Notes under the pieces: generated by a model
Database searches by the model: none
What the model saw: only the letters and a program-made list of their open reading frames with translations
What the model was told of the DNA's origin: nothing
Part shown: piece by piece, positions 1 through 49,766 of the stretch
How the letters are laid out: every line of letters begins with the position of its first letter
Position numbering within the stretch: position 1 is the stretch's first letter
Program-made: the position numbers and the translations under genes
NCBI GenBank assembly: GCA_017938435.1
Contig: JAGBBO010000014.1
Location: 1 to 49,766, forward strand
Direction: 5' to 3'
From: Alphaproteobacteria bacterium
Lineage (GTDB): Bacteria > Pseudomonadota > Alphaproteobacteria > Rs-D84 > CACZYB01
DNA: 49,766 nt

Positions 1-1
1 A

Positions 2-94
2 GGTGCATCAACAGTTCTTTCTGCAACTGCAATTTCACGAGCAAAGAAAGATAGTGAAATGGCAGGAAATTGTGAAAGTGTTTTGGCACAATAA
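2..94 (+). CDS. C-terminal fragment of an unidentified protein
   Basis: A reading frame is open from the left edge and ends at TAA 92-94, encoding about 30 residues that finish in ESVLAQ. A terminator hairpin follows within about 25 bases, which supports a real gene end. The fragment is too short to name. Its only features are an Ala/Ser-rich stretch and one Cys. Confidence 0.5.
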   Translation, partial: GASTVLSATAISRAKKDSEMAGNCESVLAQ

Positions 95-115
95 ATTATC
101 TTAATCAAAAAAAAC

Positions 116-147
116 TCCCCATCTTTCGGTGGGGAATTTTTATTTTT
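116..147. terminator. Bidirectional rho-independent terminator
   Basis: An 8-bp stem (116-123 with 128-135, one G-T pair) encloses the loop TTTC. It is followed by a T-rich tract on the plus strand and flanked by an A-run at 107-114, which becomes a T-run on the minus strand. It lies between two converging genes and probably serves both the left-edge gene and rpsA. Confidence 0.85.
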
Positions 148-159
148 GTAAAAGAAATC

Positions 160-1872
160 TTATTTCTTTGATTTCTTTTCAGCTTCTTTGATTGATGCAC
201 CAAGAATATCACCAAGCAATGCACCGGTATCTGTTGAACCATATTCTTTCATTATCTTCTTTTCTTCTTCTATTTCATAAGCACGAATAGATAATGTAAG
301 TTGCATTGTCTTGTTATCAATAGCAGTAATCTTTGCATCAACTTTTTCATCAACAGCAAATCTATCTGTTTTTTGTTCAGATTTTGTCTTTGAAAGATCA
401 GTTGTTTTGATGAAACCAGGAAGTCCGTTAACATCAACTGCGATACCATCTTCTTTAATTTCTTTGATAACGCAAGTTACAATTTCACCCTTCTTTACAC
501 GATCAAGTGAAGATGCAACACGGTCTTCTTTAAGTTGTTTGATACCAAGAGAAATTCTTTCTTTATCTGCATCTATTTCCAAAATCTTTGTATCGATTGT
601 CATACCCTTTGAATAGTCTTTAACAGCTTCTTCTGGGTTTTTATCCCAATCAATATCAGATAGATGAACCATACCATCCAAATCATTACCAAGACTTACA
701 AAAATACCAAATTCTGTGATATTTTTAATTTCGCCTTTGATAACATCACCAACTTTGTGTGTATCAGCAAAGTCTTTCCATGGATTTGGTGTGCATTGTT
801 TCAAACCAAGAGAAATTCTTCTCTTTTCACGATCAATTTCAAGAACCATTACATCAACTTCTTGGTTAACAGAAATTACCTTAGAAGGATGAACATTTTT
901 CTTTGTCCATGAAATTTCTGATACATGAACCAAACCTTCGATTCCATCATCAAGATCAATAAATGCACCATAGTCTGTAAGATTTGTAACTTTACCTTTA
1001 TAAATCTTACCAACTTCAAATTTTTCAATATTTTCCCATGGATCATTTTCAAGTTGTTTCATACCCAATGATACACGACCTGTTTCTTTATCAAAGTTGA
1101 TAACTTTTGTTGTAATTTTTTGACCAACAGTGAAAAGTTCGTTTGGATTTGAAACGCGTTTCCATGAAATATCTGTGATATGAAGAAGACCATCAACACC
1201 ACCAAGATCAATAAATACACCATAGTCAGTAATATTTTTAATAATACCGTCCATTGTGTCACCAATCTTAATATTTTTGATGATTTCATCGCGTTTTTCA
1301 GCTCTATCACCTTCAAGAATTGCACGATGAGATACAATAAGATTTGATCTTAGTTTATCCATTTTAATAATCTTGAATTCCATAGGTTTATTCATCAAAG
1401 CATTAACATCTTTAACTGGATTGATATCAAGTTGTGAAGAAGGCATAAATGCTGGAATACCATCTAAATCAACAGTAAATCCACCACGAACACGATCTGT
1501 GATTTGACCTGTAACAATCTTGTTTTCAGCAACTTGCTTTTCAATTTCTTTCCAAATTTCTTCTTTTCTTGCTTTTTCACGTGAAGCAATAAGAAGACCA
1601 TCACGACCTTCGTATCTTTCAACATAAACATCAACGATATCGCCAACCTTTATTTCATCGTTTCTAAATTCACGAATGTCAATATGACCTTCTGATTTTG
1701 AACCAACGTTTACAATAACGAAGTCTTTTTTAATATCAACAATAGTTCCTTTTGTTACATAACCTTCAAGTTTAGAAGATTCTGTATACATAGAATTAAA
1801 TAATTCAGCAAAGTTTTCACCTGTTGAAAATAATTCTGCATCTGTATCGAAAATAGTTTTTTTGATTACCAT
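160..1872 (-). CDS. rpsA: 30S ribosomal protein S1
   Basis: This protein binds mRNA and helps the 30S subunit start translation. The 570 residues contain six S1/OB-fold repeats, each ending in a recognisable strand: SEGHIDIREF (repeat 1), PAFMPSSQLD (2), DGLLHITDISW (3), EGLVHVSEISW (4), DGMVHLSDIDW (5) and PGFIKTTDLS (6). Length and repeat count match the proteobacterial family. The ATG start is preceded by only a weak AAAGAAA site, which is usual for rpsA because S1 can recruit its own message. It lies downstream of cmk on the same strand, the common proteobacterial order, but a terminator hairpin at 1964-1998 separates them. The C-terminus is Lys-rich. Confidence 0.97.
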   Translation of the reverse strand: MVIKKTIFDTDAELFSTGENFAELFNSMYTESSKLEGYVTKGTIVDIKKDFVIVNVGSKSEGHIDIREFRNDEIKVGDIVDVYVERYEGRDGLLIASREKARKEEIWKEIEKQVAENKIVTGQITDRVRGGFTVDLDGIPAFMPSSQLDINPVKDVNALMNKPMEFKIIKMDKLRSNLIVSHRAILEGDRAEKRDEIIKNIKIGDTMDGIIKNITDYGVFIDLGGVDGLLHITDISWKRVSNPNELFTVGQKITTKVINFDKETGRVSLGMKQLENDPWENIEKFEVGKIYKGKVTNLTDYGAFIDLDDGIEGLVHVSEISWTKKNVHPSKVISVNQEVDVMVLEIDREKRRISLGLKQCTPNPWKDFADTHKVGDVIKGEIKNITEFGIFVSLGNDLDGMVHLSDIDWDKNPEEAVKDYSKGMTIDTKILEIDADKERISLGIKQLKEDRVASSLDRVKKGEIVTCVIKEIKEDGIAVDVNGLPGFIKTTDLSKTKSEQKTDRFAVDEKVDAKITAIDNKTMQLTLSIRAYEIEEEKKIMKEYGSTDTGALLGDILGASIKEAEKKSKK

Positions 1873-1893
1873 AATTTTCTTTTTAGATGTTGG

Positions 1894-1925
1894 CCTACAC
1901 TTTTAAAAAGTTCGGACTTGTGTGG
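1894..1925 (-). promoter_or_regulatory. Hairpin in the rpsA leader
   Basis: In the minus-strand RNA upstream of rpsA, CC-ACAC can pair with GTGT-GG around one bulged A, and an inner AAGT/ACTT helix closes the loop CCGA. The element sits about 20 nt before the start codon, between the terminator of cmk and the weak ribosome-binding site. Structured leaders are known to mediate S1 autoregulation in Escherichia coli. Equivalence here is inference. Confidence 0.35.
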
Positions 1926-1963
1926 TTAATATTCACTTGATTTACAGCACACCCTTATAAAAC

Positions 1964-1998
1964 AAATGCCTCTTTCTTTTGAAAAAGTAGAGGCATTT
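1964..1998 (-). terminator. Rho-independent terminator after cmk
   Basis: A 10-bp stem (AAATGCCTCT at 1964-1973 with AGAGGCATTT at 1989-1998) is extended internally by a CTTTT/AAAAG helix. On the minus strand it is followed by a T-rich tract. It lies between cmk and rpsA, implying that rpsA has its own promoter. Confidence 0.8.
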
Positions 1999-2065
1999 TA
2001 ATCTGATTCTTAAATAAAGTCAAGCAAAAAGCTATTTATCTTTTTGTTTTTTCTTTAAATTTTCA

Positions 2066-2761
2066 CTATTCCAAGATTATTTTAAGTCTTTCATTGATAA
2101 CTTTCTTTGCAACTTGGAAAGTTTGTTCCTTATCATTCAAAGATGTATCAATCAAAATCGCATCTTCGGCTTGTTTCATAGGACTTGTTGCACGAGTTCT
2201 ATCAGCCTCATCCCTTGCAATAATTGATGCCAAAACATCCTGATAATTTGCAGTTTCACCCTGATCAATATATTGTTTCAAACGACGACTTGCCCTTGTT
2301 TCCGGCGATGCAGTAATAAAGAATTTTACAGGAGCATTAGGACAAATCACAGTTCCAATATCCCTACCTTCAATAATCGCACCCCTAGCAGGTCTTCCAT
2401 CTGGTAAATCTGGTGGATTAGTTCCAAAACTTATCTGATATTCACGCATAATCGCACGAATTTCAGGAATTTTTGCAACTGATGCAACATATTTATTTGT
2501 AAGTTGTGAACGAATTTGTGGATTCTTTGCATACTCCAAAATTTTATGAGTATCAGAAAGTTTTCTTGTAAGTTCAATCGCAAATTCAAGGTTAATATTA
2601 TCCATATCATGCTCCATCTCTATCATACAAAGAGTAATCGCACGATATAAACTTCCTGTATCAAGACCAGAAAAACCATAATAATCACAAAGTCTTTTTG
2701 TTAAAGTTCCCTTTCCAGCCCCAGCAGGTCCATCTATTGCAATTATATTTTTATTAACCAT
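2066..2761 (-). CDS. cmk: (d)CMP kinase
   Basis: This enzyme phosphorylates CMP and dCMP with ATP in the cytoplasm, feeding CTP and dCTP pools. The P-loop GPAGAGKGT is at residues 10-18, followed by LDTGSLYRA of the CMP-binding region and EGRDIGTVICP near residue 130, all typical of the family. The length of 231 residues is normal. The ATG has the site AAAGGTG 4 nt upstream. Only about 30 bases separate it from the terminator hairpin behind clpX, with no room for a promoter, so it is either read through from clpX or transcribed from inside the clpX end. rpsA follows downstream. Confidence 0.96.
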   Translation of the reverse strand: MVNKNIIAIDGPAGAGKGTLTKRLCDYYGFSGLDTGSLYRAITLCMIEMEHDMDNINLEFAIELTRKLSDTHKILEYAKNPQIRSQLTNKYVASVAKIPEIRAIMREYQISFGTNPPDLPDGRPARGAIIEGRDIGTVICPNAPVKFFITASPETRASRRLKQYIDQGETANYQDVLASIIARDEADRTRATSPMKQAEDAILIDTSLNDKEQTFQVAKKVINERLKIILE

Positions 2762-2784
2762 AATTCACCTTTCTTTCATTTTCC

Positions 2785-2811
2785 AAAAAAATACCTACAT
2801 AAAAATGTAGG
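2785..2811 (-). terminator. Terminator or attenuator between clpX and cmk
   Basis: CCTACAT (2794-2800) pairs with ATGTAGG (2805-2811) around an AAAA loop. On the minus strand a run of about seven T follows. It ends just before the cmk ribosome-binding site, so it may reduce read-through into cmk rather than stop it completely. Confidence 0.75.
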
Positions 2812-2833
2812 CATTAAAAACATGAATAATACT

Positions 2834-4084
2834 CTACACAACTTTTTTATCAGTATCCGTATCTTGATAGATTATAATAGGATTTTTATCTTTTTCAACA
2901 ACTTCTTTATTTATAACAACTTTTTGTATATTTTTGTTGTTTGGAAGATCAAACATAGTATCAAGAAGTAAATCCTCTATTATCGAACGAAGACCACGCG
3001 CACCGGTCTTTCTTTTTATTGCCTTATCAGCAATAGCCTCTAAACTATCATCTGTAAATTCAAGTTCAACATTTTCCATTGCAAACAAAGCCTTATATTG
3101 TTTAACAAGTGCATTTTTTGGCTCTGTAAGGATTGAACACAACGCTTCTTTACTTAATTCATCCAAAGTCACAATAATTGGCATACGACCCATCATTTCA
3201 GGAATAATACCAAACTTTATAATATCCTCTGGCTCAATTTTAGAAAAAAGTTCTGATACATTTCTTTCTTTTTTCGAAGCAATACTTGCCCCAAAACCCA
3301 TAGATGTTTTTTCAGTTCTGCGTTCAATAATTTTATCAATTCCTTCAAACGCACCACCACAAATAAACAAAACATTTGATGTATCAAATTGAATAAATTC
3401 TTGTTGAGGATGTTTTCTTCCACCCTGAGGAGGAACAGAAATAACCGCACCTTCAATAAGTTTCAAAAGAGCCTGTTGCACACCCTCACCACTTACATCA
3501 CGAGTAAGAGATGGATTATCAGATTTTCTTGAAATTTTATCAATTTCATCAATATAAACTATACCCTTTTGTGCCTTTTCCACATCATAATTTGTTGCCT
3601 GAAGAAGACGAACCAAAATATTTTCAACATCTTCACCAACATATCCAGCCTCGGTAAGTGTTGTCGCATCAGCAATAGTAAATGGCACATCCAAAACCTT
3701 TGCCAAAGTACTTGCCAACAAAGTTTTACCACTTCCTGTTGGACCAATCAAAAGAATATTCGACTTTTGTATTTCAACATCATTTTTCATCTCTGAATTA
3801 TAAAGTCTTTTGTAATGATTATACACAGCAACGGATAAAACCTTTTTTGGTTTTTGTTGCCCAATCACATAATCATCAAGATGTTCCAACATTTCCTGTG
3901 GAGTTGGATTTGATGAAGTACTTTCTGAAATTGCCTTTTGTTTTTCCTCTTTTATAATATTCATACAAAGGTTAATACAGGAATCACAAATAAAAACATT
4001 TGGACCAGCAATAAGTTTTTTTACTTCGTGTTGAGATTTACCACAAAACGAACAATATTTTATATTTTTTGTTTCTTCTGTCAT
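2834..4084 (-). CDS. clpX: ATP-dependent Clp protease ATP-binding subunit ClpX
   Basis: This AAA+ unfoldase delivers tagged proteins to the ClpP peptidase. The N-terminal C4 zinc-binding domain has CSFC and CDSC (residues 11-37). Walker A is GPTGSGKT (about 114-121) and Walker B lies in IVYIDEIDK. The pore loop GYVGEDVE is present, as is the RKHPQQEF segment. The length of 416 residues is normal. The start is an ATG with AAGGA 8 nt upstream, and a clear promoter is visible at 4117-4145. In most proteobacteria clpP lies directly upstream; here that place is taken by a secreted cysteine-rich protein gene, so ClpP must be encoded elsewhere. Confidence 0.97.
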
Positions 4085-4116
4085 TTTAAATCCTTTGTAT
4101 TTTACAAATATTGTTT

Positions 4117-4145
4117 ATTATAGTTTAACTTCACAAATTTTTCAA
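4117..4145 (-). promoter_or_regulatory. Promoter of clpX
   Basis: On the minus strand TTGAAA (4140-4145) is followed by a 17-bp spacer and TATAAT (4117-4122), about 32 nt upstream of the clpX ATG. This is close to the sigma-70 consensus. Confidence 0.7.
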
Positions 4146-4150
4146 ACAAA

Positions 4151-5854
4151 TTATTTTTTAGGTTTATCTTGCCCCATTTGTTCAATAGTATTTCGATATC
4201 CATTAAACTCTTCTTTATTATCAATATTTTCATTTTCCAATTTTTCTATATCATTAATAAAACGCTCTTTACTATCAAGCAATGCCTTTGTAATAGCATC
4301 AATACTTTTCGTATCAAACTTAAAATCGAATGACACTGATTCTTCATCAATAAATTTCTGATCAGGACACTTAAATTCAATCTTTACATTTGATAAATCA
4401 TTTACAATTTTTTCAACCCCAGCCAAAGTTTCATCCGAAAGTCTTTCCATATTTTCCACAGAAAGTCCATCATCATATCTTCGTGAAAATTTTAAAATCA
4501 AATTTACATTTTCAATTATATTATTTTTATTATTTTCATAAAGTGTATCACGATATTTTTCATCCATAGCATACACTGCCTTAATAGCTTTTGATATATT
4601 AGATAAAATTTTTCTTACATTTTCGGTTACATCTTTTGTATCAAAATCTTTATCACACGAAGAAAGATATGATTTATCCTTATCAAATTCAGGATACACA
4701 TTTTTATTTGTCTTTTTTGCCTTACTTTCATCAATTTTTTCTTTGACAACACCAATAATACCCTTTTCTTTCCACTTATCATTTGCAACCATATCATAGG
4801 CACCTTTCAAAAGTCCTTTCTTTGCCACAGCAAGTTCTAACGCTGAACGATTATCAACTAATTCGAACGAAGTATCCTGCATACTATCAGCAATATTTTT
4901 ACCACATGTATTTTCAACCTCAGTAACAAAAGTATTTGCAATCACAGTCAACTCTCGTGGATAAGTATTGGATTTCATATCAAGTTTTAAATCAGCCAAC
5001 TTTCCAACCTGCCCCATAATATTCCATGTATTATCACCAACATTTGCAAACAAACTTGCTACCGTAGATGAAAGTTTTTTCTTTCCCTGATATGACTCAC
5101 CATCAAAAGATAATGTTCCATCATCATTCATTTTTGCACCGCCAAAAAAAGTTTTCTTGTCATCATCACTTAAATCATCAATCGCACGCAATTTATATTT
5201 TGCAATTATTGCATCCTTACCACATCGTTTATCAATTTCCTTATCAAGATTTGAAATTTTTGATGAATTAAAAATTCCACCAACAGATTGATTTTTTTCT
5301 GCTAAAATATATTGAAAACAATCTTGAGCAACCGAATACTTTGCCAAAGCCATATTACAATTTTTTCTTTCCCTCACATTTGGCTCAGAATATAAATCCC
5401 AAAGCCCGTCAACAAGTTCGCTTTGAAATGCAGTACAAAATTTACTAAGGTTTTCACCACTACAATTTACACCATTAACATCCGCCGAAATTTCAGAAAG
5501 AGATGACAAACCAAAATTAAACGAAAGTTCGACCTTTAACTTACTTTGACACGAATAATTTTTACAATAAGTCTTCATTGCATCAGCCATTGCAAGCGCA
5601 CAAATTCTTTTTGCTTGAGCATTAGTAGCAACAGCAGGCACACCACAACTCATCACATCATCAGCGACGCTATTTACGACAGAAATATTTTGCACAGAAC
5701 CGGCAAAATTACTTCCAGAAAGTTTTCCTGAAACACTTCTCGTTGCCGCTCTACTTCTCGAAGTTCGCCCCTTATTTTTTATAGCAGAAAACACCTCATT
5801 GTTAAAAGCAATGATAAACAAAAATACAGCCAATAGAAAAATATTTTTTTTCAT
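4151..5854 (-). CDS. Exported cysteine-rich protein, member of a local paralogous family
   Basis: I do not recognise a named family. The 567-residue product begins with a basic segment and a hydrophobic core (MKKNIFLLAVFLF...), a Sec signal peptide ending near VFSA. Four blocks are shared with the genes at 9772-10692 and 10706-12094: RICALAMADAMKTYC; KNCNMALAKYSVAQDCF; RCGKDAIIAKY; and TYPRELTVIANTF followed by NTCGK and KGLLKGAYDMV. It has an extra C-terminal, Glu/Asp/Lys-rich, probably helical region of about 180 residues. I chose ATG 5854 rather than the in-frame TTG 30 bases upstream, because a TATAAT box lies between them. It follows ruvA at the end of a minus-strand cluster. Role unknown; periplasmic or surface location is inferred. 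Confidence 0.8.
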   Translation of the reverse strand: MKKNIFLLAVFLFIIAFNNEVFSAIKNKGRTSRSRAATRSVSGKLSGSNFAGSVQNISVVNSVADDVMSCGVPAVATNAQAKRICALAMADAMKTYCKNYSCQSKLKVELSFNFGLSSLSEISADVNGVNCSGENLSKFCTAFQSELVDGLWDLYSEPNVRERKNCNMALAKYSVAQDCFQYILAEKNQSVGGIFNSSKISNLDKEIDKRCGKDAIIAKYKLRAIDDLSDDDKKTFFGGAKMNDDGTLSFDGESYQGKKKLSSTVASLFANVGDNTWNIMGQVGKLADLKLDMKSNTYPRELTVIANTFVTEVENTCGKNIADSMQDTSFELVDNRSALELAVAKKGLLKGAYDMVANDKWKEKGIIGVVKEKIDESKAKKTNKNVYPEFDKDKSYLSSCDKDFDTKDVTENVRKILSNISKAIKAVYAMDEKYRDTLYENNKNNIIENVNLILKFSRRYDDGLSVENMERLSDETLAGVEKIVNDLSNVKIEFKCPDQKFIDEESVSFDFKFDTKSIDAITKALLDSKERFINDIEKLENENIDNKEEFNGYRNTIEQMGQDKPKK

Positions 5855-5860
5855 ACTTCC

Positions 5861-5866
5861 ATTATA
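5861..5866 (-). promoter_or_regulatory. -10 box just before the start codon
   Basis: TATAAT on the minus strand ends 6 nt before ATG 5854, placing the expected transcription start at or next to the start codon. The -35 region is poor: TTCCAT at 17-bp spacing. GGAAG lies too close to ATG to act as a normal ribosome-binding site. Confidence 0.4.
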
Positions 5867-5897
5867 CAATATTTTTCCCCTCAATGGAAGAGGTTTT

Positions 5898-6500
5898 TTA
5901 GAAATTATTGATTTCTTTTAATGCAAGTTTTATAAGATCATTCATTGAAATCATAGGATTATCATTTACAATTTTCATAACGGTTGAAAAACTTTGCGAC
6001 CTTGTATATCCAAGATTTGAAAGTGCAGAAATTGCATCCTCTGCAATACTGTCCCCAGCCATTTCTTTTGAAATATTTGCCAATTCAATATTTACATTGG
6101 TCTTTCCAACTTTATCTTTAAGTTCAGTAATAATTCGTTCCGCAGTCTTTTTTCCAATACCATTTGCAGATGTAAACGCACTTACATCCCCTGATAAAAT
6201 TGCAGATGAAATTTGTTCCGGTGATAATGCCGAAAGGATAGAAAGCCCAGCCTTTGGACCAATACCTTGAACCAAAGTCAAAAGGTTAAAATATTCATGC
6301 TCTGATTGAGAAATAAATCCATACAAAGTTATTGCATCCTCACGCACAACCGTTTCAATCCAAAGTGTTGCCGGAGCCCCAACAGAAAGTTTTGATATAG
6401 TCTTTGTCGGCACAAAAACGCCATACCCAACGCCATTAACATCAATAATAACTTGTTGTTCAAAAATAGTATCAATAACACCCTTTAATTTCGAAATCAT
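5898..6500 (-). CDS. ruvA: Holliday junction branch migration protein RuvA
   Basis: RuvA binds four-way DNA junctions and loads the RuvB motor during recombination repair. The 200-residue protein shows the N-terminal OB domain (MISKLKGVID...VGYGVFVP), two helix-hairpin-helix motifs (VQGIGPKAG near residue 77 and NGIGKKTAE near 112) and a C-terminal RuvB-binding domain (ALSNLGYTRSQ). It starts 2 nt after the preceding secreted-protein gene and ends 43 nt before the start of the next one. ruvB and ruvC are not present here, which departs from the usual ruvCAB grouping. Confidence 0.96.
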   Translation of the reverse strand: MISKLKGVIDTIFEQQVIIDVNGVGYGVFVPTKTISKLSVGAPATLWIETVVREDAITLYGFISQSEHEYFNLLTLVQGIGPKAGLSILSALSPEQISSAILSGDVSAFTSANGIGKKTAERIITELKDKVGKTNVNIELANISKEMAGDSIAEDAISALSNLGYTRSQSFSTVMKIVNDNPMISMNDLIKLALKEINNF

Positions 6501-6502
6501 TT

Positions 6503-9500
6503 TTAATTACACTCTCCATTACTTATACGAGAAATATTACTGCAAATATCACCAGAAGGATCATCTCCATAAACTCTCAATATTTCAGCTCTAACAACCT
6601 TTTTTACACCATTAGTTAATTCGTGTTTTCCTTGACTATTTGGATTTTCAATCCACTCACCATTATTCTTACATCTACCAATTAATGAAGGAAATGAACC
6701 TCCTGATAATTTACAATATTTTGCAACATGACAGAAGAAATTTGATGGATTAACAGATGATTCTATACGAGAAAAATTAGTCCCATATTTTTTAATATCT
6801 TCTCTGACACTAGTATTGATCACCTCAACATAAATATTTGAACCAGACTGTGCAGTATGAGATTTACTATATTTCATAACTTTCAAAGCCTTACAAACAA
6901 AATCCGCTGCTTCTTCTTGTAATTTGATTTTAAGATTTGCTAACTCTTTTTCATTTGCAACACTTAAACATTCATCAACAGAATATTTTTTTTCTTTCAA
7001 TTTATCCGTTGGTTCAACACCCTTTTTCTCTAAGTAAGAAATACAAAGTTTTTCATCAACAAATGCCTTACATTTATCTAAATCATCAGTAGGAGCACCA
7101 TAAATCTCTGCCAACTCCCCGGAATACTTGAAATATTCCATTCTTTGTTCAGATTCATAAGTCTTACATTTTTCCACATTCATTTTTCTCAACGAACAAT
7201 CATCATATTTTTTCTTTAACTCATTAACAGAATTTTTATTTAATAAATCAAGTTTAAAACTATCCCAATCTTTTGAACTACACTCTTTTTTAAACTTATC
7301 TAAACAATCATTATTAACTTTTGAAATATCATTATATTCACCGTTAAGAAGTCCCTTCAACTTCTTTTCTGTTGCAACATCATTACAAATTTTTATTGCA
7401 TTCTGTATATTAATTTTCTTACATTCTGCTTCTATTTCAGCCACAGTTTTAAATTCAGAAACTTTTCTATCTTTCAATGCAGGGCAAACATTCAATGCCT
7501 TAACTTTTGCACACATATCCTTTATTTCATTAACATTCTTAAATTCTGAAATATTTTTATCTTTTAATTCAGGGCAAGAATTCAATGCCGCATTCATTTT
7601 ATTTCGAACTTTATCAACCATAGCTTTACAATTCTCAACATTCACAGTATTATTCGCATCTTCGATATCCACAAAAGTAAAGTTCAATTTTTCCTTCAAA
7701 TCCTTTTGATAATCGTCACAAATTTTTTCATCACTTTTATTATAACATTCCGGAGCCTTATTAAGCCATGTCCAACCAGTCGTATCTACTTTTGCACCAA
7801 CACCTAAAACTTTTTCTACTTCGGCAATATGATCATTACATTTCTTTGGACCAGCTTCATCCTCACATTTTTTAAGTTCACTTTTCATAGTATCATAAGT
7901 CAAATTCCATTTATAATCCTTATTTGAACATTTATTTTTAAATGTTTCAAAACACTTATTTTTAACATCTTCGACACTTGTATAATTTGCCTTTCCATTA
8001 ACAATAGCATATTTTTCAATCATATCTTGAGTGCCTGATTTTTGAGTGCCTGAGTTTTCATTACACTTTTTAACTTCGGCATTGATTGATCGTTGTTTCA
8101 AACACTCATCAACTGCATCATATAAAGCATACTTAAAACTTTGCTTACCAGTTGGGGTTTCAAGATTTCCTGAGGAAATATCTTTTGAATTTTTACGAAG
8201 ACTTCTAAGATACGAAACTGATGTATATTTATAATCAGGACATATTTTAATTTCTGACTCAATATAATCTTCTACAAGACGAATATCATCATCCGCAACC
8301 TGAATAACCTTTTCAATATATCCTAACCAACTATCTATATTTTTAGCAATGTCTGAATCATCTTTAACACCAGAACCCAATTCTTTTATCAAATCATCCA
8401 TATCAGAATAGCTCAATTTTTTCCCATTCAATGTTGGATAATTTAATTTATTATCAATCTCTGTAAGATAAGATATATTTGGAGATGGATCTTTACTATA
8501 TCCAAGTCTTTTATATTCCCCGTTCCATCTTGCCTTTTTATGCATTTTTTCAGGCTTTTCATCAACTTCATTTAACAAACTATCAGCCTTATTGAAAACA
8601 ACTATTTCCATTAAACTTATTGTATAAATACTCTCCTTTAAATCATCAAATCTTTTTTTAATCGTCTCAATTTTACCTTTAATATCTCGTTTCAATTCAT
8701 TAAGAACATCCGAACAATTCTCTGCCGTAACTGGAGGATCATATTTAGATAAAGATTTAGAACTAAGAGCTTTTAATTCCTCCTGACAATTCTTGAACGC
8801 ATTAGCAATCTTTGCTTTTTTAAGTTTATCAGCATTATCATTTGCGCGTTCTGACTTAATAGTATTCAACACCTTAATATTTGTATCTGTTTTTGTTTCT
8901 TCATTTTTTAATGATGTTTTAAGTTTTTCAATTCGATTCAACCAATCATCCAAACTTTCACCATCTTTTTGTTGCAATAAACCTTCAACATCATCCAAAC
9001 CAGCATATGTCTTTCCATCATGACGTCTTATTTTATTATCTATTTCATTATCTTTTTTATTATCTTCTCTATATTTCTCAAAATCCTTACTCGCATATTT
9101 TCGCAAATCAGATGTAACAGCATCAACATTTTCCCATTTCAAATCAGTTAAGTCATCATATTTTGCCTTTTTATCATTCTCTTTTGCCTTTTCATCAAAC
9201 AAAGCATTTACTTCATTCAAAGTTCTTCTTTCTTCATTTAATTTTTCAATCAATTTCCCTATAGTGCTTTTTACAAGAAGTTGTTGAGTTTTTACTGCAA
9301 TTTCTGTTTCTGAATGTAATGTTTCCAAATCAGTTTTATATTTTTGTAACTCGTCATAAAATCCAACAACTACTTCAAAAAACTTTTTTTGAAAGTCTGT
9401 CTCATTTTTTTTATCTTTTGAAAAACTTTTATTTAAAATATTTTGAGTATTTGGTATGTTTGGTATGCCATTTTTACAAATATCAGCATCCTTTTTTATC

Positions 9501-9676
9501 TGACACAAAGAATCAACTTGTTTTTTAAAAAATTCCGCAGCACGTTTAAGTTCGGAAAATGCTTCATCCGTAATATTAAGCGACATTTCTTTTACAACAT
9601 TTGACGCAGAAAAAACCGGTGCAAAAAATGAATTTGCAAATATGAAAAACAACAATGTGGCCACAATTTTTTTCAT
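6503..9676 (-). CDS. Large exported Lys/Glu- and Cys-rich protein with internal repeats
   Basis: No family is recognised. The product has 1057 residues and starts with a Sec signal peptide (MKKIVATLLFFIFANSFF, cleavage probably near FSA). Residues of about 30-480 are highly charged and read as long helices or coiled coils. The second half carries regularly spaced cysteines. One unit, CP(E/A)LKD followed by SEFK, recurs at about residues 700 and 730 with a 30-residue period. A second pair resembles it less closely: CFETFKNKCSNKD near 573 and CLDKFKKECSSKD near 790. The C-terminal 100 residues have a separate Cys pattern. ruvA follows after 2 nt. The expected transcription start coincides with the ATG. 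An extracellular, disulfide-bonded or lipid-free structural role is possible but unproven. Confidence 0.8.
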   Translation of the reverse strand: MKKIVATLLFFIFANSFFAPVFSASNVVKEMSLNITDEAFSELKRAAEFFKKQVDSLCQIKKDADICKNGIPNIPNTQNILNKSFSKDKKNETDFQKKFFEVVVGFYDELQKYKTDLETLHSETEIAVKTQQLLVKSTIGKLIEKLNEERRTLNEVNALFDEKAKENDKKAKYDDLTDLKWENVDAVTSDLRKYASKDFEKYREDNKKDNEIDNKIRRHDGKTYAGLDDVEGLLQQKDGESLDDWLNRIEKLKTSLKNEETKTDTNIKVLNTIKSERANDNADKLKKAKIANAFKNCQEELKALSSKSLSKYDPPVTAENCSDVLNELKRDIKGKIETIKKRFDDLKESIYTISLMEIVVFNKADSLLNEVDEKPEKMHKKARWNGEYKRLGYSKDPSPNISYLTEIDNKLNYPTLNGKKLSYSDMDDLIKELGSGVKDDSDIAKNIDSWLGYIEKVIQVADDDIRLVEDYIESEIKICPDYKYTSVSYLRSLRKNSKDISSGNLETPTGKQSFKYALYDAVDECLKQRSINAEVKKCNENSGTQKSGTQDMIEKYAIVNGKANYTSVEDVKNKCFETFKNKCSNKDYKWNLTYDTMKSELKKCEDEAGPKKCNDHIAEVEKVLGVGAKVDTTGWTWLNKAPECYNKSDEKICDDYQKDLKEKLNFTFVDIEDANNTVNVENCKAMVDKVRNKMNAALNSCPELKDKNISEFKNVNEIKDMCAKVKALNVCPALKDRKVSEFKTVAEIEAECKKINIQNAIKICNDVATEKKLKGLLNGEYNDISKVNNDCLDKFKKECSSKDWDSFKLDLLNKNSVNELKKKYDDCSLRKMNVEKCKTYESEQRMEYFKYSGELAEIYGAPTDDLDKCKAFVDEKLCISYLEKKGVEPTDKLKEKKYSVDECLSVANEKELANLKIKLQEEAADFVCKALKVMKYSKSHTAQSGSNIYVEVINTSVREDIKKYGTNFSRIESSVNPSNFFCHVAKYCKLSGGSFPSLIGRCKNNGEWIENPNSQGKHELTNGVKKVVRAEILRVYGDDPSGDICSNISRISNGECN
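7440..7580 (-). repeat. Tandem 30-residue Cys repeat within the 1057-residue protein
   Basis: Two adjacent coding units have the pattern C-P-x-L-K-D, a basic residue, then S-E-F-K, V, E-I and a Cys about 19 residues after the first. Their first Cys codons are 90 bases apart. DNA identity is clearly higher than in the flanks by eye, as expected of an internal duplication. Confidence 0.65.
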
Positions 9677-9682
9677 AAGGAC

Positions 9683-9711
9683 ATTATACCATTTTTTTTA
9701 CCCAAGGGCAA
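9683..9711 (-). promoter_or_regulatory. Promoter of the 1057-residue protein gene
   Basis: On the minus strand TTGCCC (9706-9711), a 17-bp spacer and TATAAT (9683-9688) precede ATG 9676 by only 6 nt. The predicted start point therefore falls on or beside the start codon, leaving no room for a ribosome-binding site. Confidence 0.65.
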
Positions 9712-9720
9712 GCGGTATTT

Positions 9721-9756
9721 AAAAAAAACTCCCACCTTTTTAGTGAGAGTTTTTTC
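9721..9756 (-). terminator. Rho-independent terminator
   Basis: A 9-bp stem (9727-9735 with 9743-9751, one G-T pair in the minus-strand RNA) is followed on the minus strand by eight T. It closes the two-gene operon 12094-9772 and separates it from the promoter of the next gene. A T-run on the plus side is also present. Confidence 0.85.
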
Positions 9757-9771
9757 TTTTTTATAAAAATA

Positions 9772-10692
9772 TTATTTCTTTTCACCGGTAAAAACTTCTA
9801 CCTGATCCATAACCCAATCCTTACCGCCTTTGATAATACCCTCTTCGTTAATCTTTCTTTCAAGAGATCCTGTCTTTTCAATAAGTTGGATATTTGTATC
9901 ATAAAGTTCAGTATAGCGTTTTTCACCACACATCATATTACCTTGAGATTTTAAACTATTTACAAGTTGAATCAAATCGCGTGGAAATTCTGTTGTTTTA
10001 AAATCAATTTTTCCATCAAGAAGTCGTGTATATGCAACCAAATTTGACCAACCAATATTTCCAACCTTTGAAAAATAAGTTGTCAAATCTTCGCCTGCTT
10101 CACTATCTGAAATAGTATCCCCAGCGGAAATTCTATTATATTCTGACTTCACTGCATCAACACCACAATATTCATTCAAACTATCTTTGTTAATGACAAC
10201 TTTTTCGTTTTGATTAGTAAGCACGAACCTATAACACGCCTCCGCAGCCATAGATCTTGCAACTGCAATATCACAATTCTTTTTTTCACTCAAAGCATAA
10301 GCATCATATGAATCCCAATTTTTATTCACTGCATCCTCAATAAAGTTTGCACAATAAATTTCATTTACAGCACTTGTATCTGTAGGAAGAACAATTTTTG
10401 CATACGCTTCTGCAGAATTTTTACATTTATTTTTTCCACAATAAGATTTAAGTGCATCAACAACCATACCTTCACACTTTCTTTTTGCAACGGCATCAGT
10501 TATCGCAGCAACTTTTGTATAATCCAAAGATGTTTTTGTTGTATCAGAAACACTTGCATTTATTGTAGTAGTAGTTCCACGAACATTCACTGTTTTCGAA
10601 GCACCACGAATTGTATTACGCCCCCTATTTGCATTGGCATTCACCGACACCAAAACTCCAAGACCAAGTAACGCAATAAATTTTTTATTCAT
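9772..10692 (-). CDS. Exported cysteine-rich protein, smallest member of the local family
   Basis: The product has 306 residues with a signal peptide (MNKKFIALLGLGVLVSVNANA). It holds the whole shared core: KRKCEGMVVDALKSYC; KNCDIAVARSMAAEACYRF; YCGVDAVKSEY; TTEFPRDLIQLVNSL; MMCGEKRY; and the ending IKGGKDWVMDQVEVFTGEKK. Because it ends at that motif, it defines the minimal domain of the family. It has a good AGGAG site 8 nt before ATG, and lies 13 nt downstream of a second family member, so the two form an operon. Function unknown. The conserved cysteines suggest an oxidising compartment. Confidence 0.8.
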   Translation of the reverse strand: MNKKFIALLGLGVLVSVNANANRGRNTIRGASKTVNVRGTTTTINASVSDTTKTSLDYTKVAAITDAVAKRKCEGMVVDALKSYCGKNKCKNSAEAYAKIVLPTDTSAVNEIYCANFIEDAVNKNWDSYDAYALSEKKNCDIAVARSMAAEACYRFVLTNQNEKVVINKDSLNEYCGVDAVKSEYNRISAGDTISDSEAGEDLTTYFSKVGNIGWSNLVAYTRLLDGKIDFKTTEFPRDLIQLVNSLKSQGNMMCGEKRYTELYDTNIQLIEKTGSLERKINEEGIIKGGKDWVMDQVEVFTGEKK

Positions 10693-10705
10693 TTATTTTT
10701 CTCCT

Positions 10706-12094
10706 TTATTTTTTTATTTTACCTTTTAAATCATTAACTTCTTGTTTACCAATAATTCGTTTATACGCATCCTTTGGTAAATCTAAACTTTCATCATATT
10801 TAACACTTTCGTAATCAAGTTCATCTATGACTGCATTCTTAGAAACTTCTATTATAGAGAATTTATCTTCATCAACTAAAACAAATAAACCTTCATTTTT
10901 AAATGTATCATAATCAGGTTTAAATGAATCCAACTTTACATCAATAATTGGCACAACAGATGAACTATCACTATCATCATTTGAACCGAACGCACCTTTT
11001 TTAATAAATTCATTTGCCTTTTTTTCACCAATAAACACACTTGCCTGCATCATAGCCCAATCTTGTGCCCCCTTAATTGCACCCTTTTGAGAAACAGCAT
11101 TTTCAAGTGAAGATTTTTCATCAGAAATCGATATATCAACATTGTGCATAGAAATTGCATACTCCTTACCACACGCAGCCCCAACATCATTCAAATGAGA
11201 ATTTAAAATTCTTGTTATTTCCCTTTCCCATGTATTGGATTTATCAGTCATCTTTCCATCTATAAGATTACCAACCAATGCCATACCATCAGCAGCACTC
11301 AATTTTCCAGTTTTTAAATACAAATCCGGAATATCTGTTGGGAAATTTACCTTTGAACTATCATCATTTCCAAAAAGTTGAGCCCACTTTGCATGAAGTC
11401 CAGTATATCCACAAATTTTTTGCAAATCATTTGCAATAGATTTTGTTGCACCAAGTCCCCTACCTGTCGAAAGCACAGCCTGAAAACATTCATTTGATGC
11501 CTCTGCCACAACGCGTTTAAGTTTACAATTAGGCGAATTAAGACCAGTTATTTGATAATCATCAGAAATAGATTTCATCAAATCTTCTGTATAAATATAA
11601 CATGTCTTATCATAGGAATATTGCACACCATCAATATATACAATCAATCCAGAAGTATCAAATTTAAGGAATAAATCATTTGGATCATAACATTTTATTT
11701 CACCATCTTCGGAAAGTCCATTATTTGAAAAAGATGTTTCACAAATACGATTAACAGCAGTCAACAAAACATTACCGCATGCCTTTTTTTGAGCAATAAC
11801 CGTTGGATCAAGTTTTTGATAACATTCTGTTGGATTAACTGTATTTATAACATAATTTGTAGGATCAGCACATTCACACGCAGTATTAGTAGCATTAGGC
11901 ACTGCATTTTGCCCACATTTCAAAGTTTCACTTTCTGTTGGAACACCAGAAACTCTTAACCCAGAAGACCCCTTGTAATTAGAGGCTTTTTGAATTTTTG
12001 ATGATCTTCTTACTTCACGAGAAAATCCCTCTTCAGGAGTAAAAACCCCCAAAAAACTTAAAGCAACAGCAAAAAAACTTATTTTTCTACTCAT
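10706..12094 (-). CDS. Exported cysteine-rich protein, long member of the local family
   Basis: The product has 462 residues from ATG 12094, chosen because AGAGGA lies 5 nt upstream and a promoter overlaps the more upstream in-frame TTG. A hydrophobic segment after MSRKIS is the signal peptide. The family core appears as SPNCKLKRVVAEASNECFQ, KICGYTGLHAKW, NTWEREITRILNSH, AACGKEYA and AIKGAQDWAMMQASVFIGEKK. It is preceded by an extra Cys-containing N-terminal region (ECADPTNYV) and followed by about 90 acidic residues lacking Cys. It is the first gene of an operon with the 306-residue paralogue and is divergent from trcR. No known function. Confidence 0.8.
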   Translation of the reverse strand: MSRKISFFAVALSFLGVFTPEEGFSREVRRSSKIQKASNYKGSSGLRVSGVPTESETLKCGQNAVPNATNTACECADPTNYVINTVNPTECYQKLDPTVIAQKKACGNVLLTAVNRICETSFSNNGLSEDGEIKCYDPNDLFLKFDTSGLIVYIDGVQYSYDKTCYIYTEDLMKSISDDYQITGLNSPNCKLKRVVAEASNECFQAVLSTGRGLGATKSIANDLQKICGYTGLHAKWAQLFGNDDSSKVNFPTDIPDLYLKTGKLSAADGMALVGNLIDGKMTDKSNTWEREITRILNSHLNDVGAACGKEYAISMHNVDISISDEKSSLENAVSQKGAIKGAQDWAMMQASVFIGEKKANEFIKKGAFGSNDDSDSSSVVPIIDVKLDSFKPDYDTFKNEGLFVLVDEDKFSIIEVSKNAVIDELDYESVKYDESLDLPKDAYKRIIGKQEVNDLKGKIKK

Positions 12095-12116
12095 TTCTTT
12101 CCTCTTACATTGATAC

Positions 12117-12145
12117 ATCATACCATTTTTTCTTGTTTTAATCAA
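12117..12145 (-). promoter_or_regulatory. Promoter of the Cys-rich two-gene operon
   Basis: On the minus strand TTGATT (12140-12145), a 17-bp spacer and TATGAT (12117-12122) lie 22 nt before ATG 12094, leaving a short leader that carries the AGAGGA site. Confidence 0.65.
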
Positions 12146-12265
12146 TTAAAATAATTATTTTACCATTTTTTTAATAAATACTTGAAAATTTGTAAAAATA
12201 AGTATAAAACTATAGTAATTTTTAAAATAATTGGGTTATTTTCCCCTAAACAGTAGGAGTTTATT

Positions 12266-12877
12266 ATGATTGGAAAAATTTTAATGCCTAAAGCAACAGC
12301 AGTTTGGTTGATTGATAATACTGCACTAACATTTGAACAAATCGCTGATTTCTGTGGTATGCATGTATTAGAAGTTCAAGCTTTGGCTGACCGTGAAATT
12401 ACTGAATACATTGTTGGCTCAAGTCCTATTCTAAACGGAATGCTTACAAAAGAAGATATTGAAAAATGTGAAAAAGATCCTAATGCAAGACTTACATTGA
12501 ACAAAACATCAGAGGAATTCATAAACAAAAGCCGTGATGTAAAGTCAAGATATACTCCTATGGCACACAGACAAAATCGTCCAGATGCAATTCTTTGGCT
12601 TATTAAAAATCATCCAAATATCTCTGATGCACAAATTTGTAAACTTGTAAGAACTACTAAATCAACTATACAAGCAATTCGTGACAGAACTCATAAAAGC
12701 ATTGCTGAAATTCAACCAAGAAATCCTGTGCTTTTGGGTATTTGTTCTGAATTTGATTTAACAAAAGCTATTGCTGATGCCGAAAAAAAGGCTGAATCAG
12801 CAAAAAAGAAGATGGAAGCTTTGGCTAAAAAAGCCGGTAAAAAAGTTGAAACTGACGCTTTTGAAGAAGAAAAATAA
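12266..12877 (+). CDS. trcR: TrcR/DUF1013 cell-cycle transcriptional regulator
   Basis: DUF1013 proteins are found almost only in alphaproteobacteria, where they are annotated as the cell-cycle regulator TrcR. The 203 residues begin MIGKILMPKATAVWLIDNTA and contain two helix-turn-helix-like segments: TFEQIADFCGMHVLEVQALAD near residues 24-44, and ISDAQICKLVRTTKSTIQAI near 114-133. The C-terminal 40 residues are a Lys/Ala/Glu helix. TAGGAG lies 7 nt before the ATG. It stands alone between the divergent Cys-rich operon and rpoD, which has its own promoter. Family membership is firm; the regulatory targets here are unknown. Confidence 0.9.
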   Translation: MIGKILMPKATAVWLIDNTALTFEQIADFCGMHVLEVQALADREITEYIVGSSPILNGMLTKEDIEKCEKDPNARLTLNKTSEEFINKSRDVKSRYTPMAHRQNRPDAILWLIKNHPNISDAQICKLVRTTKSTIQAIRDRTHKSIAEIQPRNPVLLGICSEFDLTKAIADAEKKAESAKKKMEALAKKAGKKVETDAFEEEK

Positions 12878-12896
12878 TTGTTTTTCCTAAAATAAA

Positions 12897-12925
12897 TTGA
12901 CTTTTGTCATAAAAAGTTTTAGAAA
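12897..12925 (+). promoter_or_regulatory. Putative promoter of rpoD
   Basis: TTGACT (12897-12902), a 17-bp spacer and TAGAAA (12920-12925). The expected start point, about 12932, coincides with an ATG that is out of frame with rpoD and opens a 28-codon reading frame (12932-13018). Confidence 0.5.
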
Positions 12926-12963
12926 GAACAAATGAAAACGCGTTTTCCTTTAACCTTTAAATT

Positions 12964-15102
12964 GTGGTGTTTATTGTGTTCTTTAAGAAAAAATCAGAAA
13001 AAAAAATCAATACTATAACAAATACAGTTGCCTCTAAAAAAACATCTGAGGCAACTTTTTCCGTTAATAAACAACCTGTATCTCCAGAAGATATGGCAAC
13101 TGAATTTTTGCTTTCCGAACTTTCTGAAAATTTGCAAAAATTGATAAAAAGGGCAAAAAAAGTTGGTATAGTTTCTCGTGCCATGGTTGAACAGGCATGC
13201 GAAATGGATGGACTTTCTGCTGAAGAAGCCGAAGATGCTCTTGTCCGTATCTCGGAAATTGGGGTAAATATAAAAGAAGAATATGATGAAGGAGAAGAAC
13301 TTTCCATCGGTGATGATGAGGAAGAAGAAAGTCACTCTTTCAGTCGTTCTGAATCCGAAGATGACGAAGATGAAGATGATGATTCTGACATTGATATAAA
13401 ACATTCTGACAATTCCATTGCAATGCAGGAGTTTTTATCATCTCATCAAGGTGAAGACGATGATGAAATTAAATTCACAGAAAGTCGTAGCAGTGACCCT
13501 GTTCGTAATTACCTTCGTGCAATGGGTTCTATTGAACTTTTCTCTCGTGCTGGAGAAATTGCTATTGCAAAAAGAATTGAGGCAGGTCGTAAACTTATGA
13601 TAGAAGGTCTTTGCGACAGCCCTATGACTGTTAAAAAGATTCTTGATTGGTATGAAAGCCTTACAAAGGAAGAAATGCAACTTCGTGATATTGTTAATCT
13701 CGACTTAATGTATGGTGATGTCTTTATGGACAAGGATTTTTCTGAAGAAGATTTGGAAAACGAAGATGAAGATAATTCCCCTGATATTGATGATATTGAT
13801 GATGAAAATCTTGATGAATCTGAATTATACGAAGACAGTTCACAGGTTCCTGTTACAACGATGGAAGAATCTCTTCGTCCAACTGTTGTTGAAACATTTG
13901 AAAATATCAAAAAAGTTTATACAAAGTTAAGCAAGTTAGAAGAAAAGCAAGGTGATTCTAAAACAAAATCGACTTTGGCTGAATTCAAAGAAAAACATGC
14001 AAAACTTTACTTTGAACTTGTTTCCTATATGTCAGTAATAAAACTTAACGATGCAAGAATTACTGAACTTCTTGATGAAATGACTGATAAAAACAGAAAA
14101 CTTTTATCACTCGAAGGTCGTCTTCTTCGTTTGGCTGAAAATTCACGAATTAAACGCGAAGATTTCCTTGAAAGATATAGTGAAACTGGACTTACTGATT
14201 CATGGATAAGAAAGATTTCAAAAATTTCATCAAAGGATTGGAAGCGTTTCACAACAGTTCACATTGATGAAATCAATCGTATTAAAAATGAAATGCAAGC
14301 AATAGAAAACGAAACTGGCCTTCCATTAAAGGAGTATAAAACAGTTGTTGATGTTGTTCGCAAGGGTGAACGATTCGAAGCTACTGCTAAAAAAGAAATG
14401 ATTGAGGCAAACCTTCGTTTGGTTATCTCTATTGCAAAAAAATATACAAATCGTGGGCTTCAATTCCTTGACCTTGTTCAAGAAGGAAACATTGGTCTTA
14501 TGAAAGCTGTTGATAAATTCGAATATCGCCGTGGATATAAATTCTCGACTTATGCTACATGGTGGATAAGACAGGCTATTACTCGTTCAATCGCTGATCA
14601 GGCTCGAACAATTCGTATCCCTGTTCATATGATTGAAACTATTACAAAATTAAAGAAGACATCGCGTGTAATGATGCAAGATATGGGACGCGAACCAACT
14701 CCAGAAGAATTGGCAAAGAAAATTGGTATGCCTATTGATAGAGTTAGAAAGGTTCTTCGTATTGCAAAATCACCTATTTCTCTTGAAACACCTGTTGGTG
14801 ATGACGAGGATAGTTCATTTCGTGATTTTCTTGAAGATAAAAATGTGGTTAAACCACTTGATGCTGTTGTTAATAGCAATCTTCGCGAAATCACATCACA
14901 GGTATTGTCAACTTTAACCCCAAGGGAGGAACGCGTTCTTCGTATGCGTTTCGGTATCGGTATGAACAGCGACCATACACTAGAGGAAGTTGGTAAACAA
15001 TTCTCTGTTACTCGTGAACGTATCAGACAGATTGAAGCAAAGGCTTTAAGAAAACTTAAACACCCAACCCGTGCAAAGAAACTTAAAACCTTTGTTGAAT
15101 AA
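12964..15102 (+). CDS. rpoD: RNA polymerase primary sigma factor RpoD (sigma-70)
   Basis: This is the principal sigma factor. Region 1.1 lies near residues 55-100 ([20 protein letters not shown]). Region 2 includes [19 protein letters not shown] and [14 protein letters not shown], and region 4.2 is [16 protein letters not shown] at the C-terminus. Two very acidic inserts (about residues 115-165 and 255-290) flank the conserved core, typical of alphaproteobacterial RpoD but long here. The start is uncertain: GTG codons at 12964, 12967 and 12976 all lack a clear ribosome-binding site. The length of 712 residues is in the normal range. A strong terminator follows immediately. Confidence 0.95.
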
Positions 15103-15109
15103 AAAAACG

Positions 15110-15134
15110 CCCCCTCAAATTCGAGGGGGTTTTT
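15110..15134 (+). terminator. Rho-independent terminator of rpoD
   Basis: The 7-bp GC-rich stem CCCCCTC (15110-15116) with GAGGGGG (15123-15129) is followed by TTTTT. It is one of the most GC-rich elements in the window. Confidence 0.93.
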
Positions 15135-15144
15135 CATAACCATA

Positions 15145-15176
15145 CAAAAAAAAATAGCCCCTTGATTTTCTAGGGG
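15145..15176 (-). terminator. Rho-independent terminator of tolB
   Basis: On the minus strand CCCCT and AGGGG (within 15158-15176) form a stem, followed by about nine T (plus-strand A-run at 15146-15154). It sits back to back with the rpoD terminator. Confidence 0.85.
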
Positions 15177-15195
15177 ACCATTTTTTAATATCTAA

Positions 15196-16515
15196 TTATG
15201 GCAACAATGGTGACCAAGCAGGATCCGAAGCCCCAGTAGGCAACTTCATCGTTTCATGATTATATCCAGTTATATCCACACTTTGAATAGTCAACTTATC
15301 TTGCCCATCTTTTGTAGGAGTTTGTTCATAAAATATAATTCTACGACCATTTGGCGACCAAGTAGGCGATTCCACCATATAGCCATCAGCAATCATTCTT
15401 TCACCAGTTCCATCTTCGAACATCAAACCAATATAAAATTTATTATTTTTAATTTTTACAAAAGCAAGATAATCCCCTCGTGGTGACCAATTTACATCAC
15501 CATATTGACCTTCACCAAAACTTACTCTTTCAACATTACTACCATCTCTATCCATAGTATAAATCTGAGGTTTTCCGCTTCTATCAGAAACAAACGCTAT
15601 GCGTTTTCCATCAGGCGAATAAGTAGGTGCCGTTTCAATCGCAGGATGAGAAGTTAATCTTTTAAGTTTTTTACTTTTAAGTTCCATCTCGTAAATATCA
15701 GAATTTCCATCTTCGGCAATACTCATCAAAACATACTTATCATCCGGAGAAAACCTTGGTGCAAAAGACATTCCAGGAAAATTTCCAAGCAAATCTTGAT
15801 CACCCGTTTCAATATCAAAAACATAAACTCTTGGAACTTGTTTAAAATAAGTCACATAAGCAATTTTTTGCGAATTATTAGAAAATACCGGAGTTGTAAC
15901 AGGAATTTTTCCATCTGTTAAATATTTAAGATTCGCACCATCCTGATCAACAACTGTTAAACGCTTTGTTCTATTAAGTTTTGATCCTGTTTCAGAAACA
16001 TAAACTATTCTTGTATCAAAATACCCCTTATCCCCAGTCATCCTTTTATAAATATAATCAGAAATAATGTGTGAAATTCTTCTCCAATTTGTAGGTTCAG
16101 TAATCAAAGCCTGACCTTCGATTCTTTGTTGTGCAGGCACATCCCAAAGATGGAATTCGACCCTAAGTTTTCCATTTTCTTTTTTTACAAGTTTTCCATA
16201 AAGCAAGGCTTGAGCATTTATCACAGACCAATTTTCAAAATTTGGCAAATCTTTAACATTTTGTTTTTTATCAATAAATGCCTTGTGATCAATAGGTCTA
16301 AAAAGTCCAGAACGCTTTAAATTATTTGTTATAACCTCAGTAATTTTTTTACCGACTTCACGATTTTCCTTATCATCAGCATCAAAATCCATAATAGCAA
16401 TAGATATAGGTTCTATATTTCCACTATCAATATCAACATAAATTTCAGCCAAAGCGGAAATTGTTCCTAATAAAATAAAAGCAAGTAAAAACAATGATTT
16501 TTTTAAATTTTTCAT
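15196..16515 (-). CDS. tolB: Tol-Pal system protein TolB
   Basis: This periplasmic beta-propeller protein contacts Pal and helps constrict the outer membrane at division. The signal peptide MKNLKKSLFLLAFILLGTIS ends near ALA. An N-terminal alpha/beta domain (ISIAIMDFDADD) is followed by propeller blades with repeated WSPxG/FSPDxK motifs (RFSPDDKYV, YSPDGKRIAFVSDRSG, WSPRGDYLAF, WSPNGRRI). The length of 439 residues is typical. AAGGAG lies 9 nt before the ATG. It has its own promoter and terminator; tolQRA and pal are not adjacent, unlike in many proteobacteria. Confidence 0.95.
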   Translation of the reverse strand: MKNLKKSLFLLAFILLGTISALAEIYVDIDSGNIEPISIAIMDFDADDKENREVGKKITEVITNNLKRSGLFRPIDHKAFIDKKQNVKDLPNFENWSVINAQALLYGKLVKKENGKLRVEFHLWDVPAQQRIEGQALITEPTNWRRISHIISDYIYKRMTGDKGYFDTRIVYVSETGSKLNRTKRLTVVDQDGANLKYLTDGKIPVTTPVFSNNSQKIAYVTYFKQVPRVYVFDIETGDQDLLGNFPGMSFAPRFSPDDKYVLMSIAEDGNSDIYEMELKSKKLKRLTSHPAIETAPTYSPDGKRIAFVSDRSGKPQIYTMDRDGSNVERVSFGEGQYGDVNWSPRGDYLAFVKIKNNKFYIGLMFEDGTGERMIADGYMVESPTWSPNGRRIIFYEQTPTKDGQDKLTIQSVDITGYNHETMKLPTGASDPAWSPLLP

Positions 16516-16537
16516 TTTTAAATCTCCTTATATATAT

Positions 16538-16565
16538 AATTTACTTGAAAATTTTTCTTTTGCAA
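16538..16565 (-). promoter_or_regulatory. Probable promoter of tolB
   Basis: On the minus strand TTGCAA (16560-16565), a 16-bp spacer and TAAATT (16538-16543) lie about 22 nt upstream of the ATG. Both boxes are only moderate matches to consensus. Confidence 0.45.
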
Positions 16566-16609
16566 TAGATACTTTTCCATGAAGGAGAAAAAATTAGCAT
16601 AATATTTTA

Positions 16610-16639
16610 TTGACAAATAATATCTTTATTGTCTATAAT
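16610..16639 (+). promoter_or_regulatory. Near-consensus promoter, probably giving a leaderless mRNA
   Basis: A perfect TTGACA (16610-16615), an 18-bp spacer and a perfect TATAAT (16634-16639) are followed after 9 nt by ATG 16649. The expected start point is within about 3 nt of the ATG, and no ribosome-binding site is present. Confidence 0.75.
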
Positions 16640-16648
16640 ACAAGTATT

Positions 16649-16948
16649 ATGACTAATAAAACTGAAAAAATGTATAATAAAAGAAAGCTATTTAGCCAAG
16701 AGATTCAAAGGGTTTTAGCACAAAATACCCCTTCTATTTCTGCTAAGGATTTCGATTCTATAAAAAAAGAAAATTACACTGCTCTTGGTATGGATTATTG
16801 GAGTTGGATGGATTTTCTTGCAAATTTGGAAACAACTTTTTCAAAAGATTTGGCTGAAACAACTGAAAAATTCAAGATTGAAACTATTGATGCAGTTATC
16901 GACGCCCTTTATTTTGCCCCAGATATCAAGAATTTATACAATAATTAA
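16649..16948 (+). CDS. Acyl-carrier-like protein lacking the attachment serine
   Basis: The 99-residue protein aligns by eye with the acyl carrier protein encoded just downstream. The ACP stretch [19 protein letters not shown] corresponds to LGMDYWSWMDFLANLETTF here, and the later helices (ETIDAVIDALY against [11 protein letters not shown]) also match. The position of the DSL serine that carries 4'-phosphopantetheine is Tyr; the nearest Ser is two residues later. It therefore probably keeps the fold but not the prosthetic group. The start is ATG 16649, because the open frame upstream overlaps the promoter. A further promoter (16980) separates it from acpP. A regulatory, partner-binding or specialised carrier role is inference. 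Confidence 0.65.
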   Translation: MTNKTEKMYNKRKLFSQEIQRVLAQNTPSISAKDFDSIKKENYTALGMDYWSWMDFLANLETTFSKDLAETTEKFKIETIDAVIDALYFAPDIKNLYNN

Positions 16949-16979
16949 CTCTCCAAAACTTCCTTTCTTGCATTAGGAC

Positions 16980-17008
16980 TTGACATTTTGCTATAGAAAT
17001 AGTAAATT
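16980..17008 (+). promoter_or_regulatory. Promoter of acpP
   Basis: TTGACA (16980-16985), a 17-bp spacer and TAAATT (17003-17008) lie about 54 nt before the acpP ATG, giving a leader of roughly 45-48 nt. Confidence 0.65.
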
Positions 17009-17062
17009 ATCTTCATTCGGTTTAAAACTGAAAATAAGTTTAACTAACAAAAAGGTGAAAAA

Positions 17063-17302
17063 ATGGCTGAACAAAATGTTCTTGAAAAAGTAAAAAAAAT
17101 CGTTGTTGAAAATCTCGGTGTAGAAGCTGATAAAGTTACTGAAAAATCAAGTTTTATTGATGATCTCGGTGCTGATTCTCTTGATACAGTTGAATTAGTT
17201 ATGGCTTTCGAAGAAGAATTCGGTTGCGAAATTCCTGATGAAGAAGCTGAAAAAATCTTAACTGTAGAAGATGCTGTAAAATACATCGAAGCACATATGT
17301 AA
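17063..17302 (+). CDS. acpP: Acyl carrier protein
   Basis: This small acidic cytoplasmic protein carries growing fatty acyl chains on 4'-phosphopantetheine. The 79 residues contain the canonical attachment motif [10 protein letters not shown], with Ser near residue 38, and the four-helix pattern. AAGGTG lies 6 nt before the ATG. It has its own promoter and terminator. The usual fabD-fabG-acpP-fabF neighbours are absent; a degenerate ACP-like gene precedes it instead. Confidence 0.97.
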
Positions 17303-17325
17303 TTTTATGTTTCAGTTTTAAAAAG

Positions 17326-17348
17326 CCTCCCAAATGGGAGGTTTTTTT
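17326..17348. terminator. Rho-independent terminator after acpP
   Basis: CCTCCC (17326-17331) pairs with GGGAGG (17336-17341) around an AAAT loop and is followed by seven T. An A-run on the other side makes it usable for the converging ruvX as well. Confidence 0.92.
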
Positions 17349-17365
17349 GTTTCTAAATCAATAAA

Positions 17366-17830
17366 TTAAAAGGCATCCAATACCCGCTGTAAAATTTCGG
17401 CTGCCGCAACCTTGTCCAAAATAGCCTTCCGTTTTTTTCTACTCAAATCAAATTCACGAATAAGCATTTTCTCACTCATAGCCGAAGTCATACGCTCATC
17501 AGCAAAAACTATCTCCACATCTGGAATAAATTCAGAAAGTTTCTCTGCAAAATTTCGGACCTTACCTGCCGTTTCACCTTCCTCCCCATTCATTTGCAAC
17601 GGAAGTCCCAAAACAATAACAGCCACATCCATTTCATCAACAATTTTCTTAATTTCAGGAAATAAATCTTTATAACTCTTATTTTTAAGCATAGCATAAG
17701 GCGAAGCAATTTGTCGCCCCACATCAGAAACCGCCACCCCAATATTTACATCACCATAATCAATCCCTAAAAATCGCTTTTCAGTTGAAAAATATTTTTG
17801 TTTAAGGGTATTGAAAATATTATTTTGCAA
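17366..17830 (-). CDS. ruvX: Putative pre-16S rRNA nuclease / Holliday junction resolvase-like RuvX (YqgF)
   Basis: YqgF-family RNase H-fold nucleases finish 16S rRNA 5' ends, and some act on junction DNA. The 154-residue protein shows GIDYGDVNIGVAVSD (residues 23-37), FADERMTSAMSE and DKVAAAEILQRVLD, the three family motifs with their acidic residues. The Arg usual before IGVA is Asn here. The start codon is TTG (17828-17830), chosen because AGGAG lies 7 nt upstream and no ATG fits. It is divergent from the metallothionein-like gene. Confidence 0.93.
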   Translation of the reverse strand: MQNNIFNTLKQKYFSTEKRFLGIDYGDVNIGVAVSDVGRQIASPYAMLKNKSYKDLFPEIKKIVDEMDVAVIVLGLPLQMNGEEGETAGKVRNFAEKLSEFIPDVEIVFADERMTSAMSEKMLIREFDLSRKKRKAILDKVAAAEILQRVLDAF

Positions 17831-17906
17831 TGTTATACTCCTAATATGAATTATTTTTAATATAGTTCAGAAAATAAGGAATGTCAATCAACAAAAGGAG
17901 CTTAAA

Positions 17907-18278
17907 ATGGTTGCTAAAAAAACATCAAAAAAACCAGTTGCTAAAAAAACTGTAAAATCTGTTAAAGCTACAAAAGCTGTAAAATCTACTAAAAAAGTAG
18001 AAGTTGCACCAGTAGAAAACAAATGTGCTTGTTGTTCAGAATGCACATGTGGTGCAAATTGCACTTGTGGTAAAGATTGCAAATGTTGTTGTTGCAAACA
18101 CACAAAATTAAAACAATTCATCATTTTGTTAATGATTATCGCAGTAACCGTAATCACAACACTTGTTGTTGTTGGTCCACGTCCATGCTGTGGTAAAAAA
18201 CATCCACATGGTCCACGTCCATGTGAAAAAAAGGTTCCATGCCCACATATGCAAAAAATGATGGAAGCAAAAAAATAA
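17907..18278 (+). CDS. Membrane-anchored metallothionein-like protein
   Basis: No family is recognised, but the architecture is clear in the 123 residues. Residues 1-36 are a Lys/Val/Ala/Thr-rich tail. Residues 40-63 hold 12 cysteines in 24 positions, arranged in CxC, CC and CxxxC pairs and ending in CCCC, as in metallothioneins. Residues about 69-89 are one transmembrane helix (FIILLMIIAVTVITTLVVV). Residues 90-123 carry four more Cys and three His, in a repeated GPRPC setting. By the positive-inside rule the large Cys cluster and basic tail face the cytoplasm, and the His/Cys tail the periplasm. AAGGAG lies 7 nt before the ATG and a terminator follows. Metal storage, sensing or transfer is inferred. 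Confidence 0.75.
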   Translation: MVAKKTSKKPVAKKTVKSVKATKAVKSTKKVEVAPVENKCACCSECTCGANCTCGKDCKCCCCKHTKLKQFIILLMIIAVTVITTLVVVGPRPCCGKKHPHGPRPCEKKVPCPHMQKMMEAKK

Positions 18279-18309
18279 TTAAAAAAACAACAAATTTACT
18301 CATAAAAAG

Positions 18310-18336
18310 AAAGGGCATTGAAAAATGTCCTTTTTT
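18310..18336 (+). terminator. Rho-independent terminator
   Basis: A 10-bp stem with one G-T pair (18310-18319 with 18324-18333) is closed by a GAAA tetraloop. The 3' arm runs into a tract of six T. It ends the metallothionein-like gene. Confidence 0.87.
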
Positions 18337-18350
18337 ATTTCAATCAATGC

Positions 18351-18380
18351 TTGACTACACAAAACGAATAATGCTAATAT
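18351..18380 (+). promoter_or_regulatory. Promoter of the gatC-secF operon
   Basis: TTGACT (18351-18356) is followed by a 17-18 bp spacer and CTAATA/TAATAT (18374-18380), about 29 nt before the gatC ATG. Confidence 0.65.
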
Positions 18381-18408
18381 TTACCCATAGAAAAAAAGAG
18401 GAATTACT

Positions 18409-18702
18409 ATGTATTTTACAAAAGAAAAAATTAAAAAAAACGCAAAACTTGTTCGTATAGGTATGCCTGATGAACTTGCTGAAAAAATGATACCTGAACT
18501 TGAAAATGTTATTGAATGGATTGAGGGTTTGGATGATGTAAATGTTGATGGTGTTGAACCCCTTATTTCCGTGAATGAACACGCACTTCCAAAACGCGTT
18601 GACACCATAAAGATGGAAAATACTCGTGATGAAGTTTTAACTAATGCCCCTTCACCTAATGAAGATGGCGAATTTTTCACTGTTCCAAAAATCATTGAGT
18701 AA
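18409..18702 (+). CDS. gatC: Asp-tRNA(Asn)/Glu-tRNA(Gln) amidotransferase subunit C
   Basis: GatC is the small subunit that stabilises GatA within the GatCAB complex, which converts misacylated Glu-tRNA(Gln) or Asp-tRNA(Asn) into the amide forms. The 97 residues have the family pattern: an N-terminal helix with KLVRIGMPDELAEKMIPELENVIEWI, then VDGVEPL, and the C-terminal LTNAPSPNEDGEFFTVPKIIE. GAGGAA lies a few bases before the ATG. It is first in an operon with secF rather than gatA and gatB, which must lie elsewhere. Confidence 0.93.
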   Translation: MYFTKEKIKKNAKLVRIGMPDELAEKMIPELENVIEWIEGLDDVNVDGVEPLISVNEHALPKRVDTIKMENTRDEVLTNAPSPNEDGEFFTVPKIIE

Positions 18703-18712
18703 AGGAGTAAAA

Positions 18713-19606
18713 ATGTTTAAGTTAATAAAGTTATTCCCATCTGAAATTCATTTTAATGCAATGAAATATTCAAAAGTTTTTGTGACTATTGCTGGATTAT
18801 TTTTATCATTTGCGATATTCACTCTTGCAACAAAATCATTTAACTACGGTATTGATTTTTCCGGTGGTGTTTTGATGGAAATAAAAACTCCTACTGTTGC
18901 AAATATTGAACAAATTCGTAAGGAATTAAAGGCATTTTCTCCTGAAATCCAATCCCAAGGAACAGAAGGAAATGTTGTTTCAATTCGTTTACCACAAGGA
19001 AATAAAAATGAAGTTGAAATCACAAAAATGGTAAATGATGTAAAAAAGATTCTTGGCGACAAAATTGAATATAGAAATACCCAAATCGTTGGACCAAAGG
19101 TTGGTGCTGATTTGGTAAAAAGTGGAATTTTGGCTGTGCTTTTATCACTTTTAGTTATTTCTATCTATATTTGGACACGATTCGAATTACCATTTGCAAT
19201 AGGTGCTGGACTATCACTTACTCATGATATTATTTTAGCATTAGGGATGCTTGTTTTCACAGGTTTAGAATTCAATTTAACAACACTTGCATCTCTTTTA
19301 ACATTGGCTGGTTACTCAATCAATGATACTGTTGTTATTTACGATAGAATAAGAACTTACCTTAAAACATACAAGAACAAACCATTAAAAGAAATAATCA
19401 ATATTGCGATTGATTCTACATTCTCAAGGACTGTTTTAACCGGTTTAACTACTGCATTTGCTGTTCTTGCAATCTTTATTTTTGGTGGTGAAGTATTGCG
19501 TGGATTTTCTGCTGTTATGTTATTTGGTATCATTGTTGGAACTTATTCATCAATGTTGCTTTCTACATCAACACTTTTACTATTTTCAAAAAAGTTAAAA
19601 AGATAA
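18713..19606 (+). CDS. secF: Protein translocase subunit SecF
   Basis: SecF is an inner-membrane partner of SecD that uses the proton gradient to help pull proteins through SecYEG. The 297 residues show the first transmembrane helix, the periplasmic P1 domain (NYGIDFSGGVLMEI at residues 44-57) and the five-helix RND-type bundle, with GYSINDTVVIYDRIR, a conserved SecF motif. ATG 18713 is chosen because AAAGGAG lies 5 nt upstream; an in-frame ATG further upstream lies inside gatC. secD is not adjacent. Confidence 0.95.
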   Translation: MFKLIKLFPSEIHFNAMKYSKVFVTIAGLFLSFAIFTLATKSFNYGIDFSGGVLMEIKTPTVANIEQIRKELKAFSPEIQSQGTEGNVVSIRLPQGNKNEVEITKMVNDVKKILGDKIEYRNTQIVGPKVGADLVKSGILAVLLSLLVISIYIWTRFELPFAIGAGLSLTHDIILALGMLVFTGLEFNLTTLASLLTLAGYSINDTVVIYDRIRTYLKTYKNKPLKEIINIAIDSTFSRTVLTGLTTAFAVLAIFIFGGEVLRGFSAVMLFGIIVGTYSSMLLSTSTLLLFSKKLKR

Positions 19607-19629
19607 AGGACTTTAAAGGAGGGGGAAGA

Positions 19630-21228
19630 ATGGATTATAAAAAAGTATTATTAGGATTATCTATGCTATGCCCATTTGCCAGTATGGCAAAGGCTGACCC
19701 TGATACTTTTTCTGGTGTTGAAATTCTTCCTCTTAAAAAACAAGAAGTTCTAAATTACGAATATAAACCAAAGGAATATTGGGTAAAGGGAACCGACATT
19801 GTTGATGGTTTTTCCATCGATAACGCACAAAAATTTTATACAAGCCTTTATGATACAATTTCTTCTAATTTTGTAAAACCTATAACTCATCAGGAAATAA
19901 CTAATAAAATTTTAGAAGGGCTTTCCGGATTCGCAGAACAACTTTCCATTGAAACAACAAACAATCGAATTCTTATATATGACAAGAATTTAAAACTTAT
20001 CGGTAATTTTACAAAAGTTTCCGACAACGATACGGAAAGTTGGGTTAATATCTTAATAAAAATAATTTTAACATTAAGAAAAAATAATGAAAAAATTGCC
20101 ACTGCACAACAAGAGCAAATTTATTATGTTTCCGCTCTTTACCTTTTAAAAAGTTTGGATGCAAACGCGACATATCTTGACCCTGTATCAAAAGCAAAGG
20201 AAACATACAACAACAATTCGACAAGTTTAGGCTTTACCTATCGCCGAACAACTTTTGGTATTCAGGTTTTAAGTATTTTCAAGGATTCGCCAATATATTT
20301 TTCGGAAATCAAAACTGGTGATTTGATTACTGCAATAAATAAAATGCCAACACGAAGCCTTACTGATGAACAACTTGAATATATCTTAACCAATACAGAT
20401 ACTGATATTTTAAATATAGATTATGTTTCATATATTTCAAACAAACCTGAAAATATATTCCTAAGGAAAAGTCAGATTATAATTCCATCTGTCGTTTCAA
20501 AAAAAATTAACGATATTCCTGTTATTGAAATACAAAATTTTAAATCAGGTTCAGCCAAGGAATTAAAGGATATATTTGAAAAAACACGAAATGAAGCCGG
20601 GGCAATTTTTGATTTGCGTGGCAATATAAGTGGGCTTTCAACCGAAGCAATCGAAAGTGCAAATCTTTTCATTTCCGGTGGCGACATTTTAAAAACCGAA
20701 GGTTTCCATGACGACTATAACCAAACCTATACGGCAAAGGATGGTGACCACGCATGGGGTAAACCTATCGTTATAATAGTCGATAATACGACAAAGGGAC
20801 CTGCTGAAATTTTCGCATCAATTATGGAAGGTTCTAAACGTGCCGTTGTCATAGGAACACCAACATTCGGCAATGGCAATATCCAGAAAAAATTTACACT
20901 TTCAAACAATGCTGATATTACTTTTTCAACCTCAATATCCAAAAACGCAAAGGATATTTCTGTTGATAAAATTGGCGTTGTTCCAATAATTTGCACATCT
21001 TCTATTACCGAAGAAAGGGACATAAAACTTCTTCTTGAAAATATTAAAAATAATAAATTTATAGACAGTCGCCCTACCGATAATAATAAAACTGCTGAAA
21101 CAATAAAAAATATTCGTAACAGTTGTAAGGCGTTATTCCCAAGTGTTGAAACAACCAACCTAATGCTTAAAACTGCAATGGAAATATTAAAAGATTCAGT
21201 TGCATACAATAAATTATTGTGGAAATAA
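19630..21228 (+). CDS. S41 (C-terminal processing) protease homologue, probably inactive
   Basis: The 532-residue protein has a signal peptide (MDYKKVLLGLSMLCPFASMA), a PDZ-like domain (about residues 195-255, with FKDSPIYFSEIKTGDLITAIN) and the S41 core (about 280-450, with GAIFDLRGNISGL and VVIGTPTFGNGNIQKKF). In active Ctp proteases the catalytic Ser lies three residues before the conserved Glu of SASASE, and the Lys 25 residues later in FGKG. Here those positions are Gly390 (TKGPAE) and Asn415 (FGNG). It is therefore likely a non-catalytic binder or scaffold. A strong AAAGGAGGGGG site precedes the ATG, and it appears co-transcribed with secF. Exported; substrate unknown. Confidence 0.8.
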   Translation: MDYKKVLLGLSMLCPFASMAKADPDTFSGVEILPLKKQEVLNYEYKPKEYWVKGTDIVDGFSIDNAQKFYTSLYDTISSNFVKPITHQEITNKILEGLSGFAEQLSIETTNNRILIYDKNLKLIGNFTKVSDNDTESWVNILIKIILTLRKNNEKIATAQQEQIYYVSALYLLKSLDANATYLDPVSKAKETYNNNSTSLGFTYRRTTFGIQVLSIFKDSPIYFSEIKTGDLITAINKMPTRSLTDEQLEYILTNTDTDILNIDYVSYISNKPENIFLRKSQIIIPSVVSKKINDIPVIEIQNFKSGSAKELKDIFEKTRNEAGAIFDLRGNISGLSTEAIESANLFISGGDILKTEGFHDDYNQTYTAKDGDHAWGKPIVIIVDNTTKGPAEIFASIMEGSKRAVVIGTPTFGNGNIQKKFTLSNNADITFSTSISKNAKDISVDKIGVVPIICTSSITEERDIKLLLENIKNNKFIDSRPTDNNKTAETIKNIRNSCKALFPSVETTNLMLKTAMEILKDSVAYNKLLWK

Positions 21229-21273
21229 TTTTTACTTTACGAGATTTTTTTATATTTAACATCATCATCAAAT

Positions 21274-21310
21274 AAAAAAAATTCCTGCCCAAACAGACAG
21301 GAACTTTTTT
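21274..21310. terminator. Bidirectional terminator between converging genes
   Basis: TTCCTG (21282-21287) pairs with CAGGAA (21298-21303). Six T follow on the plus strand and seven A precede the stem, so it can end both the plus-strand protease homologue gene and the minus-strand VirB2-like gene. Confidence 0.8.
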
Positions 21311-21326
21311 CAAATTTACCTAAGGA

Positions 21327-21737
21327 CTAATCATCCCAACCTTTTGTGTTTTGCATATTTTCATATACACCAACAACATTGCTTGTATTACCAGCAGAAC
21401 TTGGATCAGCCATATATGATACAACCCAACCAGCAACACCCAAAATTGTCAATCCAGCAATAAGATAGAAAATTTTGTCCCAGTCAATGGAACCTTTTTG
21501 AATCGCAGTCCAAGCATAAGCAATAAATGCAAACGCAGCCAAAACGAACAAAGCATTTCTTGTTTGCATAAATAACTTTGCAGCACGATACAAAAACGCA
21601 GCAAATGGACCAGTTTTTTCAGCATTTGCAACAGTCGCACTTTGAGCCCAAGCATCAACCGGCACAAAAGCCATCAATGCCAAAATACCCAAACAAAGAA
21701 GTGTTGATTTTTTTGTTAAAAACTTAAATATAGACAT
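21327..21737 (-). CDS. VirB2/TrbC-like type IV secretion pilin, orphan
   Basis: VirB2 proteins are the major subunits of conjugation and type IV secretion pili. The 136-residue product has a long signal peptide ending AWA-Q (about residue 31), then two hydrophobic helices (NALFVLAAFAFIAYAWTAI and IFYLIAGLTILGVAGWVVSYM) around a short basic loop, which is the family layout. The C-terminal tail of about 25 residues is longer than usual. AAGGAG lies 7 nt before the ATG. It has its own promoter and terminator and no other virB gene beside it. VirB8-like genes occur 25 kb away in this window. Confidence 0.75.
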   Translation of the reverse strand: MSIFKFLTKKSTLLCLGILALMAFVPVDAWAQSATVANAEKTGPFAAFLYRAAKLFMQTRNALFVLAAFAFIAYAWTAIQKGSIDWDKIFYLIAGLTILGVAGWVVSYMADPSSAGNTSNVVGVYENMQNTKGWDD

Positions 21738-21769
21738 TTTTTTCTCCTTTTCTTATGAAAACTAAAACT

Positions 21770-21798
21770 ATTATATCACAATTTTAGTCATATAACAA
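21770..21798 (-). promoter_or_regulatory. Promoter of the VirB2-like gene
   Basis: On the minus strand TTGTTA (21793-21798), a 17-bp spacer and a perfect TATAAT (21770-21775) lie about 32 nt upstream of the ATG. Confidence 0.65.
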
Positions 21799-21818
21799 GA
21801 AAATTTTATACAAAAAAT

Positions 21819-22571
21819 CTATAACGAAATTCCCTTCACGAAATGCTCCACATATTCATTTTTTGGATTATCCAAATCCGATGGTTTTCCACTCCAAATT
21901 ATTTTTCCATCATAAAGCATAACAATTCTGTCCGCAATTTTTCGTGCAGAATTTATATCATGTGTAATAGTCAACGCCGTCGCCCCTAATTGTTTCACAC
22001 AACGAACAATAAGGTTGTTAATCACATCCGACATTATCGGATCAAGCCCAGTTGTTGGTTCATCAAAGAAAATAATATTTGGATTATCAGCAATAGCCCT
22101 AGCCAATCCAACACGCTTTCTCATACCACCAGAAAGTTCATCCGGCATCATATCAGCAACCTTTGATGGAAGCCCAACATCTTCTAATTTCTGAATCGCA
22201 ATTTTTCTTGCTTCCTCAGGATTCATTTTATCAATGTTAAGAAGTGAAAATGCAATATTTTCCCAAACACTCATACTATCAAACAATGCCCCATTTTGGA
22301 ACAACATCCCAATCTTACGATTATTTTCATAAAATTCTTCTTCGGAAAAGTTTGTAATTTCCTTTCCATTGATTTTAATACTACCACTATCCACATCCAT
22401 AAGCCCAAGCATCAACCTAACACTTACGGATTTTCCCATACCACTTTGTCCCAAAAGGACAATCGATTCGCCCTTATAAATACTTAAATCCAAACCACGA
22501 AGAACATACTTAGTCCCAAACGACTTATACACATTTTTAAGTTCTATTACAGGTTCTTTTTCCACAGCCAT
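21819..22571 (-). CDS. mlaF: Phospholipid ABC transporter ATP-binding protein MlaF
   Basis: This is the ATPase of the Mla system, which moves phospholipids between the outer and inner membranes. Walker A is GQSGMGKS, the signature is LSGGMRKRVGLARA, and Walker B is IIFFDEPTTGLDP followed by the H-loop TITHD. I chose ATG 22571 (250 residues), with GAGG 6 nt upstream, over a GTG 12 bases earlier. It lies 12 nt downstream of mlaE in the same operon. The periplasmic lipid carrier MlaD is not adjacent in this window. Confidence 0.93.
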   Translation of the reverse strand: MAVEKEPVIELKNVYKSFGTKYVLRGLDLSIYKGESIVLLGQSGMGKSVSVRLMLGLMDVDSGSIKINGKEITNFSEEEFYENNRKIGMLFQNGALFDSMSVWENIAFSLLNIDKMNPEEARKIAIQKLEDVGLPSKVADMMPDELSGGMRKRVGLARAIADNPNIIFFDEPTTGLDPIMSDVINNLIVRCVKQLGATALTITHDINSARKIADRIVMLYDGKIIWSGKPSDLDNPKNEYVEHFVKGISL

Positions 22572-22583
22572 TTTCCACCTCAC

Positions 22584-23351
22584 TTAAAAAAACAACGCAG
22601 TTAATATATAGTTAAAAATAAGTATAAGGATAGATGAATAAACAACTGCATTCGTTGTTGCCTTTCCTACACCATCAGCACCACCTTCGGTATAATATCC
22701 ATAATAACATCCCATAGATGTAATAATCGCACCAAAGGTTGCCCCCTTTGCAATACCTATTGTCAAATCAACCATTTTCATACTGTTATATGTATCTTTT
22801 ATGTAAACATAAGGATTAAACCCAAGTTCGTGAATACTTACCAAAAATCCACCAAACACCCCAATAATATCAGCAACAATCACCAACAATGGCATCACCA
22901 ATACGCCTGCCAAAACCCTTGGTGAAACAATATATTTAAAAGGACTCATCGATAAAGTTTTAAGGGCATCAATTTGCTCTGTCACTTTCATTGTTCCAAT
23001 ACTTGCCGCCATAGTTGCACCGATTCTACCTGCAACCATAAGTCCAGCAAACACAGGACCAAGTTCCCTTGTAATCGCAATTTCTACAACAGTAGCAACC
23101 GCACTTTCCGCAGAAAAACTTGCAAACCCAGAATAACTTTGAAGTGCCAATACCATACCTGCAAAAAGTGCAGTCAAAGACACAACAGGAAGCGAATAAA
23201 AACCTATCTCAATAAAGTTTTTCAAAAAAACCTTTGGATAATATGGTGGTGAAAACCAATTATGCACAGTCTGTATCAAAAAAAGTAAAAACTGGAACAT
23301 TGCTTTTACAAAATTTATACCCATAGTTCCAACTTTTCGAACCATTTCCAT
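22584..23351 (-). CDS. mlaE: Phospholipid ABC transporter permease MlaE
   Basis: This is the inner-membrane permease of the Mla lipid transport system. The 255 residues have about five or six transmembrane helices and the MlaE family motifs ELGPVFAGLMVAGRIGA (about residues 95-111), GTMKVTEQIDAL and LAGVLVMPLLVI. The ATG has AGGAG 7-8 nt upstream, lying in the last codons of rluD. It is second in a minus-strand run rluD-mlaE-mlaF. Confidence 0.95.
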   Translation of the reverse strand: MEMVRKVGTMGINFVKAMFQFLLFLIQTVHNWFSPPYYPKVFLKNFIEIGFYSLPVVSLTALFAGMVLALQSYSGFASFSAESAVATVVEIAITRELGPVFAGLMVAGRIGATMAASIGTMKVTEQIDALKTLSMSPFKYIVSPRVLAGVLVMPLLVIVADIIGVFGGFLVSIHELGFNPYVYIKDTYNSMKMVDLTIGIAKGATFGAIITSMGCYYGYYTEGGADGVGKATTNAVVYSSILILIFNYILTALFF

Positions 23352-23353
23352 TT

Positions 23354-24337
23354 TTATTCTCCTCTAAAAAAATCAATTATCCTTTGCATATCATCAGGAA
23401 GTTTTGTTTCAAATTTCATCCTTTCCCCAGTTATTGGATGAGTAAATTCAATATTCTTACTGTGAAGCATTTGCCTATCTATTCCCATAAGCAAATTTCT
23501 TACATCTTCATTTTCAACCTGCGTAATATGTTTTTGTGGATTACCATAAACACTATCCCCTAAAATCGGAGTTCCAATGCTTGACATATGAACACGAATT
23601 TGATGGGTCCTACCTGTTTCCAATAAACATTTTACAAGGGCAAGAGGTTTAAACTTTGGACCACTAAACACCTCCAATGTTTCATAATTTGTAATTGCAG
23701 TTTTTCCACCATCATAAACAACAGTCATTTCCTGCCTTGCCCTTGGGTTTCTGGCAATATTTTTTTCGATTCTACCACTTATTGGATTAGGCATTCCCCA
23801 CAACAAAGCATAATATTCCCTTTTTACCGAATGATCAGCAAATTGTTTTCGCATGATATGATACGCCCTATCTGTTTTACAAGCCATCATCGCACCACTG
23901 GTATCTTTATCAAGTCTATGCACTATTCCCTGTCTTCCAACATCGCCACCAATATTGGCAAGTTTTCCATTACAATGATAAAGAAGTGCATTTACCAAAG
24001 TTCCACTATTCACACCTGCCCCTTGATGCACAACCATCCCCACAGGCTTATTGATAACTATAATATCATCATCTTCATAAAGTATATCAAGTGGAATATT
24101 TTCTGGCTCCATAGTAATTTCAACTTTTTTCTCAGGAATAGTCAAAACATAAACTTCCCCAGTTTGCACATCTATTCTTTGGCTTTCAACTTGCTCACCA
24201 TTTTTCAAAAGATACCCTTTTTTGATGAATTGTTGAATTTTTGAACGGGAAAAATCAGGGTTAATCGTTGCAAGCCATTTATCAAGACGACTTCCATTAA
24301 ATTCTTCTCCTACTTCAAAAGTAAATACATTTTCCAT
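23354..24337 (-). CDS. rluD: RluA-family 23S rRNA pseudouridine synthase (RluD-like)
   Basis: This enzyme isomerises uridines to pseudouridine in 23S rRNA. An N-terminal S4 RNA-binding domain (SRLDKWLATI to about residue 70) is followed by the catalytic core with HRLDKDTSG (catalytic Asp near 145) and the conserved ALVKCLLETGRTHQIRVH. The length of 327 residues fits RluD. The ATG overlaps the stop codon of the preceding small exported-protein gene by one base (TAATG), so translation is likely coupled. Confidence 0.93.
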   Translation of the reverse strand: MENVFTFEVGEEFNGSRLDKWLATINPDFSRSKIQQFIKKGYLLKNGEQVESQRIDVQTGEVYVLTIPEKKVEITMEPENIPLDILYEDDDIIVINKPVGMVVHQGAGVNSGTLVNALLYHCNGKLANIGGDVGRQGIVHRLDKDTSGAMMACKTDRAYHIMRKQFADHSVKREYYALLWGMPNPISGRIEKNIARNPRARQEMTVVYDGGKTAITNYETLEVFSGPKFKPLALVKCLLETGRTHQIRVHMSSIGTPILGDSVYGNPQKHITQVENEDVRNLLMGIDRQMLHSKNIEFTHPITGERMKFETKLPDDMQRIIDFFRGE

Positions 24338-24801
24338 TATAACTCTACACCATCATATTTTTTAATAATATCTTTGTTGGCATTTGCATTTATTTCTGTT
24401 TTCTGACAATCAGAAAGATTGACTTGCATCCTTGGAATAACGCCCTGTGCAATACTTCCCTTAACAACTACAGGACAAATCATATAACCATCAGCCTTAG
24501 CATTTCTTGGAACAAATGAACCAATAGGTTTTGTAATATAACTAAGGTAAATTTCTGTTGGTGGTTGTAAACAGAAAAGAGTAATCATATTCTTCCCAAC
24601 AATAGTTTTATAATACTCCTGATTATATTGACCATAACATGGGAAATTAGTCAAATAATACCCCTGTGTGACATTTAAATTATCATCACTTTCAACATAA
24701 ATTTTATATTGTTGATCCGATACTCTAAACCAATTAGCCCACTGTGAAAAAGAAACTTTTGAAATCAATAATCCCAAACAAAGAAAAAATACTTTTTTCA
24801 T
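24337..24801 (-). CDS. Small exported protein of unknown function
   Basis: The product has 154 residues with a signal peptide MKKVFFLCLGLLISKVSFS. The mature part is short of charged clusters, rich in aromatic residues, and has four cysteines (NFPCYGQY, LFCLQ, MICPVV, SDCQK), which could form two disulfides. It lies between a zinc-ribbon membrane protein and rluD in a tightly packed minus-strand run, which suggests a housekeeping setting. AGGTG is visible upstream of the ATG. No family recognised. Confidence 0.7.
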   Translation of the reverse strand: MKKVFFLCLGLLISKVSFSQWANWFRVSDQQYKIYVESDDNLNVTQGYYLTNFPCYGQYNQEYYKTIVGKNMITLFCLQPPTEIYLSYITKPIGSFVPRNAKADGYMICPVVVKGSIAQGVIPRMQVNLSDCQKTEINANANKDIIKKYDGVEL

Positions 24802-24816
24802 TTATCCACCTTTTAC

Positions 24817-25491
24817 TTAAATTTTATTTTCATCAACAAAATCAACTTTTACCCTTGCAACTTGTGAAGAAAACTTGAACACTTTAAACATAAAATCAGT
24901 CTTTTCTAACGGAGCAAGTGTTTTAACTTCTATTTCGCGTTCTTGTTCTTGAAGAACTCTTTCATCACGATTCTCTAAACGAATAACAAGTTTAGGAACA
25001 CGCATTTTTGCATTCGTTGGATTATACACAAAACCACGAATAATTATATATTCATTTGTTCCCTCTTTTGTAAGAGTCAATGGCTTTACTATTTCAATAT
25101 ACAAATCCTTTGCATCACTAGATTTTTTGGTGTTTTCAAAAACATTTTGTGTATCTTTGTGACCTGATGAATTCATAACAAATTTACCAATAGTAAGCAC
25201 TATTGAAAAAAGAACAACTGCCATCAAAAATATAAGCATATTTCTTACGGAAAGGAATGAAAGCCAATCTTTTTTTTGTTTGATTGTGCCATCCTCTTCC
25301 TCTGTTAAAATAGAAGGAAGTTTTTCATCTTTTTCCTCAACAACTTCTTCTTTTAATAATTTTCTTCCTTTTGAAATTTGTTCCGTCCAGATATATGCAC
25401 ATTCTGAACATTGGAATTTCATTTCACCATTAGAAAGTGAAGAATCTGCTACTTCAAATTTTGTTTTACATTTAGGACACTCTATAATCAT
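24817..25491 (-). CDS. MJ0042-type zinc-ribbon membrane protein
   Basis: The 224 residues begin with a zinc ribbon of the MJ0042 type (IECPKCKTKFEVADSSL, then FQCSECAYIWTEQ), giving a CxxC...CxxC metal site at residues 4-32. A charged linker follows, then one transmembrane helix near residues 87-107, and a C-terminal beta-type domain resembling DUF3426 (YIIIRGFVYNP, KTLAPLEKTDFMF). Such proteins are common in proteobacteria near ftsE/ftsX; here it is divergent from ftsE. The function is not established. It has AGGGG upstream and its own promoter. Confidence 0.85.
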   Translation of the reverse strand: MIIECPKCKTKFEVADSSLSNGEMKFQCSECAYIWTEQISKGRKLLKEEVVEEKDEKLPSILTEEEDGTIKQKKDWLSFLSVRNMLIFLMAVVLFSIVLTIGKFVMNSSGHKDTQNVFENTKKSSDAKDLYIEIVKPLTLTKEGTNEYIIIRGFVYNPTNAKMRVPKLVIRLENRDERVLQEQEREIEVKTLAPLEKTDFMFKVFKFSSQVARVKVDFVDENKI

Positions 25492-25525
25492 AATAAACCC
25501 CTTTTATATATAATTCACAAAGCCA

Positions 25526-25554
25526 AGTATAGAACAAAGATATTAAATTTTCAA
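25526..25554 (-). promoter_or_regulatory. Promoter of the zinc-ribbon protein gene
   Basis: On the minus strand TTGAAA (25549-25554), a 17-bp spacer and TATACT (25526-25531) lie about 34 nt upstream of the ATG. Confidence 0.65.
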
Positions 25555-25572
25555 TTTATAAAAATAAAATAT

Positions 25573-25600
25573 TTGTATTTTATCAAAAATTTTGTATTAT
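25573..25600 (+). promoter_or_regulatory. Promoter of the ftsE operon
   Basis: TTGTAT (25573-25578), a 16-bp spacer and TATTAT (25595-25600) lie 24 nt before the ftsE ATG. It is divergent from the zinc-ribbon gene promoter, and the two are only 18 bases apart. Confidence 0.55.
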
Positions 25601-25624
25601 ATAGAGTATTACGGAGAAAATAAA

Positions 25625-26314
25625 ATGTCAAAAACACAAAGTGATTCTACAAAACCTATTGTAAGTCTTCAAAATGTTGGGCTTCGTTATAATGCCGGAC
25701 CCGAAGTTTTAAAGGATATAAATCTTGAGTTAAAAGCCGGTGATTTTTACTTTCTTACAGGGGCAAGTGGTGCTGGAAAAACATCTCTTTTAAAACTTTT
25801 GCACCTTGCACATAAACCAACCCGTGGAAAATTGAAAATTTTTGGTAAAGATATTGATTTTATAAAACAACAGGATATGGCTCACATTCGCCGTCGTATT
25901 GGTATTGTGTTCCAAGATTATCACTTACTTGACCATTTATCAGTTCTTGATAATGTTGCTCTTCCACTTAGGATTGTAGGAAGAAGTGAAAGATATATCC
26001 AAACCCATGTTCCCGAACTTCTTGAATGGGTTGGGCTTAAAAAATTCATAAACACTAAACCAAAACTTTTATCTGGTGGACAACAACAAAGGGTTGCGAT
26101 TGCTCGTGCAGTTATAAATAATCCTGATATTTTAATTGCTGATGAACCAACAGGAAATGTTGATGAAGAAATGGCAAAAAAACTTCTTTTCCTATTTTTA
26201 GAATTAAATAAAATGGGAACAACTGTAATAATTGCAACTCACAGCACAAATCTTATAAAACAATTCCATTTTCCGGTTTTACACCTCCAAGATGGTCATT
26301 TAATAAAGGAATAA
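25625..26314 (+). CDS. ftsE: Cell division ATP-binding protein FtsE
   Basis: This is the ABC ATPase that, with FtsX, controls septal peptidoglycan hydrolases. Walker A is GASGAGKTS, the signature is LSGGQQQRVAIARA, and Walker B is ILIADEPTGNVD, which is typical of the FtsE/LolD group. ATG 25625 (229 residues) is used, with GGAG 8 nt upstream. ftsX follows after 1 nt, forming the operon ftsE-ftsX-ydcF-plsC, an order found in many alphaproteobacteria. Confidence 0.95.
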   Translation: MSKTQSDSTKPIVSLQNVGLRYNAGPEVLKDINLELKAGDFYFLTGASGAGKTSLLKLLHLAHKPTRGKLKIFGKDIDFIKQQDMAHIRRRIGIVFQDYHLLDHLSVLDNVALPLRIVGRSERYIQTHVPELLEWVGLKKFINTKPKLLSGGQQQRVAIARAVINNPDILIADEPTGNVDEEMAKKLLFLFLELNKMGTTVIIATHSTNLIKQFHFPVLHLQDGHLIKE

Positions 26315-26315
26315 A

Positions 26316-27194
26316 ATGTTAAAAACAGATATTGCATTCAAAACAGATTTAAACAAAGGTTTTTTACCATTCATCACCGCATTTATGGTATTCGTTGCAT
26401 CAATCACATACGCAACTGCACTTATTGGAAACAGTCTTGCTAGCGATTGGAATCGTCATATGAGTAATAATCTTACTATCCAAGTTTTACCTGATATGCG
26501 TGCAAAAAATCCACCAAAAGAAATAGAGGAAAGAATCAATAATATAAAAAAAATATTGAAACAAACACCTGGAATAAAATCATTTTACGCAATGTCGAAA
26601 TCCGAAACTGTTGATCTTTTAAAACCATGGATTGGTGATAAAATCGATATAACATTACCACGAATAATTTCTGTTCAAATATCTGATGTAATTCCATTAA
26701 ATACAAAGACACTAGCCAACGAAATAAAAAATTATTCATCACTCATAAAACTTGAAACTTATGAAACATGGATGTTTGAATTCAAAAATACTGTATCCGC
26801 AGTTCAAACATTACTTGGACTAATCATAATTTTAATTCTTTCAACAACGGCAATCACAATTTCATATGCAACAAAATCTGGGCTTAACATAAATAAAAAA
26901 GTTATAAATATTATGCATATGGTTGGTGCAACAAACAAATACATATCAACCCAATTTTCACGCCAAATGATGATTCTTGCTATAACTGGAGGTTCAATAG
27001 GTTATATAATTTCTTGTATAGTAATACTTATAATAAAAACTATTTCCAAAGATATAAGTGATGGAATAATCGCGAATTTTGAGTTTTCATCATATATATA
27101 TTTACAAATGTTGATAATTCCAATTATTGCTGGTATAATAGCAAAGGTAAGTGCAATGCTTACCATAAAAAAAGAACTAAATAAAATGGTATAA
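26316..27194 (+). CDS. ftsX: Cell division protein FtsX
   Basis: This is the membrane partner of FtsE. The 292 residues have one N-terminal transmembrane helix (FLPFITAFMVFVASITYATAL), an extracytoplasmic domain (about residues 45-155) and three C-terminal helices, with the FtsX-type segment VINIMHMVGATNKYI. Length and topology match alphaproteobacterial FtsX. It starts 1 nt after the ftsE stop, implying translational coupling. Confidence 0.92.
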   Translation: MLKTDIAFKTDLNKGFLPFITAFMVFVASITYATALIGNSLASDWNRHMSNNLTIQVLPDMRAKNPPKEIEERINNIKKILKQTPGIKSFYAMSKSETVDLLKPWIGDKIDITLPRIISVQISDVIPLNTKTLANEIKNYSSLIKLETYETWMFEFKNTVSAVQTLLGLIIILILSTTAITISYATKSGLNINKKVINIMHMVGATNKYISTQFSRQMMILAITGGSIGYIISCIVILIIKTISKDISDGIIANFEFSSYIYLQMLIIPIIAGIIAKVSAMLTIKKELNKMV

Positions 27195-27195
27195 A

Positions 27196-27894
27196 ATGGA
27201 AATCGAAAAATACAAAGAAGGTTTTAAACCCAAAAAAGAACTTTCAGAATCAGAACTTCGTGCAAAAAAATATATCATTTATATGCTTATAGTTTTTGGT
27301 ATATATTTGCTTGGTTTTATTGCCTTTGCATTAAGTTTGGAATACGAACCTGAATACACAAATGAAAAAACCGATGCCATCATTGTTTTGACCGGAGAAA
27401 CAAGGCGTATAACCGAAAGTATTGCTGAATTGAACAAGGGAAATTCTCCAAAACTTTTTATTTCTGGTGTATATCTAAAGGCTCCTCTTTCAAAAGTAAT
27501 TGATAAAACTATTATAGATTTAAAAACTGATAGAAAACTTAAATTTTCACCTGATTCTCTTAAAAGTCGAATTTCCACAGGAAAGGCTGAAAATACAATA
27601 GAAAATGCATTGGAAAGTGCTGTTTGGGTAAATGAAAACAATGTTGAAACTGTGCGTTTAATCACATCATTTTATCATATGCCAAGATCAAAACTTTTAT
27701 TCAAAAAATACCTTCCAAAAACTATTGTAATTGAACATCCTATTTCATTTTCACAAAGTCGTTTTACAACATTAACAAATGCACATATGCTTGGTTTAGT
27801 GTTCAGTGAATACAACAAATATTTATTAACTTATATTTGGACCTTAACTGGTTTAGAAACAAGAACCGCATTAAAAATTCAAGGAGTTCTATAA
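27196..27894 (+). CDS. YdcF/SanA-like DUF218 membrane protein
   Basis: The DUF218 fold follows one N-terminal transmembrane helix (about residues 29-50). The motifs TDAIIVLTGETRRI, LFISGVY and SFYHMPRSKLLFKKY are typical of the family. The length is 232 residues. DUF218 proteins are linked to cell-envelope integrity, and in alphaproteobacteria they often lie between ftsX and plsC, exactly as here. The precise activity is not known. The stop codon overlaps the plsC ATG by one base. Confidence 0.88.
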   Translation: MEIEKYKEGFKPKKELSESELRAKKYIIYMLIVFGIYLLGFIAFALSLEYEPEYTNEKTDAIIVLTGETRRITESIAELNKGNSPKLFISGVYLKAPLSKVIDKTIIDLKTDRKLKFSPDSLKSRISTGKAENTIENALESAVWVNENNVETVRLITSFYHMPRSKLLFKKYLPKTIVIEHPISFSQSRFTTLTNAHMLGLVFSEYNKYLLTYIWTLTGLETRTALKIQGVL

Positions 27895-28625
27895 TGAAAA
27901 AATTTATTCTTGCAATTCGTTCAACAATCTACTTTATATTATTTATGATTACTGCAATCATATTCTGTGTATCAGCAGTTTTCACATCAATTTTACCGTC
28001 TGTTGTAACATTTACCACTGCACGCATTTGGTGTCGAAGTATTATGTTTTTACTAAAAGTATGTTGTGGAATAAAATACCATGTAACTGGACTTGAAAAT
28101 ATTCCAAATGGTAAAACAGTTATCTTTGCATCAAAGCATCAATCAGCATGGGAAACATTTGCATATCAAATATTCCTTCATCCATGCGTATTTATGTATA
28201 AACGAGAACTTGCTTTTATTCCACTTTTCGGAATTGCAATGGTAAAAACAAAAAACATTCCTGTAAATCGTGGACATGGAAGCAAGGAAATGATAAAAAG
28301 TTTGCGTGCAAGTTTTGCAAAACGCCTTAAAAAATACAATGTTATCATTTTCCCAGAAGGAACTCGCACAAAACCAGGTGCCGAACCTGAATACAAATCT
28401 GGGTTAAGTATTATTATCCAAGCATTAAAAGATGTCGAGGTTATTCCTGTTGCAATGAATTCTGGTGTTTATTGGCCAAAACATGGATTTATAAAATATC
28501 CTGGCACTATCGAAGTTCATATACTTCCAGCAATAAAACCATCTGAGTATTCACGCGATGAATTTCAAAAGAAACTTGTTGATACAATAGAAAATGAACA
28601 GGCAAAACTTCCTATTCATCCATAA
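27894..28625 (+). CDS. plsC: 1-acyl-sn-glycerol-3-phosphate acyltransferase
   Basis: This enzyme makes phosphatidic acid by acylating lysophosphatidic acid at the inner membrane. The 243 residues include an N-terminal hydrophobic helix, the catalytic block SKHQSAWET (an HX4E version of the usual HX4D, common in alphaproteobacterial homologues), KRELAFIPLFG and the substrate-binding FPEGTR. ATG 27894, with AAGGAG 7-8 nt upstream, is preferred over in-frame codons inside the previous gene. It is last in the ftsE operon and converges on the pseudopilin genes with a 15-nt gap. Confidence 0.92.
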   Translation: MKKFILAIRSTIYFILFMITAIIFCVSAVFTSILPSVVTFTTARIWCRSIMFLLKVCCGIKYHVTGLENIPNGKTVIFASKHQSAWETFAYQIFLHPCVFMYKRELAFIPLFGIAMVKTKNIPVNRGHGSKEMIKSLRASFAKRLKKYNVIIFPEGTRTKPGAEPEYKSGLSIIIQALKDVEVIPVAMNSGVYWPKHGFIKYPGTIEVHILPAIKPSEYSRDEFQKKLVDTIENEQAKLPIHP

Positions 28626-28640
28626 TGTTAAATGAAATGG

Positions 28641-30206
28641 CTATTTATACCAATTATTACCTAGACATTGTTCATACTCACATCTATTGGATTCTACTGT
28701 TATCCAGTTTGGAAATACAGCTTTTTTAAGATTCTCTGCACGACTACCACTTTTTGCCAAATGGAATCCATCAGCATATTCATACCACAATGCACGCAAA
28801 ATAGTCGATAGTGGAGTCTTTTCATTTATATCAATACCACCAATCTTACTTGTTCTTGCCATCAACTTGCTGTTAACTTTTGAAACAATAATATCATTCA
28901 AATTCACAGTTGCTTCATTTACTTTGAAATCAGGTTGGCCATCAACAAGTATTTTACCAAATTCCAAAGCCTTAACTGCCGACACGACTCCTGTTTCTGA
29001 AGAAGAACTTTTTTCATTATCGAACGATCTAACATTCAAATTGTTTACTTTCAACATATACGCTAAATTTTTAGTATCTCCTTCTGGATTAGAAAGTAAT
29101 CTAAACAAATTTGCGACATACAAAACCGAAACACCTCCTGATGGAATAGCAAGTTTTCCAATAACTTTAATAGCACGAATTTTATTACAAACATCAAGCG
29201 ATGTATAATCCTCATCTGCTGAATCCACAAATGAACAAGTCGCATCAGTATTAAATTTAAGTTTATTATTAACTATTAAATCCGATTTTATATATAATGA
29301 TAAAAGTCCATCATCAATAAATTTCAAAGTATCCATCATTAACCCAGCAGTAAAACGCAACACTTCTTTCACTATCATATTAGAACCAGAAACTTCCAAC
29401 GAAGATAGCACAGAACCTACCAAAGCATCCTTTGTATTTTCATTTGGTGCAATAGTAATATTTCCAACCTTTGACACAAAGTTTTCACCACCTTTAAAAT
29501 CAAAATCCGGCACACTAAAAGTCCCTGCAATATGCAAACTATCCACACCAGAAATAGATTGATTATTCATTAACAAATGAGTTTCCATAGTCGCAGTTCC
29601 GACACCTGGTATTCTTGAAATATACTTATATTCCTTTTTTGAAAGCCCCGCCTTTACAATCAAGGAATTTTTATCAATACCACCACTTGCACCATTCCAA
29701 CCATTATCAGAACCATTAGAAATAGTAAATTGCCAACTTGGACTATATGCAACAAGACTACTTCCATTTGCCTCTACATATCCAACATACCCTTTTGATT
29801 CTTTAACAATATCCCTTAATCTTACAGTAGGAATCGAACCATCACTAGTCGCAATAATTATTGCATCATACGAAGTATTTCCACCAACTTCTGAAACTTT
29901 AACACGCACTTTATAATTCTGATCAAGGACACTTTTTTCCTTAAATGTTGGTTCCAAACCACTATCATAAAGTTGACTAAATTCTATATCATGCACACCT
30001 GATTTATCAAATGTTGGTTTTCGTTTCAAATACTCCTCTACTGCAGTTTTAAGTTTTATCAAATCACGCACAACCATTTGATTTCGTATGGCATCAGTTC
30101 TTTTTTTAACATCACTTTGAATAAATGGAAATATTGCAATCATTATTCCCAACATAAAAAGAACTTCTAATAAAATACCACCATTAACACTTTTATTTTT
30201 TTTCAT
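28641..30206 (-). CDS. Prepilin-like protein with large C-terminal domain (third of three)
   Basis: The 521 residues begin with a type IV prepilin-like signal: a short basic leader (MKKNKSVNG), a cleavage-type Gly, then GILLEVLFMLGIM, with Glu at mature position 5 and a hydrophobic helix. A helical region (residues about 25-60) leads into about 450 residues of Ser/Val/Asn-rich, probably beta-type sequence. The C-terminus has a Cys pair (RCEYEQCLG). Ordinary pilins are 120-180 residues, so this resembles the outsized PilV-type minor pilins. It lies 20 nt after the second prepilin-like gene in the same operon. No prepilin peptidase or assembly ATPase is nearby. Confidence 0.7.
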   Translation of the reverse strand: MKKNKSVNGGILLEVLFMLGIMIAIFPFIQSDVKKRTDAIRNQMVVRDLIKLKTAVEEYLKRKPTFDKSGVHDIEFSQLYDSGLEPTFKEKSVLDQNYKVRVKVSEVGGNTSYDAIIIATSDGSIPTVRLRDIVKESKGYVGYVEANGSSLVAYSPSWQFTISNGSDNGWNGASGGIDKNSLIVKAGLSKKEYKYISRIPGVGTATMETHLLMNNQSISGVDSLHIAGTFSVPDFDFKGGENFVSKVGNITIAPNENTKDALVGSVLSSLEVSGSNMIVKEVLRFTAGLMMDTLKFIDDGLLSLYIKSDLIVNNKLKFNTDATCSFVDSADEDYTSLDVCNKIRAIKVIGKLAIPSGGVSVLYVANLFRLLSNPEGDTKNLAYMLKVNNLNVRSFDNEKSSSSETGVVSAVKALEFGKILVDGQPDFKVNEATVNLNDIIVSKVNSKLMARTSKIGGIDINEKTPLSTILRALWYEYADGFHLAKSGSRAENLKKAVFPNWITVESNRCEYEQCLGNNWYK

Positions 30207-30226
30207 AATAAATTTTTCCTTTATAA

Positions 30227-31681
30227 CTATACCTTAGTAATTTCATTCAAAATTCCATTCAAATCTTGTATTATATTAAAAAGACTTTTTGGGCTATGGC
30301 CTTTTAAATTATATATATTAACCTTAGCACCTGTTCCTAATAAAATTTTTCCACCTTGAAACTTAATCAAACCATTTTTAGACTCTATATAATTTCCACC
30401 ATTGATATTGATAATTTTAACATTCAGTTTCTTAGCATTTACATTAGGAATTTCAGCACGAATTCGAGAATTTCTAACATAATTTTCAGACAATTCATTT
30501 TCTGCATTATATGGACCATGTTCTTCATCAAAACCATAAATATCAAGTTTTTTAGAATTATTAAAATCACTATCCGAACTAATCAATGACAAATTCTGTA
30601 AATCAACATTTCTTAATTCCACATCCTTTGCTTTTATCCCTGGCTTAACAGTTTCACCCTGGAACATCAATAAATAAGCATTAGGCAAAGACAATTCTGA
30701 TAACTGCGTCTGTTTTTTCAAAACAATTTTTGGCACCAAAATTTTTGTCGGAGCCACAAAATTTAAAACAGACTTACTAGTTTCTTTTCCACTTTCATCT
30801 ACTACCCCAGTAGAAAGAAAATAAATTGAATCTAGCACATTCAAAACACCTGAAAAAGTTCCATTTATAGAATTAAGAGCCTTAAGATTTTCCACAACTG
30901 CTCCTGAACCACTACCAACAGGAATTCCACCAACAAAAGTTGCATCTATTCCCTTAACATTTTTAATATCTTTGAAATCTGCTCTATTCAAAGAATTTGC
31001 CCCCATATCCAAATCTCGGGACATTGTATTTGCATAATTATCTACTCTGTTTCTATAAAGATAAACTTCTGATGAATATTCGTCTTCTATCAAACTTCCA
31101 TCAATACGAATAACAGCATAAAGTTTTTTATTTCCTGGTGTCCCAATATTTGATGCTTCTGAAAAATTAACACCCCACTTTCCATTTATCGCACATGCAC
31201 ACGCATTTGAAGAACATTCACCACATTTTTCACCACTTACGACATAACCAATATTATCTCCCACATAAAGCAATGTCTTATTAAATGAAATTGCATCAAG
31301 TTGAAAATCCGACATATCAATCACGCCATAAAGAATTTTATCATCACCATTTTTTACATATTTTAATGAAAGATTTTTAAACAATTTTTCATCTATTGAA
31401 TCCACAAGTCCATATTTTGCCAAACCTTCCCCAACACCAGCATCCGTAGTTTTAATTACACCAGAATCTTTAACCCAAGTATCCCTTTCTGTTGATGCAT
31501 ATGCAGACAATGTTTTTATAACTTCCTTAAGTTGTTTTGCAAGATTCAAATATCGAACATTTGCTAAATCTTTAAATGCAAATTGTATCACAACAGGAGT
31601 AAGCACAGCCATAATTCCCAAAACGAAAATGACTTCCATAAGTGAAGCACCAGATATATTTCTAAAATATTTCCTACGCAT
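30227..31681 (-). CDS. Prepilin-like protein with large C-terminal domain (second of three)
   Basis: The 484 residues start at ATG 31681, with AGGGGG about 8 nt upstream. The leader MRRKYFRNISG precedes ASLMEVIFVLGIMAVLTPVV, a prepilin-like cleavage site with Glu at +5 and a hydrophobic helix. A Cys cluster (KCGECSSNACACAING) near residue 160 is distinctive. The rest is a long Asn/Leu/Ser-rich region with repeated strands ending in hydrophobic-polar alternation, as in beta-solenoids. It starts 1 nt after the preceding gene's stop, so it is translationally coupled. Confidence 0.7.
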   Translation of the reverse strand: MRRKYFRNISGASLMEVIFVLGIMAVLTPVVIQFAFKDLANVRYLNLAKQLKEVIKTLSAYASTERDTWVKDSGVIKTTDAGVGEGLAKYGLVDSIDEKLFKNLSLKYVKNGDDKILYGVIDMSDFQLDAISFNKTLLYVGDNIGYVVSGEKCGECSSNACACAINGKWGVNFSEASNIGTPGNKKLYAVIRIDGSLIEDEYSSEVYLYRNRVDNYANTMSRDLDMGANSLNRADFKDIKNVKGIDATFVGGIPVGSGSGAVVENLKALNSINGTFSGVLNVLDSIYFLSTGVVDESGKETSKSVLNFVAPTKILVPKIVLKKQTQLSELSLPNAYLLMFQGETVKPGIKAKDVELRNVDLQNLSLISSDSDFNNSKKLDIYGFDEEHGPYNAENELSENYVRNSRIRAEIPNVNAKKLNVKIININGGNYIESKNGLIKFQGGKILLGTGAKVNIYNLKGHSPKSLFNIIQDLNGILNEITKV

Positions 31682-31682
31682 A

Positions 31683-33059
31683 TTAAGCCCCCTTACCAAC
31701 AACCTGTATTATTCTTTCCTCTAACCTATCATAAAAGTCTAAAACTTTATCTGATAAACAATTTTCTCCACTTAAATCACAAATATCTTCTACCTCTGAT
31801 GTTCCTGCTAAATCCAACATTATATAGTCAGTATCGCTATAAACTTTTTCTCCACCCTTATCCTCATATTGACCAATATAAATAAAACTATTTTTAATAT
31901 CCTTATCATAATCCCCAGAAACGGTTGTTTTTTCTGGTTTATCCAAAACAATATTTTCAACACTATCTGCAACATTTCCATCACTAAAGAAAGTATTAAC
32001 ATACATATCATTAACATTAAGATATAATGATGAAGAATCTATATCAACATCACCATGAATATAATAATTCGAAGCCATAATATCACCCTTGACTTCCAAA
32101 TCTGAATCTCGTAAATAAAGTTTTTTCAATTCAGCATTTTCTACTGTCAAATCATCTTCAGCATCAAGACGAAAACTTTCACTTTCATCTGCACCCAAAG
32201 TAGTTTTTACAGGAAGTTCAGTTCCAGAAATACCATCGACATTTGCATATTCAAATGCCTTTTCAACTTCGACACTTCCATTCAATTTAAGTTGAGAAAC
32301 CGAAACCAAATCAATCCATCCAAACCCCGCAGTAAGTTGGGACGCATTTATATTATTTATATTGTTGATACTATGTCTTTCATTATTACCACCCATATTC
32401 AAATCAACAATCATAGTATTAACCAACGATGCACGTTCAGATGTTCCTGGCATTTCCGCAATATGCAAATAATCAGATGAAAAGAACGCATCACTAACAT
32501 ACATAAATAACAAACCACCATTCACTGCATTAGCCAACGATGTTAATTTTGTTTTCAACTCTGGTGATACTTTCATATCAGTCAATATTTGACCACTTGA
32601 ATTTACAATAGATCCCTTATCAAACAAAAATTGCCCTATACCATTAAGGGTAAGAGTATCCAAACCACCACCGTATGCAACAACAACGGCTTCCACTTGC
32701 TCACCTTTTCTATTAGTAATCAAAGCATATTTTTGACCAAAACCATTCGTTGTATGAACATTCGAAGCCCCAGTATAATCTTGAAGAAGTGTAAGCAAAG
32801 AATTACCCTCTGTCATAGTAATACCCTCTGTAATCACATTAGGTTTATCCTTTTCAAAAACAATAAACGAAGATGCAGCCCTTTGCCATTGTTCCAAATC
32901 ATGCACGGCTTCTTCTCGTTGAACTTCCTCATTATATTTTTTTATCTGAGTAAAAATCATAGGTGACATCATAACCATAAGTCCCAATCCCAAAAGGACT
33001 TGAAACATAACGGCTCCGCCATAAACTTTTTTATAAAACTTTCTTGCAAAAATTCTCAT
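31683..33059 (-). CDS. Prepilin-like protein with Gln at the pilin Glu5 position (first of three)
   Basis: The 458 residues begin with a basic leader (MRIFARKFYKKVYGG), then AVMFQVLLGLGLMVMMSPMIF. If cleavage is after the second Gly, mature position 5 is Gln rather than the nearly invariant Glu. A helical segment (YNEEVQREEAVHDLEQWQRAAS) is followed by a long beta-type region (LYLRDSDLEVKGDIMAS, SSSLYLNVNDMYV) and a C-terminal Cys pair (EDICDLSGENC). AGGG lies 5 nt before the ATG. It is first in a three-gene operon. Initiator-like minor pilins can lack Glu5 in type II systems; applying this here is inference. Confidence 0.65.
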   Translation of the reverse strand: MRIFARKFYKKVYGGAVMFQVLLGLGLMVMMSPMIFTQIKKYNEEVQREEAVHDLEQWQRAASSFIVFEKDKPNVITEGITMTEGNSLLTLLQDYTGASNVHTTNGFGQKYALITNRKGEQVEAVVVAYGGGLDTLTLNGIGQFLFDKGSIVNSSGQILTDMKVSPELKTKLTSLANAVNGGLLFMYVSDAFFSSDYLHIAEMPGTSERASLVNTMIVDLNMGGNNERHSINNINNINASQLTAGFGWIDLVSVSQLKLNGSVEVEKAFEYANVDGISGTELPVKTTLGADESESFRLDAEDDLTVENAELKKLYLRDSDLEVKGDIMASNYYIHGDVDIDSSSLYLNVNDMYVNTFFSDGNVADSVENIVLDKPEKTTVSGDYDKDIKNSFIYIGQYEDKGGEKVYSDTDYIMLDLAGTSEVEDICDLSGENCLSDKVLDFYDRLEERIIQVVGKGA

Positions 33060-33170
33060 TTTTCCCTCTCAGTTAATAGCATACAGTAAAAGAAAAAAAA
33101 ATAAAAGCAAAACTTTATATAGAAAATATATTTTTTATGATATATAATATTCCATTGAAGGGGGAAAAAA

Positions 33171-33713
33171 ATGGCAAATAAATTTCATAATACAAAAGTA
33201 TATAAATCAATCACAATAATCTCTTTGATTATAATCATACTAATCTTTGCTTTTATTCCCGTATATCGTGCAAATCTTATAAAAACCGCCCTTTACAAAC
33301 AACGATATAATCAGATTCAATATCTTAATTCAAAAAGTGATATAGTTCCAAAAGCAATAAATATTATAAAGGGGTACATAATTCATAATGAAAAAGCATT
33401 AAAAGATATTGTATATATAAATGTGCTTACAAAAACAAAAAGTAATAGTATAAAAGAAATTTATAACAACCAAATACAAATTTTCTCTATTACAAAAAAG
33501 TTAATGGATAATGCAAACAAAAATTCTCCACTTGCAAATAATGATAAATTCACGGAAATAAAACAAGAATTTGATGATGTCTATTCAACTATGATACAGC
33601 AATTTAACATTTGTAAAAATCGCACAAAAAATCTACAAAGATATATAAATTTGCCAATTTATAAAAGTATAATAGACACCACCAACATCAATGATATTAT
33701 ATGTATTGATTAA
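33171..33713 (+). CDS. Divergent LemA-family membrane protein
   Basis: The 180 residues have one N-terminal transmembrane helix (ITIISLIIIILIFAFIPVY) followed by a helical domain that matches LemA patterns. SKSDIVPKAINIIKGYIIHNEKAL corresponds to the LemA stretch with DLIPNLV and VKGYA-HE, and NDKFTEIKQEFDDV corresponds to the NFLALQEEL region. LemA proteins are anchored helical-bundle proteins with no settled function. A GAAGGGGG site lies before the ATG, and a TATAAT box lies about 24 nt further upstream. Its stop overlaps the last 4 bases of the converging XRE gene. Confidence 0.65.
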   Translation: MANKFHNTKVYKSITIISLIIIILIFAFIPVYRANLIKTALYKQRYNQIQYLNSKSDIVPKAINIIKGYIIHNEKALKDIVYINVLTKTKSNSIKEIYNNQIQIFSITKKLMDNANKNSPLANNDKFTEIKQEFDDVYSTMIQQFNICKNRTKNLQRYINLPIYKSIIDTTNINDIICID

Positions 33714-34135
33714 ATATTCATTGCAGAAATAAAAGTCAAAATATTTTGTCTTTTTTCAGAACTTAGTTTCCAATATATGTTAACAAGTTCCAAAGTTTCT
33801 GTTTCACGCAAAGGATCAAATTCAATCATCTCCTCTGCAACATATCCAACATGATCTTCAAAGTCCTTAAATCCAGGTACTTCTTTTTCAAGTCCATCAA
33901 AGAAATATGAAACATCAACTTGTAAAACTCTTGCAATTATAAGAAGACGACTCGCACTAAGTTTTGTATTTCCACTTTCATATTTTTGAACTTGTTGAAA
34001 TGTCACACCAACCATCGAAGCAAGCTCATCCTGACTCATCCTAAGCATAATACGACGAAGTTTTAACCTTTTTCCTATATATGCATCAAGTAATCCTGCA
34101 TCCATTTCTTTCATTGTATATTTTTTATTTGCCAT
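33710..34135 (-). CDS. XRE-family transcriptional regulator (PraR-like)
   Basis: The 141 residues carry a Cro/CI helix-turn-helix at about residues 20-75 (IGKRLKLRRIMLRMSQDEL, then GVTFQQVQKYESGNTKLSAS). This pattern is characteristic of the alphaproteobacterial SinR/PraR-type regulators. The C-terminal half (YWKLSSEKRQNILTFISAM) is likely a dimerisation region. GAGG lies 6 nt before the ATG. It is divergent from the HIT protein gene, and its 3' end overlaps the LemA-like gene by 4 bases. The target is unknown. Confidence 0.85.
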   Translation of the reverse strand: MANKKYTMKEMDAGLLDAYIGKRLKLRRIMLRMSQDELASMVGVTFQQVQKYESGNTKLSASRLLIIARVLQVDVSYFFDGLEKEVPGFKDFEDHVGYVAEEMIEFDPLRETETLELVNIYWKLSSEKRQNILTFISAMNI

Positions 34136-34173
34136 ATTATACCTCTTTCGTTATAATTATTAGTATGTTATTG

Positions 34174-34202
34174 TTGATTTCCTAAGAAATCTATCCTATA
34201 AT
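34174..34202 (+). promoter_or_regulatory. Promoter of the HIT protein gene
   Basis: TTGATT (34174-34179), a 17-bp spacer and a perfect TATAAT (34197-34202) lie 42 nt before the ATG. Confidence 0.7.
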
Positions 34203-34244
34203 ATAAATTGAAAAAAAATAAAAATCAACTAAAAAGAGAAAAAA

Positions 34245-34601
34245 ATGACATATAATAAAGAAAATATATTTTTTAAAATCATAAATAACCAGGCTCCATC
34301 AACAAAAGTATACGAAAATGACAATGCTTTGGTAATTAAAAATTTATATCCAAAAGCTCCTTGTCATCTACTCGTTTTACCAAAGGGGGAATACGAATCT
34401 TATACACAATTTGGATTAACAGCCAATGAAAAAGAAAAAATTGACCTTATGGATGCTGTAAATTTTGTAATAAAGGAATATAAACTTGATGAAAAAGGTT
34501 ATCGTCTTGTTGTAAATACCGGAGATTACGGTGGACAATCAGTTCCACATTTTCACATTCATATTCTTGGTGGTGAAAAACTTGCTGACTTTGGATTATA
34601 G
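34245..34601 (+). CDS. HIT-family nucleotide-binding protein
   Basis: Histidine-triad proteins hydrolyse or transfer nucleotidyl groups, for example from AMP-amine conjugates. The 118 residues contain the triad motif PHFHIHILGG at the C-terminus and the upstream ALVIKNLYPKAPCHLLVLPK strand typical of HINT-type members. A weak AAGAG site precedes the ATG. The gene converges on the Smr protein gene, overlapping its end by 6 bases. Confidence 0.92.
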   Translation: MTYNKENIFFKIINNQAPSTKVYENDNALVIKNLYPKAPCHLLVLPKGEYESYTQFGLTANEKEKIDLMDAVNFVIKEYKLDEKGYRLVVNTGDYGGQSVPHFHIHILGGEKLADFGL

Positions 34602-35135
34602 TTTTTCAAACATCTTTTTTCTTAAAAGAATATAAAAGGCACCATCGCCACCATCAGCAATGTTTGCCTGTTTTACATATAAAATTTTATCCCGCACATT
34701 ATCAGAATTTAACCAGTGCGGGAAATTTTTTCTTATTACCCCAGTATTTTTTTCTGGATTCCCCTTTCCCGTCACAACAAGCAAGTTTCGATTCTCGCTA
34801 TCATAATTTTTATTTATAAAAGTGGAAAAAGTATTAAAAGCAACTTCCAAAGTTTTACCATGCAAATCAAGTTTTGCATCTATTATAAAATTTCCCTTTT
34901 TAATATTTTTTATAATACTTTTATCTACACGCGAAGCATCACCTATTGATAAATCAGATTCTATAATATGTCTTCGCTTTAAAATTTTTATATCATCAAC
35001 AGAAACAAATGAAACATCTATTTCTGATTTTTTCTTTCTTTGTGGAACAGGTTTTATTTCAACACCAAAAGACCTCTCTTTCTTTTTCAAAGGAGTCACT
35101 GTTTCAATAATTTCTTTCCACAAACTCTTATCCAT
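34596..35135 (-). CDS. Smr-domain protein
   Basis: Smr domains are small nucleic-acid-binding or nuclease modules. The 179 residues end in the domain: IDAKLDLHGKTLEVAFNTF (the DLHG motif), LLVVTGKGNPEKNTG (the TGKG motif) and IADGGDGAFYILLRK. A Lys-rich N-terminal region precedes it, as in the DUF proteobacterial group. I chose ATG 35135, with AGGG 8 nt upstream, because a longer frame would overlap the tRNA-Thr gene. It lies just downstream of that tRNA and the bactofilin gene on the same strand. Confidence 0.88.
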   Translation of the reverse strand: MDKSLWKEIIETVTPLKKKERSFGVEIKPVPQRKKKSEIDVSFVSVDDIKILKRRHIIESDLSIGDASRVDKSIIKNIKKGNFIIDAKLDLHGKTLEVAFNTFSTFINKNYDSENRNLLVVTGKGNPEKNTGVIRKNFPHWLNSDNVRDKILYVKQANIADGGDGAFYILLRKKMFEKL

Positions 35136-35183
35136 AAAATTTTCCCTATAAAAAGGGGAGGCAAAAATTCCTCCCTTAAATTT

Positions 35184-35259
35184 TGGTGCCATCTGCGGGA
35201 TTCAAACCCACGGCTTCCAAATTACGAATTTGGCACTCTATCACCTGAGTTAAGATGGC
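35184..35259 (-). tRNA. tRNA-Thr (anticodon CGT)
   Basis: The minus-strand sequence folds into a standard 76-nt cloverleaf including an encoded CCA. The acceptor stem is GCCATCT/AGATGGC, the D arm ACTC/GAGT, and the anticodon stem CCAAA/TTTGG with loop TTCGTAA, giving CGT (decodes ACG). The T stem is GTGGG/CCCGC. The T loop is TTTGAAT rather than the usual TTCRANY, so position 56 is U. It lies 3 nt after the bactofilin stop and may be cotranscribed. Confidence 0.93.
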
Positions 35260-35262
35260 AAT

Positions 35263-35706
35263 CTAGTCAAGTGCAGTTTTTGGTTTTGCACCATCAATAT
35301 TTTTAAGTGTTCCTTTTAAAACTCCACCTTTTTCAACAACCAAATTTGCATAATTTATTTTTCCTTTTATCACACCAGTTTCATAAACATAAAGGATTCC
35401 TGTGACTGTAAGTTCACCATCAAAAAGACCACTAATATGAGCTTCTTCAACTTCTGCATTACCAGTAAAACTTCCACCATAAACAATATCCAAATATTTT
35501 GCACCACTAAGGTTTGCTTCTAATGTTCCTTCAACAACCAAACTTTCACAAACATCAATCGCACCAGAAAGTTTTATATTTTTTCCAACAATAAGTTGTT
35601 TACCATCAGCCTTTGGCATAACAGTATGTCCCTTTGAAATACCGTTTGAATAAGATGATTTTGTTTTGGTTAAATTATCAAGAAGTTCCTTTTTATTTAT
35701 TTCCAT
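35263..35706 (-). CDS. Bactofilin
   Basis: Bactofilins are cytoskeletal proteins that polymerise through a right-handed beta-helix and shape cells or position envelope enzymes. The 147 residues show the core repeats: LIVGKNIKLSGAIDVCESLVVEG, LDIVYGGSFTGNAEVEEAHISGLFDGELTV and LYVYETGVIKGKINYANLVVEKGGVLKG. A short disordered tail lies at each end. AGGAG lies 7 nt before the ATG. tRNA-Thr follows after 3 nt. Confidence 0.93.
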   Translation of the reverse strand: MEINKKELLDNLTKTKSSYSNGISKGHTVMPKADGKQLIVGKNIKLSGAIDVCESLVVEGTLEANLSGAKYLDIVYGGSFTGNAEVEEAHISGLFDGELTVTGILYVYETGVIKGKINYANLVVEKGGVLKGTLKNIDGAKPKTALD

Positions 35707-35879
35707 TTTTTTCTCCTAAATTGAATAATATTAAAAATACTATAATCAAAATTTTTTTCAAAAGCAATTAAACAATAAAAAAAAGTTAAAAAATATTAAA
35801 AAAAATCTAGATTTTCAAAATTTATATGCTAATATGACCCTGTGAGATAGAAATTTAACTTAAATAAGGAGAGGTAAAA

Positions 35880-36347
35880 ATGACATCTAAACATGATTAT
35901 ATTCAAGAAGCTGCATACTTCATTTGGCTTAACCGCGGTAAACCAGAAGGTCAAGATTTGGAAATCTGGGACGAAGCAACAAAAATTTATGAATTAACTC
36001 AAGAAGTTTTAAAACCTATTGCAAAGAAAGAAGTAAAATCTACAAAGAAAGTTGCAAAAAAGGTTACAAAAAAAACAACTGCAAAAAAATCAGTAAAAGT
36101 TGTAAAAGCAGTTGCTCCTGTTGTTGCTCCAAAGGCAAAAAAAGTTGTATCTGCTAAAAAAGTAGTTGCAAAAAAGGCTCCTGCAAAAAAGGTTACTGTT
36201 AAACCTGCTCCGAAAAAAGCAACAAAAACAACAGTAAAACCTGTTGAAGTTGCAAAAATTATGCCTATGGTAAAAAAGGGAACTTCTGCTAAAAAAACAG
36301 TTGCTCCTAAAACAAAAATTAAAATTGTTGTTGGAAGAAAAAAATAA
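35880..36347 (+). CDS. DUF2934 protein with histone-H1-like basic tail
   Basis: The 155 residues have two parts. Residues 1-50 match DUF2934 (IQEAAYFIWLNRGKPEGQDLEIWDEA), a small helical domain. Residues 51-155 are almost entirely Lys, Ala, Val, Pro and Thr in KKxxKK and APKKA patterns, like histone H1 or chlamydial HctB. It is therefore likely to bind DNA or RNA, possibly as a nucleoid protein, with the DUF2934 part as partner-binding module. AAGGAG lies before the ATG and a strong terminator follows. A hydrophobic-looking frame exists antisense to the tail but is a compositional shadow. Confidence 0.8.
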   Translation: MTSKHDYIQEAAYFIWLNRGKPEGQDLEIWDEATKIYELTQEVLKPIAKKEVKSTKKVAKKVTKKTTAKKSVKVVKAVAPVVAPKAKKVVSAKKVVAKKAPAKKVTVKPAPKKATKTTVKPVEVAKIMPMVKKGTSAKKTVAPKTKIKIVVGRKK

Positions 36348-36382
36348 TTTTCCAACCACTTGCTTTATTTATGGTTAAATAA

Positions 36383-36418
36383 AAAATACAGGTTTGAAAA
36401 AATCTGTATTTTTTTTAT
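36383..36418 (+). terminator. Rho-independent terminator
   Basis: A long stem (AAAATACAG extended by GTTT, with one G-T pair) is closed by a GAAA loop and followed by a run of eight T starting near 36409. It ends the histone-like gene. Confidence 0.88.
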
Positions 36419-36426
36419 TTTTCCGC

Positions 36427-36455
36427 TTTACCGATTCAATTATTTATGTTATAAT
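36427..36455 (+). promoter_or_regulatory. Promoter of the 727-residue protein gene
   Basis: TTTACC (36427-36432), a 17-bp spacer and a perfect TATAAT (36450-36455) lie 25 nt before the GTG start. Confidence 0.6.
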
Positions 36456-36480
36456 AATCTGGAAAAAGAGGGAGTTATAG

Positions 36481-38664
36481 GTGATAAATAAAAAATATGG
36501 TCTAAGTGTAAGTATTTTAACAATCGCAATAATCTGCGGTTCTTTTACCTTACCTGCAACCTCTGCGACAAAGAAAAAAAAGAAATCAACTGTAACTACT
36601 GCATGTATTGCGTGCCTAAACGCATTTGATGCTGAATCTCTTCAATTTACAATAGATCCTGATAAATGTCCAAAACGCATTGCCAAATGTTACAAGGCAA
36701 ATCAAACAAATAAATGCGAAGGAATTATTGAGGAATGTATTCAATATAATTGTAAAACTGCTGGCTCTTGTGGGGATGAAGTTGGCAATCGTAATTTATT
36801 TGCTGGCTGTCTTAAGGCTGTAAATCAGGTTTTACCATATCAATGTGCAAGTTATATCGCCGGTTATGCCTCAAGTAAAGCTGAGGAAGTAAAGGCTCTT
36901 CAAACTGCACAGGAAAACGCCCTAAAACAAAAGGAAATTGATGCCCAAAATGCCGCTGCTGCTGCGGAAAAGGCAAAGGCTGCCGCTGAAGAAAAGGCTG
37001 CAAAACTTGCGGCTGACGCTGAAACTAAAAAGGCTCAAATTGCAGCAGATAACGAAATCAAACTTGCTCAAGAAAAGGCTAAACTTGAACAACAGGCTCG
37101 TGATGCCGAAATTGCTCGCCAGAAAAAAGAAGCCCAAGAAGCAAGAAATAACAAACCTAATGTTAAATACAATAACTTGCTAAATGATGTAAAACAAAGT
37201 ATTACTTCTGCAAAAAATTACACAACAAAGGCATATAATTTACTTGGTATTACAAAAACCGATGATAAACAAAGCAACGGTTCTGCTATATTCTTCCCAC
37301 CACAAATTATAGAAGTTCCTGGAATTATGGCATCAACTGATGCGAAAACTCGCTCCCTTGTAAATTCAAGTCGTTATAAATCTGAACAACGATTCGTTTG
37401 CACAAGGGATACAAAAGAAAACTTTATTAAAAATGAACTTAATAATGTTTATAACACTATCAAAAAATCCCGTGATAACCTTGCAAACGGCATTGCCGAT
37501 ATAGAGGCTGTAAATGCCGATGATGAAACAACGGATTCTATTTCTGAAACAAAGATTAACACTCTTTATCTAGCACAAAATAAATTAACTGAAATTATGG
37601 AAACGGTAGAGGGATACACTACCACACTTAAAACTTCATGTGAAACAAGATGTGCTGGTCTTTCATCATTCAACCCTGCAACAACAATGGCATCTTCATC
37701 AAAAATTGAATTTGATGAAAACGGAAATATTATTGAGGAAAAGAAAAAAGAAGATAACACTACTTATTCATGCAAGGACTTAAATAAAGATACAACTGCA
37801 CAAACTGGGTTCCCTGCATTTTTCACTGGTTCAAATTCCGGTATGTCAGATATGGTTGGCGGTATTGGTAAAAAAGTAGCCGAATTAACAAAACGCAATA
37901 CCGAAGCTGTTCTTTTCACAGATAAACTTCTTGATGAAACATTGATTGCTGTTCAAAGTGGTAAATTCGATGATTCTATGACTGATTATCCTGCTATTGA
38001 TAGTTGTGTTCAGTATATGGTTTTGGATATTGCAAGTTATACAAACTGTATTTCCAATGTATTGGGACAACAGTTGACAACACTTTCAAATAACAAATCA
38101 AATCAAAGCGTGATAAAGGAATTAAATTCAAGTATCAATACCGTATTGAAAACTATCCAAAGTCCAAATTATAAAGATAAACTTGCAAACATATCTGTTT
38201 ATTGTGATGGAAATTCATCATCAAGTGGACAATCATTATTTAATAGTGATAATACTATCGCTCCTATAACTGCCAGTCTTCATGACTTTAATGATTTCAA
38301 TACTTGTATTTTAAGTATCACAAATGCATTAAACGAAGCAAAGAAGGAAAAGAACGAAACTGGTAAATCTAACTTCTACATTACTAATGTTGGTGACAAT
38401 TATATATATGTAGATGGTCAAGGTTTGGACGCAACTTCTTTTGCAAAAGACAAGTTAGGTTGGTCAACTGCAAGCAATTGTAATATATCTATTGCAAACA
38501 GAAAAACTGAATATGATAGGATGAGTGGTGCTGTATATTCTCAAAGTTCTATAGATATTGATAACTCTGTCCTTTCATGTGATTGTTCAAAGGGTAAAAG
38601 TGCATGCCGCATACTTGATATAAATATGGGCAGATGCAGAAATATATGTGGTGGTGAAAAATAA
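36481..38664 (+). CDS. Exported cysteine-rich coiled-coil protein
   Basis: No family is recognised for this 727-residue protein. It starts at GTG 36481, with GAGGGAG 7 nt upstream. A signal peptide (about residues 1-29, ending PATSA) is followed by a Cys-dense N-terminal domain of about 12 Cys (TACIACLNAF, CPKRIAKCYK, EECIQYNCKTAGSCG). Residues about 138-225 form an Ala/Lys/Glu/Gln coiled coil with AEKAKAAAEEKAAK repeats. A mixed domain follows, and the C-terminus ends in a Cys cluster (CDCSKGKSACRIL, GRCRNICGG). It is a single-gene unit with its own promoter. The layout suggests an envelope-spanning or surface protein stabilised by disulfides. Confidence 0.8.
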   Translation: MINKKYGLSVSILTIAIICGSFTLPATSATKKKKKSTVTTACIACLNAFDAESLQFTIDPDKCPKRIAKCYKANQTNKCEGIIEECIQYNCKTAGSCGDEVGNRNLFAGCLKAVNQVLPYQCASYIAGYASSKAEEVKALQTAQENALKQKEIDAQNAAAAAEKAKAAAEEKAAKLAADAETKKAQIAADNEIKLAQEKAKLEQQARDAEIARQKKEAQEARNNKPNVKYNNLLNDVKQSITSAKNYTTKAYNLLGITKTDDKQSNGSAIFFPPQIIEVPGIMASTDAKTRSLVNSSRYKSEQRFVCTRDTKENFIKNELNNVYNTIKKSRDNLANGIADIEAVNADDETTDSISETKINTLYLAQNKLTEIMETVEGYTTTLKTSCETRCAGLSSFNPATTMASSSKIEFDENGNIIEEKKKEDNTTYSCKDLNKDTTAQTGFPAFFTGSNSGMSDMVGGIGKKVAELTKRNTEAVLFTDKLLDETLIAVQSGKFDDSMTDYPAIDSCVQYMVLDIASYTNCISNVLGQQLTTLSNNKSNQSVIKELNSSINTVLKTIQSPNYKDKLANISVYCDGNSSSSGQSLFNSDNTIAPITASLHDFNDFNTCILSITNALNEAKKEKNETGKSNFYITNVGDNYIYVDGQGLDATSFAKDKLGWSTASNCNISIANRKTEYDRMSGAVYSQSSIDIDNSVLSCDCSKGKSACRILDINMGRCRNICGGEK

Positions 38665-38714
38665 AACCATCAATCCGTCATTCTCTATCATTGTAAGAAC
38701 AAAAAACAAGGCAA

Positions 38715-38732
38715 GTGGACTTATTGCTCCAC
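38715..38732 (+). terminator. Hairpin after the 727-residue protein gene
   Basis: GTGGA (38715-38719) pairs with TCCAC (38728-38732) and is followed by a mixed T/A tract rather than a clean T-run. It is a weak terminator candidate. A near copy of the stem-loop occurs at 38839-38855. The 50 bases before it and about 100 after it hold no other recognisable feature. Confidence 0.4.
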
Positions 38733-38830
38733 GCGTTTTATTTATCTTGCAAAAATCAAAGTTCATTCGAATAAAAGAGATAAAAAAATTTCAAGATTTT
38801 AAGATAAGACCAAGCATTTCAAAGAAATAA

Positions 38831-38862
38831 AAAATCCAATGGACTAATGCTCCATGATTTTT
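38831..38862. terminator. Terminator between converging genes
   Basis: ATGGA (38839-38843) pairs with TCCAT (38851-38855), and the helix continues past a 2-base bulge through AAAATC/GATTTT. T-runs occur on both strands. It can end both the upstream plus-strand gene and the metG-dciA operon. The remaining 50 bases to the dciA stop show nothing recognisable. Confidence 0.7.
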
Positions 38863-38907
38863 TATTTACTGCAGAAATACGCAGGTATTAACTTAAAAGA
38901 TGAATTT

Positions 38908-39336
38908 TTAGTACTTAATTTTTACGGTTGCCACAGCCCTATACCCAAAATAAGTATTCACACGGTCAATAACCGTTGGAAATTGATATTGAATTATTGA
39001 TGAAAGGGAGGCATTTTTTATTTTCACATAAAGTGTTCCATTTTGCCTTTGTCCCATGGGAAACGAAAGTTTTACCGGCGAAATTTTCGCTGCTAAATCC
39101 GGCCCTGCAATTTTTTCCCAATCAGTCAAAATATCCGAATTGATAAAGCCATACTTTTTTCCAAACCCCTTTATCACATTCATAAGAGAATTGCCAATCT
39201 CGTTCGGACCATAAGGAAATCTTGCCGATTTTGGAGCAACTGGCTTTTCCAAATAATCCTCTGACATCTCATCAATGCCAAAGTTCTGCTTTGCCAAAAG
39301 TTCCTTTTCCCTACTTTTTTGCATTGTATTTTTCAT
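38908..39336 (-). CDS. dciA: DciA-like DUF721 protein
   Basis: DUF721/DciA proteins help load the replicative helicase DnaB in bacteria that lack DnaC or DnaI. The 142 residues contain SLMNVIKGFGKKYGF, LTDWEKIAGPDLAAKISPVKL and LYVKIKNASLSSIIQYQFPTVIDRVN, the family core. The ATG has GGAG 4 nt upstream and overlaps the end of metG by 26 bases. dnaB itself lies 3.6 kb upstream on the same strand. Family assignment is good; the helicase-loading role is from family knowledge. Confidence 0.85.
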   Translation of the reverse strand: MKNTMQKSREKELLAKQNFGIDEMSEDYLEKPVAPKSARFPYGPNEIGNSLMNVIKGFGKKYGFINSDILTDWEKIAGPDLAAKISPVKLSFPMGQRQNGTLYVKIKNASLSSIIQYQFPTVIDRVNTYFGYRAVATVKIKY

Positions 39337-40996
39337 TCAACTCCATAACTTTCTCAGGTGTAATTTTTGTAAATACACTTGATGGCACTTCAAATTCATG
39401 CCCTTTAGTAATAGAATTCATCTCCACCTCCACATCAAAAATCCAATCCCCAGATGTATGAAGTGCAGTCAAAATTTTCTCCGCAGTTTCTGGGATAACT
39501 GGCTTTGCAAGGACAAGGAAAATCCTCATCAAATTCATTGCAAATGCAAGTATTTCTCCGGATTTTTCAGCATCAGTTTTAAACACAGTCCACGGTGCCA
39601 TCTCGTCAATATAGGTATTACCCAAAACCCAAATTGCACGAAGCTCCGCCATAGCCTTTCTGAATTCCATTTGTGAAAGATAGTTGGTATAAGATTCAAT
39701 TCTGGTTTTAAGTTCAGCCTTAACCGCAATTTCTTTCTCGCTATTTGCGGGATTATGTTGCAATGTTGAACCAATTTTTGAATTGTAAAATTTCAAAACC
39801 CTAAGGACAAAATTTCCCAAAACATCATTCAAATCCTTGTTAATTTCCTCGGCAAATCTTTCGAATGTGAAATCAGTATCATCCGTTTCCGGAGCATTTT
39901 TGATAAGCCAATATCTCCAATAATCTGCTGGGAATTCAGCGATCGCACTATCGGCGAAAATTCCCCTACCTGCCGATTTTGAAAACTTTCCACCGTTAAA
40001 GTTAAGATAACTTAACCCTTTCAATGTATCCACTTTTTTATAATCCGGATTCGCACCAATAAGTGTTGCAGGGAACATTATCGAATGGAATGGAACATTA
40101 TCCTTTCCCATAAATTCAACATACTTTTCATCACCCGCACCACATGACTCAAGCCACCAATTTTTATATCCATCCCCAAGAAGTTCTTTTGTAATAGAAA
40201 TATAACCAATCGGTGCATCAAACCAAACATAAAAAACCTTGTCTTTCATATCAGGAAAAACATCCGTTGGAACAGGAATTCCCCACTTCAAATCACGAGT
40301 AATACATCTATCATCCAAACCTTCATCAAGCCATTTATTCGCAATTCCCAAGGTAAGTTTGTTCCACTTTCTTGTATTAACCCAATCGCGAACTTTATCA
40401 CTTAATTTCGAAAGTTTAAGGTAAAGATGTTTTGTCTTCCTAACCTCAAGATTCGTGCTACCACTAACCGAAGATCTTGGCTCAATCAAATCCTTTGGAT
40501 CCAAAACTTTGGTGCAATTTTCACACTGATCACCCCTTGCATTTATCGCACCACAGTATGGGCAAGTCCCCGTAATATATCTATCAGGCAAAAACATATT
40601 ATCATCTATTGAAAAAACCTGCTCTACTTCGCGTTCTTCTATATATCCATTTTTTGCAAGCTCCCTTGCAATCTGTTGAGAAAGTTCAGTATTTTCCTGT
40701 GCCGAAGTTCTTCCAAAATAATCAAATGAAAGATTAAACTTTTTATAAATATCCTTGTGAAGATTATGATATTTTGTTGTATATTCCAAAACATCAATCC
40801 CCTCCTTTTTCGCACCAAGCTCGGATGGCGTTCCATGTTCATCAGTCCCACCAATATAAAGAACTTCATTACCAACAAGTCGGTTAAACCTTGCATACAC
40901 ATCACTTGGCAATAAACATCCAGCCAAATGTCCCAAATGAGGAAGACCATTAACATAAGGAAGAGCACAAGTCACAAGAATTTTTTCTTTTTTCAT
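39311..40996 (-). CDS. metG: Methionine-tRNA ligase
   Basis: This enzyme charges tRNA(Met). The 561 residues show the HIGH-type motif HLGHLAG (residues 20-26), GTDEHGTPSEL, the zinc knuckle CPYCGA plus CENC (residues about 145-163) and the KMSKS-type loop KFSKSAGRG. The anticodon-binding helical domain follows. There is no C-terminal tRNA-binding EMAP domain. The length fits the short MetG class. AGGA lies 6 nt before the ATG. It overlaps dciA downstream and has its own promoter. Confidence 0.96.
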   Translation of the reverse strand: MKKEKILVTCALPYVNGLPHLGHLAGCLLPSDVYARFNRLVGNEVLYIGGTDEHGTPSELGAKKEGIDVLEYTTKYHNLHKDIYKKFNLSFDYFGRTSAQENTELSQQIARELAKNGYIEEREVEQVFSIDDNMFLPDRYITGTCPYCGAINARGDQCENCTKVLDPKDLIEPRSSVSGSTNLEVRKTKHLYLKLSKLSDKVRDWVNTRKWNKLTLGIANKWLDEGLDDRCITRDLKWGIPVPTDVFPDMKDKVFYVWFDAPIGYISITKELLGDGYKNWWLESCGAGDEKYVEFMGKDNVPFHSIMFPATLIGANPDYKKVDTLKGLSYLNFNGGKFSKSAGRGIFADSAIAEFPADYWRYWLIKNAPETDDTDFTFERFAEEINKDLNDVLGNFVLRVLKFYNSKIGSTLQHNPANSEKEIAVKAELKTRIESYTNYLSQMEFRKAMAELRAIWVLGNTYIDEMAPWTVFKTDAEKSGEILAFAMNLMRIFLVLAKPVIPETAEKILTALHTSGDWIFDVEVEMNSITKGHEFEVPSSVFTKITPEKVMELNEKYNAKK

Positions 40997-41029
40997 TTCA
41001 AGTCCTACTATAAAATTATTATTAACAGT

Positions 41030-41058
41030 ATTGTATAAAATTTGAAGATATAATGCAA
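41030..41058 (-). promoter_or_regulatory. Promoter of metG
   Basis: On the minus strand TTGCAT (41053-41058), a 17-bp spacer and TACAAT (41030-41035) lie 33 nt before the ATG, just behind the hemW stop. Confidence 0.6.
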
Positions 41059-41065
41059 GAAAGAT

Positions 41066-42199
41066 TTACTTAATTATCTCCCTAATTATTGCATCAAGCA
41101 AAGTCCGCCCCTTCACACTTGTTCTAACAGACGATTCGCATAAAATAAGGAACTTTTTTTTCACCATATTTTGAAATTTTTGCACATCAACCATATCAAA
41201 AAAATCCACACCAGAATTTTGCTTAAATTCATTAAACTTTATTCCATTATTTTTTCTTAATCCCATAATAAGCATTTCTTCGGCACGCTTCTTTTTTGAT
41301 AAAGGTTTAATTGGCAAAATTTCACCATCAATATTTTTTTTCCACTCATCAATATTCTTTGGGTTTTCAGAAATAAAATGCTTTGCCCCATCAAAGATTC
41401 TACCCGATGCAGAAACACCAATACCTATATAATCACCACCATTCCAATAATTCAAATTATGCCTACTTTCAAAACCTTTTTTTGCATAGTTTGAAATTTC
41501 ATATTGTGGAAATTTATCCCGCAAAAAATGATTAGTCCATTCATACATTTTTTTTGCAACGGATTCGGAAATTGGTTTAATTTTACCATTTTTAACCCAC
41601 AACCAAAGTGGAGTTTTTGGTTCTATAATAAGTTCATAAAGTGACAAATGTTTCACATCCAACTTTGTAATTTTTTCCAAATTTTTTTGCCATTTTTCCA
41701 AAGATTGATTTGGCAAAGCATAAATAAAATCACAATTTATATTTTCAAAATATTTTTTTGCCGATTCGATACACTCCACTGCATCATCCGAACTGTGAAT
41801 GCGTCCCAAAAATCTAAGTTCATCATCATCAAACGATTGCACCCCTATCGAAAGCCTATTTATCCCTACCTTGTAAAACTCAGATAATTTTTTATCACTC
41901 ACTGTCTTTGGATTAACTTCTAATGTAATTTCCACATCATCATCCACATCATAAAGACGATAAATTTTCTCAATAATTGCCTCAATTACATTTGATGGCA
42001 AAAGTGAAGGTGTCCCACCACCAAAATAAATCGATGAAATTTTTTTTCTACCAAATTTTTGTTGATAAAGTTCTATTTCCTTTAAATAATATTCCATCAA
42101 ATCCGGAACATTTTCTCCACACGGAAAACTTACAAAATCACAATAATTGCATTTTCTAAGACAATACGGGAAATGTATATAAATACTATTTTTTCTCAT
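41066..42199 (-). CDS. hemW: HemW-like radical SAM protein (coproporphyrinogen oxidase-like)
   Basis: HemW binds heme and is thought to act as a heme chaperone. The 377 residues open with the radical-SAM cluster motif CLRKCNYC (CxxxCxxC) in IHFPYCLRKCNYCDF, then IYFGGGTPSLLP and INRLSIGVQSFDD. Coproporphyrinogen oxidase HemN is longer and has a different N-terminus. ATG 42199 is used, overlapping the end of rdgB by 14 bases with only a weak GAAAG site. It is third in dnaB-rdgB-hemW, and rdgB-hemW adjacency is common in proteobacteria. Confidence 0.92.
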   Translation of the reverse strand: MRKNSIYIHFPYCLRKCNYCDFVSFPCGENVPDLMEYYLKEIELYQQKFGRKKISSIYFGGGTPSLLPSNVIEAIIEKIYRLYDVDDDVEITLEVNPKTVSDKKLSEFYKVGINRLSIGVQSFDDDELRFLGRIHSSDDAVECIESAKKYFENINCDFIYALPNQSLEKWQKNLEKITKLDVKHLSLYELIIEPKTPLWLWVKNGKIKPISESVAKKMYEWTNHFLRDKFPQYEISNYAKKGFESRHNLNYWNGGDYIGIGVSASGRIFDGAKHFISENPKNIDEWKKNIDGEILPIKPLSKKKRAEEMLIMGLRKNNGIKFNEFKQNSGVDFFDMVDVQKFQNMVKKKFLILCESSVRTSVKGRTLLDAIIREIIK

Positions 42200-42977
42200 C
42201 ACTTTCGCTTGAAAAAGGCACTTCTGGTGCAACAAATTTTTCATCAACTTCTACTGAAAAAGTATTCTCATCAACAACAATTTTTTCTTCCTCTTTTTCA
42301 ACAACAACCGGAATACTTTCCTCAATTTTTGCATCAACCTTTGTTGCTTTAGTTTTAAGAGGCTTCACCGCAGTTTTCTTTTCCGCTTCTTTTGTAAGTT
42401 TTTCAATGAATTTTATAAATTGAGCCAAAGCAACTGACCTGTGACTTATCGAATTTTTTTCTGCATCATCCATCTCTGCAAAAGTTCTGCCGAATGAATT
42501 AGGCACGAAAATTGAATCATATCCAAAACCATTTTCACCCCTTGGTGGAAACACTGTAAATCCATAACATTTTCCTTCAAATTGCACAGTTTTTTCACCC
42601 TTAACAGCAAAGGCAATATTGCAAACAAATTTTGCCTCACTACATTTTCCATTAAGACGATTTTTTATATCTTCAAATGCCTTATCATAGCCACCGACTT
42701 CTTCTGCAAACCTAGCTGATCTTACACCTGGAAACCCAGCCAAATCCTTTACACAAAAACCACTATCATCAGCAAAAGTAGGAAGTCCAGTTTTTTCACA
42801 AATTGCCTCAGCCTTAATTTTGGCATTATCAGCAAATGTTGCACCAGTTTCCTCTATTTCAAACTGACCTTTTATAACATCCTTGTATGGAACAACCTTT
42901 ATTCCAAATGGTTTCAACATTGTTTGAAATTCACGAATTTTGTGTTCATTAGTAGAAGCTATAATAAATTTTTTCAT
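42186..42977 (-). CDS. rdgB: dITP/XTP pyrophosphatase with C-terminal extension
   Basis: This Ham1/RdgB enzyme removes non-canonical purine nucleotides (dITP, XTP). The first 200 residues are a normal family member: IIASTNEHKIREF, the DDSGFCV metal-binding motif, GVRSARFA, GENGFGYDSIFVP and the C-terminal SHRSVALAQF. The remaining 60 residues are a low-complexity tail, first Lys/Thr/Ala-rich, then Glu/Val-rich, not seen in typical homologues of about 200 residues. AAGGA lies 8 nt before the ATG, inside the end of dnaB. Confidence 0.93.
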   Translation of the reverse strand: MKKFIIASTNEHKIREFQTMLKPFGIKVVPYKDVIKGQFEIEETGATFADNAKIKAEAICEKTGLPTFADDSGFCVKDLAGFPGVRSARFAEEVGGYDKAFEDIKNRLNGKCSEAKFVCNIAFAVKGEKTVQFEGKCYGFTVFPPRGENGFGYDSIFVPNSFGRTFAEMDDAEKNSISHRSVALAQFIKFIEKLTKEAEKKTAVKPLKTKATKVDAKIEESIPVVVEKEEEKIVVDENTFSVEVDEKFVAPEVPFSSESDEKK

Positions 42978-42982
42978 AACAA

Positions 42983-44455
42983 CTATCCTTCTGTTTTTCC
43001 ATCATAGAAATTATCAAATTTAAAGTATTCACCGACAAAAGCAACCTTCACATCACCGGTTGGACCATGTCGTTGCTTTGCAATTAAAATTTCTGCCATA
43101 TGTTCAATTTGTTCAGCCCTTTTCTGCCATGCAATATATTCCTGACTTGTCACATCCGCATCAACAGGTCGTTTTTTATTGTGATAATAAGATTCACGAT
43201 AAACAAACATAACACAATCGGCATCCTGTTCAATAGATCCAGACTCACGCAAATCGGCAAGCTGTGGTCTTTTATCATCTCTTTGTTCAACAAGTCGTGA
43301 AAGCTGAGAAAGTGCAATCACTGGCACATCAAGTTCCTTTGCTAAAATCTTAAGTCCACGAGTAATTTCAGAAATTTCCTGAACACGATTATCAGACTTT
43401 CTTCCACCTGGTGAATTCAAAAGCTGGACATAATCAATAACAATCAACGAAAGCCCACCATATTGGCGTTTAATTCGTCTTGCCCTTGTTCTTATCGCAG
43501 GCACAGTAATATCCGGCGTATCATCAATAAAAAGTGGCAAATCTTTTAATGCCCTTTGATGTTCAACAAGTCTATTAAATTCATCCTCGTTTATTGAACC
43601 ATTACGAATTTTATTACCATTAACTTCCGCAGAAAATGAAAGAATACGCGAAGCCAACTGATCCGCCGACATTTCAAGTGAAAAGAAAAGCACTGGACCT
43701 TGAAGTTTTTCTGGTCCTCTGTGATTTAAAACCTCATTTGCAACATTAAATGCGACATTAAGTGCGAACGCAGTCTTTCCCATACCAGGACGCCCCGCAA
43801 TAATAAGCAAATCTGATGGATGAAGCCCACCAATTTGTTTATCCAAAGTATTTATTCCAGTTGAAATTCCAGAAATGGAACCATCTGCCCTATATGCTTC
43901 CTCAATAGTTTGCATTGAATCACGCAAAGTCATTTCCAACGAAGCAGGTCCATTTTCCACATCCCCAACCGTTGCCAAATTATAAAGTTGGGATTCTGCA
44001 TTTTCAATTTGATCAACCGCAGGCACATCATCCCCATTCGACCCACCAAACGCATTATTTACAATATCAGTTCCTATCTCAATAAGATTTCTTTTCACTG
44101 CACATTCATAAACAAGTCGTCCATAATCATAAGCATTTACATAAGGAACCGAAGAACTTGCAAGTTGGCTAAGATATTCAACACCTCCTGCCATATCAAG
44201 CGTGCCATTATTTTCCAAATAGTTTTTAAGTGTAATTATATCAGCCAAATGCCCCTTTTCAATAAGTCGCAAGCATGCCTCATAAATTTTTTGGTGCATT
44301 ACTTCAACAAAATGTTCAGGTCTTAAAAATTCAGAAACTTTTTCCAATGCCTTATTATTTGTAATAATCGCAGAAAGCACAGCCTGTTCTGCCTCAACAC
44401 TTGCTGGTGGTTTACGAAGGAAATCTCCACTTACACTTTTTGTTGTTCTATCCAC
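42983..44455 (-). CDS. dnaB: Replicative DNA helicase DnaB
   Basis: This is the hexameric fork helicase. The N-terminal primase-interacting domain (PPASVEAEQAVLSAII...) is followed by the RecA-like domain: Walker A is GRPGMGKTAF (residues about 218-227), LSLIVIDYVQLL is Walker B, and SQLSRLVEQRDDKRPQLADLRESG is the arginine-finger region. The length of 490 residues is normal. The start is GTG 44455, with GGAG 8 nt upstream. It is first in an operon with rdgB and hemW. Confidence 0.97.
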   Translation of the reverse strand: MDRTTKSVSGDFLRKPPASVEAEQAVLSAIITNNKALEKVSEFLRPEHFVEVMHQKIYEACLRLIEKGHLADIITLKNYLENNGTLDMAGGVEYLSQLASSSVPYVNAYDYGRLVYECAVKRNLIEIGTDIVNNAFGGSNGDDVPAVDQIENAESQLYNLATVGDVENGPASLEMTLRDSMQTIEEAYRADGSISGISTGINTLDKQIGGLHPSDLLIIAGRPGMGKTAFALNVAFNVANEVLNHRGPEKLQGPVLFFSLEMSADQLASRILSFSAEVNGNKIRNGSINEDEFNRLVEHQRALKDLPLFIDDTPDITVPAIRTRARRIKRQYGGLSLIVIDYVQLLNSPGGRKSDNRVQEISEITRGLKILAKELDVPVIALSQLSRLVEQRDDKRPQLADLRESGSIEQDADCVMFVYRESYYHNKKRPVDADVTSQEYIAWQKRAEQIEHMAEILIAKQRHGPTGDVKVAFVGEYFKFDNFYDGKTEG

Positions 44456-44498
44456 TTAAAAAACTCCAAACGATTCTTTTTTTTTAATTTCAGATGTA

Positions 44499-44527
44499 AA
44501 TATAAACGAATACCCCAAAAAAAGCAA
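44499..44527 (-). promoter_or_regulatory. Promoter of the dnaB operon
   Basis: On the minus strand TTGCTT (44522-44527), a 17-bp spacer and TATATT (44499-44504) lie 43 nt before the GTG. The rest of the 160-base gap to divergent xthA is A/T-rich, with a possible TAAAAT -10 box for xthA. Confidence 0.5.
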
Positions 44528-44615
44528 GAAACAATTCCAGCAATATATTTTTATTTTTTTCCTACCGTTTAGATTTTTTTTGTGCTAAAATAAACCAAAA
44601 CAAAAGGAGAAAAAA

Positions 44616-45392
44616 ATGATTATTGCAACATTTAATGTAAATTCTGTTCGTGCTCACATTCAAAACATACTTGACTGGATTGATGAATTTTCTCCTGATG
44701 TTATTTTGATGCAAGAAATAAAATGCGAAACTGATGTTTTTCCATATATGGAATTCGAAGACAAAGGATATAATGTAAAAGCATTCGGTCAAAAATCATA
44801 CAACGGTGTTGCAATTCTTTCTCGTTTTTCAATCGAAGATGTGACAACCGGACTTCCTACTTTTCCATCTGATACCAGTGCAAGATATATCGAGGCAGTT
44901 ATTGATGGACATATAAGGATTGCCAGTGTTTACGCTCCAAATGGAAACCCTGTTCCATCGGAAAAATTTGAATATAAAAAAGAATGGATGGAACACTTTA
45001 TTGAACACATAAAATCCCTTATGAATAATGACGAAGAACTAATCATCGGTGGTGATTTTAATGTTGCCCTTACCGATCGTGAAATTTATAATCCAAAGGC
45101 ATTCGAAGACGACGCAATCACACAACCTGAATCGCGTGAAGGAATGAAAAAATTATTTGATTTAGGCTTAATTGATAGTTATAGAATTTTCAATCCTGAC
45201 AATGATAAGGCATATTCATATTTTGGATATCGTGGTGGATGTTTTCAAAAAGGTTATGGAATACTTCTCGACTATTTCCTAATAAATGAAAAGGCAAAAT
45301 CCATAATCACAAATGCAGGAATTGACACCTCCCCTCGTGGCCGTGAAAAACCATCTGATCACACCCCACTTTGGATAGAGGTAAAAGGTTAA
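44616..45392 (+). CDS. xthA: Exodeoxyribonuclease III
   Basis: This AP endonuclease and 3'-5' exonuclease acts in base excision repair. The 258 residues contain the family motifs ATFNVNSVRAH, LMQEIKC (metal-binding Glu), YNGVAILSR, RIASVYAPNG, IGGDFNVAL and the C-terminal SDHTPLWIEV. The length is normal. AAGGAG lies 6-7 nt before the ATG. The stop is directly adjacent to that of the converging YqaA-like gene, with no visible terminator between. Confidence 0.95.
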   Translation: MIIATFNVNSVRAHIQNILDWIDEFSPDVILMQEIKCETDVFPYMEFEDKGYNVKAFGQKSYNGVAILSRFSIEDVTTGLPTFPSDTSARYIEAVIDGHIRIASVYAPNGNPVPSEKFEYKKEWMEHFIEHIKSLMNNDEELIIGGDFNVALTDREIYNPKAFEDDAITQPESREGMKKLFDLGLIDSYRIFNPDNDKAYSYFGYRGGCFQKGYGILLDYFLINEKAKSIITNAGIDTSPRGREKPSDHTPLWIEVKG

Positions 45393-45977
45393 TTACATCA
45401 TCTTAACAAAATACACTGCTAAAAACAAAAGCACAAATGCAACAACTGTTAAAAACTCAAGATGTTTTTCAATAAAATCTTTTACCCAATCCCCATATTT
45501 TTTAAGCAAGAATGCAATAAAATAATATCTTATTGCCCTTGATACCGCAGACGCAATAATAAACATAGGGATATTCATTCCTACAACACCACTGGCAATA
45601 CAAATAACCTTATACGGAAATGGTGTAAGCCCACCTGCAAAAACAATCCAATACCCCCATTTTATATAAAGGTTTTTGAACTGTTCAAACATATCTTGAT
45701 AATGCAAAAGTTCAATAATTTTTATACCAACCGTATCAAAAAGCACTGCCCCTACATAATATCCAGCAAGACCACCAACAACACTTGATAAAAGTCCAAC
45801 CGATGAAATCCACCATGCCTTTTTAGGTTTTGCCAATATCATAGGTATCATAATAATTTCAGTTGGAAATGGGAAAAATATACTACCAAAAAAAGAAACC
45901 AAAATTAAACTCAACATTGCATATTTTGTTTCACTTAAATATAAAACATAATCATAAGTTTTTCTAAGTATTTTCAA
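45393..45977 (-). CDS. YqaA/DedA-family (SNARE-associated) membrane protein
   Basis: DedA-type proteins are inner-membrane proteins implicated in lipid flipping or proton-dependent homeostasis. The 194 residues have four or five hydrophobic helices and the family segment GSIFFPFPTEIIMIPMIL, plus WIVFAGGLTPFPYKVICIASG, with the conserved Phe-Pro and Gly-rich reentrant loop of YqaA. The start is TTG 45977, chosen because GGAGG lies 6 nt upstream. It is a single gene converging on xthA. Confidence 0.88.
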   Translation of the reverse strand: MKILRKTYDYVLYLSETKYAMLSLILVSFFGSIFFPFPTEIIMIPMILAKPKKAWWISSVGLLSSVVGGLAGYYVGAVLFDTVGIKIIELLHYQDMFEQFKNLYIKWGYWIVFAGGLTPFPYKVICIASGVVGMNIPMFIIASAVSRAIRYYFIAFLLKKYGDWVKDFIEKHLEFLTVVAFVLLFLAVYFVKMM

Positions 45978-46048
45978 TTTAAACCTCCGAATTCATAAAA
46001 AGTGTATTATAAAAAACACTTAAGTCAATTAAAAAAAAGAAAAAAGGC

Positions 46049-46077
46049 TTGCATATAAAAAAGCTATCTTGTAATCT
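46049..46077 (+). promoter_or_regulatory. Promoter of the lipoprotein-VirB8-like operon
   Basis: TTGCAT (46049-46054), a 17-bp spacer and TAATCT (46072-46077) lie 29 nt before the lipoprotein ATG. Confidence 0.55.
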
Positions 46078-46106
46078 TATAACTATGGAATTAAACAGGA
46101 GGTAAA

Positions 46107-46289
46107 ATGAAAAGAATTTTTGCATTATTTTTACTTATTATAGTTTCAGGTTGCGGGGGGACAATGTATGAACCAGATCCAGTAGGCGTTGGCTATGATG
46201 CAAATGAATTAAAAATGTCACCTTGTGCTTGCATCCAAGTAGAAACAAAGCCGGGGTTGCCTGAATGGTTTATAGAAACAACAATTTAA
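46107..46289 (+). CDS. Small lipoprotein, possibly VirB7-like
   Basis: The 60 residues start with a lipoprotein signal (MKRIFALFLLIIVSGC; lipobox VSGC with Cys16). A short Cys-containing tail (SPCACIQVETKPG) ends in PEWFIETTI. The ribosome-binding site AGGAGGT is perfect, 3-4 nt before the ATG. It overlaps the next gene by 25 bases, and that gene encodes a VirB8-like protein, so a VirB7-like outer-membrane role in a type IV secretion system is plausible. Sequence similarity to VirB7 cannot be shown by eye because the family is short and variable. Confidence 0.75.
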   Translation: MKRIFALFLLIIVSGCGGTMYEPDPVGVGYDANELKMSPCACIQVETKPGLPEWFIETTI

Positions 46290-47119
46290 AAAAAGAAGTA
46301 TCGAACGAAGTTCCTGCATATCCTTTCGCTGTGGATGTTCCATCATTTCCAGAAAGGAAATATTTGGTTGGAATATACAGATTTGCAAGGATTACTTACA
46401 TTGCACTGTTTATTGCAATGATTTTTTGTATTATTACAATCTTCCGTGCATTTTCTTTAAAGGTATCCCCACGATTTATAAAATGGAATAATCTTGAAAA
46501 TCGTTTTCAATATGTAAATTTTTCCTATGATAAAAAGCCATCCTCTCCACAAAAAGATATTTCTTTTTCCGAATATCTTAATGAATATTTTGTAACAACC
46601 TATATTTCCAAAAAATTTTCAATCTCCGAAAATGCAATAGAAAACTATAACAACTGGTGTAATTGCAATGATAAAAAAGCAACCAAAATGGGAATGCTTT
46701 ATTTAGACCAAGAATGTTATTTATGTTTTTATTCTACATCTCAGATTTATTCTACATTCACAAACAATTTGCAAAATGCTTATAATACAATGTTTGAAAC
46801 AGGTATCACCCGCACTGTTGATATCATTGATATAAATATGATATCAGGGTATAATTCCGACCCGACACTATCAATGATTGAATGGTTCTTAAACAAAACG
46901 AAACCTATAATAATATCACGCACATATCGTGTTGATTTTATAGTAAACGAATTCAAAGATAAGAAACTTTCATCAAAAGATGTCCTAATTGCATACATCG
47001 AAATCAGCGGTAACAAGGCAATTCCACAACTACGAACTGTTGTTTCGGAAAGTTATATGTTTAATCCAAATTATGATTTAATTTTAAAAGATTATACGGA
47101 GGAAGCAAATGCAAAATAA
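46265..47119 (+). CDS. VirB8-like bitopic membrane protein (first of two)
   Basis: The 284 residues have a cytoplasmic N-terminus of about 40 residues, one transmembrane helix (TYIALFIAMIFCIITIF) and a periplasmic domain with a helix-rich start (FSEYLNEYFVTTYISKKF) followed by a strand-rich half (YRVDFIVNEF, DVLIAYIEISG). This layout fits the NTF2-like VirB8/DotI fold of type IV secretion systems. Three Cys in NWCNCN and ECYLC are unusual for the family. It overlaps the lipoprotein upstream by 25 bases and the second VirB8-like gene downstream by 11 bases. Family assignment is tentative. Confidence 0.55.
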   Translation: MVYRNNNLKKEVSNEVPAYPFAVDVPSFPERKYLVGIYRFARITYIALFIAMIFCIITIFRAFSLKVSPRFIKWNNLENRFQYVNFSYDKKPSSPQKDISFSEYLNEYFVTTYISKKFSISENAIENYNNWCNCNDKKATKMGMLYLDQECYLCFYSTSQIYSTFTNNLQNAYNTMFETGITRTVDIIDINMISGYNSDPTLSMIEWFLNKTKPIIISRTYRVDFIVNEFKDKKLSSKDVLIAYIEISGNKAIPQLRTVVSESYMFNPNYDLILKDYTEEANAK

Positions 47120-47813
47120 CAAATCATCATTCGCTCCACTTTGGATTTTCATAATTGTATGCTTTATATCTATAACAGCGTCATTATTCATTGCATTATC
47201 TTTGTCTGTTTCACTTGAGGATACCAATTTTACAATAGATGGTATCGCAGTCGCAAAGTATAAATCTACAAATGATGTTATATCTATACTTCCTTTGAAA
47301 AACTCTGCAATAAAGGAACAGGGTGATGAATTTATAAAACGATTTTTAACCGAATACATTGTAAATCGTTACACCGTATCTGGTAATAATTTGGTTATGG
47401 AAACAAATCTTGGATATAAAACACCTAATTCTATTGAAGAGAACAAGGGAATATTGCTTAAATACCCAAGTCGTATGATAAGAAATGGAATAGAGGTATG
47501 GACTGGTGCCTATACCGATTTTATTAAAAACGATTTACCTGAAATAACAAAACTTATGAATGAAAACACAACTCGTTCCGTAAGGATTATTTCAGAACCA
47601 AAACAAATTGGTGATTGGTGGGTTACAACTGTTGAATTTATATATCGCAATCCTACCACTTACTCGTTTTCTATTGCAAAAAAGGAAAAATATGAAATAC
47701 GCCTTAACATAAGCAAACCGAATTTAAAACCAATAAACCAAGTAAATCTTTCATTCCCAGCGGGAAATGTATTTGCCATAGGTATTTTTGAAATACAAAA
47801 AATAAAACTTTAA
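47109..47813 (+). CDS. VirB8-like bitopic membrane protein (second of two)
   Basis: The 234 residues have a short cytoplasmic N-terminus, one transmembrane helix (LWIFIIVCFISITASLFIALSL) and a periplasmic domain with DEFIKRFLTEYIVNRYTVSGN and SVRIISEPKQIGDWWVTTVEFIYR, a helix-then-sheet order as in VirB8. It parallels the preceding gene in layout but is not a close copy. GGAGG lies 6 nt before the ATG. It is last in the three-gene operon. Other envelope NTF2-like proteins cannot be excluded. Confidence 0.5.
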   Translation: MQNNKSSFAPLWIFIIVCFISITASLFIALSLSVSLEDTNFTIDGIAVAKYKSTNDVISILPLKNSAIKEQGDEFIKRFLTEYIVNRYTVSGNNLVMETNLGYKTPNSIEENKGILLKYPSRMIRNGIEVWTGAYTDFIKNDLPEITKLMNENTTRSVRIISEPKQIGDWWVTTVEFIYRNPTTYSFSIAKKEKYEIRLNISKPNLKPINQVNLSFPAGNVFAIGIFEIQKIKL

Positions 47814-47820
47814 AAATATC

Positions 47821-47849
47821 TTGAAATTTTGAATAAAAGCATATAGAAT
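47821..47849 (+). promoter_or_regulatory. Promoter of tRNA-Lys
   Basis: TTGAAA (47821-47826), a 17-bp spacer and TAGAAT (47844-47849) lie 14 nt before the tRNA 5' end. Confidence 0.6.
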
Positions 47850-47863
47850 ACCATTATCTTATT

Positions 47864-47939
47864 GGGTGATTAGCTCAGTTGGTAGAGCAACTGACTCTTA
47901 ATCAGTAGGTCGGGGGTTCGGATCCCCCATCACCCACCA
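47864..47939 (+). tRNA. tRNA-Lys (anticodon CTT)
   Basis: A standard 76-nt cloverleaf with encoded CCA. The acceptor stem is GGGTGAT/ATCACCC. The anticodon loop CTCTTAA sits between ACTGA and TCAGT, giving CTT (decodes AAG). The T arm GGGGG/CCCCC holds loop TTCGGAT. Confidence 0.97.
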
Positions 47940-48035
47940 ATCTTTTTCAATGTAAAATCAATAAATTAAAGTTAGGGATATAACAAAGTCACAAAAACAT
48001 TTTCCATTTTAATAAGCAAACAGTAAGCAAAAAAA

Positions 48036-48299
48036 ATGTCACATCTTTTATACACAAAATATTATAACGACCTAGTAAACAAACTTAAAAACACAAGAAA
48101 AAGTTTGAATATAAAGCAAGTTGAAATTGCAACATTGCTACAAAAACCACAATCATTCATAAGCAAATACGAAAATTGTGAAATAAAAATAGATTTAGAA
48201 ACACTTGCAAAAATTTGTTTTATACTAAAAATTGACGATATAAAATTATATAAAGAATTTTCCGATAAAGTAAAAGAAACTATTGCATCCAAAAAATAA
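48036..48299 (+). CDS. Small XRE-family DNA-binding protein
   Basis: The 87 residues are almost entirely one Cro/CI helix-turn-helix domain: LKNTRKSLNIKQVEIATLL, then QSFISKYENCEIKIDLETLAKICFIL. It resembles the short regulators of phages, integrated elements and toxin-antitoxin pairs. No clear ribosome-binding site is visible before the ATG; AAGCAAA occurs twice in the 25 bases upstream. It lies just behind tRNA-Lys, a common integration site, but no integrase is present in view. Confidence 0.75.
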   Translation: MSHLLYTKYYNDLVNKLKNTRKSLNIKQVEIATLLQKPQSFISKYENCEIKIDLETLAKICFILKIDDIKLYKEFSDKVKETIASKK

Positions 48300-48301
48300 G
48301 A

Positions 48302-48333
48302 AAAATCCCCACCAAAAGGAAGGGATTTTCAGT
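48302..48333. terminator. Bidirectional terminator
   Basis: AAAATCCC (48302-48309) pairs with GGGATTTT (48322-48329). A/T runs on both sides let it serve the small XRE gene and the converging surface-protein gene. Confidence 0.75.
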
Positions 48334-48361
48334 ATTAAATAAACGGAGAAAACAACAACCA

Positions 48362-49766
48362 TTAACTATAAGTTTTTTGGTTATCATCCAAAATTGCACG
48401 AAGCAATTCTGATTTTGTCGGTGCAACCTTCCTTGGAGAAAGTTGAGAAATACCAGAACTTAGAGATTCCCCATTATTTGCACGTTCAACTATCTGTTGA
48501 GCACTAACCCCACCAAAGCGATTATCTGTTCCATAGAAAGTCTTTGCAGTAGCACCAATATCAGTTTTTGTTGCAGCATTCTCATTCTTAAAATTAACAA
48601 AAGAATAAAAATTACCACGAGTATAAATCTTAGAAACATCTTCTTCAGAAACTTCTGATAAATCAATTTGTGGTCCCCCATATAATGAAATAGATGAATT
48701 CTCGCTTGAAACCGCACCATCTCTAACAATTAATCTACCTCTTAATTCAGGTAATGTCAAGGTTCCAGACTGAGTTCCAGCAATATCCAAAACTCCATTT
48801 ACGTTTCCTGTAAATTCTACACCCCCCATATCAGCTTCAATACGAGTATTCATAAGAGCAGTATCTGATTCCGTAACACCTGATCTATTTTCTCCTATTA
48901 TATTAACATTTGCAACAGTATTCATCAATAAAGCTGCATTGGCATCAAGATCATAAGAAGAATTACTATAAGCATTTTCTTCATACATTGCCCCCCCATT
49001 GTATTCCCTAGCATCAAAGATAAAATGACCGCTACCAGAAAAATCAAACCTATCCTTTGATCCATTGTTGTAATAAGCTGAAATAATATGATCAATATCA
49101 GTTCCATACAAATTCACTCCACCTACACCTAGGTGAGAATCTTCACTTCCATAATAATCGGTAGACTCTGCTTTAAACTTTAGCGATAATTTAGGTAAAT
49201 CTTCAGCACTTGTTTTTTCAACAAAATTATTATAAACCGATTTTAAACCTTCTCTACCTCTTATTTCTCCAGTAAGAGTTGTAGAAGATAAATTATCAAA
49301 ACCTGCACCTCCAATAATACCAGATTTATAAGTTCCTGTCAATTCATATACATTTCCAGATAAATCAATTTTCTTAGAAGAATCTGTAATTTTAAATGCT
49401 TGAAGAATAGTCTTATCATCTTTTGCATAATATTCTTGAGCATAAGTAACTAATTCTACACCAGGAATAACATCTGTTGTAATTGATTGACCTTCCATTG
49501 TAATAGTATCAGTATCAGGATTCATAATATCTTGCATCATAGAAACATTGGATTTTTCTGCATTTCCAATCTTAAACGATTTAACAGTTGCAGGATAGTC
49601 TGCAAAAGCAACAGTTCTACTATGTCCATCAGAAAGGCTTGCAACTTTATCATCAACAGCCTTCTTTAAATTATAATATGACATAACATCAACACTTCCA
49701 TTTGCATCAGGTGTTGCAACAACTGTCACATTACCAACCTTTGACCAATCTGTAACTTGACTGATA
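48362..49766 (-). CDS. Large surface-type protein, N-terminus beyond the window
   Basis: The frame stays open to the right edge (in-frame residues ISQVTDWSKVGNV lead into a GTG that is not necessarily the start), so at least 467 residues are seen and the true start is outside. The sequence is rich in Asp, Asn, Ser, Gly and Tyr and poor in Lys in parts, with no Cys. Alternating strands such as SSTTLTGEIRGREGL, GSGHFIFDARE, NVNGVLDIAG and GTLTLPELRGRLIVRDG suggest a beta-solenoid, as in adhesins. The C-terminus has no autotransporter barrel and ends in a helical segment (KSELLRAILDDNQ). No family recognised. Confidence 0.65.
   Translation of the reverse strand, partial: ISQVTDWSKVGNVTVVATPDANGSVDVMSYYNLKKAVDDKVASLSDGHSRTVAFADYPATVKSFKIGNAEKSNVSMMQDIMNPDTDTITMEGQSITTDVIPGVELVTYAQEYYAKDDKTILQAFKITDSSKKIDLSGNVYELTGTYKSGIIGGAGFDNLSSTTLTGEIRGREGLKSVYNNFVEKTSAEDLPKLSLKFKAESTDYYGSEDSHLGVGGVNLYGTDIDHIISAYYNNGSKDRFDFSGSGHFIFDAREYNGGAMYEENAYSNSSYDLDANAALLMNTVANVNIIGENRSGVTESDTALMNTRIEADMGGVEFTGNVNGVLDIAGTQSGTLTLPELRGRLIVRDGAVSSENSSISLYGGPQIDLSEVSEEDVSKIYTRGNFYSFVNFKNENAATKTDIGATAKTFYGTDNRFGGVSAQQIVERANNGESLSSGISQLSPRKVAPTKSELLRAILDDNQKTYS

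Follow-up and report, generated by a model that had tools for sequence, protein, structure and literature searches.

The open reading frame (ORF) examined here lies in a 49,766-nucleotide stretch of DNA (hereafter, the window) from a genome (G000) of the alphaproteobacterial order Rs-D84. It encodes a protein (P0001) with an extraordinarily cysteine-rich segment next to a membrane helix, which raises the question of what such a protein could be for. A first-pass annotation had pictured a membrane-anchored, metallothionein-like protein with metal ligands on both sides of the membrane, and the parts of that picture that concern the layout of the protein (Table 1) proved accurate. The cluster cysteines occupy positions 40, 42, 43, 46, 48, 52, 54, 58, 60, 61, 62, and 63, that is, 12 of 24 residues; the single helix that follows is recognized both by hydropathy (best 19-residue window starting at residue 71, mean 3.12) and by AlphaFold (helix at residues 61-88, block pLDDT 80-91 at residues 71-90); and the tail contains the expected cysteines (94, 95, 106, and 112), histidines (99, 101, and 114), and GPRPC repeats, with one more histidine (65) N-terminal of the helix. 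The confidence of the AlphaFold model is confined to the transmembrane (TM) helix, outside of which no fold is predicted save for a short, low-confidence C-terminal helix. Against the 1.17% Cys background of the other 45 window ORFs, the probability of at least 12 Cys in 24 residues is 1.6e-17; P0001 ranks highest among the 46 window ORFs, to which these statistics pertain, and the runner-up stretch of the same length contains 5 Cys.

Table 1. Features of the P0001 locus, with positions in the window
Feature	Position	Strand	Remark
Gene for P0001, membrane-anchored Cys-cluster protein, whole gene, 123 aa	17907..18278	+	
N-terminal tail, residues 1-39, rich in Lys (13), predicted to be disordered and to lie in the cytoplasm	17907..18023	+	low pLDDT
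Cys cluster, residues 40-63, 12 Cys, includes the conserved CxCGxxCxC core	18024..18095	+	
TM helix, residues ~71-89	18117..18173	+	hydropathy and AlphaFold
C-terminal tail, residues 90-123, predicted to be periplasmic, with 4 Cys, 3 His, and GPRPC twice	18174..18275	+	
Promoter-like TTGAAA-17-TATACT, TG ahead of the second hexamer	17811..17839	+	weak evidence
Intrinsic-terminator-like hairpin, then a T run	18307..18336	+	-14.5 kcal/mol, z -5.0
ruvX (yqgF), divergent neighbor kept with the P0001 gene across the window's family	17366..17830	-	
gatC, downstream neighbor, kept in G001 and G004	18409..18702	+	

This ORF is a genuine gene. It starts with ATG, with AAAAGGAG just before it, and has a good ribosome-binding site; the promoter-like site ahead of it and the hairpin and T run behind it suggest transcription as a unit of its own, the count of -10/-35-like sites in the region being near the shuffled (chance) expectation. 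Because its position is kept in congeners and its dN/dS relative to the counterpart in G004 is about 0.22 (Jukes-Cantor 0.146/0.656), P0001 is not the product of a chance ORF: the gene is under purifying selection, evolving faster than its neighbors ruvX (~0.05) and gatC (0.075) in the same comparison, with rapid change in everything but the core. The divergent pairing with ruvX is found in 9 of the 10 readable genomes of the window's family (G000, G001, G002, G004, G005, G006, G007, G009, and G010), with G008 as the exception; the G003 contig stops at ruvX. Synteny, conservation, and dN/dS together rule out a chance ORF or an antisense artefact. A phage or plasmid origin was considered as well and rejected, no phage or plasmid relative having been found.

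Database searches with P0001 gave no match in Pfam or NCBIfam, including any metallothionein model, and the sole match in PDB was a ribosome chain named ES31 (E 1.4). Homologues with the same order of parts, from a Lys-rich tail through a Cys cluster and TM helix to a C-terminal tail, are nevertheless abundant within the order. The family is matched in 177 of 201 order genomes, and in 118 of the 126 high-quality ones; 164 genomes pass E<=1e-15, and among the 13 weaker matches, at least one comes from a different protein whose N-terminus is similar. This 424-aa protein (L106, G011:C8) begins with a Lys-rich tail, followed by six Cys, a TM helix, and a large, unrelated periplasmic domain, with nothing in Pfam beyond a sub-threshold HC2 match. 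In 385 genomes of the class and 398 of the phylum sampled outside the order, there were no full-length matches, only partial ones to the EF-hand (see below) or to the N-terminal module. The family is undescribed and order-specific, occurring essentially nowhere else in the class and phylum sample.

The core shared by the family consists of a Lys-rich tail (8-21 Lys plus Arg in the 30 members counted), about four Cys, typically spaced as CxCGxxCxC, and one TM helix; P0001, with its short periplasmic part and well over the 3-4 Cys that define the family at a minimum, displays all of these features. Conservation of the cysteines, on which the metallothionein-like proposal was staked, holds throughout: all 66 distinct members read (one mis-extracted sequence, L059, excluded, and the G011 protein included) have 3-12 Cys before the helix. 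It is P0001 that has the most; its 12 Cys are a local expansion of a conserved core of about four, which is kept between distant genera and expanded as repeats.

Beyond the membrane, the family is far less uniform. In the order's main family, an EF-hand with Cys occupies the periplasmic side, and the corresponding DxDxDGCIxxxE loop is present in 56 of the 66 members; in the window's family, a short His/Cys/Gly-Pro tail stands in its place. Copies in the window's family span about 85-162 aa, with 4-12 Cys before the helix (the start is not fixed in G007 and G010), and most of their tails contain Gly-Pro, His, or Cys. The proteins of the family f5 (mostly genus g8) are about 120-190 aa long and end in the pattern GC...KCP...DxDxDGCIxxxE, which amounts to one EF-hand containing three conserved Cys; their genes lie next to xerC, smpB, or tatD, as named by sequence reading, at most of the inspected loci. 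AlphaFold gives an f5 representative a reasonably confident C-terminal domain, for which Foldseek returned only weak EF-hand resemblances, none at E<=0.001. Comparison of the window-family and f5 profiles yields a 97.9% probability over the Cys cluster and helix. Because both of these segments are compositionally biased, we ran a control of 500 shuffles in which the Cys segment, helix, and tail were kept separate; the best shuffle scored 15.0 bits against the f5 profile, compared to 19.9 for the window core, and none of the 500 reached that score, so the link is supported but modest. The tails of the two groups could have separate origins.

Several lines of evidence bear on the orientation of these proteins. 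The N-terminal side is more positive than the C-terminal side in 63 of the 66 members; in P0001, the 15-residue flanks are equally charged, and the whole-side net charges are 14 (N) and 7 (C). Given this bias, along with the DsbA-like and EF-hand C-terminal parts of relatives, an N-in orientation appears probable, which supports the earlier placement of the Cys cluster on the cytoplasmic face. The companion idea of a second, periplasmic metal site made of His and Cys fits the window's family alone, most relatives having an EF-hand instead; with three conserved Cys in that EF-hand, the periplasmic cysteines may be structural or disulfide-bonded.

The explanation that we favor, with a probability of about 0.58, is that P0001 is a membrane-tethered buffer of soft metals (Zn or Cu), with a cytoplasmic thiolate cluster and a separate extracytoplasmic site. 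Under this scenario, a single-pass inner-membrane protein would carry a metallothionein-like cluster on its cytoplasmic part that would bind ions of soft metals (Zn(II), Cu(I), or both), and the extracytoplasmic part, be it the His/Cys tail of P0001 or the Cys-containing EF-hand of most relatives, would be a separate ion-binding or structural element. The likely job of such a protein would be local metal buffering at the inner membrane, in a gut lineage with a reduced genome that appears to have been stripped of most of the standard metal exporters, importers, and regulators. If so, a near-universal, order-specific, metallothionein-like protein of the inner membrane would show a minimal gut bacterium handling metals by local buffering.

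The proposed setting agrees with gene content. Rs-D84 (Candidatus Enterousia) is a gut order with reduced genomes (PMC12306168). We surveyed four families with Pfam models in 26 genomes of the order and 14 control genomes. P-type ATPases (E1-E2 ATPase) are present in 5 of 26 order genomes (one below the cut-off) versus all 14 controls, CDF transporters in 5 of 26 versus 14 of 14, ZnuA in 1 of 26 versus 11 of 14, and FUR in 4 of 26 (one below the cut-off) versus 13 of 14. The Pfam search of G000, a genome that is 93% complete, found none of the four; because the genomes are incomplete, single absences mean little, and it is the overall pattern that is consistent.

The buffer reading has its counterpoints. 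The common core of about four Cys could represent one structural Zn site rather than a store, and the periplasmic Cys may form disulfides, DsbA-like proteins being present in 23 of the 26 surveyed genomes. Furthermore, the order includes a family, f6, from which both the Cys-cluster protein and the pumps are missing. A lack of pumps thus does not always call for the protein, a real objection to the notion that cells without pumps depend on it.

Cys clusters are also found on other proteins. In a second order (that of G567), an equivalent N-terminal module, comprising Lys residues, a Cys cluster, and a TM helix, is joined to a DsbA-like oxidoreductase; first met in two genomes of that order in the class search, the fusion is present in 42 of its 43 genomes (L113-L142), and each of the 29 readable N-termini has four or more Cys ahead of the helix. 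A pattern scan further uncovered, in G003, a GrpE protein (Pfam GrpE, 2e-43; L174, frame from 861, minus strand, G003:C2) whose N-terminus is extended by a Cys-rich stretch resembling a metallothionein. In G003, G005, and G002, small proteins (L175, L177, and L178, respectively) start with a hydrophobic segment (MCMMC...) and end in a tail rich in Cys and His; they represent, for the same genus, a second Cys cluster predicted to be associated with the membrane. Short ORFs for soluble, metallothionein-like proteins with CxCGxxC repeats (L179 in G009, L180 in G567, and L032) have no Pfam or NCBIfam match. Among the places inspected in the G000 pattern scan, only two coding matches were convincing: the window gene, and the gene for a long repeat protein rich in Cys (L173, G000:C29, minus strand), which is probably a surface protein and is truncated at both limits of the sequence examined. 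The clusters across all these proteins could reflect either shared ancestry or repeated origin. A broader scenario, and a rather doubtful one, is that the two orders, as alphaproteobacteria with reduced genomes, swapped classical metal homeostasis (pumps, importers, and regulators) for portable clusters of the metallothionein kind, each grafted to a different carrier: a membrane anchor that ends in an EF-hand or in His/Cys, a DsbA-like oxidoreductase, or GrpE. If this were the case, the activity or placement of the carriers would depend on the metal or thiol state of the cell. With its recurrence on DsbA-like proteins and GrpE, the Cys cluster would count as a portable domain.

Among the alternatives to metal buffering, the one that survives best, although we consider it unlikely, casts the Lys-rich tail as the working part, which would bind nucleic acid or ribosomes and tether them to the membrane; the Cys cluster would then be a structural knuckle holding Zn, and the part in the periplasm a sensor or anchor. 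The basic tail is indeed family-wide, the four-Cys core would fit one Zn, and three f5 members give sub-threshold matches to HC2 (histone H1-like). Low-complexity Lys tails are, however, prone to spurious H1-like matches. Elsewhere in the window, a DUF2934 protein (35880-36347, plus strand; Pfam 1.2e-11) continues into some 100 residues of Lys/Ala/Val/Thr-rich repeats that resemble the N-terminal tail of P0001. A tail of the same kind on this unrelated protein could be counted in favor of a working tail; such tails seem to be a lineage habit. The expansion to 12 Cys also goes beyond a structural need, and in the f95 DsbA fusions, the tail has shrunk to a few Lys while the cluster is retained.

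The fusions with DsbA-like oxidoreductases, nearly universal in the second order, and the cluster on the G003 GrpE speak for a different and quite improbable role, transmembrane sensing of thiol redox state or metals, whereby oxidation or metalation of the cytoplasmic cluster would alter whatever lies in the periplasm (a DsbA-like domain, an EF-hand, or a His/Cys tail). A single TM helix and a predicted disordered N-terminus count against such signaling, which comes without a partner or a coupling mechanism. That the basic, Cys-rich segment merely sets the N-in topology, with incidental cysteines, agrees with the strong positive-inside bias and the rapid evolution outside the core but is very improbable, given that the CxCGxxCxC spacing, which is not needed for charge, is kept across distant genera and that no architecture-preserving shuffle matches the window core score.

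Returning to the buffer reading, we found no open-access publication naming a membrane-anchored metallothionein, and none of the known systems compared here fits P0001 in full. CupA of Streptococcus is a membrane-anchored copper chaperone with a folded domain and two defined Cu sites (PMC7558416). P0001 resembles it as a predicted metal-binding protein at the membrane but, in place of a domain with two Cu(I) sites, has a Cys cluster without a predicted fold or a Pfam match. The likeness to EF-hand proteins resides in the DxDxDGCIxxxE loop that most relatives have outside the membrane; this loop is single and below the Pfam cut-off, and P0001 lacks it. DsbA/ScsC-like oxidoreductases are connected through the fusions in the second order, whereas P0001 has no such domain. 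The CxCGxxCxC-like spacing is shared with plant type 1/2 metallothioneins (Metallothio_2); at 22.4 bits, one f5 member falls just short of the 23-bit cut-off of that model, and some members give sub-threshold matches. There is no common architecture, and the resemblance is most likely convergent. Small size and solubility are considered typical of metallothioneins. P0001 has their descriptive trait, a Cys-dense segment with repeated CxC, but departs from solubility by virtue of one strong TM helix. The bacterial metallothioneins SmtA/BmtA and MymT, thought to bind several soft metal ions, have a similar short, Cys-dense cytoplasmic segment in a small, non-membrane protein, to which P0001 adds a TM helix, a Lys tail, and a predicted extracytoplasmic part.
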